Shown here piece by piece: positions 1 through 64,000 of a DNA stretch of 64,000 nucleotides. The DNA comes from Tistrella mobilis (lineage in GTDB: Bacteria > Pseudomonadota > Alphaproteobacteria > Tistrellales > Tistrellaceae). The notes beneath the pieces are model-generated. The model worked only from the letters and a program-made list of their open reading frames with translations. It did no database searches and was not told the DNA's origin. The first letter of the stretch is position 1. Each line of letters begins with the position of its first letter. The stretch lies in the NCBI RefSeq assembly GCF_039634785.1, contig NZ_JBBIAB010000001.1:1-64000 (forward strand), given 5' to 3'. A program made the translations under genes and the position numbers.

Positions 1-174
1 GCATACCCAAAACGCCCCAGCCAACTTCACAACCCTGAAGCACATGGCTCATAACCTGCTGCGACAAGCACCGGGAAAGGACTCCCTACGCCTCCGACGC
101 AAGGTCGCCGCTTGGGACGACAACTTCCTCGCAAGCCTTATCGCTGCTTAAAAAACTTTCACCCGATTCCCCTG
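1..174 (+). mobile_element. ISAs1-type insertion sequence, 3' end only
   Basis: The left edge of the window carries the end of an insertion sequence. It has the last 49 codons of a transposase, then a short A-rich stretch and a probable terminal inverted repeat ending in CCCCTG at about 174; read from outside inwards this is CAGGGGAATCGGGTGAAAG. ISAs1-family elements commonly start with CAGGG, so the assignment rests on both the protein tail and the end sequence. The other end and the target-site duplication lie outside the window, so completeness cannot be judged. Confidence 0.7.
2..151 (+). CDS. ISAs1 family transposase, C-terminal fragment
   Basis: This open frame enters from the left edge and gives 49 residues before TAA. 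The text reads NFTTLKHMAHNLLR, then APGKDSLRLRRKVAAWDD, then FLASLIAA. This is the characteristic C-terminal tail of DDE transposases of the ISAs1 family, which follows the catalytic core; no catalytic residues are inside the window. The gene is cut by the window edge and not necessarily broken in the genome. It marks the accessory nature of the first 3.5 kb. Confidence 0.8.
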   Translation, partial: HTQNAPANFTTLKHMAHNLLRQAPGKDSLRLRRKVAAWDDNFLASLIAA

Positions 175-294
175 GGACGGTCCGGCAGGACGGCCCGGGA
201 AAGGCGATCAGCCGGAGGACTGCAAAACCTGTGTGCACCTGATCTGCATGAGCGCATAATCGGAGGATCATCTGCCTGAAGGACGGCACATCCC

Positions 295-1134
295 GTGGCC
301 TGCAACAGATCCGCCGACAGAGGGCCCGCATATCATGGCCAACCGCCGCTTTCGTGGCTCGCGGTTCTGGCCGGCGCGTCGGGCATCGCCTTCGGTGCCG
401 ACTGGCTGGGCGCTGCATTCGGACTTGATGCCGCCCGGATCTGGGTGAGGATGGCGGCCACGGGCGTCGCAGCCGCTCTGGCGGTGCCCCTCGCCCTGCA
501 GACCCGCATCCCGGCACTGCCCGTCGGCCGAAGCCGGACTCTGGGCACGGTCATGCTGCTGCTGGCAGCTCTCATCACCTGGGGCATCGCCGCATTGGCC
601 GCAGAACGGCCCTGGTTCGACGGGATCAGCATGATGCTGATCCTGCTGATCACGCTGCCGGTTCATGCCGCGATCGTCTTTCTCCGCGCGGCACGCGCAC
701 GGCCGGTTCACATGCCGGCCGCCCGGCCGGGCGCGGCATCTCCGGCGCTGCTGCTGCCACCACTCGCCATTGTGTTCGCCGGTTATGCGCTTCTGCCGCC
801 AGAGACGACGGGCTCTCGCTTCGCCCTCCCGCTGCTGCTGGTGGTGACGGTATGGGGTGCAATGCTCATGGCCCATAGCTTCGCGATCAGCGGGGCCTGG
901 CCGGAATGCCTCAGCCGCATCAGCGGCAATCCCACCACACGCGTGCTGGCGATCATCCTGTCGGTCCTGACCGCGCTTCTGATGCTGGCAGCACTTCCCA
1001 CCCAAGCCGATCCTGTATCCAGAGGGCCTGTATCCAGAGGGATCGCCGCGATCGCGGGTTGCGTGATGGTGACCTCGATCGCAGTCGCTCTGTCGCACGG
1101 CATCCGTCATCGCGCCAACAACCGGAGTTCCTGA
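295..1134 (+). CDS. Polytopic membrane protein of unknown function (first of a coupled pair)
   Basis: 279 residues from a GTG start with a GGAC-like ribosome site about 8 bases upstream. About eight hydrophobic segments alternate with short Arg-rich loops, so it should be an inner-membrane protein; no signal peptide, catalytic motif or known domain is recognisable. Near residues 30-50 it has a D-W-L-x-A then L-D-A-A pattern that is mirrored in the next gene (D-W-L-S-A, then L-D-I-A-A), suggesting the two are distant paralogues. Its stop overlaps the start of the next gene (TGATG), so the two are probably translated together. A 15-bp in-frame duplication near the 3' end repeats the residues PVSRG. 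Coding is likely from the length and hydrophobic periodicity; the function is unknown. Confidence 0.6.
   Translation: MACNRSADRGPAYHGQPPLSWLAVLAGASGIAFGADWLGAAFGLDAARIWVRMAATGVAAALAVPLALQTRIPALPVGRSRTLGTVMLLLAALITWGIAALAAERPWFDGISMMLILLITLPVHAAIVFLRAARARPVHMPAARPGAASPALLLPPLAIVFAGYALLPPETTGSRFALPLLLVVTVWGAMLMAHSFAISGAWPECLSRISGNPTTRVLAIILSVLTALLMLAALPTQADPVSRGPVSRGIAAIAGCVMVTSIAVALSHGIRHRANNRSS
1012..1041 (+). repeat. 15-bp perfect tandem duplication inside a membrane-protein gene
   Basis: CCTGTATCCAGAGGG occurs twice head to tail (1012-1026 and 1027-1041). The unit is a multiple of three, so the reading frame is kept and the peptide PVSRG is duplicated in a loop between membrane segments. 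The copies are identical, which suggests a recent slippage event. Confidence 0.9.
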
Positions 1135-2039
1135 TGATCACGACCGTCATTGCGCGCATTCATGCCGTCGATCGGGCGGGCGCCGGCAAAAACTGGCTGC
1201 TTGCCGGTCTCGTCGCCGGCACGGTCGTCATCACCGGGATCGGCGACTGGCTGAGTGCGGGGCTTCTTGACATTGCCGCGCTCAGACAGGTGTACGGCGT
1301 CACACTGGTGGCCGTCCTCGGCTATGCGGCGCTCCTCAGCCAATTGCCCGCGATGCGCGCTCACCCGGGCCATCAGCGGCCGGGGCGGCCTCTGGCGATC
1401 GTCCTGAACCTCACTCTGTTCAGCATCACCATGACACTTCTGGGGGGCTCGCTCGTCTCTCCGCTGCCCGGTGCCTGGATAAACGTCGACAGCCACACGA
1501 TCGCCGTCGCTCTGGCATTGTATACGACCTTCACACTGTCTCTGCTCCGCGACCCGGCCGTCGCCATGCCGCGATCGCCCGTGATATCGGGCTCGCCGGG
1601 CCGCGTCATCGGGCGGCGTCTGCTGCCGGCCGTGACGATCATGGCGCTGGCCGCATCGATGTATTCGGCTGAAATGATGGGCCGCACAGGCGTGACGGCC
1701 CTGATCATTCTTGCGGGCAGCATGGCGATCCTGGACATGCGCCGTCTTGCCAGGGGCTGCACGGCATCCGGCCATCTCGCCGAGCCGGCCCCCGAAACCG
1801 AAGCCGGCTTCGCGGCGATCGCCCGGGCAGCCCGGCATCTGGGGACCGGCGCCTGCCGGATCTGCATGGTACTGGGCGCTCTGCTGGTCACGAGTGCGGC
1901 CTGGCCGCTGCTGACCGGTACCGGTGCAACCCGGATCGTCGGCGGGCTTGGCGCTGCGCTGGCGCTGGTGCCGTTCGCGGCCGCCTGCCTGCTCGCCGAA
2001 CTCGCCAGGACGCCTCCGGTCAGTTCGCGATCAGCGTGA
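1134..2039 (+). CDS. Polytopic membrane protein of unknown function (second of a coupled pair)
   Basis: 301 residues starting at the ATG that overlaps the stop of the preceding gene; the open frame extends further upstream, but that part is antisense-like and non-hydrophobic. There are about eight predicted membrane segments, with a longer cytoplasmic-looking loop around residues 205-240 that includes EPAPETEAG. The N-terminal region resembles the preceding protein (D-W-L-S-A followed by L-D-I-A-A). No family is recognised. The last 20 bases overlap, tail to tail, the end of a decayed gene on the other strand. Translational coupling and shared topology suggest the two proteins work together, perhaps as a heteromer; this is inference. 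Confidence 0.6.
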   Translation: MITTVIARIHAVDRAGAGKNWLLAGLVAGTVVITGIGDWLSAGLLDIAALRQVYGVTLVAVLGYAALLSQLPAMRAHPGHQRPGRPLAIVLNLTLFSITMTLLGGSLVSPLPGAWINVDSHTIAVALALYTTFTLSLLRDPAVAMPRSPVISGSPGRVIGRRLLPAVTIMALAASMYSAEMMGRTGVTALIILAGSMAILDMRRLARGCTASGHLAEPAPETEAGFAAIARAARHLGTGACRICMVLGALLVTSAAWPLLTGTGATRIVGGLGAALALVPFAAACLLAELARTPPVSSRSA

Positions 2040-2347
2040 ATGCGGCCCAGGTCTGTTCGGGCACACCGGCCTGTTCCAGCATGATGGAGAGTGTCAGGCC
2101 GCGCGGCGAGCGTCGCCGTCGCATCCGCCCCAACTACCCCGGTCCTGAGCACCACCAGCTCGCGCGACAGATCGACCGCCTCGGCCCGGCGCCCTCGTGC
2201 ATCGGCGGTGCCGATGGCCTCTTCCAGCGCTGCGTCACGCCGGCCCGGATCCTCCGCCGCACCCGCCGGCCATGACAGGAACAACAGCCCATTGATCACG
2301 AGAGCGCCCGCTAGGCGGCGTGGCAGCGGAGTAACAGGACGAATCAT
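2020..2347 (-). pseudogene. Remnant of an exported protein, frameshifted
   Basis: The frame opens at 2347 with a good signal peptide (MIRPVTPLPRR, then a hydrophobic ALVINGLLFLSW core, then PAGAA) followed by about 50 polar residues up to RELVVLR. Past that point the same frame runs meaninglessly into the neighbouring antisense gene. The +1 frame instead gives a protein-like tail, RGLTLSIMLEQAGVPEQTW, that ends at TGA (2020-2022). The tail resembles the short LysM/OapA-like segment that precedes M23 peptidase domains, but no peptidase domain follows. The most likely reading is a frameshifted and truncated remnant. A small intact exported protein with an unusual C-terminus is the alternative. 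Confidence 0.35.
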
Positions 2348-2568
2348 CGGGCAGGCACTTCCGAAAGCTCAGGATCATCCATTCAAGTCCGATCTCTGGC
2401 CTTACGAACAGCAACCTTTCGGTGACCCGCCGAGCCTACGGCCCGCCTGACTATCGATCTGTAACGACGCCATGAAACGGGCCATTCAGCACCAGAGCGC
2501 TAACCGGTCGCGGCAACCGACGTTTTCTGCGCCAGCACCTGGCCTGGTTACCGGATCTTCGTCTGGTG

Positions 2569-3531
2569 TCAGCGGAACGTGCCTCCAGAGTCTTCCGCCC
2601 AGGCGTCCAGGGCAGCCTCAAGACGGCCACTTTGCGCCATTCCCCGACTTTCCAACCAAGTCGGCACGATATCTGTAGAGCGTACCAGCTTCATCACACG
2701 GTCGGGATGGATCCCCAGACCAATGGCGGAGAATGGACGCAGTACGGCCGCAATGCTCATCAAAACTCCACGTGGTACAAGGTAGGTCTTAGCACGCGGA
2801 AAGTGCTTACGACGAAACGCCTCGATAATCTGCTCGATGGTATAACGATCTGGATAGACGCCATTAAAGCGCACAAAGCGCTCTCCGAGAGCATCCACCG
2901 CCAGCATGGCATCGACCAGATCCCCCACATAAAAACAGGCCTTAATAGTGTCTTTGCGGCCCGGATATACAAAAAATCCACGCCTCAAAAGAGCGGCAAG
3001 ACGGGTAAAATTACCGCCCTCTCCTTTGCCAAAGATGACACCAGGACGTACAATGACAAGCCGCCGATCCTCCGCCTCATCCAGCCACGCCTGATGAATG
3101 CGTTCAGCCAGAACTTTCGACGCGCCATAGGCTGAGTTGGGATTAGGAGGCGTTGTCTCTGATTTTGTCTCTTCGCTCGCTCCATAAACTGAAATTGAGC
3201 TGGTAAATATGAGGTTCCGAACGCCATGCCGGCGCGCGAACGCCGTCACTTCCGTGGCACCCAAGACATTAGTTTCATAATATTCATGGGCCTCATGACC
3301 AGGCGTTGTATGAACGGCCGTAAAATTAAAGATCTTGCGAATTGGGCCTTCAATTTTAAATCCGGAGAGATCACGCACATCGACCACGTGATACTCAACG
3401 CCGTCGACAGGAGATTTCGGCTGACGATGATCTGCAGACACCAACCGCGCATCAGTTGTTGCTGCAAGCTTACGGAGAAGGTGAGTGCCGATGAAACCCG
3501 CACCGCCAAACACCAAAATCACTTCACGCAT
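2569..3531 (-). CDS. NAD-dependent epimerase/dehydratase (extended SDR)
   Basis: 320 residues with a Rossmann nucleotide-binding motif GGAGFIGTHLL at residues 8-18, a TSSISVYG segment supplying the catalytic Ser/Thr, and YGASK (near residue 138) as the YxxxK catalytic pair. The later segments RPGVIFG and FYVGDLVDAML are typical of nucleotide-sugar epimerases, dehydratases and reductases acting in envelope polysaccharide synthesis. The substrate cannot be read from sequence. No sugar or glycosyltransferase genes are adjacent. The gene contains many A/T-rich codons and runs such as aaaaaatcc, unlike the surrounding GC-rich genes. Together with the nearby IS end, this suggests it arrived by transfer and may be the leftover of an exchanged surface-polysaccharide locus. 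Confidence 0.85.
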   Translation of the reverse strand: MREVILVFGGAGFIGTHLLRKLAATTDARLVSADHRQPKSPVDGVEYHVVDVRDLSGFKIEGPIRKIFNFTAVHTTPGHEAHEYYETNVLGATEVTAFARRHGVRNLIFTSSISVYGASEETKSETTPPNPNSAYGASKVLAERIHQAWLDEAEDRRLVIVRPGVIFGKGEGGNFTRLAALLRRGFFVYPGRKDTIKACFYVGDLVDAMLAVDALGERFVRFNGVYPDRYTIEQIIEAFRRKHFPRAKTYLVPRGVLMSIAAVLRPFSAIGLGIHPDRVMKLVRSTDIVPTWLESRGMAQSGRLEAALDAWAEDSGGTFR

Positions 3532-3892
3532 CAGCCGTCCTCAATGACTTATTCCGAGCAGGCTGGCGCGCGTCCCCCTTAGTGGGAGCGACCTCTCCAG
3601 CCCTGCAACAAGATAGCACGCAAGCTCGGCCACCAACATGACCGAAATAGGCCGCCTGAGTTCGGTCTGCCGCCGAAGACACCGGCCATATGCAACCGGA
3701 CCGCGTTCTCCTGAACATGTCTTCAGGGGTTACATGGCCTCCTGGATCAGGACCGGATCAACCTCGCATGAGGGAATCATCATGGGACTCCGATGACGTA
3801 CGACCATGAGGAACACCGTATCTCGGCTTCTCCGGCTGTCGCACGAAGAGCCGGTGCAGATCGACCGCGTCTGGGTGTGATGAGTCCGGAGC
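3532..3892. other. Intergenic stretch, no gene seen
   Basis: About 360 bases between the start of the SDR gene and the 3' end of the cyclase gene. Frames here are short, lack ribosome sites and give Arg/Ala-rich nonsense. It should contain the promoter of the SDR gene, but no convincing promoter or repeat could be assigned. Composition shifts back to the high-GC background within it, so it is the probable right border of the accessory segment. Confidence 0.5.
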
Positions 3893-5236
3893 CTATTGCC
3901 TGGCGAGAGCCACCATTATCATGACTCCATCGACCCCATCCACGGGCTGCGCGCCAAGCCACCGGAGGCCGAAGCCCGGCCCGGCCCGCCAGCCGGCCGC
4001 TTCCGCGGCATCGACCACCGCCGCCTCGGCCAGGGCGGCGACACCGGCCTTGCGGGTGTGCTTCTCGATCTTGGCCGCCAGGTTGACCGGGGCGCCGATC
4101 ACGGTCAGTTCCAGCCGGCTTTCATCGCCGACCGCACCGAAGACCACCCGGCCTCCGGCAATGCCGATGCCGATCGCGACCGCATCCAGCCCGCCCAGCC
4201 GGCGGGCCTCGTTCCAGCGGGCCACCGCATCCAGCACGGCGGTGGCCGCCGCCATCGCCCGGGCGCCATGGGCCGGGTCGGGCGCGACGGCGCCGAAGGT
4301 CGCCATGATGCCGTCGCCCAGAAACTTGTCGATGGCACCGCCCTCGGCCTGGATCACCGGCACCAGCCGGGCCTGGTATTCGGCCAGCAGGCTCATCAGC
4401 GCATCCGGCGCCAGCCGCTCGCTCATCCGGGTGAAGCCGCGGATATCGATCATCATGATCGTCGCCTCGCGCTCGGCCCCCGAACCCGGGGTCATCGCCA
4501 GCCCGGTCTCGGCGATGCGCCGGGCGACGTCGGGTGCGAAGAACCGGGCGAGCGAGGCCCGGGCCGCACCCTCTTCCTCGGCACGCACCAGCAGGGCCCG
4601 CGCCCGGGCGAGACCGGCCGCCAGCACCACCGTCACCACCAGGATGACCACGATCTTGTCGATCTCGGCGCCGATCAGAACCAGCGGCCCGCTCATATAG
4701 GCGACATAGTCGCGGGTGATCACCCCCATGCCGCCGCCCTCCCAGAGGGCATAGAACAGCAGCGCCAGCCAGCCGCCTGCAGCCGCCATCCCCGCCAGCA
4801 GCACATAGCGCGGCTCGAAGCGCAGGCAGCGCAGCGCGATGAAGATAAACACATAGATGAAGGTCGGCGCCTTCAGATAGAAGGCGGCGGGCTGGTGGTA
4901 CTGGATGTGGAAGCTCCAGATCAGCCCGATCAGCAGCGCCATGTCGGCCACCACCGACAGGGCCAGATACCAGCCCGGCAGCGGCCCCAGATAGGCGAGC
5001 TTCAGCCGGATGACGGTGAAGACGGTGTAGATGCCCAGCGCCCAGGGCACCGGCATGAACATGAGGTCCGAGCCCCCTGCCTTGGGGCTGGCCAGATAAA
5101 GCGTGCCGAAGAGCAGGATGATGCCGACCTGCGCCCAGCCGACCAGACGTTCGGCCCCGGCCTCGGCCTCGGCGATCGCCATCTGCAACCGCGCCGGCAT
5201 GTTTCCCGACGGCCGGCGTACCCATCCGAACCTCAT
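3893..5236 (-). CDS. Membrane-anchored class III adenylyl cyclase
   Basis: 447 residues. The N-terminal half has about six membrane segments between residues 34 and 211, followed by a short linker and a class III cyclase domain (about 255-440). The metal-binding aspartates are D264 (MIDIRGF) and D308 (FLGDG). The substrate-selecting positions are K304 and T378, a combination usual for ATP rather than GTP. N385 (PVNLA) supplies the transition-state asparagine, and the following arginine position is occupied by K389. It should make cAMP from ATP at the inner membrane in response to a signal read by the membrane region. It is monocistronic, on the opposite strand to the GST gene. A second, different cyclase lies 9 kb away. 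Confidence 0.88.
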   Translation of the reverse strand: MRFGWVRRPSGNMPARLQMAIAEAEAGAERLVGWAQVGIILLFGTLYLASPKAGGSDLMFMPVPWALGIYTVFTVIRLKLAYLGPLPGWYLALSVVADMALLIGLIWSFHIQYHQPAAFYLKAPTFIYVFIFIALRCLRFEPRYVLLAGMAAAGGWLALLFYALWEGGGMGVITRDYVAYMSGPLVLIGAEIDKIVVILVVTVVLAAGLARARALLVRAEEEGAARASLARFFAPDVARRIAETGLAMTPGSGAEREATIMMIDIRGFTRMSERLAPDALMSLLAEYQARLVPVIQAEGGAIDKFLGDGIMATFGAVAPDPAHGARAMAAATAVLDAVARWNEARRLGGLDAVAIGIGIAGGRVVFGAVGDESRLELTVIGAPVNLAAKIEKHTRKAGVAALAEAAVVDAAEAAGWRAGPGFGLRWLGAQPVDGVDGVMIMVALARQ

Positions 5237-5379
5237 CCCTCGTCCCCCGCGCAGCCTTGTCGCGCTCCGAGCTTAGGGCGAGCCGGTTTCGGGGCCAAGG
5301 GTGAGACCGTCCCCGTCGACAGCGACCACGTTTCGGCCGCATCATGTGGCGCCGCCCCGATCAGGAGATACCGCCCCCC

Positions 5380-6072
5380 ATGTATCGTCTGCACATCGCC
5401 AACAAGCACTATTCATCCTGGTCGCTCCGCCCCTGGGTGCTGATGCGGACGCTGAACATCCCCTTCGAAGAGGTGCTCACCCCCTTCGACGGCGCGATGA
5501 ACTGGCACCGCTTCCGGGCCTTCTCTCCCACCGGCACCGTTCCCTGCCTGGAAGCCGGCGACATCGTGGTCTGGGAATCGCTCGCCATCGTCGAATTCCT
5601 GGCCGAACGTCATGCCGGCGTCTGGCCGGCCGATCCGGCCGCCCGTGCCTGGGCGCGCGCCGCCGCAGCTGAAATGCATGCCGGCTTCTCCACCCTGCGC
5701 AACCGCTGCCCCATGGCGGTGGGGGTGCGGGTCAGGCTTCGTGACCATCCCCCGGCGCTGGCCCGCGATCTGGCCCGGCTGGCGGAACTCTGGGCCGAGG
5801 GTCTCGGCCGGTTCGGCGGCCCCTTCCTCGCCGGCAACCGGTTCAGCGCCGTCGATGCCTTCTTCGCCCCCGTGGCCTTCCGCCTTCAGAGCTACGGTCT
5901 GGTTCCGGGCGGTGCGGCCGATGTCTACGCCCGTCACCTGCTCGCCCAGCCGGCCATGGCCGACTGGTATGCCGCAGGCCTGGCCGAACCCTGGCGCGAT
6001 GCCGCACACGAGGCCGATATCGCCGCGACCGGCACCGTGCTCACCGACCTCCGCGCGCCCCTGAAAGGTTGA
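5380..6072 (+). CDS. Glutathione S-transferase family protein
   Basis: 230 residues from an ATG preceded by AGGAGA about 11 bases upstream; an in-frame start 12 codons earlier is less likely because homology begins at MYRLHIANKHYSSW. The N-terminal thioredoxin-like domain carries the YSSWSLRPW active-site segment, with Ser12/13 as the likely glutathione-activating residue, and an ESLAIVEFLAE glutathione-binding segment. An all-alpha C-terminal domain follows with the N-capping-type sequence GNRFSAVDAFF. The family conjugates or reduces electrophiles with glutathione in the cytoplasm. It lies 5 bases from the MBL-fold gene, so the two are probably co-transcribed, which fits a detoxification or thiol-ester role for both. 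Confidence 0.88.
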   Translation: MYRLHIANKHYSSWSLRPWVLMRTLNIPFEEVLTPFDGAMNWHRFRAFSPTGTVPCLEAGDIVVWESLAIVEFLAERHAGVWPADPAARAWARAAAAEMHAGFSTLRNRCPMAVGVRVRLRDHPPALARDLARLAELWAEGLGRFGGPFLAGNRFSAVDAFFAPVAFRLQSYGLVPGGAADVYARHLLAQPAMADWYAAGLAEPWRDAAHEADIAATGTVLTDLRAPLKG

Positions 6073-6077
6073 GCCGG

Positions 6078-6980
6078 ATGGCCGTCGACATCCCCTATGT
6101 CCGCGAGATGAGCTTCGATTACGGCCGCCTGGAAGAGGTGGCGCCGGGCCTGCGCCGGATCGTCGCCCGCAATCCCTCGGCCTTCACCTATTATGGCACC
6201 GGCACCTATGTGGTCGGACGGGGCCGGGTGGCGGTGATCGATCCGGGGCCGCGCATCGCCGCCCATGTCGATGCCCTGCTCGACGGGCTGGGGGACGAGA
6301 CGGTCAGCCACATCCTGGTGACCCACACCCATACCGACCACTCCCCCGCCGCCGCCCTGCTGAAGGCCGCAACCGGGGCCCGGAGCTGGGGATACGGTCC
6401 CCATGGCGCCGGCCGGGACGACGGCGGAGCGCGGGTCGAAGAGGGGGGCGATCTGGACTTCGACCCCGACCATCGCCTGGCCGACGGCGATGTCATTGCG
6501 GGCGACGGCTGGACGATCGAGGCGGTGCATACCCCCGGCCACACCTCCAACCATCTCTGCTTCGCCTGGAAAGAGGCCGGGATCCTGTTTTCGGGCGACC
6601 ATGTCATGGGCTGGTCGACCAGCGTGATTGCCCCGCCCGACGGCGAGATGGGCAGCTATCTGCGCAGCCTGACCAGGCTGCTCGACCGGCCCGAGACGGT
6701 CTACTGGCCGACCCACGGGCCGGCGATCACCGATGCCCATGCCCATGTCCGGGCCTTCATCGCCCATCGCGCCGAACGCGAGACCCAGATCCTGGACCGG
6801 CTGGCGCTGGGCCCTGCCGGCATCATGGGGATGGTGCGGGAGATCTATGCCGCGGTCGACCCCCGGCTGCATCCGGCTGCCGCCCGTTCGGTGCTGGCCC
6901 ATCTGCTGCACATGCATGACCGCGGTCTGGTGACCGCGAATGGCGCGCCGGGGCTGGAGGCGGTCTGGCGGCGGGTCTGA
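6078..6980 (+). CDS. MBL-fold metallo-hydrolase (LACTB2/glyoxalase II-like)
   Basis: 300 residues from ATG 6078. The metallo-beta-lactamase metal site is complete: HTHTDH at residues 83-88, a further histidine in HTPGHTSNH near 155, and the bridging Asp in FSGDH near 180. A C-terminal winged-helix-like region (residues 230-300) is typical of the LACTB2/COG0491 branch, whose members hydrolyse thioesters or act as nucleases; the true substrate is unknown. It follows the GST gene by 5 bases and ends only 4 bases from the end of pqqE on the other strand. The 3' ends are tail to tail without a visible terminator. Confidence 0.85.
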   Translation: MAVDIPYVREMSFDYGRLEEVAPGLRRIVARNPSAFTYYGTGTYVVGRGRVAVIDPGPRIAAHVDALLDGLGDETVSHILVTHTHTDHSPAAALLKAATGARSWGYGPHGAGRDDGGARVEEGGDLDFDPDHRLADGDVIAGDGWTIEAVHTPGHTSNHLCFAWKEAGILFSGDHVMGWSTSVIAPPDGEMGSYLRSLTRLLDRPETVYWPTHGPAITDAHAHVRAFIAHRAERETQILDRLALGPAGIMGMVREIYAAVDPRLHPAAARSVLAHLLHMHDRGLVTANGAPGLEAVWRRV

Positions 6981-6984
6981 GGGG

Positions 6985-8070
6985 TCACCGCCCCCGATAG
7001 ACATAGCTCTCCACCGGCCGTGGCGGCGGCGCCACCCGGTGGTGATGCGGCGAGCGGTGGCAGACCGGATCGGTGGCGGCGGCATCGCCGGTCAGCGCCA
7101 GGGCCTGGCACCGGCAGCCGCCGAAATCCACCGAACGGCGGTCGCAGGATCGGCAGGGTTCCGGCATCCAGGCCGTGCCGCGGAAACGCCGGAAGGCGGG
7201 AGACTCCGCCCAGATCCGGTCGAGCGCATGGTCGCGCACCGACCAGAATGTCAGCCCCGGAATGGTTTCGGCGGCGTGGCAGGGCAGCGCCCGGCCCGAC
7301 GGCGTCAGATTGATCACCCGCCGCCCCCAGCCGCCCATACAGGGCTTGGGCGTGTCGGCGAACTGGTCGGGAACGACATGGTCGACGGCGATGCCGGCCC
7401 CGGGCGCCAGCCGCTCCACCAGCCGGACGGCATCCAGCGCCGCCTGCCGGTCGGGCAGAAGCGCCGCCCGGTTCACCGCCGCCCAGCCGTGATACTGGGC
7501 ATGGGCGATCTCCACCCGCCCGGCCCCCATCTCGCGGGCCAGCGCGATCATCTCCGCCAGCCGGGGCAGATTGGCCCGGTGGACCACAAGATTGACGGTC
7601 AGCGGCAGGCCGGCCGCCACCACATCGGCCGCAACCCGCCGCTTGGTCCGGGCCGCGCCCTGCCGGCCGGCGATCCGGTCGGCCGAGGGATCGTCGGCAT
7701 CCTGGATCGAGAGCTGAACATGGTCGAGCCCGGCCGCCGCCAGTGCGTCGATCCGCGCAGCCGGCAGCCCCAGCCCCGAGGTGATGAGATTGGTGTAGAG
7801 CCCGGCACGGGCGGCATGGGCCACCAGATCGACCAGATCGGGCCGCGCCGCCGGCTCGCCGCCCGAAAGATGCAGCTGCAGGACGCCCAGGGCCGCCGCC
7901 TGATCGAAGACCCGGCACCAGTCGGCCGTCTTCAGTTCATCGGCGCGACGCTCCAGCGCCAGCGGGTTCGAACAATAGGGGCAGGCCAGCGGGCAGCGAT
8001 GGGTCAGCTCCGCAAGCAGACCCAGGGGTGGCGCCAGGCGATCATCGGTCGAACCCGCCTCGCCGGTCAT
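6985..8070 (-). CDS. pqqE: PQQ synthesis radical SAM protein PqqE
   Basis: 361 residues starting at ATG 8070, which overlaps the pqqD stop by four bases. The radical SAM cluster motif is C26-x3-C30-x2-C33 (RCPLACPYC), followed by HLSGGEP. The C-terminal SPASM region has further cysteines (CMGGWG, LPCHAAE, CRSC and GGCRCQA) that bind auxiliary iron-sulfur clusters. PqqE makes the carbon-carbon bond between the glutamate and tyrosine side chains of the PqqA peptide, the first chemical step in pyrroloquinoline quinone synthesis, while PqqD presents the peptide. It is the last gene of the operon pqqABCDE; no pqqF-type protease gene is seen beside it. Confidence 0.97.
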
Positions 8071-8357
8071 GCCAGCACCACCAGGCGCCGCCGGACCAGA
8101 TCGGCGATCAGCGCCCGGATATCGGCCTCCACCCGGGCCGGGTCGGCACCGAAGCGGCCGGCCAGATCCGCGGCCATGGCGGCGATGGTGACCTCGCCGG
8201 TGCAGGCCTTCAGCACCGCCAGCGCGCTCGGATTGGCCTCGATCACGCTTTCCGGCGCCAGAAGAATGATGCGGTCGCGCACCGGGTCCTGGCGCAGCCG
8301 AACGCCGCGGGCCAGGCGCGGCCGTGCGGACGGATCGGGCAGTTCGACACCGTTCAT
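8067..8357 (-). CDS. pqqD: PQQ synthesis peptide chaperone PqqD
   Basis: 96 residues. ATG 8357 was chosen because it overlaps the pqqC stop (ATGA); a GTG two codons upstream is possible. It is a small winged-helix RiPP-recognition protein with [16 protein letters not shown] at the N-terminus and a conserved helix [14 protein letters not shown]. PqqD binds PqqA and delivers it to the radical SAM enzyme PqqE. Overlaps of four bases on both sides show tight translational coupling with pqqC and pqqE, consistent with the complex formed by the products. Confidence 0.95.
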
Positions 8358-9148
8358 GTCCACACCCGGTCGGCATCGGGCCCGCGCCCCTCGGGATCCC
8401 GGGCGTCCGGATTCCAGGCGCCGGGCGGCAGCTGACCGGTGACATAGCCGTGCCAGAGCGCATCGAGCTGCGCCCAGAGCACGCCGGTCTTGAAGATCAA
8501 TGCCTCGACCACCGCCCGCTGGGTTTCCAGGGTGGTGGCATGGCGGCGGACATGGTCGAGGGCGAAGACCACGTCGCGCTCCGCCTGGGGCGGCCGGGCG
8601 GTGAAATAGGCGAGCGCGCGGTCGTCGACGAAGTCGTAATGGGCAAGCATGCCGCTCACCCGTTCGCCGATCACCTGCGGGGAAAAGAGCTCGGTCAACG
8701 ACGAGGCGATCGCATCGAGCAGCGGCCGGGTGGCGCAGAACTGCACATAGGCCTCGACTGCAAAATGCGTCGCCGGCAGGGCGGCCCGCCCTGAGATGAC
8801 CAATGCCCGGTCCAGCCCCAGCGCATCGGTGAGATGCAGCCAGCGGGCGATACCGCCCTCGCCCTCCGCCTCGCCGTCATGATCGATGATCCGCTGCCGC
8901 CAGGCCCGGCGCAGCGCCGGATCCTCCATCCGGGCCAGGATGGTGGCGTCCTTGCGCGGGATTGCCGCCTGATAAAGATACCGGTTCAGCGCCCAGGCCT
9001 GGACCTCGGCGCGCGTGCAGCCGCCACCATGCAGGCGGCGATGGAAGGGATGGCGGTCGTGATATCGCCGCCGTCCCACCTCGCGCAGCACCGCCTCCAG
9101 CCCGTCAGGCGTCAGCGGGGCATCGATCCGGGGCAGCGGGTCGTTCAC
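8354..9148 (-). CDS. pqqC: Pyrroloquinoline quinone synthase PqqC
   Basis: 264 residues, close to the usual length. It is a cofactor-free oxidase of the haem-oxygenase-like all-helical fold that catalyses the final ring closure and eight-electron oxidation of AHQQ to PQQ. Recognisable conserved parts are [14 protein letters not shown] near the N-terminus, [18 protein letters not shown], and the C-terminal half with [17 protein letters not shown]. The start overlaps the pqqB stop by four bases. The C-terminal tail after [10 protein letters not shown] is slightly extended and Asp/Arg-rich. The assignment is secure from both sequence and operon position. Confidence 0.97.
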
Positions 9149-10056
9149 AGCACGATCTCCATACCGTCATGGGCGACCTCCCAGCCCGCCGCTTCGACCA
9201 GGCGGCGCTCGGGCCCGCCCTCGATCAGGATCGGGTTGGTGTTGTTGATGTGGACATAGATCCGTCGGCCGACGCGGATATCGGCAAGGCCGGCCAGCGA
9301 GCCCCGGGGCCCGTCGATCGCCAGATGCCCCATGCGCGCGGCCGTCTTCGGCGACAGGCCGAGCCGCGGCATCTCGTCGTCGGTGAAGGTGGTGCCGTCG
9401 AAGACCAGCACATCCGCCCCCCGCACACGCGCCAGCACCGCGGGCGCGACCGCGGCGCAATTGGGCAGGCACACGGCCCGCCGGCCGCCGGCTTCGAACA
9501 CGAAGCCCAGCACCCGGCCGTCTTCGACCACCGTCTCCGCCGGATCGACCGTACCGCTTTCCATATAGAGCGGCACCTTGCCCGGGGCGGGAAAGGCCGT
9601 CATCGTCAGCCCGCCCGCCAGATCGACCGGCCGGTCGAGGGGCAGCGGCTGCCGCGCCACGATACCCTCGGCCAGCACGTCGAAGATCCGGTTGGCGGCC
9701 AGGATGTCCAGCGTGGCCCGGGCCGCATGCAGGCGAAAGGGCTGTCGCTCGCGCAGGCTCAGCAGACCAGCCGTATGGTCGACATCGCCATTGGCGAGCA
9801 CCACCTCGGCAATCGGGCTGTGCCGGGCCCCCTCCGCCGGATGAAGGGCCGGCGTCGCCAGGATCTGGGTCCGAAGATCGGGCGAGGCGTTGAGCAACAC
9901 CCAGGACCGGCCGTCATCGCCCGAGAGCGCCAGACTGGACTGGGTGCGCGGCCGCACCCGCGGATCGCCCGCCCAGGCCAGCGCACAGACCGGGCAGCGG
10001 CAGTTCCATTGCGGGAAGCCGCCACCCGCCGCGGCACCGAGCACGAGGATCCGCAC
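9145..10056 (-). CDS. pqqB: PQQ biosynthesis hydroxylase/MBL-fold protein PqqB
   Basis: 303 residues, a usual length. The N-terminus LVLGAAAGGGFPQWNCRCPVC contains the paired cysteines typical of PqqB. The metallo-beta-lactamase motif is altered to NGDVDHTAGLLSLRE, as in other PqqB proteins, and YVHINNTNPIL sits near the end. PqqB is reported to act as a non-haem iron hydroxylase on the diamino-acid tyrosine intermediate. It follows pqqA by six bases and overlaps pqqC by four. Confidence 0.96.
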   Translation of the reverse strand: MRILVLGAAAGGGFPQWNCRCPVCALAWAGDPRVRPRTQSSLALSGDDGRSWVLLNASPDLRTQILATPALHPAEGARHSPIAEVVLANGDVDHTAGLLSLRERQPFRLHAARATLDILAANRIFDVLAEGIVARQPLPLDRPVDLAGGLTMTAFPAPGKVPLYMESGTVDPAETVVEDGRVLGFVFEAGGRRAVCLPNCAAVAPAVLARVRGADVLVFDGTTFTDDEMPRLGLSPKTAARMGHLAIDGPRGSLAGLADIRVGRRIYVHINNTNPILIEGGPERRLVEAAGWEVAHDGMEIVL

Positions 10057-10062
10057 CCGCCG

Positions 10063-10188
10063 TCAGCCTTCGGCGCCGGTGGTCTCCGCGTCGGTCGCGT
10101 CTTCCGGGGTGATGAAATCGGCCGGCATGTAGCCGTTGATCTCCATGCCGATCCGGGTCTCGACGATCTGGGGTGTGGTCCAGTTCAT
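10063..10188 (-). CDS. pqqA: PQQ precursor peptide PqqA
   Basis: A 41-residue peptide that begins MNWTTPQIVE. The decisive motif is E16-I-N-G-Y20, the conserved Glu-x3-Tyr pair that is cross-linked and excised to become PQQ. The acidic tail (ITPEDATDAETTGAEG) is longer than in many PqqA peptides of 23-24 residues but is typical of Rhodospirillales-like forms. The upstream frame stays open, but the ATG at 10188 matches the family start. It is the first gene of the operon, and the promoter should lie in 10189-10312; no clear box was assigned. Confidence 0.95.
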   Translation of the reverse strand: MNWTTPQIVETRIGMEINGYMPADFITPEDATDAETTGAEG

Positions 10189-10312
10189 GATGCAGGATCT
10201 CCGCGAGAGGTGTGTGGCCCACCCGACTCCATATGGAGCCGCCATGCGCCGTCGACACCCCCAACCTGCGGAAAGCCGGGCGGGTTCCCCGAAGCCGTCC
10301 CCAAAGCCGCCC

Positions 10313-11578
10313 TCAATGCAGGGCGAGCGCCGCCGCCATTGCCTCGCGCTCGGCCGCGTCCATCACCTCGGGCTCGGGGGCCGCGACGGTTTCGCGACTC
10401 TTGCGGGCCCGCTCGCTGGCCGATTTCAGCTGGCCGCAGGCGGCCAGAATGTCGCGGCCACGGGGCGTGCGCACCGGCGAGGAATAGCCCTGATCGTTCA
10501 GATAGGTCGCGAAATTGCGGATCTGGGTCCAGGACGAGCATTCGAAGGTGGAGCCCGGCCAGGGGTTGAACGGGATCAGATTGACCTTGGCCGGAATGCC
10601 GTCGAGCAGGCGGACCAGCTCGCGGGCATCGGCCAGGCTGTCGTTCACGCCCTTCAGCATGACGTATTCAAAGGTGATCCGCCGGGCATTGCTGGCGGCC
10701 GGATAGGTCCGGCAGGCCTCCATCAGCTCGGCGATCGGGTATTTCCGGTTGATCGGCACCAGCACGTCGCGGACATCATCGGTCACCGCATGCAGCGACA
10801 CCGCCAGATTGACCCCCAGCTCCTCGCCGCAGCGCTGCATCATCGGCACCACGCCCGAGGTGGAAAGGGTGATCCGGCGCCGCGACAGCGCCACGCCCTC
10901 GCCGTCCATCACGATGCGCATCGCCTTGGCGACCGCATCGAAATTGTACAGCGGCTCTCCCATGCCCATCAGGACGATGTTCGAGATCAGCCGGTTGGCA
11001 TCGGTCGGCGTCGGCCATTCGCCCAGCCGGTCGCGGGCGACCAGCATCTGGGCGGTGATCTCGGCAGCCGACAGGTTGCGCACCCAGGTCTGGGTGCCGG
11101 TATGGCAGAACTTGCAGGTCAGGGTGCAGCCCACCTGCGACGAGACGCAGAGCGCGCCGCGGCCGTCATCGGGGATGTGCACCGTTTCCACCTCGCGGCC
11201 GTCGGCGAAACGCAGCAGCCACTTGGCCGTGCCGTCGCTCGACAGCTGGTCGGTGGTGATCTCGGGCCGGCCGATGACGAAATGCTCGGCCAGCTTCGCC
11301 CGGAACGCCTTCGGCACATTGGTCATGTCGTCGAAGTCGCGGGCGCCGCGGAAATACATCCAGTGCCAGAGCTGCTTGGCCCGGAACGGCTTCTCGCCCA
11401 GGGCCGCCATCTCGGCTTCCAGTTCCTGGCGGTCCAGCCCGATCAGCGTGCGCCGGCCGTCGCCGGGCACCAGCGTGACCGGGGCGGTGGTCTGCGCGAT
11501 CTTTTCGGCCGCACCCGGGCGCCGGAGCGCTGCGGTGGCGGTGGTGCCCTCGGGCACCGGCTGGACGACGATGGTCAT
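10313..11578 (-). CDS. rlmN: Dual-specificity 23S rRNA/tRNA adenine-C2 methyltransferase RlmN
   Basis: 421 residues. It is a radical SAM methyltransferase that methylates C2 of A2503 in 23S rRNA and A37 of some tRNAs. The cluster motif is C151-x3-C155-x2-C158 (GCTLTCKFC). MGMGEPLYN binds SAM, SLHAV is conserved, and [16 protein letters not shown] near residue 385 carries the C-terminal methyl-carrying cysteine. The first 45 residues are a variable extension and the last 35 an Ala/Glu-rich tail. It sits between pqqA and the ialB-like gene, on the same strand as both but with about 125 and 65 bases between, so it probably has its own promoter. Confidence 0.97.
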
Positions 11579-11644
11579 GGAAAGGTCTGCCAGGGTTGGA
11601 GGTGTCGGACAGCGGCAGCCGGGATCAGCTGCCGCAGGCGGGCG

Positions 11645-12199
11645 TCAGCTGCCGCATTTGGCGATTTCGCTCATGCCGGCGGTCACGCCGCTCAGGCTGT
11701 AGGTGTCGGTGGTGGAGACACTGCCCTCGCGGGCGGTGCCCTTCACGACCATGTTGGCGCCGGCGCGCATGGCGTCCAGAAGCTTGCGGTCGGTATCGGC
11801 ATCGCGGGCCCAGGCGGTTTCGCCGTCGGTGAACAGCGAGAAATTGTTGCCGCCAATGGTCACGGCCACCTCGCTGCCGGGCTTGTAGGCGTAGCCTGCG
11901 AAGACGCTGACCTCGGTGACCATCCGGCCGCCGCTGTTGCGACGGTTGACCATCACCCGGGCATCGCCGCGGCCCTTCACCTCGCCCTGGCGCTGCTTGG
12001 GCGCGCTCGCGATCCAGCAGGACACGGCCTTGCCCGAGCCGGACTTGAACGCCGTCCAGTCGCCGAAGGTACCAAGCAGGCTGATTTCCTGCGCCTGGGC
12101 CGGCGCGACGCCGGTCGCGGGCAGGGCGACAAGACCCACGGCCGCCACGACGGCGGCCATGGCAAGACGGCGAAAGGCGGAAGCGGACGGACGGTTCAT
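11645..12199 (-). CDS. Invasion-associated locus B (IalB) family periplasmic protein
   Basis: 184 residues from ATG 12199, which opens a signal peptide (MNRPSASAFRRLAMAAVV, cleaved after APAQA near residue 36). The mature part starts with GTFGDWTAF followed by VSCWIASAPK, the hallmark of the IalB/COG5342 family found widely in alphaproteobacteria. Two cysteines (CW and the penultimate CGS) probably form a disulfide. The family is named after a Bartonella erythrocyte-entry protein but is also common in free-living bacteria, where its role is unclear. The gene stands alone, divergent from the BI-1 gene. Confidence 0.85.
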   Translation of the reverse strand: MNRPSASAFRRLAMAAVVAAVGLVALPATGVAPAQAQEISLLGTFGDWTAFKSGSGKAVSCWIASAPKQRQGEVKGRGDARVMVNRRNSGGRMVTEVSVFAGYAYKPGSEVAVTIGGNNFSLFTDGETAWARDADTDRKLLDAMRAGANMVVKGTAREGSVSTTDTYSLSGVTAGMSEIAKCGS

Positions 12200-12473
12200 C
12201 GGATCACCGGAGGTTGGTGGGTCCACCGAAGCGGGGCAGGGGAAAAGGCAGTGCGACGCGGGGGCGGCCCCGATACATATCGCCGAAGCCGCCGGCCGGA
12301 CCCGGAAAGACTGGTCCCGACGGGGCCGGATTTCAAGCACGGGTCCGGATGTTGCCACGGATCGGGAGGGCCGCCTCCCTTGATCGGCCGGCCGGGCCCG
12401 GCCATATTTGCAGCGGACCCCCGGCCACGGGGGTTATCGCACAGGCCCATAAACGTTTTCAAGGATGCGGCAC

Positions 12474-13193
12474 ATGGCCTACGACACCCGCAGGGCATAC
12501 GACGCGGGGGCGGCGTCGAGGGCGGTGGCCTTCGATGCCGGGCTGCGCACCTATATGCTCGGCATCTACAACTATATGGCCTCGGCGCTGGCGCTGACGG
12601 GCATCGTCGCCATTGCGGTGGCAAGCTCGCCGGATGTCTATATGGCGATCATGGGCACCGGCTTCCGCTGGGTCGCCATTCTGGCACCGCTGGGCTTCGT
12701 GCTGGCGCTGTCGGCCGGCATCAACCGGTTCAGCAAGACCACGACCCAGATCCTCTACTGGCTCTACGCGGCCTCGGTGGGGCTGTCGCTGTCGACCATC
12801 TTCATGGTCTATACCGGCTCCAGCATCGCGCGGACCTTCTTCGTGACCGCAGCGGCCTTCGGCGGCCTCAGCCTCTACGGCTATACCACCAAGCGCTCGC
12901 TGTCGGGCCTCGGTTCCTTCCTGATCATGGGGCTGATCGGCATCATCCTCGCCAGCCTGGTGAACCTGTTCATCGGCTCCACCATGCTGCAGTTCGTGGT
13001 CTCGGTGGCGGGCGTGCTGATCTTCGCCGGCCTCACCGCCTACGACACCCAGCAGCTCAAGCAGATGTATGCGGCGAACATGGATGACGAGACCGCGGGC
13101 AAGCTCAAGGTCATGGGCGCGCTCCGGCTCTATCTCGACTTCCTGAACCTGTTCATGCTGCTGCTGCAGTTCATGGGCAGCCAGCGCAACTGA
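12474..13193 (+). CDS. Bax inhibitor-1/YccA family membrane protein
   Basis: 239 residues from the ATG preceded by AAGGA nine bases upstream. Seven membrane segments follow a polar N-terminus. The BI-1 signature appears as GLTAYDTQQLK near residue 195 and LRLYLDFLNLFMLLLQ at the C-terminus; the Asp residues of these segments form the pH-sensing pair in characterised members. The family is thought to form calcium-leak channels or to modulate membrane proteolysis. It is monocistronic with a strong terminator 33 bases after the stop. Confidence 0.92.
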   Translation: MAYDTRRAYDAGAASRAVAFDAGLRTYMLGIYNYMASALALTGIVAIAVASSPDVYMAIMGTGFRWVAILAPLGFVLALSAGINRFSKTTTQILYWLYAASVGLSLSTIFMVYTGSSIARTFFVTAAAFGGLSLYGYTTKRSLSGLGSFLIMGLIGIILASLVNLFIGSTMLQFVVSVAGVLIFAGLTAYDTQQLKQMYAANMDDETAGKLKVMGALRLYLDFLNLFMLLLQFMGSQRN

Positions 13194-13225
13194 CGCTCGG
13201 GATCGCTGATCCGTGCTATGATCGG

Positions 13226-13258
13226 GCCCGCCTCTCCTTGAGGCGGGCTCTTCTTCTG
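13226..13258 (+). terminator. Rho-independent terminator after the BI-1 gene
   Basis: A perfect nine-pair stem GCCCGCCTC/GAGGCGGGC with a five-base loop is followed by TCTTCTTCTG. It lies directly downstream of the BI-1 stop and before the second cyclase gene. Confidence 0.85.
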
Positions 13259-13290
13259 TCTGCCCCCTGCACCGCCGCACCCGGTACCCG

Positions 13291-14442
13291 ATGACCCTCA
13301 CCCATCGCGAGCGTTTCCGCATCCGGATCTTCCTGGTGATCCTGGCGATCGGCCTGATCGACGGCCTTCTCTACAGCCTCAACTACGGCGCGGATCTGGA
13401 TGCCCAGCTGCGCGGCGCGGCCACCGGCCTGCTGATCGTGCTGCCGATCGGCCTCTGGGAGACCTGGCTGTCGACGGCGGCGATCGGCCGGTTCGTGCGG
13501 CGCCAGCGCGCCGCCGTCACCGTGCTGATCAGCAGCGGGATCTATCTCACCTCGATCCTGTTCGGTCTTCATACCGGTGCGGTGCTGTTCGACGACGCCG
13601 AAAAGGCCGAGGGCCTGCTGGGCGTCATCTCGGACGAGAGCTTCGCCTTCGCCATCGCGATCTCACTGCTGATGAACCTGATCTTCCAGATCCGGCGCAT
13701 TCTGGGCCCGGATGTGATGGTTCAGTTTCTGACCGGGCGCTATCACCATCCGCGCGAAGAGGACCGGGTCATCCTCTTCCTCGACATCCGCGGATCCACC
13801 GCCATCGCCGAGCAGATCGGGGCGCTACGCTTCCTTGATTTCCTGAACCGCTTCTATGCCGATCTCTCGGAACCGATCCTGGAAACCGGCGGCCAGATCT
13901 ATCGCTATGTCGGTGACGAGATCATCGTCACCTGGCCCATGGAGCGTGCCGCGCGCAATGCGGGCTGCTTCCGTCTGCTCCAGCTCGCCGAGGCAGTCAT
14001 CGCCCAGCATGCGGCCCATTACGAGCGCACCTACGGCACGGTCCCGGCCTGGCGCGCGGCTCTCCATTGCGGCCGGGTCGCCGTGGGCGAACTGGGCGAC
14101 ATCCGCCAGGAAATCGTGCTCATCGGCGATGCGGTGAACGTGACGGCCCGGCTGGTCGATCATGCCCGCGCGACCGGCGAAGAGGCCGTGGCGAGTGCCG
14201 ATCTGGTCCGGCGCCTGCAGATCCCGTCTCCGATACCCATGCGCCCCCTGGGCTCCATCGATATCCGCGGCCGGCGCGAGCCGCTGGAGGTCTACGGGCT
14301 GGGGGCGCTGCCGCCGAACAGATCCGGCATGGCAGCCGCAGGGGCCGCCTCCGCAACCGACAGGCCCGGCGCCACGGCCGCCTCAAGCAGGCCGAGCGCC
14401 GCTGCGGCGGATGTCGCCGGATCCAGCCAGCCCATCGCCTGA
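13291..14442 (+). CDS. Membrane adenylate/guanylate cyclase, class III
   Basis: 383 residues. Four predicted membrane segments lie between residues 11 and 133, followed by a cyclase domain (about 150-335). The metal-binding aspartates are D165 (FLDIRGS) and D209 (YVGDE), and the transition-state Asn and Arg are in DAVNVTARL near residue 283. The position that selects adenine is R205 rather than Lys, so the substrate is less certain than for the cyclase at 3.9 kb; many alphaproteobacterial relatives with a YVGDE motif have the same layout. The conserved fold ends near residue 340. The last 45 residues are a low-complexity Ala/Ser/Pro tail encoded opposite the 3' end of the SRAP gene. Confidence 0.85.
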   Translation: MTLTHRERFRIRIFLVILAIGLIDGLLYSLNYGADLDAQLRGAATGLLIVLPIGLWETWLSTAAIGRFVRRQRAAVTVLISSGIYLTSILFGLHTGAVLFDDAEKAEGLLGVISDESFAFAIAISLLMNLIFQIRRILGPDVMVQFLTGRYHHPREEDRVILFLDIRGSTAIAEQIGALRFLDFLNRFYADLSEPILETGGQIYRYVGDEIIVTWPMERAARNAGCFRLLQLAEAVIAQHAAHYERTYGTVPAWRAALHCGRVAVGELGDIRQEIVLIGDAVNVTARLVDHARATGEEAVASADLVRRLQIPSPIPMRPLGSIDIRGRREPLEVYGLGALPPNRSGMAAAGAASATDRPGATAASSRPSAAAADVAGSSQPIA

Positions 14443-14939
14443 TCGGCGTCATCGATCAGCGCCGGCATGCGCGGATGGATATGGGCAATGGCGGGGACGG
14501 CCGGCCGGGTGATGACCGTAAAGGCCGGATTGCCGGCGGCATCCCGGCCATAGAGCCCTGCCATCGTCAGCAGGCCGCCATCGCTGCGGCCGATCCTGAC
14601 CCGGCCGCGGCCGCGGCCCTCGGTCCAGGCCGTGGCCGGCACCAGGCAGCGCCGGCCCAGATGCGGCCGAAAGCTCGGCGCCTCGGCCAGGCGTTCGATC
14701 CGGGCATTGAACAGCGGGCTGCCATCCCAGGGTGCCGGCCATCCCCAGGGCACCAGCCCGACCGCCGCTTCGCCCGCGGCATCGATCAGCAGCACCGGTG
14801 CCCGGTCGGTGGGGCGGACGGCCTGCAGGCCCAGGGCGGCATCGAGCGCGCCGGGCAGGCGAGGCAACCGGCCCAGCAGGCGGGAAAGCACCGCGGCCAG
14901 ATCCCCCGCATTCACCGTCAGTTCATAGCGCGAGCACAT
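14292..14939 (-). CDS. SOS response-associated peptidase (SRAP/YedK/HMCES family)
   Basis: 215 residues. The invariant catalytic Cys2 (MCSRYELT) is present and becomes N-terminal after Met removal. FNARIERL carries the active-site Asn-Ala-Arg. RCLVPATAWTEG carries the Glu that normally sits in FYEW, and HPRMPALI carries the active-site His. The family forms a thiazolidine cross-link with abasic sites in single-stranded DNA to shield them during replication. The gene overlaps the 3' 151 bases of the cyclase gene on the other strand. The overlapped part encodes its Ala-rich C-terminal helix, so both genes share a tail of biased composition. Confidence 0.9.
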   Translation of the reverse strand: MCSRYELTVNAGDLAAVLSRLLGRLPRLPGALDAALGLQAVRPTDRAPVLLIDAAGEAAVGLVPWGWPAPWDGSPLFNARIERLAEAPSFRPHLGRRCLVPATAWTEGRGRGRVRIGRSDGGLLTMAGLYGRDAAGNPAFTVITRPAVPAIAHIHPRMPALIDDADQAMGWLDPATSAAAALGLLEAAVAPGLSVAEAAPAAAMPDLFGGSAPSP

Positions 14940-15049
14940 GGGTCTCGGTCCCTTCCGCCGGATCTGCCGGTCAGGCTAGGCGGCGGCCGGCATCGCCGCA
15001 AGCCCGTCCGCCCCTCGACTTGGGCCCGGCCTGCTCCATAATCTTCGGG

Positions 15050-16078
15050 ATGACAGCCGACCTGCTTCCGCCACCGGCGCTCGATGCCCAGAGCCCGACC
15101 ACCGCCGCCCGGCCCTCGCGTCGGCGGCGCTGGGGCGGCTTTGCCGTCAAGCTGGCGGTCACCGTCGCAGCGCTGGTCATCGCCCTGCCCGATGCCGACG
15201 GCCGTGCCGTCGCCAGCCGGCTGACGGCGGCGGAACCCGGCTGGATCGCGCTTGCGATCGCCATCGTGCTGGTACAGACCGTCGTGGCGGCCCATCGCTG
15301 GCGGCGGGCCGCCCGTGCCACCGGCATCCGTCTGCGCACCCGCACGGCGCTTCGGGCGCTGCTGGTCGCCAACGGGCTGGGCCAGGCGCTGCCCGCCTCG
15401 ATCGGCACCGATGCGGCCCGGCTCGCCCTGATCCGCCGTCCGGACCGGCCGATGACGGCGCTGGTCTCGGGTGTCGTGCTCGACCGCGCCGCGGGGTTGA
15501 CGGGGCTCGCGATCGCGGCCGCTGCCGCCCTCGCCCTTCTGCCCCGGATCGGCGTTCATGCCGAAGCCGCCCCCGAACTGGGTCTGCTGCCGGTTGCGGC
15601 TGCGGTGATCGGCCTTGCCCCGGTGCTGGCGGCAGCCCTGCTTGCCCGGCGCCGGCCCACCAGGCAACCGGGCCCCTCCGCCACCACCCGCAAGGCCCGG
15701 CTGGCTGCCGGGGCGGGGCGGATCCTCGATGATCTCGCCCGGCTGGGGCGGCGCCCCCGCCTCGCCTGGCGGCTGCTGGCGCCGACACTTTTCGTTCACG
15801 CCCTCACCGGCCTCGCCTTCTGGGCGGTAGCCCGGGCACTGGGTCTGGATCTCGACCCGCTGGCGGGCATCGCCCTCGGCATCCTGCTCGCCACCGCCGC
15901 CACCCTGCCGATCGCCATTGCCGGCTGGGGTGTGCGCGAAGGCGCCGCCGTCGCCCTGCTGCCGCTTGCCGGCCTGTCTGCGGCCGATGCCTTCGCCGTC
16001 TCGATCGCCTTCGGGTTGATGCTGCTTGCCGCCGGCATCGCCGGATTGGCGGCCTGGTTGCTTCCGGCGGGCGACTGA
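15050..16078 (+). CDS. Lysylphosphatidylglycerol synthase TM-region/UPF0104 family protein
   Basis: 342 residues from ATG 15050; the frame remains open upstream without homology. About eight membrane segments are visible. [23 protein letters not shown], written here in parts as [10 protein letters not shown] and [18 protein letters not shown], matches the flippase-like domain family, including the G-x-D-A-A-R-L-A segment that follows. [18 protein letters not shown] is the conserved late motif. Relatives act as lipid flippases in aminoacyl-lipid or hopanoid export; the catalytic aminoacyl-transferase domain of MprF is absent. The actual lipid is unknown. Confidence 0.8.
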
Positions 16079-16185
16079 CCTGCGTGCCGCCCGTCTGGCG
16101 CCGCGGGCGATTTCCTGCTATAGCCCCGGCCATTCGCCTGTTGGCGTATCCCAAGCCCTTGATGCATCGAACGGAGGCCCCTCGG

Positions 16186-17769
16186 ATGGCACCCGCCGGC
16201 AACCGCATTTCGCGCGCCCTGATCTCGGTGTCCGACAAGACCGGTCTGGTCGATTTCGCCCGTTTCCTGGTGGAAAGCGGCGTCGAGATCGTCTCCACCG
16301 GCGGCTCGGCCAAGCTGCTGCGCGAGGCCGGCCTGCCGGTCCTCGACGTCGCCGACATGACCGGCTTCCCCGAGATGCTGGACGGCCGGGTGAAGACCCT
16401 GCATCCCAAGGTCCATGGCGGCATTCTGGGCCGCCGCGACCTGGAAAGCCATCGCGAGGCCATGGCCGCGCACGGCATCGGCAATATCGATCTGGTGGTC
16501 GTGAACCTCTACCCCTTCGAGGCGACCGTCGCTTCGGGTGCGGGCTGGGATGACGTGATCGAGAACATCGACATCGGCGGCCCGGCCCTGATCCGTGCCG
16601 CGGCCAAGAACCATGATTCGGTGACGGTCGTGGTCGATGCCGCCGACTATGCGGCGGTGACGGCCGAGATGCAGGCCAATGGCGGGGCCACCACCCCCGA
16701 GCTGCGCCGGGCACTTGCCGGCCGCGCCTATCGCCGCACGGCCGCCTACGACACCGCCATCGGCAGCTGGTTCGCCGGACAGGCCGAAGACACCCTGCCC
16801 GAGCGGCTGACGGTCGGCGGCGCCCGTGGCCAGGTGCTGCGCTATGGCGAGAACCCGCATCAGCAGGCCGCCTTCTACGTCACTGGCGAGGCGCGCCCGG
16901 GTGTGACCTCGGCCGCCCAGCTTCAGGGCAAGGAGCTGTCCTACAACAACCTGAACGACACGGACGCGGCCTATGAACTGGTCGCCGAATTCGACCGGCC
17001 GGCCGTGGCGATCATCAAGCACGCCAACCCCTGCGGCGTCGCCGAGGGTGCTGATCTCAAGTCCGCCTACGAGGCGGCGCTGGCCTGCGACCCGGTGTCG
17101 GCCTTCGGCGGCATCGTCGCGGTCAACCGGCCGCTGGACGAGGCGGTGGCGATCGAGATCGCGAAGATCTTCACAGAAGTGATCATCGCCCCCGAGGTGA
17201 CCGAGGCCGCCCGCAAGGTGTTCGCGGCCAAGAAGAACCTGCGCGTGCTGGAAGCCGGCGCGCTGCCCGATCCGGCGGCGCCCGGCCTTGCTGTGCGCTC
17301 GATCGCCGGCGGCCTGCTGGTCCAGACCCGCGATTCCGGCCGCATCGCCCGCGCCGACCTGAAGGTGGTGACGAAGCGTGCCCCGACCGAACAGGAACTC
17401 GACGACCTGCTGATGGCCTTCCGGGTCTGCAAGCACGTCAAGTCGAACGCGATCGTCTATGTGAAGAACGGCGCCACCGTCGGCATCGGTGCCGGCCAGA
17501 TGAGCCGTGTCGACAGCGCCCGTATCGCCGCCCGCAAATCCGAGGATGCCGCCCAGGCGCTGGGCCGCACCGGCCGGCTGACCGAGGGCTCGGTCGTCGC
17601 CTCCGACGCCTTCTTCCCCTTCGCCGACGGCCTGCTGGCGGCGGCCGCCGCCGGTGCCACCGCGGTGATCCAGCCGGGCGGTTCGGTGCGCGACGAAGAG
17701 GTGATCAAGGCCGCCGACGAGCACGGGCTGGCCATGGTCTTCACCGGCATGCGGCACTTCCGGCACTGA
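16186..17769 (+). CDS. purH: Bifunctional AICAR transformylase/IMP cyclohydrolase
   Basis: 527 residues from ATG 16186, with GGAGG eight bases upstream; this matches the normal length of PurH. The N-terminal MGS-like IMP cyclohydrolase domain has [24 protein letters not shown] and [15 protein letters not shown]. The C-terminal transformylase domain has [12 protein letters not shown], the catalytic KHANPCG segment, and DAFFPFADG followed by [13 protein letters not shown]. It performs the last two steps of de novo purine synthesis. It is preceded by a 107-base gap and followed by a GC-rich terminator, so it is probably transcribed alone. Confidence 0.98.
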
Positions 17770-17796
17770 CCGGACGGGGCAGACCTGCCCGATCGA

Positions 17797-17832
17797 CGGC
17801 CCCGGCCCTTTCAGGACCGGGGCCGTTCGTCT
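17797..17832 (+). terminator. Probable terminator after purH
   Basis: A nine-pair GC stem CGGCCCCGG/CCGGGGCCG has an eleven-base loop and is followed by TTCGTCTTC. The tail is only moderately T-rich. Position 28 bases after the purH stop supports the call. Confidence 0.6.
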
Positions 17833-17859
17833 TCAGGGAACAAGACGGGAAGATCATCC

Positions 17860-18339
17860 ATGCCTGGCCGGCAGATCACCCTCATCGCCCTGCTGGGCAT
17901 CGGATCGACAGGCGCCCTCGCCGCGACACCGGTCGATCTCGACCTTTATGTCGGCGCCTATCCCTGGGAAGAGGTGACGACGGCCGGCGGCCGCCATCTG
18001 CCGCCGCTCCTTACCCTCAAGACGGTGCGGGCGGCGATCCGCGCGGCGGCTCCGCCCGGCACCGATGTCGTCCGCCGGGCACTCGATCCCGATGGCCCGC
18101 GCACACCCGTCTATCGGCTGAAGGACCGGATTCATTCCTGGGGCTGCGAGACCCACAATTGCGGCGCCAACAACTGGGTGGTCATCCTGGCGCCGGACGC
18201 CTCGGCGGCCGAGATCTGCCATCAGGATGCCGGTCAGGTGTTCTGGTACGGGAACGGCAGCGGCCGCGAGATGCCCGAGAGTTTTGCCTGCCCGGACAAG
18301 CCCGACGCGCCCGACCCGCCCGAGGCGCCGGCGGACTGA
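17860..18339 (+). CDS. Periplasmic protein resembling the lysozyme inhibitor Ivy
   Basis: 159 residues with a signal peptide (MPGRQITLIALLGIGS, cleavage after ALA near residue 21). The central segment IHSWGCETHNCGANNWVVIL has the layout of the Ivy family, in which a short Cys-x3/4-Cys loop, typically CKPHDC, plugs the active site of C-type lysozyme. Here the loop reads CETHNC, so the Lys and Pro are replaced while His is kept. Further cysteines in AEICHQD and FACPDK could form a second disulfide. The C-terminus is an acidic Pro-Asp-rich tail. If it belongs to the family, it may protect the cell wall from lysozyme or control its own lytic transglycosylases. The family placement is by motif only. 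Confidence 0.55.
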   Translation: MPGRQITLIALLGIGSTGALAATPVDLDLYVGAYPWEEVTTAGGRHLPPLLTLKTVRAAIRAAAPPGTDVVRRALDPDGPRTPVYRLKDRIHSWGCETHNCGANNWVVILAPDASAAEICHQDAGQVFWYGNGSGREMPESFACPDKPDAPDPPEAPAD

Positions 18340-18344
18340 CCGAC

Positions 18345-18827
18345 TCAGGCGCCGAACAGCCTGTGATCCCAGAAAACCGGATGGTGCAGGCCGGCCGTGA
18401 TCGTCCGGAACTGCGGATGGGCCGGATTGATCAGGATGTTGTGGTCGAGCCGCGCGACCACACTGGGCACGATCAGCACCGCGCTCCGCCGTTCGCGGCT
18501 CCAGGCTTCGCCAAAGCGACGGCTGACGACGGGTGGCATGGCGTCCCAGCCGGGCCAGGCCTCGGGCGCAAACATCTCGTAGCTGGTGCCGGCAGGAATG
18601 GTGATTTCGATGAAATGCTGGTTCGGCGGCAGCCTGCCGCTGCCATGGACCAGCTTTTCAAGCAGGGCCGTCGAATAGTGCTCCGAAGCATAGATCACCG
18701 GGCTGCCGCGGGTATTCCATCGCCCGGGAGCGATGGTCGATCCGGTGGCATCGAAGATCGGCCAGGTTCCATCCGGATCCCCGATCCGCCAGGCACGGAG
18801 CGTTCGGTCAAGGATCTGCGCCGTCAC
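18345..18827 (-). CDS. RES-domain toxin (NAD+-degrading family)
   Basis: 160 residues from a GTG that overlaps the antitoxin stop by four bases (GTGA). The family name comes from conserved Arg, Glu and Ser. Here the N-terminal RAWRIGD, then PGRWNTRGSPVIYAS followed by ALLEKLVHG, supply the Arg and Glu, and the C-terminal NILINPAHPQF is the conserved NPxHP segment. Characterised RES toxins deplete NAD+ by phosphorolysis or hydrolysis and stop growth. It pairs with the upstream Xre/MbcA/ParS-type antitoxin. Residues and length are all intact, so it is probably active. It ends five bases from the Ivy-like gene, tail to tail. Confidence 0.88.
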   Translation of the reverse strand: MTAQILDRTLRAWRIGDPDGTWPIFDATGSTIAPGRWNTRGSPVIYASEHYSTALLEKLVHGSGRLPPNQHFIEITIPAGTSYEMFAPEAWPGWDAMPPVVSRRFGEAWSRERRSAVLIVPSVVARLDHNILINPAHPQFRTITAGLHHPVFWDHRLFGA

Positions 18828-19252
18828 GCGGCACTGCCGTATTTGAGCCGCCCCAGAATGTCGATCACCAGTTCGGCGCCGAACTCGCTGCGCAGCACCA
18901 CATCCACCGGAAGTTCGTCTTCCAGCATCGGATGCGGGCGAAACAGGAAGTCGCGCGCCGCCGCCTCGTCCCGCCAGACGTCGACGGCCGCGCTCCACAC
19001 CTTGGCCAGCCGTGCAACCCTGGTGCCCTGCTCTGGCGACAGCACCTTCGACGCCTTGCGACGCTCATACGTCGCCTTCGGCACCAGACGGTATTTGAAC
19101 CGGGCATCATCGGGCGCGACCAGCCGCACCACCCGCTCGAGCGTGTCGAGCGGCAGACCCTCCTCGATCCGGGCGATCAGGGCGAAGCCGGAGCCGACGG
19201 CGGGCGTCGTCGGCAGCCCCAGAACTTCTGCAACCTCGGTCATGCTGGTCAT
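18824..19252 (-). CDS. Xre/MbcA/ParS-type antitoxin of the RES pair
   Basis: 142 residues. The N-terminal half fits the degenerate Xre helix-turn-helix of this family, and the C-terminal MbcA/ParS/Xre toxin-binding domain includes RVARLAKVWSAAVDVW and the end LVIDILGRLKYG. ATG 19252 was chosen because AAGGA lies eight bases upstream; a second ATG three codons later is possible. It should bind the RES enzyme and repress its own operon. A near-perfect palindrome immediately upstream is the likely operator. The order antitoxin then toxin with GTGA overlap is the normal arrangement. Confidence 0.88.
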   Translation of the reverse strand: MTSMTEVAEVLGLPTTPAVGSGFALIARIEEGLPLDTLERVVRLVAPDDARFKYRLVPKATYERRKASKVLSPEQGTRVARLAKVWSAAVDVWRDEAAARDFLFRPHPMLEDELPVDVVLRSEFGAELVIDILGRLKYGSAA

Positions 19253-19259
19253 GGGATGA

Positions 19260-19301
19260 TCCTTCTCATACGAGACTCAAGATGGTCTCGCATGAGAAGG
19301 A
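19260..19301 (-). promoter_or_regulatory. Palindromic operator of the RES-Xre operon
   Basis: Two 17-base arms (19260-19276 and 19285-19301) are inverted copies with one mismatch, separated by eight bases (TCAAGATG). The left arm reads TCCTTCTCATACGAGAC and the right arm is its reverse complement apart from one G/A difference. On the coding strand, the inner arm ends in AAGGA, which is the ribosome-binding site of the antitoxin eight bases before ATG. Repressor binding would therefore cover the start region. There is no T-run, so a terminator for the upstream GDH gene is less likely. The repressor identity is inferred from position. Confidence 0.65.
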
Positions 19302-19324
19302 CATCAAGTGCGGCGACGTACCGG

Positions 19325-22300
19325 TCAGCCGCCGGCCAGCGCCGTCAGCCGGCGAGCCGCGACGATCAGCATCGCCAGCGTCACGTCGGGTGCCGACAGC
19401 ACTTCGTCGACCGCCGCGGCCGCGCGGCCAAGGGCCGCCGCTTCCGCCTCGGCCCAGACATCGACATCGCCCGCCGCATCGCGGGTGAAGATCGACTGGG
19501 TGGCCCGGCGCTGGACGCCGTAGAGGTCGTCGATGACGCTGCTGACCGCCAGCCGTTCCCAGGGATCGTCGACCACGATGGTGCGGGCGGCGTGGCGCAG
19601 GGCATGCAGGTGAAGCCGGGGGTCGACGGCATAATAGACCGGCGCCACCTTCTCCACCGGCAGGTCCAGGTTCTCGGACAGGGCGGTGAGATCGAAGACC
19701 GAGACCAGCGAGCCCAGCTGCGACAGGCAGACCGCCGCCCCCTCTTCAAGCCCGCCCGAGGTCAGCCTTGCGGCATCGGCGCCGATGGCCTCGGCCACCT
19801 CGGTCGGCAGCACCTGGGGAAGCACGGCCTGAAGGGCCGCCGCCGTCGGCTGGAAGCGGCCGATCACCTCGCCCACCGTGGCCGCCCGGCCGCCCCGCAC
19901 CAGCAGCCAGCGCATGGCCTGGGTCAGACGCCGCGATACCCGGTCGAGCGCATCGAGCCGCCGGTCGGCCGGCATCGTCGCCTCGGCCGCATCCAGCGCC
20001 GACCAGAGCGCCGGCAGGCCCAGGACGTCGCGGGCGACGACATAGGCCCGCAGGATCTCGGCCGGCCCCTGGCCGGTCTCGTCGGCCAGTTCGCGGGCGA
20101 GGCAGGGTCCGCCGCGATTGACCATCTCGTTGACCAGATGGGTCGCCAGGATTTCGGGCCGAAGCGGATGGGCCGCGATATGCTCGGGGAAGCGCGCCCG
20201 GATCGGCTGCGGGAAATAGGCCGCCAGATCACCGGCCAGCGCCGGATCATCCAGCAGCGGATCTTCCGCCACCTGATGGGTCAGCTCGATCTTGGCATAG
20301 GCGAGCAGCACCGCCAGTTCGGGACGGGTCAGCCCCAGCCCCTCGCGCGCGCGCCGGGCGAGTTCGGCCTCGTCCGGCAGGCGTTCGAGCGCCCGGTCGA
20401 GCCGCCCGGCCCGCTCCAGCCCGTGCAGCAGCCGGACATGACGGTCCAGCCGGCGCCCGGCCTCGCGACTTTCCACCGACAAGGCCTGGTTCTGCAGCTC
20501 GTTATTGGCAAGAACCAGGGCCGCCACTTCTTCGGTCATCCCGGCCAGCAGCAGATCCCGCTGCTTGCGGGTCATGTCGCCGGCTTCGAGCACGCGGCCG
20601 AGCAGGATCTTGATGTTGACCTCGTGGTCGGAGCAGTCGACGCCGCCGGAATTGTCGATGGCATCGGTGTTGATCCGCCCGCCATTCAGCGCGAACTCGA
20701 TCCGCGCCGCCTGGGTGAAGCCCAGATTGGCGCCCTCGCCCACCACCCTGGCCCGCAGCTCTGCGGCGGTGATGCGCAGCGCATCATTGCTGCGGTCGCC
20801 GGCATCGGCGTCACGCTCCTGCGAGGCGCGCACGAAAGTGCCGATGCCGCCGAACCAGAGCAGGTCGACCTCGGCCTTCAGCATCGCCCGGATCAGGGCC
20901 GAGGGCGTGATGCGGGTTTCGGCTATGCCGAGCAGGGCCCGGATCTCGGGCGTGGTCTCGACGGTCTTGGCCGCGCGGTCATAGATCCGCCCGCCGGGCG
21001 ACAACACCGCCGGGTCGTAATCGGTCCAGCCCGAGCGCTGGGCGGCGAAGAGCCGGGCCCGTTCGGCGAAACTCCGCGCCGGATCGGGGTTGGGATCCAG
21101 GAAGATGTGCAGATGGTTGAAGGCGCCGACCAGCTTCACCGAATCCGAGCGCAGCAGCCCGTTGCCGAAGACGTCGCCGCCCATGTCGCCGACGCCCATC
21201 ACGGTCACCGGGTCCCGCTGCACGTCGATGCCGGCCTCGCGGAAATGCCGCCGGACCGAAACCCAGGCACCGCGCGCGGTGATCGCCATCTTCTTATGGT
21301 CATAGCCGGCGGACCCGCCCGAGGCGAAGGCGTCGCCCAGCCAGAAGCCGCGTTCCTCGGCAATGCCGTTGGCGATGTCCGAGAAAGTCGCCGTGCCCTT
21401 GTCGGCCGCGACCACCAGGTACGGATCGTCGCCATCCCGCCGGTGCACACCCCGGGGCGGCACCGGCTCACCCGCCTTCAGATCGTCGGTGATGTCCAGC
21501 ATGCCGCCGACGAAGGCGCGATAGCAGCCGACCACCTCGGCCTGCAGCTCGGGCCGGGTCGCGGGCGGGCGCTTGACGATGAAGCCGCCCTTGGCGCCGG
21601 TCGGCACGATCACCGCATTCTTGACCATCTGCGCCTTCATCAGGCCCAGGATCTCGGTGCGGAAATCTTCCAGCCGGTCGGACCAGCGGATGCCGCCACG
21701 AGCGACACGGCCGCCGCGCAGATGCACCGCCTCCACCCGGGGCGAATAGACGAAGATCTCGCGGAACGGCCGGGGCGGCGGCAGGTCGGGCAGGCTCTGC
21801 CCGTCCAGCTTGATCGCCAGCACCGGCCTGCGGCCGCCATCTGCCTCGCGCAGATAGGCATTGGTGCGCAGCACCGCCAGCACCACGTCGCGATACCGGC
21901 CGAGGATCCGGTCCTCGTCCACATTGGTGACCGCATCCAGCCCCTGGGCGAAGGCCTCGACCAGCCGGTCGGCCTCTGCCTCAGCCGCGGCGGAGGCCTC
22001 CGCCGTCTCGTGGCGGGCAGGATCGAGCCTGGCATGGAAGAGCTGCACGATCAGCCGGGCAAGCTCGCCATGCCGGGCGAGGGTCTGCTCCACCGTGTTC
22101 TGGGCAAAGGGCAGGCCGATCTGGCGCATATAGCGATAGAGCGCCCGCAGGATCACCACCTCGTCGGCGGTGACGCCGGCGCGCAGCACCAGGGCATTGA
22201 ACCGGTCGTTTTCGACCTCGCCCCGCCAGACGCGGGCAAGCGTGTCCTCGAGCAGCGGCCCCAGCCGCGCCGGATCGACCGCGCCGCCCTGCTGGTCGAC

Positions 22301-24214
22301 CAGGCCGAAATCGTGCAGCCAGGCCCGGATGCCGCCGGCTTCCGCGTCCTCGATCGCATAGGGCTGCTCGTCGATCACCCGGAAGCCCAGATTCTCGATC
22401 ATCGGCAGCACGTCCGACAGCGCGATCGGCCCGCCGGGACGGCCGAGCTTCAGGCGCAGCGCCACCGAGGCACCACCGCCGACGGGGGTGTAGAAGGCAA
22501 TCGAGATCGCCTGCGGGTCGCCGGCCAGCGCCTCGAGCCGCAGCAGATCGGCGACCGCCTGTTCGGGGCCGAAACGTTCGGCATACAGCGCCGGCAGGCC
22601 GCGGCCGGTGCCGCGCCAGAGGGCCAGGCCCCGCTCTTCGCCCACCGCATCGATCAGCGCCTCGCGCAGCTCGTCGGCCCAGCCGCGCACCATGCGGGCC
22701 AGCCGGGCTTCCAGCGCCGCCGCATCGACCTGGGCCGGCTCGGCCTCGGGGTCGACCATCAGCACGAAACGCAGCCGCACCAGCGGCGCCTCGGACAGCT
22801 GCACCTCGGCCAGATCGGCGGTTTCCTCGGCGAGCGTGCCATGGGTCGCCGCTTCCAGTTCCGCGAGCACACGCCGCCGCAACCGGCTGTCGAAGGCGTC
22901 GCGCGGCACATAGACCAGCGCGCTCCAGAACCGGCCGAAGACGTCGCGGCGCAGGAACAGCCGCAGCCGCTGCCGCAGCTGCAGCTTCAGAATGCCGATT
23001 GCGGTCTCATAGAGATCGTCGGTGCCGATCTGGAGCAGTTCGTCGCGCGGATAGGTCTCCAGCACGTTGAGCAGCGACTTGGCGTCGTGGCTGCCGGGCG
23101 CGAAACCTGCCCGCTCTATGATGCCGCGCACCTTGCGACGGATCAGCGGAATGGCGCGGGGGTTGCTGTGATAGGCGGCAGAGGTGAACAGGCCCAGAAA
23201 CAGGCGCTCGCCCTCTACCCGGCCATCGGGGCCGTAGATCTTGACGCCGATATAGTCCATCGGCACCGCGCGATGCACCGTCGCGCGGAAACGCGACTTG
23301 GTGATCGTCACCGGCTCGTCGCCGAAGCTCTCGTCGCCATGGAGCGTGAAGCCGGCAAGGCCGCGGGGCCGTTCGCGACCGTCATCGCCGCCGGTCCCTT
23401 CCATCACGCCCAGGGTGCGCAGCACCTCCACCCGGCGCTGTCCCTGGCCATCGGCTTCCGAGAAGCGGCAGTCCTGGAACCCCAGGAAGGTGAAATTGTC
23501 GTCGCGGATCCAGCGCAGGAAGGCGGCATGCTCGCTGCGCAGATCCTCGGACAGAACCGCATCGGGCAGGCTCTCGACATCGGCGATGGCGCGGTCGATC
23601 TCGTCGCGCATCGCCTGCCAGCCGGTGACGGCCGCCGCCACATCGTCCAGCACCTCGACCAGCCGGCGCCTGACCTGATCCAGCGCCACCGCATCGGGGC
23701 GGCGGGTGACCTCGATCAGCATGAAGCTTTCGGCAACCGCCCGGCCGCCCGGACCCGCCGCTTCGTCACCGGCACCGCCCAGGCCCAGATAGCGGCCATC
23801 GGCATCCCGGCGGACGGTCAGGATCGGATGGATCAGGCCGTGCAGGGCCAACCCCATCTGGTTCAGCGCCGCCACCGTGCTGTCGACCAGGAAGGGCCGA
23901 TCGTCGGTGGTGACCATCACCACGCTGTTGCGGCTCTGCCAGCCATGGCGGTCGATGTCGGGATTGAAGACGTCGACCAGGGTCTCGCCCGCCGCCCGCC
24001 TGCGGGCGAAGGCCAGATGGCCGAGTGCGGCGCCCGCCAGGCGCCGTGGCCCGCCCGCCGGCAGCTCGTCGAGCCCCGCAGCGTAATAGGCCTTCACGAA
24101 CTCCATCGCCTCTCGGGCGTCTTCGGGTGCGAAGCGCGCCTCGATCAGCGCTGCGATCGCGTCCATCGGCACGGCTCCGGTGTCTTGGACACCAGCCTGA
24201 CTTGCCTCCGGCAT
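19325..24214 (-). CDS. gdhB: Large NAD-specific glutamate dehydrogenase (GDH-1600 type)
   Basis: 1,629 residues, the usual size for the L_180/1600-residue class that interconverts glutamate and 2-oxoglutarate plus ammonia with NAD+. GGGGAGG four bases before ATG 24214 fixes the start. The N-terminal third holds ACT-like regulatory domains (for example DDRPFLVDST). The catalytic core has GGIRWSDRLEDFRTEILGL, VPTGAKGGFIVK near residue 871, DKGTATFSDIANGIA, GYDHKKMAITARGAW and GVGDMGGDVFGNGLL. A long helical C-terminal domain follows. The enzyme usually works in glutamate catabolism, and arginine or aspartate can modulate it allosterically in relatives. It stands alone. The opposite strand stays open for most of its length, an effect of GC-rich codon bias. 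Confidence 0.96.
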   Translation of the reverse strand: MPEASQAGVQDTGAVPMDAIAALIEARFAPEDAREAMEFVKAYYAAGLDELPAGGPRRLAGAALGHLAFARRRAAGETLVDVFNPDIDRHGWQSRNSVVMVTTDDRPFLVDSTVAALNQMGLALHGLIHPILTVRRDADGRYLGLGGAGDEAAGPGGRAVAESFMLIEVTRRPDAVALDQVRRRLVEVLDDVAAAVTGWQAMRDEIDRAIADVESLPDAVLSEDLRSEHAAFLRWIRDDNFTFLGFQDCRFSEADGQGQRRVEVLRTLGVMEGTGGDDGRERPRGLAGFTLHGDESFGDEPVTITKSRFRATVHRAVPMDYIGVKIYGPDGRVEGERLFLGLFTSAAYHSNPRAIPLIRRKVRGIIERAGFAPGSHDAKSLLNVLETYPRDELLQIGTDDLYETAIGILKLQLRQRLRLFLRRDVFGRFWSALVYVPRDAFDSRLRRRVLAELEAATHGTLAEETADLAEVQLSEAPLVRLRFVLMVDPEAEPAQVDAAALEARLARMVRGWADELREALIDAVGEERGLALWRGTGRGLPALYAERFGPEQAVADLLRLEALAGDPQAISIAFYTPVGGGASVALRLKLGRPGGPIALSDVLPMIENLGFRVIDEQPYAIEDAEAGGIRAWLHDFGLVDQQGGAVDPARLGPLLEDTLARVWRGEVENDRFNALVLRAGVTADEVVILRALYRYMRQIGLPFAQNTVEQTLARHGELARLIVQLFHARLDPARHETAEASAAAEAEADRLVEAFAQGLDAVTNVDEDRILGRYRDVVLAVLRTNAYLREADGGRRPVLAIKLDGQSLPDLPPPRPFREIFVYSPRVEAVHLRGGRVARGGIRWSDRLEDFRTEILGLMKAQMVKNAVIVPTGAKGGFIVKRPPATRPELQAEVVGCYRAFVGGMLDITDDLKAGEPVPPRGVHRRDGDDPYLVVAADKGTATFSDIANGIAEERGFWLGDAFASGGSAGYDHKKMAITARGAWVSVRRHFREAGIDVQRDPVTVMGVGDMGGDVFGNGLLRSDSVKLVGAFNHLHIFLDPNPDPARSFAERARLFAAQRSGWTDYDPAVLSPGGRIYDRAAKTVETTPEIRALLGIAETRITPSALIRAMLKAEVDLLWFGGIGTFVRASQERDADAGDRSNDALRITAAELRARVVGEGANLGFTQAARIEFALNGGRINTDAIDNSGGVDCSDHEVNIKILLGRVLEAGDMTRKQRDLLLAGMTEEVAALVLANNELQNQALSVESREAGRRLDRHVRLLHGLERAGRLDRALERLPDEAELARRAREGLGLTRPELAVLLAYAKIELTHQVAEDPLLDDPALAGDLAAYFPQPIRARFPEHIAAHPLRPEILATHLVNEMVNRGGPCLARELADETGQGPAEILRAYVVARDVLGLPALWSALDAAEATMPADRRLDALDRVSRRLTQAMRWLLVRGGRAATVGEVIGRFQPTAAALQAVLPQVLPTEVAEAIGADAARLTSGGLEEGAAVCLSQLGSLVSVFDLTALSENLDLPVEKVAPVYYAVDPRLHLHALRHAARTIVVDDPWERLAVSSVIDDLYGVQRRATQSIFTRDAAGDVDVWAEAEAAALGRAAAAVDEVLSAPDVTLAMLIVAARRLTALAGG

Positions 24215-24374
24215 GTTTCCTCCCCTTCGGGCTCTTGCTGGAACGACATCCCGTCATGGGACGTCGACGGCCCGGTTAAGGGTGGTATCGAACGCCGTTC
24301 GACGCAAGCGCCGACCCGTGACGGATCAGCAGCAAGGCCGTGAATTTTCCACGAGAGTGGACAAGGCGTCCCGC

Positions 24375-25244
24375 TCAGCGCCGGAGCACCAGCAGATTGC
24401 CGCACAGGATCACCCCCGCCCCCGCCAGCATGGCCGGTGTGAGCAGCAACCCTTCGAACCCCCAGGAGAGCGCCAGGGCCACCACCGGTACCAGGGTCAT
24501 GGCATAGGCGGCCCGCCCGGGGCCGACACGCCGCACCAGATCGAAATAGATCAGGAAGTTGAGGCACGAGGCCGGCAGGGCCAGATAGGCGAGGCTCAGC
24601 CCATAGCGCCACGACCAGTCGAAGGCGAAGGGTGCCCCCTGAAGCAAAGCGACCGTGAGGGCGGTGACGCCGCCGATCAGCCCGCCCCAGGCGATGGCCG
24701 CCTCGGGTGCCAGCCCCTGCGCCTGATGGCGGGCGCCGATCACCGTGCCCAGCGCCGCCGCCACCGCAGAAACCGCTGCCCAGGCCAGCCCTTCCAGCGC
24801 CCGCGGCCCCTCGCCCAGCCGGGCGAGATCGGGGGCGAAGACCAGGGCGACGCCACCGATCCCCAGCGTCAGCCCGGCCAGATGACGACGGGTCAGCGAG
24901 GTGCCCAGCAGCGCCCGGCCGATCAAGCCGGCGAAGACCGACGAGGTGGAGAGCACCAGCGCCGCCGGGCCGCTGGGGATCAGGCGGACGGCACTGTAGA
25001 AGGCGACGAAGGCCAGCCCGTAAAAGGCGACGCCCTGCAGCACCGTCCATCGCCAGTCCGCCGCCGTCAGCCTGAGCCGGACGCCGCGGATATGCGCCCA
25101 GCCCATCATCAGCAGCCCCGCCGCGACCATGCGCCAGCCCACCGACACCACGGCCGGTACGGGCCCCGCCTGGAAGGCGGTGGCAAGCGCCCCGCCACCC
25201 CAGAGCAGGGCGGTGGAGATGAACAGAAGCGCGGTAACGCCCAT
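24375..25244 (-). CDS. DMT-superfamily (EamA) transporter
   Basis: 289 residues with ten predicted membrane segments arranged as two EamA repeats (about 1-135 and 150-288). WGGGALATAFQAGPVP at the start and PSGPAALVLSTSSVFAGLIG in the first repeat are typical of the drug/metabolite family, with GIGGVALVF closing it. Such proteins export amino acids, nucleosides or drugs; the substrate is not readable. It is monocistronic, upstream of gdhB on the same strand with a 160-base gap. Confidence 0.85.
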   Translation of the reverse strand: MGVTALLFISTALLWGGGALATAFQAGPVPAVVSVGWRMVAAGLLMMGWAHIRGVRLRLTAADWRWTVLQGVAFYGLAFVAFYSAVRLIPSGPAALVLSTSSVFAGLIGRALLGTSLTRRHLAGLTLGIGGVALVFAPDLARLGEGPRALEGLAWAAVSAVAAALGTVIGARHQAQGLAPEAAIAWGGLIGGVTALTVALLQGAPFAFDWSWRYGLSLAYLALPASCLNFLIYFDLVRRVGPGRAAYAMTLVPVVALALSWGFEGLLLTPAMLAGAGVILCGNLLVLRR

Positions 25245-25388
25245 GGCCCTGGAACCCTTGCGGGAATACGATCCGCAAATTCTATCCCGAAGCGCGCGCA
25301 GCGTACCAGGGCTTCCGCAAGACGCCTTCGCCGGCAGTCTTCGCGATGATTATCTGGTCACACCCACAAGAGCCGCCAGATGTGGGAT

Positions 25389-25422
25389 AAAAGAAAATGG
25401 GCTGATCGTCACCGATCAGCCC
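25389..25422 (-). terminator. Terminator downstream of tRNA-Gly
   Basis: A perfect ten-pair stem GGGCTGATCG/CGATCAGCCC with a four-base loop is followed on the minus strand by ATTTTCTTTT. It lies 25 bases past the tRNA 3' end and is the natural end of the tRNA transcript. The plus-strand side is also followed by GTTTCATTT, so it may work both ways. Confidence 0.85.
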
Positions 25423-25447
25423 GTTTCATTTGCGTTTCCGCAATCTC

Positions 25448-25522
25448 TGGAGCGGGAGAAGGGATTCGAACCCTCGACCCCAACCTTGGCAAGGTTGTGC
25501 TCTACCCCTGAGCTACTCCCGC
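25448..25522 (-). tRNA. tRNA-Gly, anticodon GCC
   Basis: On the minus strand the sequence starts GCGGGAGTAGCTCAGGGGT and ends GGTTCGAATCCCTTCTCCCGCTCCA, given here as its two termini. The seven-pair acceptor stem GCGGGAG/CTCCCGC is perfect, the TTCGAATC T-loop is normal, and the anticodon loop TTGCCAA exposes GCC. The CCA end is encoded. No integrase or duplicated tRNA end is seen nearby, so it does not act as an attachment site within this window. Confidence 0.96.
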
Positions 25523-25617
25523 CCGCTCCGTCAGGCAGCGTCGCTGCCGTCTGTGTGCGGGATAATATTCACGGCGGCGGCTGGCGCAAGAGGTTTTTTT
25601 CAGTTTGACGACGATTT

Positions 25618-26895
25618 TCAGACCGGGGCGTCGAGGGGCACCGGATGCAGCGACGGCCGCGCGTTGAGGGCGTCGCGATCGAAGCCGGCGATGTGCTTGT
25701 AATCGCCGATGATTCCGTTGAGTTCCGCCGCCGGCAGCACCTTTTCGATCGCCCTGAACCCGTCGGGCGCCCGCTCTTCGACCAGCTGCATCACCTTCTC
25801 GGGCCCGTTGGCCCGGTTGGCGAGCACGATGCGGGCGGTGGCGGGCCGTCGCTCCGCCTCGTAGGCGGCAAGCGCCGCATCGACATCGCCCATGGTCGCC
25901 AGCCGCCAGACCAGTGTGCGGGCATCCAGGATCGCCTGCGACGCGCCGTTGGATCCGATCGGGTACATGGGGTGGGCGGCATCGCCCATCAGCGTCACCC
26001 GGCCATGGGTCCAGGCCTCCAGCGGATCGCGATCGACCATGGGGAATTCGAACACCCGGATCGCGGCCCGAATGATCGCCGGCACGTCCAGCCAGCCGAA
26101 ATTCCAGCCTTCGAAGGCCGGCAGGAATTCCTCCAGCACGCCGGGCCGGTTCCAGTCCTCGCGCTCCAGCTTGCGCTCGGGCAGGTTCAGCTCGGCGATC
26201 CAGTTGATCAGCGAAGCCCCGCGCGCCGCGATGTCGGGATCGATCGGATAGCAGACGAATTTCTGATCCTGATGCCCGGCCATCACCATGCTGCGGCCGT
26301 CCAGATAGGGCAGAGCCTCGCTGACGCCGCGCCAGAGGATGCGGCCGTTCCATTTGGGCAGGCCCTCGTCCGGATGGAACTGCGCCCGCACCGCAGAATG
26401 GATGCCGTCGGCGGCGATGATCAGATCCGCGGTGTCGTGCCCGAGCGAGGCGCCGGAGGTGCGCGAGACCAGATCGATCCGCGCCCGGCCGTCGGCCTGG
26501 GTGGAGACGCGCGCGGCGGCATGATCGGTCAGCACCCGGTCGGCGCCCAGCCGGGCCCGCGCCGCCTCGAACAGCAGCATCTGCAGGCGACCGCGATGGA
26601 TCGAGTACTGGGGCCAGTTATACCCGGCGTCGCGGCCGCGCGCCTCGCGCCAGATTTCCTGCCCCAGCTTGTTGGTATAGATCAGCGTCGAGGTGGCGAC
26701 GCCGGTGCGGGCAAGCTCGTCGGCCAGGCCCAGCTCGGTCAGCTCGCGCACCGCATGGGGCAGCAGGTTGATCCCCACCCCCAGCGGCCGGATCTCGGGC
26801 ACCGCTTCATAGACCACGGTCTCGATCCCCGCGGCATGCAGGCTGAGCGCGGCCGTCAGCCCGCCGATGCCGGCGCCTGCAATGATGACCTTCAT
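25618..26895 (-). CDS. Flavin-dependent monooxygenase (PhzS/salicylate-hydroxylase-like)
   Basis: 425 residues from ATG 26895, which has GGAGGAGAGG just upstream; a longer open frame exists but is not needed. The FAD-binding GxGxxG is VIIAGAGIGGLTAAL (residues 3-17). A DG-type motif is in LIIAADGIHSAVRAQFHPDE, and the second FAD motif is LMGDAAHPMYPIGSNGASQ near residue 290. Class A monooxygenases of this kind hydroxylate aromatic or heteroaromatic acids using NAD(P)H and oxygen. It is divergent from the MarR gene and next to a TRAP transporter operon, so it probably oxidises the imported compound. The exact substrate is unknown. Confidence 0.85.
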   Translation of the reverse strand: MKVIIAGAGIGGLTAALSLHAAGIETVVYEAVPEIRPLGVGINLLPHAVRELTELGLADELARTGVATSTLIYTNKLGQEIWREARGRDAGYNWPQYSIHRGRLQMLLFEAARARLGADRVLTDHAAARVSTQADGRARIDLVSRTSGASLGHDTADLIIAADGIHSAVRAQFHPDEGLPKWNGRILWRGVSEALPYLDGRSMVMAGHQDQKFVCYPIDPDIAARGASLINWIAELNLPERKLEREDWNRPGVLEEFLPAFEGWNFGWLDVPAIIRAAIRVFEFPMVDRDPLEAWTHGRVTLMGDAAHPMYPIGSNGASQAILDARTLVWRLATMGDVDAALAAYEAERRPATARIVLANRANGPEKVMQLVEERAPDGFRAIEKVLPAAELNGIIGDYKHIAGFDRDALNARPSLHPVPLDAPV

Positions 26896-27128
26896 CGGAT
26901 CCTCTCCTCCCATCCCGCACCCTGGGCACCGGCTCGGGGCCGGGTGCATTGCGTGTTTCGGGACAGGATATATCCGTAGAATGTACGATGTCATTACAAT
27001 CCGAATTGACGATCATCCGCTCTACGAACTAATCTGAGGAAACCGGCGGAAAACCGGTTTATGGTGGCCGATGCACCGCCCCGGATCAGCGCAAGGCCAG
27101 CCCGGGGCCGGATCATCGGGAGACGGGA

Positions 27129-27626
27129 ATGACACGCGGACGGCGGACGACCTCCAGCGTCCTGCCGCGGCCGGCCGGCCGCGGTGACGCTTTCGAGCAA
27201 TGGCCGGAGGACGTTGAGTTCGGGGTGCTGCGCGAGCTGATGGGCTATGCGCTGCGCCGGGCCCAGATCGCCATCTACGAGGATTTCTTCGCCACCGTCG
27301 CGGATCTGGACATCACGCCGCCGATGTTCTCGTCGATGGTGCTGATCCGGAACAATCCCGGCCTCAGCCAGAGCCGGCTCGGCCGGGTGGTGGGCATTGC
27401 CCGATCGGGCACCATGGCGCTGGTCGACCGGCTGGAACGCGCCGGCTATGTCGAACGCCGCCCCACCCCCGGCGACCGGCGGGTCAACCAGCTGGCCCTC
27501 ACCCCGCATGGCGAGGAGGTGCTCGACGAGCTGATCCGGCGGATCCGCGCCCATGACGACCGGGTCTCGGCGCGGCTGAGCGAGGCGGAGAAGGTCACGC
27601 TCCGCGAACTGCTCGCGAGGTTCTGA
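27129..27626 (+). CDS. MarR family transcriptional regulator
   Basis: 165 residues. A winged helix-turn-helix spans about residues 55-125: LDITPPMFSSMVLIRNNPG, then SQSRLGRVVGIARSGTMALVDRLERAGYVERR, given in pieces, then PGDRRVNQLALTPHGEEVL. A 20-residue basic N-terminal tail precedes the dimerisation helices. MarR proteins usually repress a neighbouring transporter or catabolic operon and release DNA when an aromatic ligand binds. Here the gene lies between a divergent monooxygenase and a downstream TRAP operon, so it probably controls both. Its stop codon lies inside the first copy of a four-fold 27-bp repeat. Confidence 0.9.
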   Translation: MTRGRRTTSSVLPRPAGRGDAFEQWPEDVEFGVLRELMGYALRRAQIAIYEDFFATVADLDITPPMFSSMVLIRNNPGLSQSRLGRVVGIARSGTMALVDRLERAGYVERRPTPGDRRVNQLALTPHGEEVLDELIRRIRAHDDRVSARLSEAEKVTLRELLARF

Positions 27627-27710
27627 ATACGCGATCTGCTCGCGAGGTTTTGAATACGCGATCTGCTCGCGAGATTTTGAGTACGCGAGTTGCTCGCGCG
27701 GCTTGAGACA
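27603..27710 (+). repeat. Four tandem 27-bp repeats across the marR stop codon
   Basis: Units begin at 27603, 27630, 27657 and 27684. Each starts CGCGA, has CTGCTCGCGAG or a close variant, and ends TTTTGAATA or a variant. Units two and three are nearly identical and unit four is diverged. Unit one contains the last codons (LLARF) and TGA of the MarR gene. Since 27 is a multiple of three, TGA recurs in frame at units two and three. Each unit can form a small hairpin CGCGA/TCGCG with a five-base loop. The array sits in the marR-dctQ gap of 166 bases. Confidence 0.9.
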
Positions 27711-27792
27711 ACATCAGGCGGCATCCGCAGACAGGGATGCCGGAGACGAGCGGGGCGACAAGATCCCGCCGCCCAGGGAGGAGAGGCGCCCC

Positions 27793-28434
27793 ATGTCGAG
27801 GGCAGACCCGGCCCCGCACAGCGTGCAGGGCCGCGGTGAGAAGGCGTCGCGGTCCGGCGGCCCCTTCCGCACCGGTTTCGGCCCCGTCGGGGTCCTGTGC
27901 CGTCTGGTCGCCATGGCCGGCGGGCTGATGCTGGTCGCGATCGCCGCGATGTCGGTGATCAGCATCATCGGCCGCTGGTTTGCCGGCACCAGCATCGGCG
28001 GGCTGGAATTCGGGCCCGTGCCGGGCGATTTCGAACTGGTCGAGACGGGCACCGCCATCGCGGTCTTCTGCTTCCTGCCCCAGGCCCAGCTCGCCCGCGC
28101 CCATGTCACGGTCGATCTCTTCACCATGCGCGCCGGCCCGGGTCTGCGCCGGGCGCTGGGCGTGGTGGCCGATCTTCTGTTCGCGGCCACCACCGCCCTG
28201 CTCGCCTGGCGGCTGACCATCGGCCTTGAAGAGCGCCTGACCTATGGCGAAACCACCATGATCCTGGGCCTGCCGCAATGGTGGGTCTATGTGCCGGGGG
28301 TGGCCTTCATGGCCCTGACCGCCCTCGCCTGCCTGACCACGCTTGCCGCCACGCTGCGCGGCGCGGTGCCGCCGACCGAGGCCGAGGCTGCCGCCGCAGA
28401 GGCCGGAACGGCCCGCGAGGAGAGCCGGCGATGA
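27793..28434 (+). CDS. TRAP transporter small permease (DctQ)
   Basis: 213 residues from ATG 27793, preceded by GGAGGAGAGG. A polar N-terminal stretch of about 35 residues is followed by four membrane segments, the DctQ layout, with GGLMLVAIAAMSVISIIGRWF, given in part, and QAQLARAHVTVDLF as the conserved parts. It forms the membrane complex with the following dctM (ATGA overlap) and works with the periplasmic DctP to import an organic acid using the sodium gradient. The C-terminal tail is Glu/Ala-rich. Confidence 0.9.
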   Translation: MSRADPAPHSVQGRGEKASRSGGPFRTGFGPVGVLCRLVAMAGGLMLVAIAAMSVISIIGRWFAGTSIGGLEFGPVPGDFELVETGTAIAVFCFLPQAQLARAHVTVDLFTMRAGPGLRRALGVVADLLFAATTALLAWRLTIGLEERLTYGETTMILGLPQWWVYVPGVAFMALTALACLTTLAATLRGAVPPTEAEAAAAEAGTAREESRR

Positions 28435-29750
28435 GCGATACCACCATCGGCCTTCTCGGCATTGCCGGCCTGCTCGTCGCCATGGCGCTGCGCGTGCCGG
28501 TGGGGCTCGCCATGCTGGTGGCCGGCATTCTGGGCAGCATGGCGGTTGCAGGCCCCATGGGCATCATGGCCGGGCTCACCACCCTGCCGGTGGAGCAGTT
28601 TTCCAACCACGCCCTCTCGATCGTGCCGCTCTTCCTGCTGATGGGCGCATTTGCAGGCCGCGCCGGCCTCTCGCAGCTGCTGTTCGACGCCGCCCGTGAC
28701 TGGCTGGGCCATCGCCGCGGCGGCCTCGCCATGGCCGCGATCGGCGCCTGCGCCGCCTTCGGCTCGATCTGCGGCTCGTCTCTCGCCACCGCCGCGACCA
28801 TGACCCGGGTCGCCCTGCCCGAAATGCGCCGCCACGGCTATCACGACGGGCTGGCGACCGGCGTTCTGGCGGCCGGCGGTACGCTCGGCATCCTTATCCC
28901 GCCCTCGGTGGTGCTGGTGATCTATGCGGTGCTGACCGGGCAGAACATCGACCGGATGTTCATTGCGGCCCTGGTGCCGGGCGTGCTCGCCGCTCTCGGC
29001 TATATGGCGGCGATCCGAGTGCAGGTGATGCTGAACCCCGACGCCGCCCCGGCCGTTCCCCGGATCGGCTGGTCGGAACGTCTCCGCGGCCTTGCGCGCA
29101 CCTGGCCGGTCTTCGTGATCTTCGTGACGGTGATCGGCGGCATCTATGCCGGCGTCTTCACGCCCACCGAAGGGGCGGCGGTGGGGGCCGCGGCCACCGG
29201 GCTGTTCGCGCTGGTCCGTGGCGGGCTCCGCCGCGGTGCCTTCACCGAGGTGGTGATGGAGACCGCTTCGGGCACCGCGATGATCTTCATGATCGTGCTG
29301 GGAGCCGCCGCCTTCAACGGCTTCCTGGCGCTCACCGGCCTGCCGATGCAGGCGGCCGAGGCGATCGGCGGGCTCGACGTGCCGCCGATCGTGGTGCTGG
29401 CGGCGATCCTGGCGCTCTATCTGGCGCTCGGCTGCATCATGGACAGCCTGTCGATGATCCTGCTGACCGTGCCGATCTTCTACCCGCTGATCATGGCGCT
29501 GGATTTCGGCCTGCCGCCCGCAGAAGCCGCCATCTGGTTCGGCATTCTGGCCCTGGTGGTGGTGGAGGTCGGCATGATCACGCCGCCGGTCGGCCTGAAT
29601 GTCTTCGTGATCAACGCCATGTCGGGCGGCACGCCGATGCGTGACACCTTCGCAGGCGTGATCCCGTTCCTCGTCTCCGACGTGCTGCGCATCCTGGCGC
29701 TGGTGGCCTTTCCGGGCATCACGCTTGGCCTGATGCGCCTGCTCTACTGA
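28431..29750 (+). CDS. TRAP transporter large permease (DctM)
   Basis: 439 residues with about twelve membrane segments. Start ATG 28431 overlaps the dctQ stop by four bases. Family motifs include PLFLLMGAFAGRAGLS, the segment GSICGSSLATAATMTRVALP, the pair GTLGILIPPSVVLVIYAVL, and TPPVGLNVFVIN near the C-terminus. It is the transport subunit of a TRAP-T system. The operon order dctQ, dctM, DUF3237, dctP places an enzyme-like gene between permease and binding-protein genes. Confidence 0.93.
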   Translation: MSDTTIGLLGIAGLLVAMALRVPVGLAMLVAGILGSMAVAGPMGIMAGLTTLPVEQFSNHALSIVPLFLLMGAFAGRAGLSQLLFDAARDWLGHRRGGLAMAAIGACAAFGSICGSSLATAATMTRVALPEMRRHGYHDGLATGVLAAGGTLGILIPPSVVLVIYAVLTGQNIDRMFIAALVPGVLAALGYMAAIRVQVMLNPDAAPAVPRIGWSERLRGLARTWPVFVIFVTVIGGIYAGVFTPTEGAAVGAAATGLFALVRGGLRRGAFTEVVMETASGTAMIFMIVLGAAAFNGFLALTGLPMQAAEAIGGLDVPPIVVLAAILALYLALGCIMDSLSMILLTVPIFYPLIMALDFGLPPAEAAIWFGILALVVVEVGMITPPVGLNVFVINAMSGGTPMRDTFAGVIPFLVSDVLRILALVAFPGITLGLMRLLY

Positions 29751-29773
29751 TCTTCAGGAAAGGTCCGCCGCCC

Positions 29774-30268
29774 ATGACCACCGGCTTTCCCGCCACCCCG
29801 CCCGTCCTGTCCCCGGTCGCCCTGATCGAGGCCGAGATCGGCACCCCGCAGGAACTGGGCGCACTGGCCGACGGCCAGCGCCGGATCATCCCGATCCTGG
29901 GGGGGCGGGTCTCGGGCGCCCGGCTGGCCGGGCGGGTGCTGCCGGGCGGGGCCGACTGGCAGACCGTGCGGCCCGACGGGCTGGCCGAGATCGAGGCCCG
30001 CTACACCCTGGCCCTGACCGAGGTCGACGGCGCGGCCGTGGATGCGCTGGTCGATATCCGCAATCCCGGCATGCGCCACGGCCCCGCCGAGGTGCTCGCC
30101 CGGGTGGCGGCGGGAGAGGATGTCGACCCCGCGCTCTATTACTTCCGGACCACCCCACGCTTCACCACCGGACATCCGGCCCTCGGCTGGATGAACCGGA
30201 CCCTGTTCGTGGCCCGCGGCCGCCGGCTGGCGGCGCGGGTCGAAATCGAGGTCTTCGCGGTCGGCTGA
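29774..30268 (+). CDS. DUF3237 family protein
   Basis: 164 residues that match the DUF3237 layout: an N-terminal strand PVALIEAEIGTPQELG, then RRIIPILGGRVSGARLAGRVLPGGADWQ, given in pieces, the segment EARYTLALTEVDGAAVDALVDIRN, and YYFRTTPRFTTGHPALGWMN near the C-terminus. The family forms a small beta-barrel and is recurrently found with aromatic and steroid-like catabolic genes, but no reaction is firmly assigned. It lies 23 bases after dctM and 75 before dctP. Its place inside the transporter operon suggests that it handles the imported compound. Confidence 0.85.
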   Translation: MTTGFPATPPVLSPVALIEAEIGTPQELGALADGQRRIIPILGGRVSGARLAGRVLPGGADWQTVRPDGLAEIEARYTLALTEVDGAAVDALVDIRNPGMRHGPAEVLARVAAGEDVDPALYYFRTTPRFTTGHPALGWMNRTLFVARGRRLAARVEIEVFAVG

Positions 30269-30343
30269 CCGCATCAACCCGGCATGCCGCCCGCCCAGAA
30301 GCGGCAGCCAGCCCACATCAGGCAGATCAGGGAGGAGAAACCG

Positions 30344-31414
30344 ATGACGGATATCGCAACCGGCTGGCGGCGGCTGGCCACACGGATGGCGGCGGGCGTG
30401 GCGGGCCTGGTGGTGGCCGCAGGCATGGCCGGCCAGGCGGCCGCAGCCGAGGTGACGCTGCGCCTGCACCACTTCTTCCCGCCCACCTCGGCGGTCCATT
30501 CGAAGTACTTCACCGACTGGAAGCAGCGGGTGGAGAGCCAGTCCGGCGGGCGGATCGAGGTCAAGATCTACCCGGCCATGCAGCTGGGCGGCACCCCGCC
30601 CTCGCTGTTCGATCAGGCGCGCACCGGCCAGGCCGACATCATCTGGACGGTGGTCGGCTACACCCCCGACCGCTTCCCCGAGGCCGAGGTCTTCGACCTG
30701 CCCTTCCTGCCGCGCTCGGCCGAGATCACCAGCCAGGCCGCGCATGAATTCGCCATGAAGCACCTCACCAGCCGCTTCGAAGGCGTGAAGGTGATCGCAG
30801 CCCACACCCACAGCCCCGGGCTGATCCACACCCGCGATCGCGAGGTCCGCACGCCTGAAGACATGAAGGGGCTGAAGCTGCGCGGGCCGTCGCGGCTGAT
30901 CAATTCCTTCATCGAGGCGCTGGGCGCCGAGCCGGTCGGCATGCCCGTGCCCCAGACGGCAGAGGCGCTGTCGCGCGGCGTGATCGACGGCACGGTTCTG
31001 CCCATGGAAGGGCTGGACGCGCTGCGCCTGCAGGAACTGGTCCACCGCCACATGGTGTTCGCGGGCGAGAACGCGCTCTACACCACCATGATGCTGGTGG
31101 CGATGAACCAGGCCAAATATGACGGCCTGCCCGCCGACCTGAAGAAGGTCATCGACGACAATGCCGGCATCGCCGAGGCCCGCGCGATCGGCCGCGTGAT
31201 GGATCAGGCCGATGCGCCGGTGGTGGCCTCGATCGAAAAGTCCACGACCAACCGGATCATCGCGCTCACGCCCGAGGAAACCGACCGCTTCCGCGCCGTC
31301 GGTGCCGAGGTCGAAAAGGCCTGGGCCGAGCGGATGACCGCCCGCGGCATCGACGGCCCTGCCCTCATCGAGGAAGCCAAGGCGCTGGTGGCGAAGTACG
31401 CAGCCCGGCCCTGA
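30344..31414 (+). CDS. TRAP transporter substrate-binding protein (DctP)
   Basis: 356 residues from ATG 30344, preceded by GGAGGAG. The signal peptide runs to about residue 35 (AGQAAAAEV). The mature protein shows the DctP pattern: VTLRLHHFFPPTSAVHSKYF, a GGRIEVKIYPAMQLGG segment, the LKLRGPSR motif containing the substrate carboxylate-binding Arg, and EALSRGVIDGTVLPMEG. It captures an organic acid in the periplasm and hands it to DctQM. The ligand is not deducible; the neighbouring monooxygenase favours an aromatic or keto-acid. Confidence 0.92.
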   Translation: MTDIATGWRRLATRMAAGVAGLVVAAGMAGQAAAAEVTLRLHHFFPPTSAVHSKYFTDWKQRVESQSGGRIEVKIYPAMQLGGTPPSLFDQARTGQADIIWTVVGYTPDRFPEAEVFDLPFLPRSAEITSQAAHEFAMKHLTSRFEGVKVIAAHTHSPGLIHTRDREVRTPEDMKGLKLRGPSRLINSFIEALGAEPVGMPVPQTAEALSRGVIDGTVLPMEGLDALRLQELVHRHMVFAGENALYTTMMLVAMNQAKYDGLPADLKKVIDDNAGIAEARAIGRVMDQADAPVVASIEKSTTNRIIALTPEETDRFRAVGAEVEKAWAERMTARGIDGPALIEEAKALVAKYAARP

Positions 31415-31443
31415 CGGGGTCCCGGTCGCGGGATCCGGACTTG

Positions 31444-31490
31444 CAGGCGGGGCGGGGAAGCGGCGATGATCCGCGTCTTCGCCCCGCCTG
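31444..31490 (+). terminator. Long hairpin after dctP, possible terminator
   Basis: Eleven-base arms CAGGCGGGGCG and CGCCCCGCCTG are perfect complements, separated by 25 bases that themselves pair as GCGG/CCGC. The element is 30 bases past the dctP stop and 29 bases before the next gene. There is no real T-run (ATGTCGTTC follows), so it may be a 3'-end stabiliser or a weak terminator. Confidence 0.4.
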
Positions 31491-31518
31491 ATGTCGTTCA
31501 AAGACCACCGGATCCGTC

Positions 31519-32019
31519 ATGCCCGCCACCCGCGCCGACCTCTTCGCCCGCCTCGATGCCCTTGGCATCGCGCACGAGACCTATGACCATGCGCCGGTTT
31601 TCACCGTCGAAGAGGCGGAGGCCGAGACCGGCCATGTGCCGGGGCTGCACGTCAAGAACCTGTTTCTGAAGGACAAGCGCGGCGATCTCTGGCTGGCCAC
31701 CGTCGCCGCAGACCGGCGGGTGGATCTGAAACATCTGCAAACGCTGCTCGGCGCCGGGCGCTTCTCGTTCGGCAAGCCCGATCTGCTGATGGAGGTGCTG
31801 GGCGTCACCCCGGGTTCCGTCACGCCTTTCGCGCTGATCAACGATCCCGACCGCCGGGTGGTCTTCGCGCTCGACCGGCTTGTGGCCGAGGCGGAGCGGA
31901 TCAACGCCCATCCCCTGTTCAACGATGCCTCGACCGTGGTGACGGGCGAAGGGTTGAAACGCTTCGTGGCAAGCTTCGGCCACGACGTGCGGATCGTCGA
32001 TCTCGACGCCCCGGCCTGA
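31519..32019 (+). CDS. Prolyl-tRNA editing deacylase (ProXp-ala/PrdX type)
   Basis: 166 residues of the YbaK/INS superfamily. The segment HVKNLFLKDKRGDLWL carries the adjacent Lys46-Asn47 that are essential in ProXp-ala, and GSVTPFALINDP is the conserved substrate-pocket loop. These free-standing proteins hydrolyse Ala-tRNA(Pro) made by mistake by ProRS enzymes that lack the insertion domain, as in most alphaproteobacteria. It is transcribed alone between the TRAP operon and the thioredoxin gene. The stop codon lies in the first unit of a 17-bp triple repeat. Confidence 0.88.
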   Translation: MPATRADLFARLDALGIAHETYDHAPVFTVEEAEAETGHVPGLHVKNLFLKDKRGDLWLATVAADRRVDLKHLQTLLGAGRFSFGKPDLLMEVLGVTPGSVTPFALINDPDRRVVFALDRLVAEAERINAHPLFNDASTVVTGEGLKRFVASFGHDVRIVDLDAPA

Positions 32020-32065
32020 GCGACGCACCGACCTGAGCGAGACACCGACCTGAGCGAGGCACCGG
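32015..32065 (+). repeat. Three tandem 17-bp repeats across a stop codon
   Basis: Units at 32015-32031, 32032-32048 and 32049-32065 read CCTGAGCGACGCACCGA, then with GAC and GGC variants in the middle. Unit one contains the TGA (32017-32019) of the editing deacylase gene. The unit is not a multiple of three, so repeated TGA triplets fall in all three frames. Confidence 0.9.
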
Positions 32066-32220
32066 CCGGATCGCGTCTGAGGCGTAATCCGGTAGGGGTG
32101 CCCCTTGCTGGAGACGCGCGCCGTGCCATCTTTCATGCTACAAGCGGGAGGCCGCGGCCGGCCTTCCGGGCGCGGCAGAGTTTCGCCATCGCGCTTCGAA
32201 AAAAGAACGGGACCGTTGCC

Positions 32221-33138
32221 ATGCAGACCATCATCGGCGGCGCCGGGGGCACCGCCCCGGCGGATGTGATCAAGGACACCGACACCGCGCATTTCATGGC
32301 CGACGTCATCGAGACCTCGCGTGAGACGCCGGTCATCGTCGATTTCTGGGCGCCCTGGTGCGGCCCCTGCAAGCAGCTGACCCCCGTGCTCGAAAAGGTG
32401 GTTCTGGCCGCCAAGGGCAAGGTGCGGCTGGTCAAGATGAACATCGACGAGAACCCGGAACTGGCGCAGCAGATGCGCATCCAGTCGATTCCGGCGGTCT
32501 ATGCCTTCGTGGGCGGCCGGCCGGTCGACGGGTTCATGGGCGCCCTGCCCGAAAGCCAGATCCGCCAGTTCGTCGACAACCTGCTCCGCGCCGGCGGCGA
32601 CGACGAAACCCGGATGATCGACGAGGCGCTGGCCCAGGCGGCCGAGCTGCTGGAAGCCGGCGATGTGCGCATGGCCGGCGGTCTTTACACCCAGGTTCTG
32701 CAGGCCGATCCGTCGCGCACCGAAGCGCTGGCCGGGCTCTCCCAGGTCTATGTGAAGATGGGTGACCTGGAGAAGGCGCGCGAGGTGCTGGCCCACGCGC
32801 CGGAAGAGATGGCGAAGGATCCCCATCTGGTCCGCGCCCGCACCGCCATCGATCTGGCCGAGAAGGCGGCCGGTGCCGGCGAGACCGCGGCGCTGGAAGC
32901 CAGGCTCGCCGCCGATCCGGCCGACCACGCCACCCGCATGGAACTCGCCATGGCGCTCTATGCCGCAGGCGATGCCAGGGCCGCGATCGACCAGCTGCTG
33001 GAGATCGTCCGCCGCGACCGGGATTGGAACGAGAATGCCGCCCGCACCCAGCTGTTCGAGATCTTCGATGCGCTGGGCCCCAAGGATCCGGTGGCCCAGA
33101 GCGGCCGCCGCAAGCTGACCTCGATCCTCTTCGCCTGA
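32221..33138 (+). CDS. Thioredoxin-TPR protein (CnoX/YbbN-like co-chaperone)
   Basis: 305 residues from ATG 32221. The thioredoxin domain (about 18-125) has the active site FWAPWCGPCKQL and the cis-proline loop RIQSIPAVYAF. A C-terminal helical region (about 140-305) contains TPR-like repeats such as AAELLEAGDVRMAGGLYTQVLQ. This is the YbbN/CnoX architecture, which in E. coli binds clients and passes them to GroEL and DnaK. The E. coli protein has lost the first active-site cysteine, whereas this one keeps CGPC and may also act as an oxidoreductase. It heads a run of small quality-control genes. Confidence 0.9.
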   Translation: MQTIIGGAGGTAPADVIKDTDTAHFMADVIETSRETPVIVDFWAPWCGPCKQLTPVLEKVVLAAKGKVRLVKMNIDENPELAQQMRIQSIPAVYAFVGGRPVDGFMGALPESQIRQFVDNLLRAGGDDETRMIDEALAQAAELLEAGDVRMAGGLYTQVLQADPSRTEALAGLSQVYVKMGDLEKAREVLAHAPEEMAKDPHLVRARTAIDLAEKAAGAGETAALEARLAADPADHATRMELAMALYAAGDARAAIDQLLEIVRRDRDWNENAARTQLFEIFDALGPKDPVAQSGRRKLTSILFA

Positions 33139-33253
33139 TCCGCCGACACGATCCGCCGGATCCCGGACGGGGCGGTGGGCGACCGGCGCGCCCCCGCCTT
33201 CCGGATCCTGCGCCCGCAACCCGCCGGCCGACCGAGCAGAGCCCGAACCTGCC

Positions 33254-33922
33254 ATGATCCGTGCCCACGACGTCCTGCCGCCGGTGCTGCCGGTCTTCCC
33301 GCTCGGCGGTGTCATCCTGCTGCCCGGGGGGCGGCTGCCGCTGAACATCTTCGAGCCGCGCTATCTGGCGATGATCGACGACGCGCTGGGCAGCCACCGG
33401 CTGATCGGCATGGTCCAGCCGGTCCGCGCCGGGCTCGGCACCAATATGGGCCTCGTCTCGGGTGCGCCCGAAATCTACGGTGTCGGCTGTGCCGGCCGGA
33501 TCAGCAGTTTCCAGGAAAGCGGCGACGGCCGCTATCTGATCACGCTGACCGGCGTCGCCCGCTTCCGCGTGGCCGAGGAACTGGCCGTCACCACACCCTA
33601 TCGCCAGGTCCGCACCGATTTTGCCGCCTTCGAGGCCGATCGCGGCGAGCCGCCGCCGGCCGGGCTGGACCGCGCCCTGCTGACCGACCGGCTGAAGCGC
33701 TATTTCGCCCTGCAGGGGCTGTCTGCCGACTGGCAGGCGATCGATCAGGCCTCGGACCAGGCGCTGATCACCTCGCTCGCCATGATCTGCCCCTTCTCGG
33801 AGGCAGAGAAGCAGGCCCTGCTCGAGGCCCCCGCCCTGCCGGAACGCGCCGCCTTGATCCTCGACATGATGGAGATGGCGTTGCATACCGGAGAGGACGA
33901 CGACGACGCGCCGCGTCACTGA
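33254..33922 (+). CDS. LON N-terminal-domain (LonN/PUA-like) protein
   Basis: 222 residues made only of the Lon substrate-binding domain: [27 protein letters not shown], given here in one span shortened to [18 protein letters not shown] and [10 protein letters not shown], then [13 protein letters not shown] and [13 protein letters not shown], followed by a helical bundle. No AAA+ or protease domain is present. Stand-alone LonN proteins are conserved in alphaproteobacteria, usually between a thioredoxin-TPR gene and a Trm112 gene as here. Their role is not established, but protein quality control is plausible. Confidence 0.9.
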
Positions 33923-33942
33923 CCGCAAGGATTTCGTGCCCC

Positions 33943-34173
33943 ATGTCCGACGCCACCCCCATTTCCGACACCACCCCCGTGCCGCATGCCAGCGTCGATC
34001 CGCGCCTGCTGGAGATCCTGGTCTGCCCGCTGACCCGCGAGCCGCTGCGCTATGACGCCGCTGCCCAGGAGCTGATCAGCGATGCGGCGAAGCTCGCCTA
34101 TCCGATCCGCGACGGCATCCCGATCATGCTGGTCGACGAAGCCCGTTCGCTCGACGACGCGGCCGGAGCCTGA
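33943..34173 (+). CDS. Trm112 family protein (YcaR/UPF0434)
   Basis: 76 residues from ATG 33943, 20 bases after the LonN gene. The core [17 protein letters not shown] and [18 protein letters not shown] is diagnostic for the family. Only one cysteine remains of the zinc ribbon, as in most bacterial YcaR proteins. Eukaryotic and archaeal relatives activate methyltransferases, while the bacterial function is unknown. The order LonN-Trm112-DUF971 suggests one operon. Confidence 0.92.
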
Positions 34174-34177
34174 TCCC

Positions 34178-34594
34178 ATGGCTGGTTCCCATGGGCATGA
34201 GCATGGCCACGAGCACGGGCACAGCCACATGCCGGCACCGGCCGCCCCCTGGCCGGTGGAAATCCGCCTGAAGCGGTCGGCACGGGTTCTGGAGGTCACC
34301 TTCGACGACGGCAACCATGTCCGGCTGGGGGCCGAGTATCTGCGCGTGGAAAGCCCCTCGGCCGAAGTGCAGGGCCATGGCCCCGGGCAGAAGAAGGTGC
34401 CGGCCGGCAAGCGCAATGTGGCGATCGTCGACGTTCAGCCGGTGGGCAACTACGCCGTGCGGCTGGTCTTCGACGACGGCCATTCCACCGGCATCTATGG
34501 CTGGGGCTATCTGGCGGAACTCGCGCGTGAGCACGACCGGCGCTGGGAAAGCTATCTCGACGCCCTGGCCGCCGCCGGCCAGACGCGGGGCTGA
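34178..34594 (+). CDS. DUF971 protein with a histidine-rich N-terminus
   Basis: 138 residues from ATG 34178, four bases past the Trm112 stop. Residues 4-17 read SHGHEHGHEHGHSH, a probable metal-binding tail. The DUF971 (gamma-butyrobetaine hydroxylase N-terminal-like) domain follows: WPVEIRLKRSARVLEVTFDDG, given as its main strand pieces, then LGAEYLRVESPSAEVQGHG and GWGYLAELAREHDRRW at the end. The domain occurs alone or fused to the iron-sulfur carrier Mrp/ApbC, which hints at metal or iron-sulfur handling. The stop codon lies in a 16-bp duplication. Confidence 0.85.
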   Translation: MAGSHGHEHGHEHGHSHMPAPAAPWPVEIRLKRSARVLEVTFDDGNHVRLGAEYLRVESPSAEVQGHGPGQKKVPAGKRNVAIVDVQPVGNYAVRLVFDDGHSTGIYGWGYLAELAREHDRRWESYLDALAAAGQTRG

Positions 34595-34618
34595 GCAGAG
34601 CCGGGGCTGAGCAGGGGG
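34587..34618 (+). repeat. 16-bp tandem duplication across the DUF971 stop codon
   Basis: GGGGCTGAGCAG occurs at 34587-34598 and again at 34603-34614 with a period of 16. The first copy contains the TGA of the DUF971 gene (34592-34594). The last four bases of each unit differ. Confidence 0.8.
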
Positions 34619-34623
34619 CCGAC

Positions 34624-34663
34624 AAAAAAAGTGGCCGCCGCGACGGGGCATGTCGCGACGGCC
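34624..34663 (-). terminator. Strong minus-strand terminator
   Basis: Twelve-base arms (34633-34644 and 34652-34663) pair with one mismatch around a seven-base loop. On the minus strand the stem is followed by CACTTTTTTT. It lies 78 bases beyond the stop of the small basic-protein gene and supports the view that this gene is transcribed. The plus-strand neighbours end just upstream. Confidence 0.8.
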
Positions 34664-34740
34664 AGGCTTCGGGTGATCGGGCCCGAGCTTTCTTAAGTCA
34701 GCGCTTTCTGAAATCTGCGGCGTTGCGGTTCCGGCTGGTC

Positions 34741-34935
34741 TCAGCGGGCAACCCGGCGGCGGCGCGGATTGCGGCTGCCGGTTCCCGTGCCGGTGCCGGG
34801 GCCGCGATAGGTGCGGCCGCGCCGCGGCGCATCGGCCATGGCGCGCAGGCCGGCAGGATAGGGGGCCGGCGCGGCCATGCGGGGCGCTGCGGAGCCGGCG
34901 TGGGCGTGGTTGCGCGGGGGGCGAACCATGGTCAT
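34741..34935 (-). CDS. Small Arg/Gly-rich basic protein, unknown
   Basis: 64 residues with AAGGA eight bases before ATG 34935 and a strong terminator downstream, which together argue for a real gene. The peptide is rich in Arg, Pro, Ala and Gly, has a GPGTGTGTG stretch and ends NPRRRRVAR. No membrane segment, cysteine or known domain is seen. Such basic tails may bind nucleic acid, but this is only suggested by composition. It is divergent from nothing obvious and stands alone between the DUF971 and UbiH genes. Confidence 0.5.
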   Translation of the reverse strand: MTMVRPPRNHAHAGSAAPRMAAPAPYPAGLRAMADAPRRGRTYRGPGTGTGTGSRNPRRRRVAR

Positions 34936-35100
34936 GGGGGCATTCCTTGAACATTGGCCCGACAGGATGCACCCACCCGGTCCGCCATGTTGTCAGTTCG
35001 GGTGATGATTACCAGCGGTAGCGAAGCACGGCCAGCCCCCGATCATGGGGGGCGCCCGGAAAATGCGGACCGGGACACGCGGTCTCCCGCAGGATGCGTC

Positions 35101-36309
35101 TCAGGGCATGCGTCCCTGAACCAGGGCCGGCAGGCGGCCCAGTTCGCCCATCGCATGGCGCATGGCCAGTTTCTTCACCGGCCCCAGCCGGTTCACCGCC
35201 GCAAGCCCCAGATCGCGCGCCAGGCGTACCGGCGCCACATCGTTGGAAAACAGCCGGTTCAGCCCGTCGGTCGCCGCCACCAGCGCCATGGTGTCGGTGC
35301 GGCGCCAGCGTTCATATGCCGCAAGCACATCCGGGGCGCCGACATCGCCGCCCAGGCGCCGCGCCTGCACCATCACCTCGACCAGGGCCGCCACGTCGCG
35401 GATGCCCAGATTGAAGCCCTGCCCCGCGATCGGATGGATGGCATGGGCGGCATCGCCCACCAGCGCCAGGCGCCGGTCGACGAAGCGCCGCGCCAGGGTC
35501 AGCGCCAGCGGATAGGCGAAGCGCGGACCTTCCAGCCGGAGCCGCCCCAGAAAATCGCCGAAGCGGGCCCGCAGCTCTTCCAGATATCGCAGATCGTCCA
35601 GCGCCTGGATGCGGGCGGCATCCTCGTGCCGTTCGGTCCACACGATCGACGAGCGATTGCCGGCCAGCGGCAGGATCGCAAAGGGGCCCGGCGTCAGGAA
35701 ACGTTCATGGGCCACACCTTCATGCGGGTATTCATGGGCCACGGTGCAGACCAGGCCGGTCTGGCCATAGCCCCATTCGGTGACCGCGATCCCGGCCTCG
35801 TCGCGCAGCCGTGACCGGCGGCCGTCGGCCGCCACCACCAGCGGCGCACGCAGCACCCGGCCATCCGCCAGGGTGACGGTCGCCCGCGCGCCCTGCCGGT
35901 CGACCGAGACCACGCCTGCCGGGGCCACCACGGTCAGCCGATCGGCAAGTGCCGCGGCACGCTGCGCCAGGGCAGCCCGCATGTGGCGATTCTCGACCAG
36001 CCAGCCCAGCGGTTCTTCCCCCACCTGGACATGGTCGAAATGCAGATGCATCAGGCTGGGCCCGTCGGTCACCCGGATATGTTCGATCGCGCCGGTTTCC
36101 GCCACCAGCGGCCAGACGCCGATCGCGGCCAGCACCTGCTTCGACCCATGGGCGATGGCGCTGGCCCGGCCGTCGAACCCGCCATCGAGCTGCGCCGTGG
36201 GGTCTTCGCGATCGACGACGATCACGTCGAGGCCGGCTGCTGCGGCGGCAACGCCCAGCGTCATGCCGACCAGCCCGCCGCCCACGATCACCAGGTCGCC
36301 CGCCATCAT
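35101..36309 (-). CDS. UbiH/UbiF/Coq6 family flavin monooxygenase
   Basis: 402 residues. ATG 36309 is favoured because GGAGG is nine bases upstream; an ATG two codons earlier is too close. The FAD motif is LVIVGGGLVGMTLGVA near the start. The family-specific GDAAHAIHPIAGQGFNLGIRD is near residue 290 and LVVAADGRRSRLRDEAGI near 165. These enzymes add the ring hydroxyls during ubiquinone synthesis; which position (C1, C5 or C6) cannot be told from the sequence alone. It is divergent from glnK across a 359-base gap. Confidence 0.9.
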   Translation of the reverse strand: MMAGDLVIVGGGLVGMTLGVAAAAAGLDVIVVDREDPTAQLDGGFDGRASAIAHGSKQVLAAIGVWPLVAETGAIEHIRVTDGPSLMHLHFDHVQVGEEPLGWLVENRHMRAALAQRAAALADRLTVVAPAGVVSVDRQGARATVTLADGRVLRAPLVVAADGRRSRLRDEAGIAVTEWGYGQTGLVCTVAHEYPHEGVAHERFLTPGPFAILPLAGNRSSIVWTERHEDAARIQALDDLRYLEELRARFGDFLGRLRLEGPRFAYPLALTLARRFVDRRLALVGDAAHAIHPIAGQGFNLGIRDVAALVEVMVQARRLGGDVGAPDVLAAYERWRRTDTMALVAATDGLNRLFSNDVAPVRLARDLGLAAVNRLGPVKKLAMRHAMGELGRLPALVQGRMP

Positions 36310-36668
36310 CTCCATCTGCCTCCGCTCCGCCACGCCTGCTCGGTGATGCCGGGCCGGTGAGCCCGGCCCTGCCGCGCAAGATCGGCCCGCCGGTTCCGAA
36401 AGTCCAGCCATGCCCGCCAATTCGGTGGCGTGACCAGGAATTGCCCACCATCGGGTGATCTGCACAAAAAACAGACAACATCACTCGCTGCACCCGCGTC
36501 CCGGCGGGTCCGATCCCGCCGGATTGCCCGTCCATCGTGCATTGCAGCGCGGAATCCCGCCAATGACACGAAATTGGCACGGGTCTTGAAGTGTCACGCC
36601 CGGACCGCCGGCGCCCAGGGTGCCGGCCGCCAGGACATCAAGGCTGCGGGGGAAAGGAACAGGGCGCC
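36310..36668. other. Divergent promoter region between ubiH-like gene and glnK
   Basis: 359 bases without a gene. The part near 36440-36560 is locally A-rich (ctgcacaaaaaacagac). A sigma-54-type promoter lies at 36575-36590, oriented towards glnK. No full NtrC palindrome could be assigned. Confidence 0.6.
36575..36590 (+). promoter_or_regulatory. Candidate sigma-54 promoter of glnK-amtB
   Basis: TGGCACGGGTCTTGAA matches the TGGCAC-N5-TTGC consensus, with correct spacing and one departure (TTGA for TTGC). It lies 79 bases before the glnK ATG. glnK-amtB operons are commonly driven by RpoN and NtrC under nitrogen limitation, so position and sequence agree. Confidence 0.6.
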
Positions 36669-37007
36669 ATGAAGCTGATCTCTGCGATCATCAAGCCCTT
36701 CAAGCTGCAAGCCGTTCGCGAGGCGCTGACCGATCTGGGCATCCAGGGCCTGACCGTCACCGAGGTGAAGGGATATGGGCGGCAGAAGGGTCAGACCGAA
36801 ATCTATCGCGGCGCGGAGTACGAAGTGAATTTCGTGCCGAAGCTGAAGATCGAGATCGCCCTCAACGACGACCTGCTGGAGGCAGCGGTCGAGGCGATCC
36901 AGACCAATGCCCAGACCGGCAAGATCGGCGACGGCAAGATTTTCGTGTTCGACCTCGAACGTGTGGTGCGCATCCGCACGGGCGAAACCGACAAGGACGC
37001 TCTCTGA
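36669..37007 (+). CDS. glnK: Nitrogen regulatory protein PII (GlnK)
   Basis: 112 residues, the exact PII length. The T-loop has KGYGRQKGQTEIYRGAEY with Tyr51 as the uridylylation site, and the B-loop and C-terminal signatures TGKIGDGKIFVF and VRIRTGE are complete. The trimer senses ATP/ADP and 2-oxoglutarate and blocks the ammonium channel when nitrogen is sufficient. The adjacent amtB, 26 bases downstream, identifies this copy as GlnK rather than GlnB. Confidence 0.96.
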   Translation: MKLISAIIKPFKLQAVREALTDLGIQGLTVTEVKGYGRQKGQTEIYRGAEYEVNFVPKLKIEIALNDDLLEAAVEAIQTNAQTGKIGDGKIFVFDLERVVRIRTGETDKDAL

Positions 37008-37033
37008 GCCAACGGGAAGGAGACCCACCAGAG

Positions 37034-38359
37034 ATGGCGCTGACGGCCACCAACTTCCGGCGTGCCGCCCTTGCGGCGATCGCTCTCACCCTCGTTGCGG
37101 CACCGGCGCGGGCCGAAGTCGACCCCGAGGTTCAGTATATCCTCAACACCTTCTCGTTCATCATCAACGGCGCCCTGGTCATGTGGATGGCCGCGGGCTT
37201 CGCGATGCTCGAATCCGGCCTGGCCCGGACGAAGAACGTCGCCACCATCCTGCTCAAGAACATCTCGCTCTTTGCCGTGGCCGGCATCACCTTCTACCTC
37301 GTCGGCTACAACCTGATGTACATGAACGTCGACGGCGGCTGGATCGGCAGCCTGGCCATCTGGTCGCAGAGCGATGCCACGGGCGACGCCATCGTCTACG
37401 AGGCCGGCACCTATGCCTCGGCGTCGGACTGGTTCTTCCAGATGGTCTTCGTCGCCACCGCTGCGTCGGTCGTGTCGGGCACCGTCGCGGAACGCAGCAA
37501 GCTCTGGTCGTTCCTGCTCTTCGTCGTGCTGCTGACCACCATCAGCTATCCGATCACCGGCTCGTGGGTCTGGGGCGGCGGCTGGCTGTCCGAGATGGGC
37601 TTCGTGGATTTCGCCGGCTCCACCCTGGTGCATGCGGTCGGCGGCTGGGCGGCCCTGGTCGGCGCCATCATCATCGGCCCGCGCATCGGCAAGTACAGCC
37701 GTGACGGTCGGGTGAACCCGATGCCCGGCTCCAACCTGGCGCTGGCCACCCTCGGCACCTTCGTCCTCTGGCTCGGCTGGTTCGGCTTCAACGGCGGCTC
37801 GATGCTGGCGCTCGGCACCGGCGCGGATGCCACCGGCATGGCCAATGTCGTGGCCAACACCAGCATGGCGGCTGCCGGCGGCATCGTCGCCGCAATGATC
37901 CTCTCGCAGCTGCTCTACAAGAAGGTCGACCTCACCCTGGCGCTGAACGGCGCGCTGGCCGGCCTGGTCTCGATCACCGCCGGCCCCGACACCCCCTCCA
38001 TCGGCGGGGCGATCCTGATCGGTGCGGTCGGCGGCGTCCTCGCCAGCCTGACGGTGCCGCTGCTCGACAAGCTGAAGATCGACGACGTGGTCGGCGCCAT
38101 CCCGGTGCATCTCGTCGGCGGCATCTGGGGCACGATCGCCGTGCCGATCACCAATGCCGATGCCAGCTTCGGCACCCAGATCGTCGGCATCGTCGCGATC
38201 GGCGCCTTCACCGCGGTGTTCTCGGCCGTCGCCTGGCTGCTGATCAAGTTCACCGTCGGTGTCCGGGTCTCGGAAGAGGTCGAACATGGCGGGCTGGACA
38301 AGGCGGAGCTGGGCCTCGAAGCCTACCCCGAGTTCGGCCGCGGGTCGCAGACCCTCTGA
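37034..38359 (+). CDS. amtB: Ammonium transporter AmtB
   Basis: 441 residues with a cleavable signal peptide (MALTATNFRR to APARA, about 27 residues) and eleven membrane segments. The pore twin histidines are in TLVHAVGGWAALVGA and PVHLVGGIWG. The signature DFAGSTLVHAVGG and the inner-gate region FAMLESGLARTKN are present. It conducts ammonium into the cell and is gated by GlnK. It shares a transcript with glnK and is followed by two GC-rich hairpins. Confidence 0.96.
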   Translation: MALTATNFRRAALAAIALTLVAAPARAEVDPEVQYILNTFSFIINGALVMWMAAGFAMLESGLARTKNVATILLKNISLFAVAGITFYLVGYNLMYMNVDGGWIGSLAIWSQSDATGDAIVYEAGTYASASDWFFQMVFVATAASVVSGTVAERSKLWSFLLFVVLLTTISYPITGSWVWGGGWLSEMGFVDFAGSTLVHAVGGWAALVGAIIIGPRIGKYSRDGRVNPMPGSNLALATLGTFVLWLGWFGFNGGSMLALGTGADATGMANVVANTSMAAAGGIVAAMILSQLLYKKVDLTLALNGALAGLVSITAGPDTPSIGGAILIGAVGGVLASLTVPLLDKLKIDDVVGAIPVHLVGGIWGTIAVPITNADASFGTQIVGIVAIGAFTAVFSAVAWLLIKFTVGVRVSEEVEHGGLDKAELGLEAYPEFGRGSQTL

Positions 38360-38410
38360 CGCCACCACCCATCGCACACCCGGCTGCCCCGGCAGCCGGT
38401 CCTGCCTGCG

Positions 38411-38452
38411 ACGCCCCGGCCTTCTGGTGAAGGCCGGGGCGTCCGCTCTTGC
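38411..38452 (+). terminator. Terminator after amtB
   Basis: A perfect fifteen-pair stem GACGCCCCGGCCTTC/GAAGGCCGGGGCGTC with a TGGT loop is followed by CGCTCTTG. A second, smaller GC hairpin (about 38379-38400) precedes it. The T-run is poor but the stem is very stable. Confidence 0.7.
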
Positions 38453-38585
38453 GGCAGAGCGGTCAGGCGCCGTAAGGTGCCCCGGCACCCCCGCGGCCCG
38501 CACCCAGGACGCCCCCGGCCAACGCCCGGGTGGCACGACCGACGGACGGCGGTTTCGGAACGACTTCAATCCTCTGGCGTCATCC

Positions 38586-39797
38586 ATGCTCAATCCCCGG
38601 CTCGCCGCGCTCACCGACTACCCGTTCCGGCGCCTGGACGCGCTGATCGCCGGCGCCGAGCCGCCGGACGGGATCACCCGGCTGATGATGTCGCTGGGGG
38701 AGCCGCAGGGTGGCGCCCCGGCCCTGATTGCCGAGATCGTGGCGGCAGAGGCGGCGGGTTTCGGGAAGTATCCGGCCGTGGCCGGCACGCCGGATCTGCG
38801 CCGGGCGATCGCCGCCTGGGCCACGCGCCGCTACGGCCTGCCCGACGGCTTTCTCGACCCCGAGACCTCGGTCCTGGCCGCGGCCGGCACCCGCGAGGCG
38901 CTGTTCGCCACCCTTCAGGCGGTGACACCCGAGGTGAAGGACGGCGCGCGCCCGGTGGTGCTGATGCCCAACCCCTTCTACCAGGTCTATGCCGGCGGGG
39001 CGGTGATGGCGGGGGCCGAGCCGGTCTTCGTGCCGGCGACCGCAGAGACCGGCTTCCAGCCGGATCTGGCGGCGGTCTCGCCCGATCTCTGGCGGCGCGC
39101 CTCGGCCGCCATCGTCTGCTCCCCCGCCAACCCGCAGGGCACGGTGCTGAGCGAGGCGGCGATGCTGGATCTGATCCGCCTGGCGCGCGCGCATGACGCG
39201 GTGCTGATCGCCGACGAATGCTATTCCGAAATCTGGGTCGAGACCCCACCCCCGGGCCTGCTGGAAGTGGCGGCGAAACATGGGCTGGGCCTCGACAATC
39301 TGCTGGTCATGAATTCGCTGTCCAAGCGCTCGGGCGCGCCGGGCTTGCGCGCCGGCTTCATCGCCGGCGATCCGAAGCTGATCGCCGGCCTGCTGCGCAT
39401 GCGCACCTATTCGACCGGCTTCCTGTCGCCGCCGCTGATGGCCGCCGCCACCGCACTCTGGGCCGACGAGGCCCATGTCGAGATCAACCGCGCCCGCTAT
39501 CGGGCCTCGATGGCCGCGGCCGAGCGGATCCTGGGCCCGGCCTTCGGCTGGACCATCCCGGCCGGCGGCTTCTTCGCCTGGGCCGATGTGGGCGATGGCG
39601 AGGCGGCCGCGCGCCGGCTGTGGGCCGAGGCCGGTGTCAAGGTCCTGCCCGGCGCCTATCTTTCCCGCGAGGGCGATCCGGCCCATGGCTTCGCCCCCGA
39701 CAATCCCGGCGCCCGCTATGTCCGCATCGCGCTGGTCCACGCACCGGATGTCGTCGAGGAGGGGCTGACCCGCATCGCCCGCACCCTCGCCGGCTGA
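38586..39797 (+). CDS. dapC: Aminotransferase class I/II, DapC-like
   Basis: 403 residues of the PLP fold-type I family. The PLP lysine is in MNSLSKRSGAPGLRAGF, and the cofactor-binding Asp/Tyr pair is in IADECYSEIW. The start LNPRLAALTDYPFRRLDAL matches the succinyldiaminopimelate transaminases of proteobacteria, which make the lysine and peptidoglycan precursor. Position just before ftsK and lolA is common in alphaproteobacteria. Other glutamate-dependent amino-acid transaminases are possible, so the symbol is given with caution. Confidence 0.82.
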   Translation: MLNPRLAALTDYPFRRLDALIAGAEPPDGITRLMMSLGEPQGGAPALIAEIVAAEAAGFGKYPAVAGTPDLRRAIAAWATRRYGLPDGFLDPETSVLAAAGTREALFATLQAVTPEVKDGARPVVLMPNPFYQVYAGGAVMAGAEPVFVPATAETGFQPDLAAVSPDLWRRASAAIVCSPANPQGTVLSEAAMLDLIRLARAHDAVLIADECYSEIWVETPPPGLLEVAAKHGLGLDNLLVMNSLSKRSGAPGLRAGFIAGDPKLIAGLLRMRTYSTGFLSPPLMAAATALWADEAHVEINRARYRASMAAAERILGPAFGWTIPAGGFFAWADVGDGEAAARRLWAEAGVKVLPGAYLSREGDPAHGFAPDNPGARYVRIALVHAPDVVEEGLTRIARTLAG

Positions 39798-39868
39798 CCG
39801 CCGCCGCCTTCCGCCACCGTCCCGCCCTCGTGGACATCCCGTCTTCCAGACACGATCAGCCGAGACCC

Positions 39869-42286
39869 ATGGCCGCACGCTCGACCGGAACCGATCGGAC
39901 GACCCGCTTCCTGCCCGCCGGGGCTGCCGGCCTTGCCCAGCGCCTGACCCGCGCCGCCGGCGGGCTGGTCCTGGCGGTGATCGCGATCTGCCTGATCCTG
40001 GCCCTGGCGAGCTATGACCAGAACGATCCGTCGCTGAACCACACGGCGGAATTCCCCATCGTCGCCAATGTGATGGGCATGGCCGGCGCCTATTTTGCCG
40101 ACATGTCCCTGCAGGCGCTGGGGCTGGGGGCGGTGATCCTGCCGATGGTGATGCTCGGCTGGTCATGGCGGCTGATGCGCGGCCGCGGCCTGCCGATGCT
40201 GTGGCTGAACCTGACCGTGCTGCCCGTGGCCCTGGTCGCGACCGCGGGCCTTGCCGCCGCCTTCGGCCGGCCGGAAGGCTGGCCGCTGGAAAGCGGGCTC
40301 GGCGGGGTGGTGGGCATGCTGCTCTATGCCCGGCTCACCGCCGTCACCGGCGTCGGCCCCTATCTCGTCATCACCCTGGGCCTGGCGCTCGGCGGCATGC
40401 TGGCGGCGGCCGGCATGGGGCTGGGCGACTGGCGCAGCATCGGCCGGGGCATCGGCTCCGCCGGCGGTCTTGCCGGCCGGGGCGGCAGCCGGCTGGCCGG
40501 CCTGTTGCGGCGGCGCCATGCTGCGGCAGACGACACACCAGAGGCCCGCGGGCGCCCCGCGCGCGGCCAGGCCGCCCGCCGGACCGCCGAGCCGCGGTTC
40601 GACGACGATGCAGCACCGGTCCCGGCCCCGCCCCGGCGCCGTGCCCCCGAACCCGCCGAGGCCCCGGCCGCCGGCGGTCCGCGGATCGGCGCGCCCCGGC
40701 GCAATGTGGAGGCGGCCGCCGCCGAGGCCCGCCGCCGCAACCCGCTCAACCTGGACGAGGCGTCCAACTACCGGCTGCCGGCCCTGGATCTGCTGGCGCT
40801 GGCACCGCGCGGCGGTACCGGCAGCCAGGATCCGGGACTTCTGGCCGAACAGGCCCGGGCGCTGGAAGGCGTGCTCGACGATTTCGGCGTCAAGGGCCGC
40901 ATCGTCGAGGTCCGCCCCGGCCCGGTGGTCACGCTGTTCGAGCTGGAGCCGGCGCCCGGCATCAAATCGTCGCGCGTGATCAGCCTGGCCGACGACATCG
41001 CCCGCTCGATGAGCGCCATTTCGGCCCGCGTCGCGGTCATTCCGGGGCGCAACGCCATCGGCATCGAACTGCCCAACCCGAAGCGCGAGATGGTCTTCCT
41101 GCGCGAGCTGCTGGCGAGCGAGGCCTACGAGGTCACCGCCTCGCGGCTGGCGCTGGCGCTCGGCAAGGATATCGGCGGCGCGCCGGTGATCGCCGATCTT
41201 GCCCGCATGCCCCATCTTCTGGTCGCCGGCACCACCGGCTCGGGCAAGTCGGTCGCGATCAACACCATGATCCTGTCGCTGCTCTACCGGCTGTCGCCCG
41301 ACCAGTGCAAGTTCATCATGATCGACCCCAAAATGCTGGAGCTGTCGGTCTATGAGGGCATCCCGCATCTGCTGGCACCGGTGGTGACCGAGCCGGGCAA
41401 GGCGGTGGTGGCGCTGAAATGGGCGGTGCGCGAGATGGAAGGCCGCTACCGCGCCATGTCGAACCTGGGCGTGCGCAATATCGGCGGCTACAACAAGCGC
41501 GTCGCCGAGGCCCGGGACGCCGGCGAGATCCTGACCCGCACCGTTCAGACCGGCTTCGACCCCGAAACCGGCAAGCCGATCTTCGAGGAACAGACCCTCG
41601 AGACCGAGCCCATGCCCTATATCGTGGTCGTGGTCGACGAGATGGCCGATCTGATGCTGGTGGCCGGCAAGGACATCGAAGCGGCGATCCAGCGCCTGGC
41701 CCAGATGGCCCGTGCCGCCGGCATCCATCTGATCATGGCCACCCAGCGCCCCTCGGTCGACGTGATCACCGGCACGATCAAGGCCAATTTCCCCACCCGC
41801 ATCTCTTTCCAGGTCACCAGCAAGATCGACAGTCGCACCATTCTGGGCGAACAGGGTGCCGAGCAGCTGCTGGGCCAGGGCGACATGCTGCACATGGAAG
41901 GCGGCGGACGGATCACCCGCGTCCACGGCCCCTTCGTCTCGGATGAAGAGGTGGAGAAGGTGGTCCGGGCTCTTAAAGAACAGGGTGCGCCCACCTACAT
42001 CGAAGCGGTGACCGACGATCCGGAGCTTGCCTCCGGCAGCACCGCCGACATCATACAGGGTGGTGGGGCCGGCGGCGGCGGTGGCGAGGACGATCTCTAC
42101 GATCAGGCCCTTGCCGTCGTGCTCCGCGAGCGCCGGGCCTCGACCAGCTTCATCCAGCGCCACCTGCAGATCGGCTACAACCGGGCGGCGCGGCTGATCG
42201 AGCGCATGGAGAACGAAGGCGTCGTCAGCCGGGCCGATCGCACCGGCCGCCGGGAGGTACTGCTCGGCGAGCCCCGCGACGACTGA
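39869..42286 (+). CDS. ftsK: DNA translocase FtsK
   Basis: 805 residues. Four membrane segments occupy residues 25-195, followed by a Pro/Arg/Ala-rich linker to about 290. The alpha-beta motor has Walker A at about 454-461 (GTTGSGKS) and Walker B near VVVVDEMADLMLVAG. The C-terminal gamma winged helix (YDQALAVVLRERRAS to the end) reads KOPS sequences and activates XerCD. The protein couples septum formation to chromosome-dimer resolution. It is followed 25 bases later by lolA, a conserved alphaproteobacterial pairing. Confidence 0.97.
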   Translation: MAARSTGTDRTTRFLPAGAAGLAQRLTRAAGGLVLAVIAICLILALASYDQNDPSLNHTAEFPIVANVMGMAGAYFADMSLQALGLGAVILPMVMLGWSWRLMRGRGLPMLWLNLTVLPVALVATAGLAAAFGRPEGWPLESGLGGVVGMLLYARLTAVTGVGPYLVITLGLALGGMLAAAGMGLGDWRSIGRGIGSAGGLAGRGGSRLAGLLRRRHAAADDTPEARGRPARGQAARRTAEPRFDDDAAPVPAPPRRRAPEPAEAPAAGGPRIGAPRRNVEAAAAEARRRNPLNLDEASNYRLPALDLLALAPRGGTGSQDPGLLAEQARALEGVLDDFGVKGRIVEVRPGPVVTLFELEPAPGIKSSRVISLADDIARSMSAISARVAVIPGRNAIGIELPNPKREMVFLRELLASEAYEVTASRLALALGKDIGGAPVIADLARMPHLLVAGTTGSGKSVAINTMILSLLYRLSPDQCKFIMIDPKMLELSVYEGIPHLLAPVVTEPGKAVVALKWAVREMEGRYRAMSNLGVRNIGGYNKRVAEARDAGEILTRTVQTGFDPETGKPIFEEQTLETEPMPYIVVVVDEMADLMLVAGKDIEAAIQRLAQMARAAGIHLIMATQRPSVDVITGTIKANFPTRISFQVTSKIDSRTILGEQGAEQLLGQGDMLHMEGGGRITRVHGPFVSDEEVEKVVRALKEQGAPTYIEAVTDDPELASGSTADIIQGGGAGGGGGEDDLYDQALAVVLRERRASTSFIQRHLQIGYNRAARLIERMENEGVVSRADRTGRREVLLGEPRDD

Positions 42287-42311
42287 GCGCCGATACGAGG
42301 AGTTTCCCCCC

Positions 42312-42992
42312 ATGTCCCTTCGCCTGTCAGGCACCCTTCGCCGTGCCGCTTTCGCTGCGGGTGCCCTCGCGGTGATCGCCACGGCCCTGCCCGAGGCCGC
42401 CCTCGCGCAGCAGAAGCCGGCTGCCGCTCCTGCGAAGGCACCCAATGTCGCCGCGGCCGAGGCCCGACGCGACATGGACCGCGCCGAAGCCTATCTGAAC
42501 GGCTTCCGGCGCATGAAGGCGCATTTCACCCAGGTCGCGGCCGATGGCTCGACCTCGGAAGGCACCTTCTACCTGTCCCGGCCCGGCCGGCTCAGGGTCG
42601 ATTACGATCCGCCGGTCGATCAGCTTCTGGTCGCCAACGGATCGCAGCTGATCCATTACGACCGCAAGCTCGATCAGCCCTCCTACATCCCGCTCAGCCA
42701 GACGCCCGCCGGGCTGCTGACCCGCGAGACCTTCGATTTCGACGATCCGCTGCTCGAATTCGCCGGCTACGAACGCGATGCCAATGCCTTTGCGATCACG
42801 CTTCGCGACGCCAAGAACCCGGATCTGGGCTCGCTGGCCCTGGTCTTCACCGACAACCCGGTGCAGCTGCGCCAGTGGGTGGTGACCGATCCGCAGCGCG
42901 GCGTCACCCGGGTGACGCTCAGCGATGTGAAGCTGGATCCGACGCTGGACAGCGACCTCTTCGTCTTCAACCGCTTCGCCCCGAAGAAGTGA
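42312..42992 (+). CDS. lolA: Outer-membrane lipoprotein carrier protein LolA
   Basis: 226 residues with a signal peptide (MSLRLSGTLRR to ALAQQ, about 33 residues). The mature part has AEAYLNGFRRMKAHFTQVAADG and GTFYLSRPGRLRVDYDPP, given as separate hallmark segments of the LolA fold, and RVTLSDVKLDPTLDSDLFVF at the end. It shuttles lipoproteins across the periplasm to the outer membrane. It is probably co-transcribed with ftsK. Confidence 0.9.
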   Translation: MSLRLSGTLRRAAFAAGALAVIATALPEAALAQQKPAAAPAKAPNVAAAEARRDMDRAEAYLNGFRRMKAHFTQVAADGSTSEGTFYLSRPGRLRVDYDPPVDQLLVANGSQLIHYDRKLDQPSYIPLSQTPAGLLTRETFDFDDPLLEFAGYERDANAFAITLRDAKNPDLGSLALVFTDNPVQLRQWVVTDPQRGVTRVTLSDVKLDPTLDSDLFVFNRFAPKK

Positions 42993-43016
42993 CGAGGCCC
43001 GGCAAGTGATGGTCCA

Positions 43017-44363
43017 GTGACCAGGGCCGGCCCCGCGGTCGACAGCCGCGCGATCTGGCGGATCGCCGGGCCGATGATCCTGTCCAACCTGTCGGTCGCG
43101 GCCCTGGGCGCCGTGGATACCGGCGTCGCCGGCCATCTGGGCTCGGCGGGCAGCCTGGCCGCCGCGGCGATCGGCGGCCAGCTGCTGTCGTATTTCGTCT
43201 GGTGCTGCGGCTTCCTGCGCATGGGCACCACCGGGCTTTCCGCCGGGGCGGCCGGTCGGGGCGACCGTCCGGAAGGGGCGGCGGTGCTGGGCCGCGGGCT
43301 GGCGCTGGCACTCGGGCTCTCCGCCCTGCTCGGCCTGGTCCTTGCCGTCGCCCTGCCCTGGCTGCTCGCCCTGTTCGGCCCGGCGCCCGCGGTCAGGGAT
43401 CTGGCGGCCGGCTATGTCCTGATCCGCCTGACCGGCCTGCCGGCCGCCCTGGCCGTTCTGGTGCTGGTCGGCTGGTTCGTCGGCCGGGGAGAGGCGGGTT
43501 TGCCGCTCGTCATGATCCTGGCGACCAATCTGGTCAATGCCGGGCTCGACCTGTTGCTGGCCCTGCATCTGGGCCTCGGCCTCGACGGGCTGGCGATCGC
43601 GAGTGCCGTGGCGGACTGGACCGGCTGCCTGATCGGCCTTGCGGCCGCGTTTCGCACCCTGACCCGCGAGCGCACGCCCCGCCCCGGCAGGCGGGCCCTG
43701 GGCGACTGGCCGGCCATCGCCCGCATGGCCCGGATCAATGGCGACATCTTCGTCCGCACCCTGCTGCTGATCGGCGGCTTCGCCCTGTTCATGAGCCTGG
43801 CCGGGCGGCTCGGCACCACCCAGCTTGCCGCCACCGCCCTGCTGCTCACCTTCTTCAGCATGGCCTCGCAGGGGTTGGACGGCATGGCCTATGCGGCGGA
43901 ATCGCTTGCCGGCCGCGCCCTTGCCGCCGGCGATCTGGCGGGCTTCGACCAGGCCGTGCGCATGACCGGGATCTGGACGGCGGCGCTGGGCGTGCTGGCG
44001 GCTCTGGTCTTCGCCCTCGCCGGGCCGCTGCTGATCCAGGCCCTCACCGATCTCGACGAGGTGCGGCGGGTGGCCGGCGATCTTCTGCCCTATGTCGTCG
44101 CCCTGCCGCTGATCGCCTGGGCCTGCTTCTGGCTGGACGGGGTGTTCATCGGCGTCACCTGGTCGGGCGCCATGCGCGATGCAATGCTCATCGCCTTCGC
44201 GATACATCTTGGACCGGCACTGGTTCTGCCCGATATGATGGGGGCGGACGGGTTGTGGATCGCCTTCCTCGGCCTGTTCGCGGCGCGTGGCCTGGCGATG
44301 GCCGGCTGGTATCTGGCCCGTCGGCGTCGCCTCTCGCCCCAGCCTCAACGATCCAGCATCTGA
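43017..44363 (+). CDS. MATE family efflux transporter (DinF-like)
   Basis: 448 residues from a GTG 24 bases after lolA. Twelve membrane segments form two MatE halves. AIWRIAGPMILSNLSVAALGAVDTGVAGHLG, recognised by its pieces PMILSNLS and VDTGVAGHLG, and FLRMGTTGLSAGAAGRG are typical of the DinF branch. It exports cationic drugs or metabolites using proton or sodium gradients. The substrate is unknown. It probably belongs to the same transcription unit as the amidotransferase that follows. Confidence 0.9.
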   Translation: MTRAGPAVDSRAIWRIAGPMILSNLSVAALGAVDTGVAGHLGSAGSLAAAAIGGQLLSYFVWCCGFLRMGTTGLSAGAAGRGDRPEGAAVLGRGLALALGLSALLGLVLAVALPWLLALFGPAPAVRDLAAGYVLIRLTGLPAALAVLVLVGWFVGRGEAGLPLVMILATNLVNAGLDLLLALHLGLGLDGLAIASAVADWTGCLIGLAAAFRTLTRERTPRPGRRALGDWPAIARMARINGDIFVRTLLLIGGFALFMSLAGRLGTTQLAATALLLTFFSMASQGLDGMAYAAESLAGRALAAGDLAGFDQAVRMTGIWTAALGVLAALVFALAGPLLIQALTDLDEVRRVAGDLLPYVVALPLIAWACFWLDGVFIGVTWSGAMRDAMLIAFAIHLGPALVLPDMMGADGLWIAFLGLFAARGLAMAGWYLARRRRLSPQPQRSSI

Positions 44364-44419
44364 GAACGCCACCTCGCGGCCTGTCGCAGCGGCCGCACCA
44401 GCCATCGGAGCCGATCGCC

Positions 44420-45205
44420 TTGTCGAGCGCGCCCATCTCCTCCGGCCGCCGGCCGGTCATCGCCGTCACCGCCTGCATCAAGCTGGTCGAGGGCAGCCCC
44501 TCCCACGCTGCGGGCATGAAATACGTCGAAGCCGCGGCGGATGGTGCCGGCGGCATGCCGCTGATCGTGCCGGCGCTGGGCGCCGGCATCGACATCGATC
44601 AGGTCCTGGATCTGGTCGACGGCGTGCTGGTCACGGGCAGCACCTCGAACGTCGCGCCCGAGATCTATGGCGGCCCGGCGCCCCGGCCCGGCAACAAGGG
44701 CGATCCGGCGCGCGACGCCACCACCCTGCCGCTGATCCGCGCCGCGATCGAGCGCGATCTGCCTCTGCTCGCGATCTGCCGCGGCCATCAGGAGCTGAAC
44801 GTCGCCCTGGGCGGCAGCCTGCACCAGCATGTCCATGAAGTGCCGGGCATGATGGATCATCGCGACGATGCCAGCCTGCCCTGGGAAGAGCGCTTCGGCC
44901 ATGCCCATCCGGTGATGCCCGAAGCCGGCGGCCTGCTCGCCCGGATCCAGGGCGGTGTCACGCCCTTCCTGGTCAACTCCCTGCACCACCAGGCGATCGA
45001 CCGGCTGGCCCCGGGGCTGCGCGTCGAGGCCCTGGCCGAGGACGGCCTGGTCGAGGCGATCTCGATCCCCGGCCGCCGCTTCGTCCTGGGCGTGCAGTGG
45101 CATCCCGAGGCGCTGTGGCGGATCGACCCCGCCCATGACGCCATCCTGAAAGCCTTCGGACAGGCGGCCCGCGAACGCGCCGCCCGTGCCGAAGCCGCTG
45201 CCTGA
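44420..45205 (+). CDS. Class I glutamine amidotransferase-like hydrolase (peptidase C26, PuuD-like)
   Basis: 261 residues from a TTG start with GGAG nine bases upstream; no ATG fits the N-terminus RRPVIAVTACIKL. The nucleophile Cys lies in LLAICRGHQELNVALGGSL, and the His-Glu pair in GVQWHPEALW completes the triad. This is the PuuD type that hydrolyses gamma-glutamyl compounds such as gamma-glutamyl-GABA. No other putrescine-pathway genes are nearby, so the actual substrate is open. Confidence 0.85.
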   Translation: MSSAPISSGRRPVIAVTACIKLVEGSPSHAAGMKYVEAAADGAGGMPLIVPALGAGIDIDQVLDLVDGVLVTGSTSNVAPEIYGGPAPRPGNKGDPARDATTLPLIRAAIERDLPLLAICRGHQELNVALGGSLHQHVHEVPGMMDHRDDASLPWEERFGHAHPVMPEAGGLLARIQGGVTPFLVNSLHHQAIDRLAPGLRVEALAEDGLVEAISIPGRRFVLGVQWHPEALWRIDPAHDAILKAFGQAARERAARAEAAA

Positions 45206-45231
45206 AGACCTGCCCGCTGGATATCTGCCTC

Positions 45232-45846
45232 ATGCCCCGCCTGCCCGACGATTTCGACGACGACACCGACGGTTTCGACCCCGATCACCCGCTGGCCGAT
45301 CAGCCGGCACTGGCGGCGGTCGCCCGCTTCGCCCGCATGCTCGAGACCATCCCCTGGTTCTCTCGCGTCGGCGACCGGCTGGACGCCGACGACAGGGCTG
45401 CGGCCGAAGACTATCTGTCGGCGCTGGGCTTCCCCGGTGCCGCGGTGGTCCCGGTCGGCGACTGGTACGAGGCGGCGGACTGCGCCGAGGCACTGGACAT
45501 GCACTCCCTGTCCTGGGAGGAGGAGGAGCATCTCCGTGCGGTTGCCCATGAAACCGCGCTCGAGATCACCGATGAAGAGGCGCTCGACGTGGCGCTTTCC
45601 CATGTCGCCCATCAGGCCGCCTCTCTGGTCGGCCCGGCCGCCGTGCTGTCGATGCGGGTCGGCGGTCTGGACGACGAGGCCCTGGCCCGGGCGGCGGCCG
45701 GCCATGCGGTTCAGGCCTGCCACCAGGCGGCCCTGGTCCTGGCGGCGGGGCTGGGGGCCGAGCATCCTTTCGCGCTCAAATTCCGGCTCTACGAACGGGG
45801 TCGCTGGCCGGTCTCGATCACCGGAGAGAGCTTCAACCTGTTCTGA
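45232..45846 (+). CDS. Conserved acidic hypothetical protein
   Basis: 204 residues, strongly acidic at the N-terminus (DDFDDDTDGFDPDHP). The remainder is mostly alpha-helical, with LETIPWFSRVGDRLDADDRAAAEDYLSALGF, shown here through its fragments ETIPWFSRVG and EDYLSALGF, and a C-terminal ERGRWPVSITGESFNLF. No known domain is recognised. It follows the amidotransferase by 26 bases and may be co-transcribed. Codon use is normal for the region, which supports coding. Confidence 0.7.
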   Translation: MPRLPDDFDDDTDGFDPDHPLADQPALAAVARFARMLETIPWFSRVGDRLDADDRAAAEDYLSALGFPGAAVVPVGDWYEAADCAEALDMHSLSWEEEEHLRAVAHETALEITDEEALDVALSHVAHQAASLVGPAAVLSMRVGGLDDEALARAAAGHAVQACHQAALVLAAGLGAEHPFALKFRLYERGRWPVSITGESFNLF

Positions 45847-46002
45847 TTTATAGATCTGCGTATGCCGATTGCCGGAAGGTGGCATGGCGGAGATCGCCGT
45901 GTCACTGGCGCCAGTTCGCGTCATCGGTTCAAATGGTGTGGTCGGACCTGAATTCGAAACATCCAACCACGGGTCCGACCAGCCGAAAGGGGTCCGGCCC
46001 GT

Positions 46003-47418
46003 ATGGATGCAGTCATCGACTTTCTCAACACCCTGCTCTGGAGCTATGTGCTGATCTACGGCCTGCTGGCGGTGGGCATCTACTTCACCCTCCGCCTGCG
46101 CTTCGTCCAGATCCTGCACTTTCCCGAGATGATCCGGGCGGTGATCGGCTCAGGGGATAACGACCGCTCGGGCATCTCGCCCTTCCAGGCCCTGTGCACC
46201 AGCCTCGCCTCCCGGGTCGGCACCGGCAATCTGGCCGGTGTGGCCGTGGCGCTGTATCTGGGCGGGCCGGGCGCGATCTTCTGGATGTGGGTGGTGGCGG
46301 CGATCGGCATGGCGACCGCCTATGCCGAAAGCAGCCTCGCCCAGCTCTACAAGGTTCGCGACGGTCATCGCCAGTATCGCGGCGGGCCGGCCTTCTACAT
46401 GGCCAAAGGGCTGAAGGCACCCTGGGCGGGCTGGCTGTTCTCGATCTTCCTGATCCTGACCTTCGGCCTTGTGTTCAATGCGGTGCAGGCGAATTCCATC
46501 GCCGAGGCCGGCGAGGCGGCCTTCGGCCTGGGTAAGATCTGGATCGGCCTCGCCATCGCCGTGCTGACCGCGATCGTCATCTTCGGCGGCATTCGCCAGA
46601 TCGCCCGGGTGGCGGAGCTGGTGGTGCCGTTCATGGCGGTGATCTATCTGGCCGTGGCGCTCTATGTCATCGTGGTCAACATCGCCGAGGTGCCGGCCGC
46701 GATCGGCATGATCCTGCGCAGCGCCTTCGGCCTGGAGCAGGCGGCCGGCGGCATCGCCGGCGGCATGGCGGCCGCCATGCTCAACGGCGTGAAGCGGGGC
46801 CTGTTCTCGAACGAGGCCGGCATGGGCTCGGCGCCGAACATCGCCGCCGCCGCAACGCCCGATCCGCACCACCCCTCCTCGCAGGGCTTCGTGCAGTCGC
46901 TGGGCGTGTTCATCGACACCCTGCTGATCTGCACCGCCACCGCGATCATGATCCTGCTGTCCGACCGGCTGGTGCCCGGCTCGGGCGTCACCGGCACCCA
47001 GCTGACCCAGGAAGCGCTGACCGCCCATATCGGCGATGCCGGTGCCTGGTTCGTGGCGGTGGCGATCTTCTTCTTCGCCTTCACCTCGATCATCGGCAAC
47101 TACGCCTATGCCGAAAACGCCCTGGTCTTCGTGAAGGCCGACAGCGCCATCGGTATCACCATCCTGCGCTGCGGCACCCTCGCCATGGTGCTCTGGGGCA
47201 GCTATGAGAGCGTCTCGACCGTGTTCAACGCGGCCGATACCTCCATGGGCCTGATGGCCGTGATCAATCTGATCGCCATCGTCCTCCTGTCGGGCACGGT
47301 CGCGAAACTCACCCGCGACTATCTGGAACAGCGCCGTGGCGGCCAGACGCCGATTTTCCACGCCGCCGATTATCCCGAACTCGCCGGCGAGATCGACGAG
47401 GACATCTGGAGCCGCTGA
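46003..47418 (+). CDS. Alanine/glycine:sodium symporter (AGCS family)
   Basis: 471 residues with about eleven membrane segments. The family signature is present as FQALCTSLASRVGTGNLAGVA near residue 65, with GLFSNEAGMGSAPNIAAAA near 270 as the second. It imports alanine or glycine together with sodium. It is transcribed alone: a 156-base upstream gap contains an imperfect GGTCGGACC/GGGTCCGACC inverted pair, and a strong bidirectional terminator follows. Confidence 0.94.
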   Translation: MDAVIDFLNTLLWSYVLIYGLLAVGIYFTLRLRFVQILHFPEMIRAVIGSGDNDRSGISPFQALCTSLASRVGTGNLAGVAVALYLGGPGAIFWMWVVAAIGMATAYAESSLAQLYKVRDGHRQYRGGPAFYMAKGLKAPWAGWLFSIFLILTFGLVFNAVQANSIAEAGEAAFGLGKIWIGLAIAVLTAIVIFGGIRQIARVAELVVPFMAVIYLAVALYVIVVNIAEVPAAIGMILRSAFGLEQAAGGIAGGMAAAMLNGVKRGLFSNEAGMGSAPNIAAAATPDPHHPSSQGFVQSLGVFIDTLLICTATAIMILLSDRLVPGSGVTGTQLTQEALTAHIGDAGAWFVAVAIFFFAFTSIIGNYAYAENALVFVKADSAIGITILRCGTLAMVLWGSYESVSTVFNAADTSMGLMAVINLIAIVLLSGTVAKLTRDYLEQRRGGQTPIFHAADYPELAGEIDEDIWSR

Positions 47419-47439
47419 TCGGGCGGAGACGGGCAAAGC

Positions 47440-47474
47440 AAAGGCCGGCTTCCCCAAAGGAAGCCGGCCTTTCT
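47440..47474 (+). terminator. Bidirectional terminator between symporter and PHB depolymerase genes
   Basis: A perfect stem AGGCCGGCTTCC/GGAAGCCGGCCT with a CCAAA loop is flanked by A and T runs on both sides (gcaaag before, TTTCTG after). It lies between convergent genes and can end both transcripts. Confidence 0.88.
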
Positions 47475-47500
47475 GCCGTCTGATCCGCCGGTCGGAGACC

Positions 47501-47554
47501 GGGATCAGTCAGGTCACCGGGACCAGTCAGGCCACCCCGATCAATCAGGCCGGT
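47501..47554 (-). repeat. Three tandem 18-bp repeats across the phaZ stop codon
   Basis: Plus-strand units at 47501-47518, 47519-47536 and 47537-47554 share GGGA(T/C)CAGTCAGG(T/C)CACC with variants. The unit nearest the gene contains its TGA (47545-47547 on the minus strand). Since 18 is a multiple of three, TGA is repeated in frame in the two outer units. Confidence 0.85.
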
Positions 47555-48771
47555 GCATGCGCCCGGATGAAGGCGGCGATGCGCGGCTTCACCTGTTCGC
47601 GCCAGCGGCGGCCGTTGAAGATGCCGTAATGGCCGACACCCGCCTGTTCGTAATGGGCGTGCATGTGCTCCGGCAGCCGGTCGCACAGCTTGTGCGACGC
47701 CCGGGTCTGGCCGATGCCCGAGATATCGTCCAGCTCGCCTTCCACCGTCATCACCGCAGTCCGGGTGATGGCCGAGGGGTCGACCAGCTTGCCGTGCACG
47801 ACCATCTCGCGCTTGGGCAGCAGATGGCGCTGGAACACCCGGTCGATGGTCTCGATGTAGTATTCCGCCGGCAGGTCCATGACCGACAGATATTCATCAT
47901 AGAACGACCGGTGCGCCTCGGCGCTGTCACCGTCGCCGCGGACCAGATGCTCGTAAAGCTTCACATGGGCGCCGATATGGCGCTCCAGGTTCATGGTCAT
48001 GAAGCCGGTCAGCTGCACGAAACCCGGATAGACCCGGCGCATCACGCCCGGATAGATGCCAGGCACCGAGTGGATGACATTGTCTTCAAACCACTTCAGC
48101 GGCCGGGTCATGGCCAGCTGGTTGACCTGGGTCGGGCTCTCGCGGGTATCGATCGGGCCGCCCATCAGGGTCATGGTGGCGGGCGCGCACGGATCGTCGG
48201 CCGCATTCATCAGCGACACCGCCGCCAGCACCGGCACCGAGGGCTGACAGACCGCCATCACATTGGTGCCGGGGCCCAGCAAATGCAGGAATTCGATGAC
48301 GTATTCGACATAATCGTCGAAATGGAACGGCCCGTCGAAGACCGGCACCATCCGGGCGTCGACCCAGTCGGTGATGTAGACGTCATGGTCGGGCAGCAGG
48401 GCCTCGACCGTGCCGCGCAGCAGGGTGGCGTAATGCCCTGACAGCGGCGCCACCAGCAGCAGTTTCGGGTCGTTCAGACCCTCGGTGTCGCGGCGGAAAT
48501 GTAGCAGTTTGCAGAAGGTGAGATCGTGGACGATCTCCTCGACGACCGGCACGGTGCGGCCGTCGATGATGGTGTGGTCAAGCCCGAAGGCGGGTTTCTC
48601 GTAGCGGTCGGTGACGCGCTCGATCACCTCGGCCGCGGCCGCAACCATGCGGCCATAGGGCGAGTAAGACATCGGATTGAACGGCGAACTGTGGATGCGC
48701 TGCGCGGCCTTCGCCATCAGACGGATGGGCGTCACGGTCGCGGCATGCAGTTCGTGGAGCTGGTAAAGCAT
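47545..48771 (-). CDS. phaZ: Intracellular polyhydroxyalkanoate depolymerase
   Basis: 408 residues, the normal size. The catalytic nucleophile is the cysteine in MAVCQPSVPVLAA, which replaces the usual lipase-box serine in this family. HYEQAGVGHYGIFNGRRWR at the C-terminus carries the catalytic His. The N-terminus MLYQLHELHAATVTPIRLMA is also typical. The enzyme breaks down stored polyhydroxybutyrate granules in the cytoplasm. It is transcribed alone; scoAB at 59-60 kb could process the acetoacetate formed. Confidence 0.93.
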   Translation of the reverse strand: MLYQLHELHAATVTPIRLMAKAAQRIHSSPFNPMSYSPYGRMVAAAAEVIERVTDRYEKPAFGLDHTIIDGRTVPVVEEIVHDLTFCKLLHFRRDTEGLNDPKLLLVAPLSGHYATLLRGTVEALLPDHDVYITDWVDARMVPVFDGPFHFDDYVEYVIEFLHLLGPGTNVMAVCQPSVPVLAAVSLMNAADDPCAPATMTLMGGPIDTRESPTQVNQLAMTRPLKWFEDNVIHSVPGIYPGVMRRVYPGFVQLTGFMTMNLERHIGAHVKLYEHLVRGDGDSAEAHRSFYDEYLSVMDLPAEYYIETIDRVFQRHLLPKREMVVHGKLVDPSAITRTAVMTVEGELDDISGIGQTRASHKLCDRLPEHMHAHYEQAGVGHYGIFNGRRWREQVKPRIAAFIRAHAPA

Positions 48772-49134
48772 GACCCCTCACGCGCTGTCCGGCGGAACTG
48801 GGGAAGCCGCCGGCTGCGGCGGCATCGTCCACCTCCCTCGTGGTCGATGCCGTCTGTCACTGTCGATCTTTGATGCGACCGGCACCATTCGCGGGCGCCG
48901 GCTCGGTCGAGGCTGGTTCGGTCTTCGGTCCGGGCTTTGCATCCGTTGCGCAGAGGGCCAGAAAGGCCCGTTCGCGCGCTTCCGGAGAGCGCCCGTGTTA
49001 AACATCTGTTTCAATTAGGCATTATCCGCCGAAAAAGTAAACGAGTTCCGAAGACGTTGCCGAAAATCCACGACAACGACCCGAAACGGTCACCCGGCAG
49101 GGCTGGATGCGCTGCAAAATGCAGCACGGCGCCA
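48772..49134. other. Intergenic stretch upstream of phaZ
   Basis: About 360 bases between phaZ and the Sco gene. It contains a locally A/T-richer part (about 48995-49060) that could hold the phaZ promoter and the 3' region of the Sco transcript. No protein-like frame, repeat or RNA gene is seen. Confidence 0.5.
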
Positions 49135-49755
49135 TCAAAGATGCTGTTTTATCGCCGCCACGATCGTATCGGGCGTGTCCCCGCGACTGAAATGGGTGAG
49201 ATAGGCCCCCTCGCGATCCATCAGATAGATGAAGGCGCTGTGGTCGACCAGATAATCGGTGGCGCTGGCATCGTCGCGCACCGCCTGATAATAGACGCGA
49301 TATTCCTTGGCCGCCGCCGCAATGGCCTCAGGCGTTCCGGTCAGGCCGGTGATGTGATCATTAAACAGGCTGAGGTAACGCGCCATCTGATCCGTGGTAT
49401 CACGCTCAGGATCGACGGTAATGAACACCGGCGCCACCTTGTCGGCATCCGGCCCCAGCATCTCCATGACGGCTGAAATCTTCTGAAGATCGGTGGGGCA
49501 GACATCCGGGCAGAAAGTGTAGCCGAAATAGACCAGCATCAGCCGGCCACGGAAATCCTGGTCGGTGACCGGCTTGCCGGTCTGATCGTTGAGCGCGAAG
49601 GGGCCGCCGATCAGGGCGCGGCCCGAGGAAACGCCGCCGGCGCGATCCGCCGACATTTCCACCCAGCGCAGCGCCAGCACACCACCGATCGCGACCACCG
49701 CGGCGATCGCGATGACGGCCAGAATGGACGGGCGGCGGGGGGCCTTCTTCGACAT
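49135..49755 (-). CDS. SCO1/SenC-type copper chaperone
   Basis: 206 residues from ATG 49755. An N-terminal membrane anchor (about residues 11-30) precedes a thioredoxin-like domain. The copper ligands are present: CPDVCP in YFGYTFCPDVCPTDLQ and the His in LVDHSAFIYLMD. The family delivers copper to the CuA site of cytochrome oxidase or acts as a thiol reductase in the periplasm. It is divergent from cobD and not next to oxidase genes here. Confidence 0.93.
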   Translation of the reverse strand: MSKKAPRRPSILAVIAIAAVVAIGGVLALRWVEMSADRAGGVSSGRALIGGPFALNDQTGKPVTDQDFRGRLMLVYFGYTFCPDVCPTDLQKISAVMEMLGPDADKVAPVFITVDPERDTTDQMARYLSLFNDHITGLTGTPEAIAAAAKEYRVYYQAVRDDASATDYLVDHSAFIYLMDREGAYLTHFSRGDTPDTIVAAIKQHL

Positions 49756-50072
49756 GATGTTCACAATCCGCGGGGAAGGCCGGCAGGGCTGGAAGGCCAC
49801 CGGTCGGGAAGTGCCGAGGGGCGCCCGGTGAGGGAGACCGGAGAGCCCCGACGATACCACCGCCGGGACCAGGGGTCGGGGCCGGCGATGGAGACGTCTT
49901 CACCCCATAGCAGCCGGCGCCCGGGGCTGCAACCGAAGCATCTGCGACCGATCGTCGCTCGCCATGGCCGTCTGCCGACAATTGACCCGCCCCCATCGCC
50001 CGCCGCACACTCCGGCGATCTTCCTGTCGCATCACTCCCTCGCCCTCCGTCCCGTCCCAAGGGGTCTGCTCC
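49756..50072. other. Divergent gap between sco and cobD
   Basis: 317 bases with GC-rich, hairpin-prone sequence (for example gccccggggctg-like palindromes near 49915-49935). A cobalamin riboswitch was looked for because cobD follows, but no convincing B12 box or GCAACTGT-type element was found on either strand. Confidence 0.45.
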
Positions 50073-51086
50073 ATGCCCGCGGACACGCTGTCCCTCGCCG
50101 CCATCATCGGCCCGGTCTTCGCGCCCGATCCCGGCCTTCTGCTGCTGGTGGTCGCGGTTCTCGACGGCTTCATCGGCGACCCGCCCGGGCTCTGGGCGCG
50201 CATCCCCCATCCGGTGGCGGTGATCGGCCGGGCGATCTCGGCACTCGACCGCCGGCTGAACCGGCCGGAGCGCAGCGAGGCGGAACGGGTGCGCCGCGGC
50301 GCGCTGACCGTGATCCTGGTGGCGGGCGGCACGGCGCTCGTCGCCTGGGGCCTGTCGGGGCTGCTGCGCAGCATTCCCTTCGGCTGGGTCGGCGAGGCGC
50401 TGATCGCCATGACCCTCGTCGCGCAGAAGAGCCTGTACGAACATGTCCGCGACGTGGCCGATGCGCTTGCCCGCGACGGGCTCGCCGCCGGCCGGCGCAT
50501 GGTCGCCCGCATCGTCGGCCGCGACCCCGAAAGCCTCGACGAGGCCGGGGTGTCGCGGGCCGCGATCGAGAGTCTGGCCGAGAATTTTTCCGACGGGGTG
50601 GTGGCGCCGCTGTTCTGGTTCGCCGTGGCGGGGCTGCCCGGAATTGCCGCCTACAAGGCGATCAACACCATGGACAGCATGATCGGTCATATGACCCCGC
50701 GCCACGCCGCCTTCGGCCGGGTCGCGGCGCGGTTGGACGATCTGGTCAACTGGCCGGCCGCCCGGATCGCCGGCGGGCTGATCGCCCTGGCCGCCGCCCT
50801 GCCGGGACCGGGGGATGCCGGCGAGGCGATGGCCGCCATGCGCCGCGACGCCCGCCGCCACCGGTCCCCCAATGCCGGCTGGCCGGAAGCGGCGATGGCC
50901 GGCGCCCTGGGGCTTCGGCTTGCAGGCCCGCGCCGCTATGGCAACCGGGTGGTGGATGATGCCTGGATGGGCCGCGGCGACACGGAAGCGGGCCCGGCCG
51001 ATATCGACCGGGCCCTCACCCTGTATCTGCGTGCCTGCATGGCGGGGGCGCCGTTGCTGGCCCTGCTCGCCACACTGCTCGACTAG
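50073..51086 (+). CDS. cobD: Adenosylcobinamide-phosphate synthase (CobD/CbiB)
   Basis: 337 residues with about five membrane segments. LDGFIGDPPGLWARIPHPVAVIG, shown here by DGFIGDPPG and PHPVAVIG, ESLAENFSDGVVAPLFW and INTMDSMIGH are the family hallmarks. It joins aminopropanol (or its phosphate) to adenosylcobyric acid in the cobalamin pathway. It faces the SYLF and cobU genes on the other strand. Its TAG stop lies in a partial 18-bp duplication. Confidence 0.95.
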   Translation: MPADTLSLAAIIGPVFAPDPGLLLLVVAVLDGFIGDPPGLWARIPHPVAVIGRAISALDRRLNRPERSEAERVRRGALTVILVAGGTALVAWGLSGLLRSIPFGWVGEALIAMTLVAQKSLYEHVRDVADALARDGLAAGRRMVARIVGRDPESLDEAGVSRAAIESLAENFSDGVVAPLFWFAVAGLPGIAAYKAINTMDSMIGHMTPRHAAFGRVAARLDDLVNWPAARIAGGLIALAAALPGPGDAGEAMAAMRRDARRHRSPNAGWPEAAMAGALGLRLAGPRRYGNRVVDDAWMGRGDTEAGPADIDRALTLYLRACMAGAPLLALLATLLD

Positions 51087-51105
51087 GCCATCCTGCTCGA
51101 CCAGG
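51075..51105 (+). repeat. Partial 18-bp duplication across the cobD stop
   Basis: CTGCTCGACTAGG (51075-51087, with the TAG stop) is repeated as CTGCTCGACCAGG 18 bases later, one mismatch in 13. The remaining bases of the unit are not similar. It is the weakest of the stop-codon duplications in the window. Confidence 0.55.
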
Positions 51106-51121
51106 GGGCAGCCCTGCCGGC

Positions 51122-51814
51122 TCAGCGGCCCGAGAGCGTGCTCTTCAGCGTGTCGGCCTTGCCGTCCGAAACATTGGTGCGCAGGATGTTCTCCGCCGTC
51201 AGCGACTGGCCGTAATAGGCGCGGTTCCAGTCCTCTTCGGGCACGATCACGGTACCGTCGAGCGAGGCGCCGCCGAACAGGCCCTTGGCGTTGGAGAAGG
51301 CGACGATGTCGGCATCCATATTGGTCGTGGTGCTGCCCTCGACGCCGGCACCGACGGTCGCCACCGCGATCGAGACGTCACCGCCCAGCGAAACCTTGTC
51401 GGAGAGCAGCTTCTGCAGGCCGCGCTCGGTGCGCACGACCAGCACCGTCTCCGACACCTGCACGCCGGCCTGCAGGCCGATGCCGCCCTTGGCGATGTCG
51501 TAGAAGACCGGGCCGCGCCAGCCGCCCGAATCGCGGGCCATCAGCACGCCGACGCCGCCCTCGCCGCCGATGATGAAGCCGGCCTTGACCAGGCTCGGGG
51601 CGATCAGCACGGCCCGCGCGCTTTTCAGCTGGGCCTCGAAATCCTTGCCCTGGGGCGAATTGCGGATCGCTTCGACCGTGGCGGCGGCCTTGGAGACCGT
51701 CTCCTGCTGATCATTGGCATAGGCGGGCGCCACGATCGCCAGCGGCGCCATGGCAGCCATGGCGGCGACGGTCAGCGCAAGCGGGCGGCGGTCGTTGAGG
51801 CGCATGCGGAACAT
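51122..51814 (-). CDS. SYLF (Ysc84) lipid-binding domain protein, exported
   Basis: 230 residues from ATG 51814, with GGAG nine bases upstream. A signal peptide runs to about residue 33 (VAPAYA). The mature protein is one SYLF domain: LIAPSLVKAGFIIGGEGGVGVL, given by its core LVKAGFIIGGEGGVG, then VFYDIAKGGIGLQAGVQ, and SNAKGLFGGASLDGTVI. SYLF domains bind phosphoinositides in eukaryotes; the bacterial role is unknown but probably lies in the envelope. It sits inside the cobalamin region without a clear functional link. Confidence 0.88.
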   Translation of the reverse strand: MFRMRLNDRRPLALTVAAMAAMAPLAIVAPAYANDQQETVSKAAATVEAIRNSPQGKDFEAQLKSARAVLIAPSLVKAGFIIGGEGGVGVLMARDSGGWRGPVFYDIAKGGIGLQAGVQVSETVLVVRTERGLQKLLSDKVSLGGDVSIAVATVGAGVEGSTTTNMDADIVAFSNAKGLFGGASLDGTVIVPEEDWNRAYYGQSLTAENILRTNVSDGKADTLKSTLSGR

Positions 51815-51920
51815 GGGGAAAACTCCTCGGCGGGTGCGTATCCGACGGCAGCGGCGGGGATCGGTTCCGTGCCGTCCTGTCCCCGCTGTTATGCCATGAC
51901 CGGCTGTGACAGGGGTGCGA

Positions 51921-52460
51921 TCAAGATGCGACCTCTCCGGCACCGAAAGAAGGCCCTTTCAGCACCAGCGGCAGGCCCGCCGCCACAAAGATCACCCGGT
52001 CGGCCGCGGCCGCCACCTGCTGGTTCATCCGTCCCGCGACATCGCGGAACCGCCGTGCCAGCGCATTGTCCGGCACGATCCCCAGCCCCACTTCATTCGC
52101 CACCATCACCACCGGGCGGCCCAGATCGCGGGCGGCCGCCACAAGACGTGCCGTCTCGGTGTCCGGATCCCGCTCCAGATGCATCAGGGTCGCCGCCCAG
52201 ATCGTCAGACAGTCGAGCAGAACCGCCCCCGCTTCCGCGGCCGCCGCGATCGCCGCCGCCGGGTCGGCCGGGGCTTCGACCGTCCTCCAGCCAGGCCCCC
52301 GATCCGCGCGGTGGCGGGCGATGCGATCCCGCATCTCGTCGTCGAAGGCTTCGGCCGTGGCGACATAGAGCGGCGGCACGTCCCCCGCTGCGGACAGCGT
52401 CAGCCGCTCGGCCAGCGCGCTCTTGCCCGAACGGGCCCCGCCCAGAACCAGGGTCAGCAT
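51921..52460 (-). CDS. cobU: Adenosylcobinamide kinase/guanylyltransferase (CobP/CobU)
   Basis: 179 residues. The P-loop is GGARSGKS (residues 7-14), ATAEAFDDEMRDRIARHRADRG holds the guanylylated-His region, and VMVANEVGLGIVPDN is the late conserved motif. It phosphorylates adenosylcobinamide and transfers GMP to make adenosyl-GDP-cobinamide. Its start overlaps the end of the phosphatase gene by seven bases. It ends the operon cobS-phosphatase-cobU. Confidence 0.94.
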   Translation of the reverse strand: MLTLVLGGARSGKSALAERLTLSAAGDVPPLYVATAEAFDDEMRDRIARHRADRGPGWRTVEAPADPAAAIAAAAEAGAVLLDCLTIWAATLMHLERDPDTETARLVAAARDLGRPVVMVANEVGLGIVPDNALARRFRDVAGRMNQQVAAAADRVIFVAAGLPLVLKGPSFGAGEVAS

Positions 52461-53077
52461 GGCTCGTCTTCTCCCGTCGGCAGCGGCCGGTTCACCGTCT
52501 CCACCCGCCAGAGCACCGCGCCGTCATCCATCTGGATCCGGTCGATCCGGGTGAGCGACAGCGGATCGACGACAAAGGAAATGCTCTGCTCAGGCGTCAG
52601 TCCCAGCGCCTGGGCAAGGGCGGCCCGCACCACGCCGGCATGGGCCACCACCACCACCGGCCGCGCGTCGGCCTCGGCAGAGATCCGGTCGACGGTCGCG
52701 GCGACCCGGGCGATCACATCGGCATAGCGTTCGCCCCCGGGCGGGCGGGCGCGGGCAGGCTGGCGCCAGAAGGCGGCATAAGCCTCGGGCTCCGCCGCCT
52801 CGATCTCGGCATGCACGCGGCCCTCCCAGAGGCCGAAATCCTGCTCGATGAAGCCCGGCTCGATCTGCGCCGTCAGGTCGGGCCTGAGCACGGATGCGGT
52901 GTCGCGGGCACGGGCAAGCGGGCTCGCCACCAGCCGCATCCCCTCGGGCAGGGCACGTGCGATCCGTGCCGCCCGCATCGGCGCCGGCAGGTCGACCGGC
53001 GCCTCGCCCGCGCCATGGATGCGCCCGAGGGCCGATGCCGCAAGCGGGGCATGCCTCAACCAGTACCAGCGGGTCAC
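52454..53077 (-). CDS. cobC: Histidine phosphatase, probable alpha-ribazole phosphatase
   Basis: 207 residues from a GTG overlapping the cobS stop by four bases (GTGA). The phosphohistidine motif is WLRHAPLA near residue 6, altered from RHG to RHA, and the second catalytic His is in VVVAHAGVVRAALAQ. Position between cobS and cobU strongly suggests dephosphorylation of alpha-ribazole-phosphate or cobalamin-phosphate in the nucleotide-loop pathway. The family alone would only give a phosphoglycerate mutase-like phosphatase. Confidence 0.82.
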   Translation of the reverse strand: MTRWYWLRHAPLAASALGRIHGAGEAPVDLPAPMRAARIARALPEGMRLVASPLARARDTASVLRPDLTAQIEPGFIEQDFGLWEGRVHAEIEAAEPEAYAAFWRQPARARPPGGERYADVIARVAATVDRISAEADARPVVVVAHAGVVRAALAQALGLTPEQSISFVVDPLSLTRIDRIQMDDGAVLWRVETVNRPLPTGEDEPC

Positions 53078-53922
53078 GGCCACCACAGCAAGCCTCCATA
53101 GGCCAGGAGCAGCGCGCCGATTTCGGCCACCTGCTGAAGCGCACCATACACATCGCCCGTGGCCCCACCGATCTGGCGAAGCGCCAGGCGCAGGATCACC
53201 AGCGCGCCGATCGCCGCACCGGCCACGAGCCCCAGCACCGCCGGCAGGGCCTGGAGATCGAGCGCCCACCAGCCAAGCCCGGCGGTGATCAGCAGGGTTG
53301 CGCCCAGACCGGTAAGGGCTGCGGCCGCGGGGCCGCGGCCGGCCGCATCGGCAAGGCCCGGCCGGTCCCGCCGGGCGGGCGGCATCCAGGCCATGGCAAG
53401 GCCGATGGCGGCGCGGGACAGCCCGCCTGCCCCCGCGGCCAGCACGGCCGCCCCGATGCCCAGCGGGGCCAGCGCCGCATAAAGCGCCGCCCGCAGGCCG
53501 AAGCCCAGGATCAGCGCCCCGGCGCCGAAGGTGCCGACACGGCTGTCCTTCATGATCTCCAGCTTCGCCGCCCGGTCGCGGCCGCCGCCGAAACCGTCGG
53601 CGACATCGGCAAGGCCGTCCTCGTGGATCAGCCCGCCGATCAGCGCCGCGGCGATCAGGGCCAGCAGGGCCGCGATCCAGCGATCGGCAAAAACCTCTGC
53701 CGCCCCGGCCAGCACCAGCCCGGCAAGCCCGCCTGCGATCAGCCCGGCCGGCCCCAGCCAGCCGGCAAAGCGCGCGGCCGGCTGCAGACCATGCGGCGCC
53801 GGAACCGGCAGACGGGTCACCAGGCCCAGCGCCAGCCACAACCCGTCGAGTGGTCGTGCCGGCGACGGCGCAGGGGGTGGCGGGGGTGGCGCCGGCGGCG
53901 GGACGGGCAGAGGATCGGTCAT
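53074..53922 (-). CDS. cobS: Adenosylcobinamide-GDP ribazoletransferase (cobalamin synthase)
   Basis: 282 residues from ATG 53922. A Pro/Ala-rich stretch of about 23 residues precedes LALGLVTRLPVP. Family motifs are LIHEDGLADVADGFGGG followed by KLEIMKDSRVGTFGAGAL, given as separate parts, with the catalytic Asp/His pairs. Several membrane segments make it an inner-membrane protein. It joins alpha-ribazole to adenosyl-GDP-cobinamide. It is divergent from cobT. Confidence 0.94.
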   Translation of the reverse strand: MTDPLPVPPPAPPPPPPAPSPARPLDGLWLALGLVTRLPVPAPHGLQPAARFAGWLGPAGLIAGGLAGLVLAGAAEVFADRWIAALLALIAAALIGGLIHEDGLADVADGFGGGRDRAAKLEIMKDSRVGTFGAGALILGFGLRAALYAALAPLGIGAAVLAAGAGGLSRAAIGLAMAWMPPARRDRPGLADAAGRGPAAAALTGLGATLLITAGLGWWALDLQALPAVLGLVAGAAIGALVILRLALRQIGGATGDVYGALQQVAEIGALLLAYGGLLWWP

Positions 53923-54151
53923 GAGCCTGCGAGGTCGGTTGCGGAACGGGGAACTCGCCCGAAGATAGCGGCAGCCCGGCCACCCGACCAGTCTGCGGCT
54001 CGTCTCTGACGCCAGAAGGCTTGACCCGACGGGCGGGGCGCGCAATCGTTCCGGCCATCGCGTCCCGGTGTCGTCCGGGGCGACCGTCCGCATTGATCGG
54101 CCGCGACGCTCCTCGGGCGCCTGCGGCCCGCGCCTCAGGAGGCCCCGAGCC

Positions 54152-55189
54152 GTGGCAGCCGACCATTCCGCCATTCCGTTCACGGATCTCGTCGGCGTCG
54201 CCGAGCTGGTCCGCGCCTTTCCCGGCCCCGACGAGGAAGCGATGGAGCGCGCCCGCGCCCGTGACGCGGAACTGACCAAGCCACGCGGCGCGCTCGGCCG
54301 GCTGGAAGAGCTGGCGATCTGGACCGCCGCCTGGCAGGCCGCCCATCCGCCGCGGGCCGCCCGGCCGCTCGCCTGCGTCTTCGCGGGCAATCACGGCATC
54401 GCCGAACGCGGCGTCTCGGCCTATCCCGCCTCGGTCACCGGGCAGATGGTGGCGAATTTCGTCGAAGGCGGGGCGGCGGTGAACCAGCTCTGCCGCTCGT
54501 TCGGGGCGGGGCTGTCGGTCTATGAGATGGGCCTCGACCAGCCGACGGCGGATTTCACCCGCGGCCCGGCGCTGGAGGATGCCGAGGTGCTGCGCGCCAT
54601 CGCCTTCGGCATGCGGGCGGTGGAGCCCGGCATCGACATCCTGTGCCTGGGGGAGATGGGCATCGGCAACACCACCGCCGGCTCGGCCATCGCCGCCGCT
54701 CTCTTCGGCGGCATGGGCGCCGACTGGGCCGGTCGCGGTACCGGTATCGACGATGCCGGCCTCGCCCGCAAGATCGCGGTCATCGACGAGGCTCTGGGCT
54801 TCCATGGCCCGGCCCTTGCCGACCCGCTCCAGGTTCTCCGCCGGCTGGGCGGTCACGAACTGGCGGCCATCGTGGGGGCGGTGATCGCGGCCCGCATGCT
54901 CAGGGTGCCGGTGCTGCTCGACGGCTTCACCTGCACCGCCGCCGCGGCGGTGCTCTGGAAGCTCGATACCACCGCCCTCGACCATTGCCGCATCGCCCAT
55001 CTCTCACGCGAACCCGGCCATCAGCGCCTGGCCGCCGCCATCGGCCAGCGGCCGCTGCTCGATCTCGACATGGCGCTCGGCGAGGCCTCGGGCGCGGTGC
55101 TGGCCTCGGCCCTCGTCCAGGCGGCCATCGCCACCCATAACGGGATGGCCACCTTTGCCGAGGCCGGCGTCGCGACCGCCGAAGACTGA
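54152..55189 (+). CDS. cobT: Nicotinate-nucleotide:dimethylbenzimidazole phosphoribosyltransferase
   Basis: 345 residues from a GTG with a perfect AGGAGG nine bases upstream. KPRGALGRLEELA near the start, CVFAGNHGIAERGVSAYP, and LGEMGIGNTTAGSAIAAAL are diagnostic. It activates the lower ligand base as alpha-ribazole phosphate for CobS. The 229-base gap to the divergent cobS holds both promoters; only a weak B12-box-like stretch was seen there. Confidence 0.96.
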   Translation: MAADHSAIPFTDLVGVAELVRAFPGPDEEAMERARARDAELTKPRGALGRLEELAIWTAAWQAAHPPRAARPLACVFAGNHGIAERGVSAYPASVTGQMVANFVEGGAAVNQLCRSFGAGLSVYEMGLDQPTADFTRGPALEDAEVLRAIAFGMRAVEPGIDILCLGEMGIGNTTAGSAIAAALFGGMGADWAGRGTGIDDAGLARKIAVIDEALGFHGPALADPLQVLRRLGGHELAAIVGAVIAARMLRVPVLLDGFTCTAAAAVLWKLDTTALDHCRIAHLSREPGHQRLAAAIGQRPLLDLDMALGEASGAVLASALVQAAIATHNGMATFAEAGVATAED

Positions 55190-55339
55190 GGCCCTGCGTC
55201 GATTTTTTGCACTGCGGTGTGCGTTAACGACTCTTAAACAATTGAACCCTTATGCTACAGGGTGCGTCCGAATTGGCGGATGCACCCTGCGCCGGTGATG
55301 CCGGCGCCGCGTATGCAGCAGAGTTGTCGGAGGGGTCGC

Positions 55340-56353
55340 GTGGAATACGCGGAACAGACCGATCGGTCGGAATCCCACGCACAGGCTGCCCTCGGACTTC
55401 TCAAATCCCACGCAGTTGCGCCAAATCCGATCAATTATACGGTGGCCTATGTCCACGATGCCGGTCGCGATCCGGAACTGAGCCGGGCGATCGACGGGCT
55501 GTTGGCCGATGGCGGGCAGCTGACCCCGGATTTCCTGCGGGAAGCCTTCGAGCGGCATTTCGGCATGGCCCGCGAGGCCCAGGCGGTTCGCGAGGGCGGC
55601 GCCCGGCTTGCGGCAGAGGCGGAACGGGCGCTCAGCGCCGCGGAAGGCGCCCGCTCGGCGCTCGACACGGCCGCCGACGAGGCCCAGCGCTTGGCCGAAC
55701 GGCTGGAGCAGGGCGACACGATCGATCCCCGCCGCCTGGCCGAGGCGGCCCGGGGGCTGGCGCTGCTGGCCCGGCGCACGGCCCAGCGGACCGAAGGCGC
55801 GGTGCGTTCGCTCGATGCCGCCACCGATCAGATCGGCGGTGTCCGTCGCGATCTGGACAAGGTCCGGCGCGAACTCGCCACCGATCCGCTCACCGGTCTT
55901 GCCAACCGCCGGCATTTCGAGCTGCGCCTGGGCGAAGAGATTGCATTGGCCCGCGAGACCGGCGACCCGCTGACCGTCATGCTGGTCGATGTCGAGGGCT
56001 TCGACGCCATTGCCGCCACCCATGGGCCCGGCATCGGCGACCAGGTGTTGCGGCTGGTGGGCAAGACGCTCGCCGACGGCGTGCGCGGACGCGATGTCGC
56101 CGCCCGCTTCGGCGCCCAGCGCTTCGCCGTTGCCCTGCCCCATACCACCGAAAGCGAATCCGGCGCCATCGCCGAGCAGATCCGCAACATCGTCTCCGGC
56201 CGGCGGATCGTGCGTCGCGACAATCGGGAAGCGGTGGGCCGGATCGCGCTCTCGGTCTCGCGCGCGACCCTGCAGCCGGGCGAGGATATCGGCCGGCTGA
56301 TCGCCCGCGCCGAGGCCGGGCTGGATGGCCGCCGCGTGCGCAGCGCCCGCTGA
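55340..56353 (+). CDS. GGDEF-domain protein with degenerate active site and intact I-site
   Basis: 337 residues from GTG 55340, with GGAGG seven bases upstream. The N-terminal helical region includes NYTVAYVHDAGRDPELSRAID, recognisable by YTVAYVHDAG, and a coiled coil (about 80-180). The GGDEF fold begins at TDPLTGLANRRHF (181-193). The signature loop reads GAQRF (258-262) instead of GGDEF, and the metal-binding DxDxFKxxND is replaced by DVEGFDAIAATHG, so cyclase activity is unlikely. The inhibitory-site motif RxxD (R249-D252) lies exactly five residues before the loop, as in I-sites, so the protein could bind c-di-GMP as a receptor. Confidence 0.85.
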   Translation: MEYAEQTDRSESHAQAALGLLKSHAVAPNPINYTVAYVHDAGRDPELSRAIDGLLADGGQLTPDFLREAFERHFGMAREAQAVREGGARLAAEAERALSAAEGARSALDTAADEAQRLAERLEQGDTIDPRRLAEAARGLALLARRTAQRTEGAVRSLDAATDQIGGVRRDLDKVRRELATDPLTGLANRRHFELRLGEEIALARETGDPLTVMLVDVEGFDAIAATHGPGIGDQVLRLVGKTLADGVRGRDVAARFGAQRFAVALPHTTESESGAIAEQIRNIVSGRRIVRRDNREAVGRIALSVSRATLQPGEDIGRLIARAEAGLDGRRVRSAR

Positions 56354-56396
56354 TCCGAGGCCGGCCCGGCCGGCACCGCCCGACCCGCGCCCATCC

Positions 56397-56432
56397 ACGC
56401 CCCGCGGAACTTTTTTCGCGGGGCGTCGTTCT
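56397..56432 (+). terminator. Terminator after the GGDEF gene
   Basis: Ten-pair stem ACGCCCCGCG/CGCGGGGCGT with a ten-base loop containing six T, followed by CGTTCTG. It separates the GGDEF gene from the sigma-factor promoter. Confidence 0.7.
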
Positions 56433-56436
56433 GCAC

Positions 56437-56466
56437 TGATCCACTCAGCGCCGGGCCGCGTATCCA
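56437..56466 (+). promoter_or_regulatory. Candidate RpoE/ECF11 promoter of rpoE-chrR
   Basis: TGATCC at 56437-56442 equals the -35 element of ECF11 (RpoE-ChrR) promoters. After 18 bases comes TATCCA at 56461-56466 as a possible -10. It lies directly after the terminator and 37-103 bases before the possible sigma-factor starts. Autoregulation is usual for this group. The -10 match is only partial. Confidence 0.55.
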
Positions 56467-56568
56467 TCGGGTAAAGGAACCAATGGCCTGAAAGGCCGGT
56501 CCATGACCGATGAGACCTGCATCCGTCCGCGCCTTGCGGCGCGGGGAGGAGTCCTGTTAGATGGCGCC

Positions 56569-57165
56569 ATGAGCACGGTGAGTGGTCGTGGCGGCCCGTC
56601 CGACGGATCGCGCACGGTATCTGAACGCATGGCCGATCTGATGGTCCTGGTCGCACACGACCGGGATCGTCGGGCATTCACCGAGCTGTATGCGTGGTTC
56701 GCGCCCCGTGTGAAGGGTTTCCTGATCCGGCGCGGCCTCGATGCCCAGCGGGCTGAAGAAGTCGCCCAGGAAGCCATGCTGACCGTCTGGCGCAAGGCCG
56801 ACCGGTTCGACCGGCGCCAGGCATCGGTGGCGACCTGGATCTTCACCATCGCCCGCAACCGCAGCATCGACGAATTGCGCCGCGAGAAGCGGCCGGAGAT
56901 CGAGCTGGACGACCCGACCCTGGTCGGGGACGGCCTGGCCCAGCCGGCCGAAACTGCCTATGCCGCCGGCCAGGAGGCCGAACGGCTGAAGGCGGCCATC
57001 GGAACCCTGCCCGAGGAGCAGGCTCGCCTGCTGCATATGGCGTTCTTCGAGGACAAGTCCCACAGCGCCATTGCAGAGAGCGAAGACCTTCCCCTCGGTA
57101 CGGTCAAGTCACGGTTGAGACTGGCGCTGTCCAAACTCAGGGCGGCGCTGGGGCCGGTACACTGA
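56569..57165 (+). CDS. rpoE: ECF RNA polymerase sigma factor, ECF11/RpoE type
   Basis: 198 residues from ATG 56569; an in-frame ATG at 56503, with AAAGG upstream, would add 22 residues. Sigma region 2 covers FAPRVKGFLIRRGLDAQRAEEVAQEAMLTVWRKADRF, recognisable as FAPRVKGFL and QEAMLTVWRKA, and ATWIFTIARNRSIDELRR. Region 4 contains LPLGTVKSRLRLALSKLR. The pairing with a ChrR-like cupin anti-sigma defines the group that responds to singlet oxygen and organic peroxides in phototrophic and other alphaproteobacteria. The stop overlaps the anti-sigma start by one base (TGATG). Confidence 0.93.
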   Translation: MSTVSGRGGPSDGSRTVSERMADLMVLVAHDRDRRAFTELYAWFAPRVKGFLIRRGLDAQRAEEVAQEAMLTVWRKADRFDRRQASVATWIFTIARNRSIDELRREKRPEIELDDPTLVGDGLAQPAETAYAAGQEAERLKAAIGTLPEEQARLLHMAFFEDKSHSAIAESEDLPLGTVKSRLRLALSKLRAALGPVH

Positions 57166-57887
57166 TGGAGCATCACGAGACGATGGGTCCGCAGCACCAC
57201 ATGCCGGAGGCGTGGCTGGTCGATTACGCGGCCGGCACGCTGGACGAGGCGAACGCACTTCTGGTCGCCTGCCATGCCGCGCTGTGCCCGACCTGCCGCG
57301 AGACGCTGCGCCTGCTCGACGCGACAGGCGGGGCCCTGCTCGAGGATCAGGCACCGGTCGCACTGGCGGATGACGCGCTGGCCGCACTCTTTGCCCGGAT
57401 CGATGCCGAGGATGCCGCGGCCGAGCCGGCGCGGCCCGGCCACCGGCCCGGTCACCAGACTGTGGATCTGGACGCCCTGCTGCCGGCGGGCGACGGCACG
57501 CTGCGCCTGCCGAGGCCGCTGCTCGCCTATCTGCCCACCGCCCCCCAGGATCTGCCCTGGCGCTGGAACGGTCCCGGCGTCCATGTCATCGACCTTGCGG
57601 TCGGCCGGCATCCGGGCACCCGTACCGTGCTGATGAAGATCGGCGCCGGTCGCGCCATGCCCCAGCATACCCACAAGGGCACCGAGGCATTGATGGTCCT
57701 GGCCGGCGGCTATCGCGACGAGAGCGGCGACTTCTTCCCCGGCGACGTCGCGATCTCCACCGGTGAGGTGGATCATCGCCCCATCGCCCATGACGACGGC
57801 GAATGCCTGTGCCTTGCGGTGCTCGACGCCCCGATCTCGCTGACCGGCACCGTCGGCCGGCTGCTCAACCCCTTCATCCGCTTCTGA
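57165..57887 (+). CDS. chrR: ChrR-like zinc anti-sigma factor with cupin domain
   Basis: 240 residues. The N-terminal zinc anti-sigma domain has H37-x3-C41-x2-C44 (CHAALCPTC) with further His residues at the N-terminus. The C-terminal cupin (about 120-235) has MPQHTHKGTEALMVLAGGY with metal-binding histidines. In Rhodobacter, ChrR holds RpoE inactive and releases it on singlet oxygen. Overlap with rpoE shows co-translation. All zinc ligands expected for anti-sigma activity are present. Confidence 0.93.
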   Translation: MEHHETMGPQHHMPEAWLVDYAAGTLDEANALLVACHAALCPTCRETLRLLDATGGALLEDQAPVALADDALAALFARIDAEDAAAEPARPGHRPGHQTVDLDALLPAGDGTLRLPRPLLAYLPTAPQDLPWRWNGPGVHVIDLAVGRHPGTRTVLMKIGAGRAMPQHTHKGTEALMVLAGGYRDESGDFFPGDVAISTGEVDHRPIAHDDGECLCLAVLDAPISLTGTVGRLLNPFIRF

Positions 57888-57969
57888 GCGCCCCAACCCC
57901 GAAGCCTTGAACTGCGGGGATTGCGGCATCATCCTGACCGCCGGGCGCACAGTGGAGGCGGAGAGGGTG

Positions 57970-58977
57970 ATGATGAGCGATCCGGTTCTGGTCGAAGTGG
58001 TCCGCGGCGGCTTCGTCGAAAGCCGCCATCGCGGCGCTGTCGTTGTGTGCGATGCACGGGGCCGTGTGATCCTGGCGCTGGGCGATGGCGACCGGCCGGT
58101 TTTTCCCCGCTCTGCCACCAAGCCGATCCAGGCCCTGCAGCTGATCGAAAGCGGCGCGGCCGATGCGATGGGGTTGAGCGCGGCGGAACTGGCCCTCTCT
58201 CAGGCCAGCCATAACGGTGAGCCGATGCATGTCGGCCGGGTGTCCGCCTGGCTGGATCGGATGGGGCTCGGCACCGAGGACCTGATCTGCGGTGCCCACT
58301 GGTCGTCGCACGACGCAACCGCCCGCGCCATAGCGCGCGACGGCGGCGCACCCTCCCGTGCCCACAACAACTGTTCCGGCAAGCATTGCGGCTTCCTGGC
58401 CACCGCCCGCCATCTGGGCGAGGCCATCACCGGCTATGGAGATCGGGACCACCCGGTACAGCGGCGCTGGCGGGATGCCCTGTCGGAGCTGGGCGACCAT
58501 CCGCTGGATGATGCGCCCGAAGGCATCGACGGCTGCGGCATCCCGGTGATCGCCATGCCGCTCCGGTCCCTCGCGCTCGCCTTCGCCCGCATTGCCGACC
58601 CCTCGCGCGAAACCGCCGCCCGACGCGATGCCATGGCCCGGTTGAGCCGGGCCGTCTGGTCCGCGCCCGAGATGATCGCCGGCACAGGCCGCCTCTGTTC
58701 CGCCATCGCCCGTCAGGCCAAGGGCCGGGTGCTGGCCAAGGTCGGCGCCGAAGGCGTCTATGCCGCAGCCCTGCCCGGCCTGGGTCTCGGGGTGGCGCTC
58801 AAGGTCGAGGACGGGGCGGTCCGGGCCGCCGAAACCGCCCTGCTGGCCACGCTCGCCCGGCTCGGCGTGTTCGATGCCGCCGATCTGGATGCGCTCGCCC
58901 CCTGGAGCCGGCGCGGCATCACCAGTTGGGCCGGTGCCGAGGTCGGCGTGATCCGGCCATCCGATGCCTTCATCTGA
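57970..58977 (+). CDS. L-asparaginase II (Rhizobium etli AsnII/ReAV type)
   Basis: 335 residues from ATG 57970, an in-frame alternative being the next codon. GGAGAGG lies just upstream. FPRSATKPIQALQLIESGAAD carries the SxxK catalytic pair, and HNNCSGKHCGFLATARH the second site with zinc-binding Cys residues. The family is unrelated to E. coli type I/II enzymes and hydrolyses asparagine to aspartate. It lies 80 bases after chrR and may belong to its transcript. The stop codon lies in a 19-bp duplication, and a hairpin follows. Confidence 0.88.
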   Translation: MMSDPVLVEVVRGGFVESRHRGAVVVCDARGRVILALGDGDRPVFPRSATKPIQALQLIESGAADAMGLSAAELALSQASHNGEPMHVGRVSAWLDRMGLGTEDLICGAHWSSHDATARAIARDGGAPSRAHNNCSGKHCGFLATARHLGEAITGYGDRDHPVQRRWRDALSELGDHPLDDAPEGIDGCGIPVIAMPLRSLALAFARIADPSRETAARRDAMARLSRAVWSAPEMIAGTGRLCSAIARQAKGRVLAKVGAEGVYAAALPGLGLGVALKVEDGAVRAAETALLATLARLGVFDAADLDALAPWSRRGITSWAGAEVGVIRPSDAFI

Positions 58978-59008
58978 AAAGACACGGGGCATCCGAAACG
59001 ACACGGGG
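58971..59008 (+). repeat. 19-bp tandem duplication across the asparaginase stop codon
   Basis: CATCTGAAAAGACACGGGG (58971-58989, containing the TGA) is followed directly by CATCCGAAACGACACGGGG (58990-59008); 17 of 19 bases agree. The second copy no longer has the TGA. Confidence 0.85.
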
Positions 59009-59045
59009 GCCGGCACCGCGGATGCGATGCCGGCCCCCATATCTG
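59005..59045 (+). terminator. Terminator after the asparaginase gene
   Basis: A perfect eleven-pair stem GGGGGCCGGCA/TGCCGGCCCCC with a twelve-base loop is followed by ATATCTG. It overlaps the last bases of the stop-codon repeat and lies between convergent genes. Confidence 0.65.
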
Positions 59046-59079
59046 TTCAGGCAACCGGTGTGGTCGGCCAACCCGCCGG

Positions 59080-59721
59080 TCAGGCGAGACCGGGCGCCAC
59101 CTTGAATTCGGCCTCGGTACGGGCCTTGACCTCGTCGACCGTCAGGCCCGGGGCCAGCTCGATCAGGGTCAGACCGTCCTCGAAGCTGAACACGCCGACC
59201 TCGCTGATCAGCAGGTCGACGCAGGCCTTGCCGGTCAGCGGCAGGCTGCATTCCTTGACCAGCTTGGCCGAGCCGTCCTTGGCATTGTGGTCCATGATGA
59301 CCACCACGCGCTGAACGCCGGCCACCAGGTCCATGGCGCCGCCCATGCCCTTGACCATCTTGCCCGGGATCATCCAGTTGGCGAGATCGCCGGTCTCGGA
59401 GACCTGCAGCGCGCCCAGGATCGACAGGTTGATATGGCCGCCACGCACCATGGCGAAGCTGGTCGCACTGTCGAAATAGCTGGAATAGGACAGTTCGGTG
59501 ATCGTCTGCTTGCCGGCATTGATCAGGTCGGGGTCGACCTCGTCGTCATAGGGGAAGGGCCCCATGCCGAGCATGCCGTTCTCGGAATGCAGCACCACAT
59601 GCACGCCGTCGGGGATGTAGTTCGCGACCAGCGTCGGGATGCCGATGCCGAGATTGGCGTAGAAGCCGTCCTTCAGCTCCTTCGCCGCGCGACGGCACAT
59701 GTCTTCGCGAGTCCAGGCCAT
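59080..59721 (-). CDS. scoB: 3-oxoacid CoA-transferase subunit B
   Basis: 213 residues from ATG 59721, with GGGGAGG about seven bases upstream. The catalytic glutamate is in [36 protein letters not shown] and [19 protein letters not shown] are typical. With subunit A it moves CoA from succinyl-CoA to acetoacetate, linking ketone-body and PHB breakdown to acetoacetyl-CoA. The frame starts three bases inside the end of scoA. Confidence 0.95.
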
Positions 59722-59723
59722 GG

Positions 59724-60434
59724 TCACGCCTCCCCACGGGCACGAGTGGTGCGCTGCTCGATGCGCTTCTCGTAATTGCTGCCGGCCAGGATCCGCTGGA
59801 CGAAGATGCCGGGGGTATGGATCGCGTCGGCGCCAAGGGCGCCCGGCTCGACCAGTTCCTCGACCTCGGCCACGGTCACCTTGCCCGCGGTCGCCATCAT
59901 CGGATTGAAGTTCCGGGCGGTCATCCGATAGATCAGATTGCCCTCGGTATCGCCCTTCCAGGCCTTCACGATCGACAGATCGGCGACCAGGCCGCGCTCC
60001 ATGACGTACTGCTCGCCATCGAACTCGCGGACTTCCTTGCCGTCGGCGACGATGGTGCCGACGCCGGTCTTGGTGAAGAAGGCCGGGATACCGGCACCGC
60101 CGGCGCGGATGCGCTCGGCCAGCGTGCCCTGCGGGTTGAACTCAAGCTCCAGCTCGCCCGCGAGGTACTGCTTCTCGAAGGTCTTGTTCTCGCCCACATA
60201 GGACGAGACCATCTTCCGCACCTGCCGGGTCTCGAGCAGGATGCCGAGGCCGAAGCCGTCGACGCCCGCATTGTTCGAGATGACAGTCAGGTCGCGAACG
60301 CCGGACTCGCGGATCGCAAGGATCAGGTTTTCCGGAATGCCGCACAGTCCGAAGCCGCCGGACATGATGGTCATGCCGTCCCTGAGCAGGCCGGCGAGCG
60401 CCGCCACCGCGTCAGGGTAGACTTTCTTGCTCAT
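59724..60434 (-). CDS. scoA: 3-oxoacid CoA-transferase subunit A
   Basis: 236 residues from ATG 60434. [18 protein letters not shown] near the N-terminus and [20 protein letters not shown] are the family signatures; [22 protein letters not shown], visible by its core [11 protein letters not shown], follows. It forms the active heterodimer with scoB, the next gene. The operon is probably used during PHB or acetoacetate catabolism. Confidence 0.95.
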
Positions 60435-60743
60435 GCATACCGCCTTTTCTCGCGAGGGTTTCCCCCCGATGATACCCCCGGTCCCCGTTTGATAAGCGGC
60501 GGGGCCGACGCTGTCAATGAGCGCCGCCCCTGGCCGGGGCGAAACCGCAGGTATCCGGCAAGTGCTTGGCCCGCCGGGCTTTGGGCGGCCGGCCGTCGGG
60601 ATCGGGGGCCGCATCCATACGGCGTTCGCCGCCGCCTGCATTCCGGCCATGCGCAAGCGGGGGTCCGCAGACCATTGGCATCGCCGCCGATCGGGGGTCT
60701 ATTGTCTCGTCACCCGCCGCGATCCGCCCGTCAGGTTCCCCAG
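60435..60743. other. Divergent gap between scoA and DMT transporter gene
   Basis: 309 bases, GC-rich, without a convincing gene. It holds the promoters of scoAB and of the transporter gene. A plus-strand frame across it gives only Arg/Pro-rich nonsense. Confidence 0.45.
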
Positions 60744-61706
60744 ATGCCCGTCCGTCCTGTCCCGTCCGCCCCGGTCGATCCGGGCCGCGCCCTGATCGTG
60801 GGCGGGCTCTGGATGACCGCCGCCTGCGGCATGCTGGCCCTGCTTGCGGCCGAGATCCGCATGGCGGCCCAGCATGTCCATCCGCTGGAGGTGGTGTTCT
60901 TCCGCAACCTGTTCGGCGTGGTGCTGATGGTGCCCATGCTGCGCCGGCTGCCGCTGCCCTATGATTTCCGGCGGCGCTGGACGCTGTTCGGGCTGCGCGG
61001 GCTGACCAGCTTCCTGGCGATGTCCACCTGGTTCTTCGCCGTGGCGACCATCCCGCTTGCCGATGCGGTGGCGCTGAATTTCACCCTGCCGCTTTTTGCA
61101 ACCCTGCTCGCCGTCATCACCCTGGGTGAAACGGTGCGGGCCCGGCGCTGGACCGCGCTGGCGGTGGGCTTCGCCGGCACGCTGGTGGTGCTGCGCCCCG
61201 GCTTTACCGAGGTGTCGGCCGGCACCATCGCCGCGCTCGCCTCGGCGCTGTTCATGGCCTCGTCGGCGATCTCGATCCGGCGCATGGCCGCCCATGACGG
61301 GCCGGCGGTGATCACCTTCTGGTCCAATATCGTGATGACGCCGATCTCGCTGATCCCGGCCGCCTTCGTCTGGACCTGGCCGGGCTGGGAGGGCTGGGCC
61401 TGGCTGCTGCTGGTGGGCGCCACCGCCATCATCGCCCAGATCTTCCTGTCCCGCGCCTATGCCGCCGCCCCCACCTCGGCGGTGATGCCGTTCGACTTCA
61501 CCCGCCTGCCCTTTGCGGTGCTGATCGGCCTTGCCTTCTTCGACGAGGTACCGGACCCCTGGACCTTGGTCGGCGCAACCGTCATCATCGGCTCGGCCGT
61601 CTACATCACCCGCCGCGAGGCGCGGCTGGCCAGCCGGCCCACGGCCGGGCAGATCACGACGGCACCACAGCCCGACCGCCCCGAAATCACGTCCGAGGAC
61701 AAATGA
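60744..61706 (+). CDS. DMT-superfamily (EamA) transporter
   Basis: 320 residues with ten membrane segments in two EamA repeats. The region VVFFRNLFGVVLMVPML and LADAVALNFTLPLFATLLAV is like the S-adenosylmethionine-uptake/RarD side of the family; the second repeat includes AAPTSAVMPFDFTRLPFAVL. The substrate is unknown. ATGA overlap links it to the next gene. Confidence 0.85.
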   Translation: MPVRPVPSAPVDPGRALIVGGLWMTAACGMLALLAAEIRMAAQHVHPLEVVFFRNLFGVVLMVPMLRRLPLPYDFRRRWTLFGLRGLTSFLAMSTWFFAVATIPLADAVALNFTLPLFATLLAVITLGETVRARRWTALAVGFAGTLVVLRPGFTEVSAGTIAALASALFMASSAISIRRMAAHDGPAVITFWSNIVMTPISLIPAAFVWTWPGWEGWAWLLLVGATAIIAQIFLSRAYAAAPTSAVMPFDFTRLPFAVLIGLAFFDEVPDPWTLVGATVIIGSAVYITRREARLASRPTAGQITTAPQPDRPEITSEDK

Positions 61707-62329
61707 CCGACCGTGAGACAAGCCGCCCCGCCCTCGCCACCATTCTCGCCGTCAATCAGCGCGAGGCGGTGGAGCGCGTGGAAGCCGGCGACGGCCGGCC
61801 GCTCTGGCGGCTGATCTGGTTCGGTGCCTCGCGCATCGGCATGGGGGATGCCGGGCTCGAAGCCCTGCAGGATGCGCTGGGCGAAGACTTCCCCGACTTC
61901 CTGGCCGAAGTGGATCGCGGCGAGGAAGAGGCCGAACGGGTGCTGGAGCTGGACCTGCCCGGCGACGGGCCGGAAGACGAGCGCGCCGCCCGTGCGATCG
62001 CGGTCGCGGCCAACCCGAGCGCGATCGTGTTCTCGGGCGTGTTCGAGGGCGCGCCCTCGGCCGGTGGCGCCTCGCGGCCGATGATCCAGCACGAGGATGA
62101 CGAGGGCGAGGAACTGATCGCGGGCGACGGTGCCCGCTGGCTGGCCGTGGTCGCGGTGGACCGAAGCCGCGGGCGGCTGGCGCTCAGCCGGGTGGTGGAA
62201 CGCGGCGGGCGCCCGACGGTGGTGCCGCCTGCAGGCGACGACGACCTCGATGCCTTCCACGACCTGATCGACTGGCTGGCCGGCTGGGCCGGCTGGACGC
62301 CGGTCGGCACCCGCACCCTCGACTCCTGA
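61703..62329 (+). CDS. Hypothetical acidic protein coupled to a DMT transporter
   Basis: 208 residues starting in the stop codon of the transporter gene (ATGA). It is acidic (about 20 % Asp plus Glu) and mostly helical in its first half. A beta-rich middle, RWLAVVAVDRSRGRLALSRVV, is shown here by WLAVVAVDRSRG, and the Trp-rich end reads DLIDWLAGWAGWTPVGTRT. No known domain is recognised and no membrane segments are present. Coupling suggests a cytoplasmic partner of the transporter, which is inference. Confidence 0.65.
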   Translation: MTDRETSRPALATILAVNQREAVERVEAGDGRPLWRLIWFGASRIGMGDAGLEALQDALGEDFPDFLAEVDRGEEEAERVLELDLPGDGPEDERAARAIAVAANPSAIVFSGVFEGAPSAGGASRPMIQHEDDEGEELIAGDGARWLAVVAVDRSRGRLALSRVVERGGRPTVVPPAGDDDLDAFHDLIDWLAGWAGWTPVGTRTLDS

Positions 62330-62545
62330 CCGCCGGCCTCACGCCGCGCGATGGCTTCGGCCCTGATCCGGCAACCGGGCGCCCGCCTGCGGCGCGACCC
62401 GGCCGTCGCGGGGTGACCCGCGGGTCGGCCGGGCTTGACCCCTGCCGCTGAATGGCGGATCAATGCCCGGCGATGGGGAGAATTCCGGAGGTCGCCGCCC
62501 CGCGCCCCGGCCCCGCAGCGACAGCGATCGAGGAGACCAGGACCC

Positions 62546-63310
62546 ATGCAGATCAACGGTGTTGCCGCAGTCGTGACCGGTGGTGCCTCCGGCCTGGGCG
62601 CCGGCACGGCCCGGGCGCTCGCCGCCGCCGGCGCCAAGGTGACCGTCGTCGACCTGAACGAGCAGGCGATCGAAGAGCTGGCGCGCGAGATCGGCGGCCT
62701 CTCGATCAAGCTGGATGTGACCGACCCGGCTGCCGCCGAGGCCGCCTTCGAAACGGCCGCCGCCGCCCATGGCCCGGTCCGCATCCTGGTCAACTGCGCC
62801 GGTATCGCGCCCGCCTTCAAGGTGCTCGGCAAGGACGGCCCGGCCTCGCTCGACGCCTTCTCGAAGGTGGTGAACGTCAACCTGATCGGCACCTTCAACA
62901 TGATCCGCCTTGCCGCCGCCCAGATGGCGAAGGCCGATCCGGTGACCCAGGACGGCGAGCGCGGCGTGATCATCAACACCGCCTCGATCGCGGCTTTTGA
63001 AGGCCAGGTCGGCCAGTCGGCCTATTCGGCGTCGAAGGGCGGTGTGGTCGGCCTGCTGCTGCCGGTTGCGCGTGAACTGGCCCAGCACGGCATCCGCATG
63101 TGCACCATCGCCCCGGGCATCTTCGGCACGCCGATGCTCTTCGGCCTGCCGCAGCAGGTTCAGGACAGCCTGGGCGCCAGCGTGCCCTTCCCCTCGCGCC
63201 TCGGCCGGCCCGAGGAATATGCGGCGCTCGCCCGCCACATCGTCGAGAACAGCATGCTGAACGGCGAGGTCATCCGCCTGGACGGCGCCATCCGCATGTC
63301 GGCGCGCTGA
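62546..63310 (+). CDS. SDR family 3-hydroxyacyl-CoA dehydrogenase (HSD10-like)
   Basis: 254 residues from ATG 62546, with GGAG upstream. The NAD site [15 protein letters not shown] (12-26), [11 protein letters not shown], catalytic Ser in [15 protein letters not shown] and YSASKGG (YxxxK) are intact. The ending [33 protein letters not shown], visible in [20 protein letters not shown], is diagnostic for the type-2 3-hydroxyacyl-CoA dehydrogenase group acting on short branched or straight acyl-CoA in beta-oxidation. It is transcribed alone and followed by a strong terminator. Confidence 0.9.
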
Positions 63311-63344
63311 ACCGCCGCCGGACCCGGCAGGGCCGCAAAAACGA

Positions 63345-63390
63345 CAGGGAAAGGGCCGCTGCCCCGCGACGGGGAGCGGCCCTTTCCCTG
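63345..63390 (+). terminator. Bidirectional terminator between SDR and pterin dehydratase genes
   Basis: Arms CAGGGAAAGGGCCGCT and AGCGGCCCTTTCCCTG pair perfectly, with an inner CCCC/GGGG extension and one bulged base. The flanks are A-rich on the left and the genes converge, so it can serve both. Confidence 0.8.
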
Positions 63391-63397
63391 TGACCGG

Positions 63398-63706
63398 TCA
63401 GGTGGACAGGCCGCTGCCGGCTGCCGCCTCTTCGATCACCCGGGCGAGCTTTGCGTCGCGCGCCGACAGGCCGTCGGCATCATGGGTGGTCAACAGGATC
63501 GTGACCCGGTTGTAGACGTTCGACCATTCGGGATGATGGTCCTGTCCGTCGGCCGCAATGGCGACCCGGGTCATGAAGCCGAAGGCGGCCTTGAAGTCGG
63601 TGAAGCGGAAGGTCTTCTCGATCGCGTCACGGCCTTCCACCTCGGTCCAGCCGGAGAGCGAGGCAAGAAGTTCGGCACGGGCGGCGGGGTCGAGCTTTTC
63701 GACCAT
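63398..63706 (-). CDS. Pterin-4a-carbinolamine dehydratase
   Basis: 102 residues from ATG 63706, favoured because GGAG lies eight bases upstream; an earlier in-frame ATG at 63721 is possible. The active-site motif [11 protein letters not shown] is complete and the surrounding [17 protein letters not shown] fits the family. It recycles the oxidised tetrahydropterin made by aromatic amino-acid hydroxylases and can also help in molybdopterin metabolism. No phenylalanine hydroxylase gene is inside the window. Confidence 0.92.
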
Positions 63707-63832
63707 GTCGGGGCTCCCCATATCGCGTCCACGGGCCTCTGGCGCCCGCGGATCCCTGACCACCAGAAGGGCCAGCAGGCGCAGGGCCTGTCAACCCGAG
63801 AGACGTGACATCCCAACGGAGACGCAAGCCCG

Positions 63833-64000
63833 ATGACCGCTGCCGAGGACGATCCGGCCCGCCGCTATGGCAATCTCGTGGCGCCCGGCCTCGATGTGTT
63901 CGATGCGATCGCCGATCAGGCCTTCGGCAGCCTGCCGGCCGCCTTCCGCGAGGCGATCGGCCCGGTCGCCATCCGGGTCGAGGATTTTCCCGACGACGAG
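63833..64000 (+). CDS. Metallopeptidase family protein (zincin-like), 5' part
   Basis: 56 residues up to the right edge: MTAAEDDPARRYGNLVAP, then DVFDAIADQAFGSLPAAFREA and VAIRVEDFPDDE. This is the start of the small DUF1025/pfam06262 putative metallopeptidase family, whose HExxH motif would lie beyond the window. The gene is cut only by the window edge. The start ATG lies ten bases after GGAG. Confidence 0.75.
   Translation, partial: MTAAEDDPARRYGNLVAPGLDVFDAIADQAFGSLPAAFREAIGPVAIRVEDFPDDE

Follow-up and report, generated by a model that had tools for sequence, protein, structure and literature searches.

What might a GGDEF protein do once it has lost the residues with which c-di-GMP is made? 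The question is raised by a gene in the window (the whole 64,000-nucleotide stretch of Tistrella mobilis DNA analysed here, part of a 6.16 Mb genome). A preliminary description had presented its product, hereafter the window protein, as unable to make c-di-GMP and as a possible c-di-GMP receptor with an intact inhibitory site (I-site) and a long coiled coil ahead of the GGDEF domain. Degenerate GGDEF proteins are a known group, of which the window protein is a further member. The features discussed below are listed in Table 1.

Table 1. Features of the degenerate GGDEF gene and its upstream region (window positions).
Feature	Position	Strand	Remark
TTAA-N6-TTAA, CtrA-like box (tentative)	55224..55237	+	116 bp upstream of start codon
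Shine-Dalgarno-like GGAGGGG ahead of GTG start	55329..55335	+	identical in three Tistrella genomes
Whole gene: degenerate GGDEF protein, DgcB-like family, 337 aa, GTG start	55340..56353	+	
N-terminal region, residues 1-62, common to family, no Pfam family of its own	55340..55525	+	
Two long helices, residues 63-123 and 130-180, probable coiled coil	55526..55879	+	AlphaFold model
GGDEF domain, residues 182-328	55883..56323	+	
Leu203 at PleD R313 position (I-site residue from partner domain)	55946..55948	+	
Lost metal/substrate motif DVEGFDAIAA, residues 217-226, first Asp retained	55988..56017	+	
Pro230, replacing a His invariant in 109/109 relatives	56027..56029	+	
RGRD, residues 249-252, I-site core motif	56084..56095	+	
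GAQRF, residues 258-262, replacing GG[DE]EF	56111..56125	+	
Gln280 at PleD R390 position (third I-site residue)	56177..56179	+	
C-terminus shortened, without the family's YxAKRxGRN segment	56324..56350	+	

The window protein scores far above the threshold of the Pfam GGDEF family (PF00990; 99.6 bits, cut-off 23.8), and the scan found GGDEF only, with no receiver, EAL or other domain. To place its altered residues we used a class-wide family search of 385 genomes, which returned 112 matches at E<=1e-30 in 104 genomes: 3 from Tistrella and 109 others, all of which were read. Rows kept among the 109 despite flaws were L073 and L075 (in-frame stop, L075 also without most of the N-terminal region), L031 and L090 (cut by contig ends) and L131 (matching residues 155-328 only). 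The loop begins GG[DE]E in every one of the 109 non-Tistrella relatives, and none of them shows a change at either Asp of DxD, the FKxxND Asn or the GH His. Where the window protein has DVEGFDAIAA, most relatives read DIDHFKxFND. All three Tistrella genomes carry the GAQRF loop, the substrate motif D[VI]EGFD[AT]IAA and Pro in place of His; 12 of the 36 columns conserved at 93% or more are changed in Tistrella, against at most four in any other row. When 29 loci of one order were added (two re-fetched), each of them with GGEE, GG[DE]E was present in 135/135 distinct sequences; 4 of the 34 matches in this extra sample lacked a locus and were left unread. As judged from the alignment, the loss of the active site in Tistrella is more than chance (loop kept in 109/109, lost in 3/3).

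The window protein retains D217 and D234 but lacks the signature of an active diguanylate cyclase, namely GG[DE]EF, the second Asp of DxD, FKxxND and the His. Could it make c-di-GMP all the same? Some altered loops do work, such as the AGDEF of Vibrio cholerae VCA0965 mentioned in an excerpt of PMC3974145. In the window protein, however, both acidic loop residues are lost (Q260, R261), together with D219E, K222D, N225A, H230P and the C-terminal basic segment, whereas in the excerpted text of PMC7885107 dgcB E261Q and pleD E370Q each fail alone to support signalling. We regard residual synthesis as highly improbable. Translation and alignment bear out the altered loop and the lost DxDxFKxxND motif as first described, and the sequence strongly supports the loss of cyclase chemistry and, with it, a gene encoding a catalytically dead pseudo-diguanylate-cyclase.

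Degenerate motifs turned up in two further GGDEF proteins. L203, a second family copy in genome G417, keeps GGEEF but has a degraded substrate motif (EIENFRAFKE, with GA instead of GH) and GKTG at the I-site; its paralogue in that genome, L175, is intact. The window's own genome has a second degenerate GGDEF protein (L015, G000:C6:231737-232954) with LLADEF, the motif GLNDFGAVNE and then an in-frame EAL domain.

The great majority of the 112 family matches span about residues 5-328 and are co-linear over their full length, which places the window protein in a DgcB-like family of the Alphaproteobacteria. Its top PDB match is DgcB (6ttr/6tts; 6ttr E 8e-22 over residues 158-329). With the DgcB segment alone as query against this genome, another GGDEF protein scored marginally higher (84.1 bits) than the window gene (82.8), so that a relationship to DgcB proper would depend on the match of the family over its whole length. 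The identity of 6ttr itself can be read from a published dgcB insertion at nt 827, whose pieces, as given in an extract of PMC11481889, encode TTLEE and, in a different frame, EAASVVA. If the loop's first Glu is counted as residue 261, the structure has EAASVVATTLEE at codons 270-281, which puts nt 827 at the junction; this fit supports 6ttr being Caulobacter DgcB. Because the numbering fits, the inactive laboratory allele dgcB E261Q (described in part of PMC7885107) corresponds to window residue 260, which is Gln in Tistrella. With the position that was mutated to make DgcB inactive altered here, any remaining function must be non-catalytic.

DgcB (CC_1850) of C. crescentus resembles the window protein in its co-linear helix and GGDEF domain and in nearly the same numbering (E261 versus Q260). 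It differs in being an active cyclase with GGEEF and APPR in place of RxxD, whereas the window protein has a dead site and RxxD. Among NCBIfam models the best score went to SiaD (NF038266), the match running from the helix into the GGDEF domain, but its 97.6 bits fall far below the cut-off (290); unlike the window protein, SiaD is also active.

We then considered the I-site. In PleD, according to an excerpt of PMC7288161, it consists of R359, D362 and R390 together with R313 of the partner domain. The PleD GGDEF domain aligns with the window protein with no gaps over I-site and loop, and its four positions correspond to R249, D252, Q280 and L203, so that 2 of 4 are present; the two absent arginines have neighbours, R282 and R205, that could take their place. 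PleD differs from the window protein in being active and phosphorylation-driven, with all four residues in place. The I-site called intact at the outset is therefore so in its RxxD core, which stands exactly five residues (VAARF, residues 253-257) before the loop as had been stated, but not in the two further arginines known from PleD.

How informative is that core? RxxD occurs in 18/109 relatives and KxxD in 66/109. The KxxD rows usually have Gly250 (64/66), often Arg251 (35/66), and Q280 as their commonest partner (26/66). RxxD rows have another residue than G250 in 16 of 18 cases (G250 in 2/18), and R280 in 13/18 versus 6/91 elsewhere. This association has a Fisher p of 7e-9, yet supported branches hold one independent pair, so it is a pattern that is phylogenetically not established. 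On the family tree, a quick one with many weak branches, position 249 changed at least 30 times, D252 at least 11 times and RxxD at least 10 times, compared with a single change of the loop. Within the window's genome, RxxD was counted by eye in 11/15 other GGDEF domains with intact loops. The window protein contains 3 Lys and 46 Arg, and at four of the six columns in which Lys is commonest (at least 40% of rows) Tistrella has Arg. From the family background and this K-to-R drift, the chance of finding RxxD can be put roughly at ~0.57. By sequence, the RGRD/Q280 of Tistrella looks like the common KGRD type with K249R. Since RxxD is common by background, it is weak evidence for c-di-GMP binding.

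The proposal of a receptor of the PopA type, in which the dinucleotide would bind at R249xxD252 and the signal would pass through the helices, has to be weighed against these counts. The exact motif is constant in 3/3 Tistrella genomes, as is nearly everything else, and a dead domain under strong purifying selection (see below) would suit a receptor. There are precedents: PopA of C. crescentus also combines a degenerate GGDEF domain with RxxD (part of PMC5052742), and purified dead WspR with GGAAF still binds c-di-GMP in vitro, as stated in an excerpt of PMC2270323. The window protein, however, has Q and L for two of the PleD arginines, further residues of the I-site that distinguish it from PopA as well. 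PopA has receiver domains before its GGDEF domain, and the Pfam scan detected none here. The high background of RxxD, its absence from DgcB and the GKTG of L203, the one further member observed to have a degraded substrate motif, also speak against a receptor, as does the R280 that usually accompanies RxxD in the family and that Tistrella lacks, an association that is itself not phylogenetically established.

The preliminary description had held that relatives losing RxxD as freely as GGDEF would count against a receptor; RxxD is absent from 91/109 relatives and GG[DE]E from 0/109. The relatives, with RxxD labile and the loop invariant, lend the idea no support; they look like active enzymes and are thus no test of a receptor confined to Tistrella. 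We consider a receptor possible but not favoured, at a probability well short of even. A narrower version, in which Tistrella's only DgcB-family cyclase, of the kind located at the flagellar stator in Caulobacter, became a c-di-GMP reader at the same place, catalysis being lost and K249R creating RxxD, seems to us improbable; if true, a producer would have become a receptor where it stood. It is easy to label a degenerate GGDEF protein that carries RxxD a c-di-GMP receptor on the motif alone. The family-wide comparison indicates that RxxD, common by background and labile, says little, whereas the loop is invariant.

A gene that has lost its catalytic residues may be decaying, and twelve near-invariant columns are gone and the Tistrella branch of the family tree is long (1.57 changes per column). 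We therefore compared the gene among Tistrella genomes. Searching the order gave three genomes, all of this one genus, each with one match at E<=1e-30 and hence a single family copy; the only named full match to the window protein is that of Tistrella mobilis KA081020-065 (98% identity over all 337 residues). The frame is open in 3/3 genomes, and dN/dS is 0.060 against T. mobilis and 0.071 against the other Tistrella species, within the range of most neighbouring genes. Values for the N-terminal half were 0.057 and 0.052, and for the GGDEF half 0.064 and 0.090. Substitutions number 5 and 12 in 337 residues; residues 228-271 have none, which is unsurprising given these totals. The gene is kept under purifying selection. 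Because dN/dS is 0.06-0.07, we conclude that it is a conserved pseudo-cyclase rather than a decaying gene, and a relic is hardly credible. The three genomes thus offer a natural experiment, in which a cyclase-family protein under purifying selection is altered at the position that laboratory work mutated to abolish DgcB activity.

What, then, might be selected? We propose that the window protein is a coiled-coil protein without catalytic function that works by contacting other proteins, a reading we judge about as probable as not. Its ancestor would have been an ordinary cyclase of the DgcB-like family, as supported by sampled relatives that are all intact. In this reconstruction the single copy of the Tistrella lineage lost the catalytic loop, other active-site residues and the C-terminal basic segment, and the gene was then retained under purifying selection. 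The protein may dimerise through the helices ahead of the GGDEF domain. The predicted helices agree in part with the long coiled coil described earlier, but a break separates them and the AlphaFold model (the window protein and the T. mobilis copy as input) is of low confidence (pLDDT 54.9, pTM 0.33; pLDDT 73-85 over residues 91-160). In its simplest form, action by contacts would consist in holding whichever partner an active family member docks on. The flagellar stator is a candidate by analogy with Caulobacter, where DgcB joins stator subcomplexes and drives attachment through its cyclase activity (excerpt of PMC7885107); this Tistrella genome has MotB_plug (stator-type) genes. A protein acting by contacts would need neither c-di-GMP synthesis nor c-di-GMP binding, and its RxxD would mostly be a side effect of descent from KGRD in a protein poor in Lys and rich in Arg. 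Of 17 N-terminal columns conserved at the 70% level Tistrella keeps 10, no particularly high share, which makes a docking surface that has stayed the same less plausible. The strong conservation of the GGDEF half would suit a domain that binds a ligand just as well.

One such ligand could be GTP. The dead GGDEF domain of Caulobacter CC3396 (PdeA) has a regulatory role and binds GTP (part of PMC7288161), and the retained D217 and D234 would be compatible with a similar sensor. CC3396 is fused to EAL, though, whereas Pfam detects no EAL or other output domain in the window protein, and we expect neither feature of it. The Asn and Lys of FKxxND, the His and the C-terminal basic segment, all with a role in GTP binding in work on PleD, are gone. 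GTP sensing therefore appears very unlikely, and contact-based action remains our preferred reading.

The gene lies between cobT on one side and an ECF sigma factor/ChrR pair on the other, so that cobalamin and ECF sigma genes adjoin it, without flagellar ones, a setting that speaks against the reading we prefer. Among the family loci searched (most with flanks of ~1.5-2 kb), ECF sigma and ChrR genes next to the family gene occur in Tistrella only. A general cobalamin link of the family was rejected: cobU and cobD were near the family gene in 1/20 wider loci. That locus (L150, genome G029) has intact motifs, with cobU adjoining and cobD ~8 kb off, and echoes the Tistrella neighbourhood. A literature search for Tistrella together with GGDEF found no reports.

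Upstream of the gene, the CtrA-like box is the single match to TTAA-N6/7-TTAA within the window, and it is identical, with a conserved upstream block, in the three Tistrella genomes. An N6 form of the CtrA box is described for Caulobacter podJ in an excerpt of PMC4287350. TTAA-N6-TTAA is not enriched genome-wide (14 sites versus 29 for the reversed control); it lies upstream of the gene in 7/109 relatives, whereas an AATT control does so in 3 and shuffled sequence predicts 1.34. The box would tentatively suit CtrA control of the degenerate GGDEF gene, for which both the genome and the family lend weak support.

Downstream, the box TGATCC...CGTA at 56437-56462, 41-66 bp ahead of the ECF sigma gene at 56503, is conserved in the three Tistrella genomes. 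It resembles the promoters known for ECF sigma factors that have a ChrR partner, and self-regulation of the sigma gene through it is possible.
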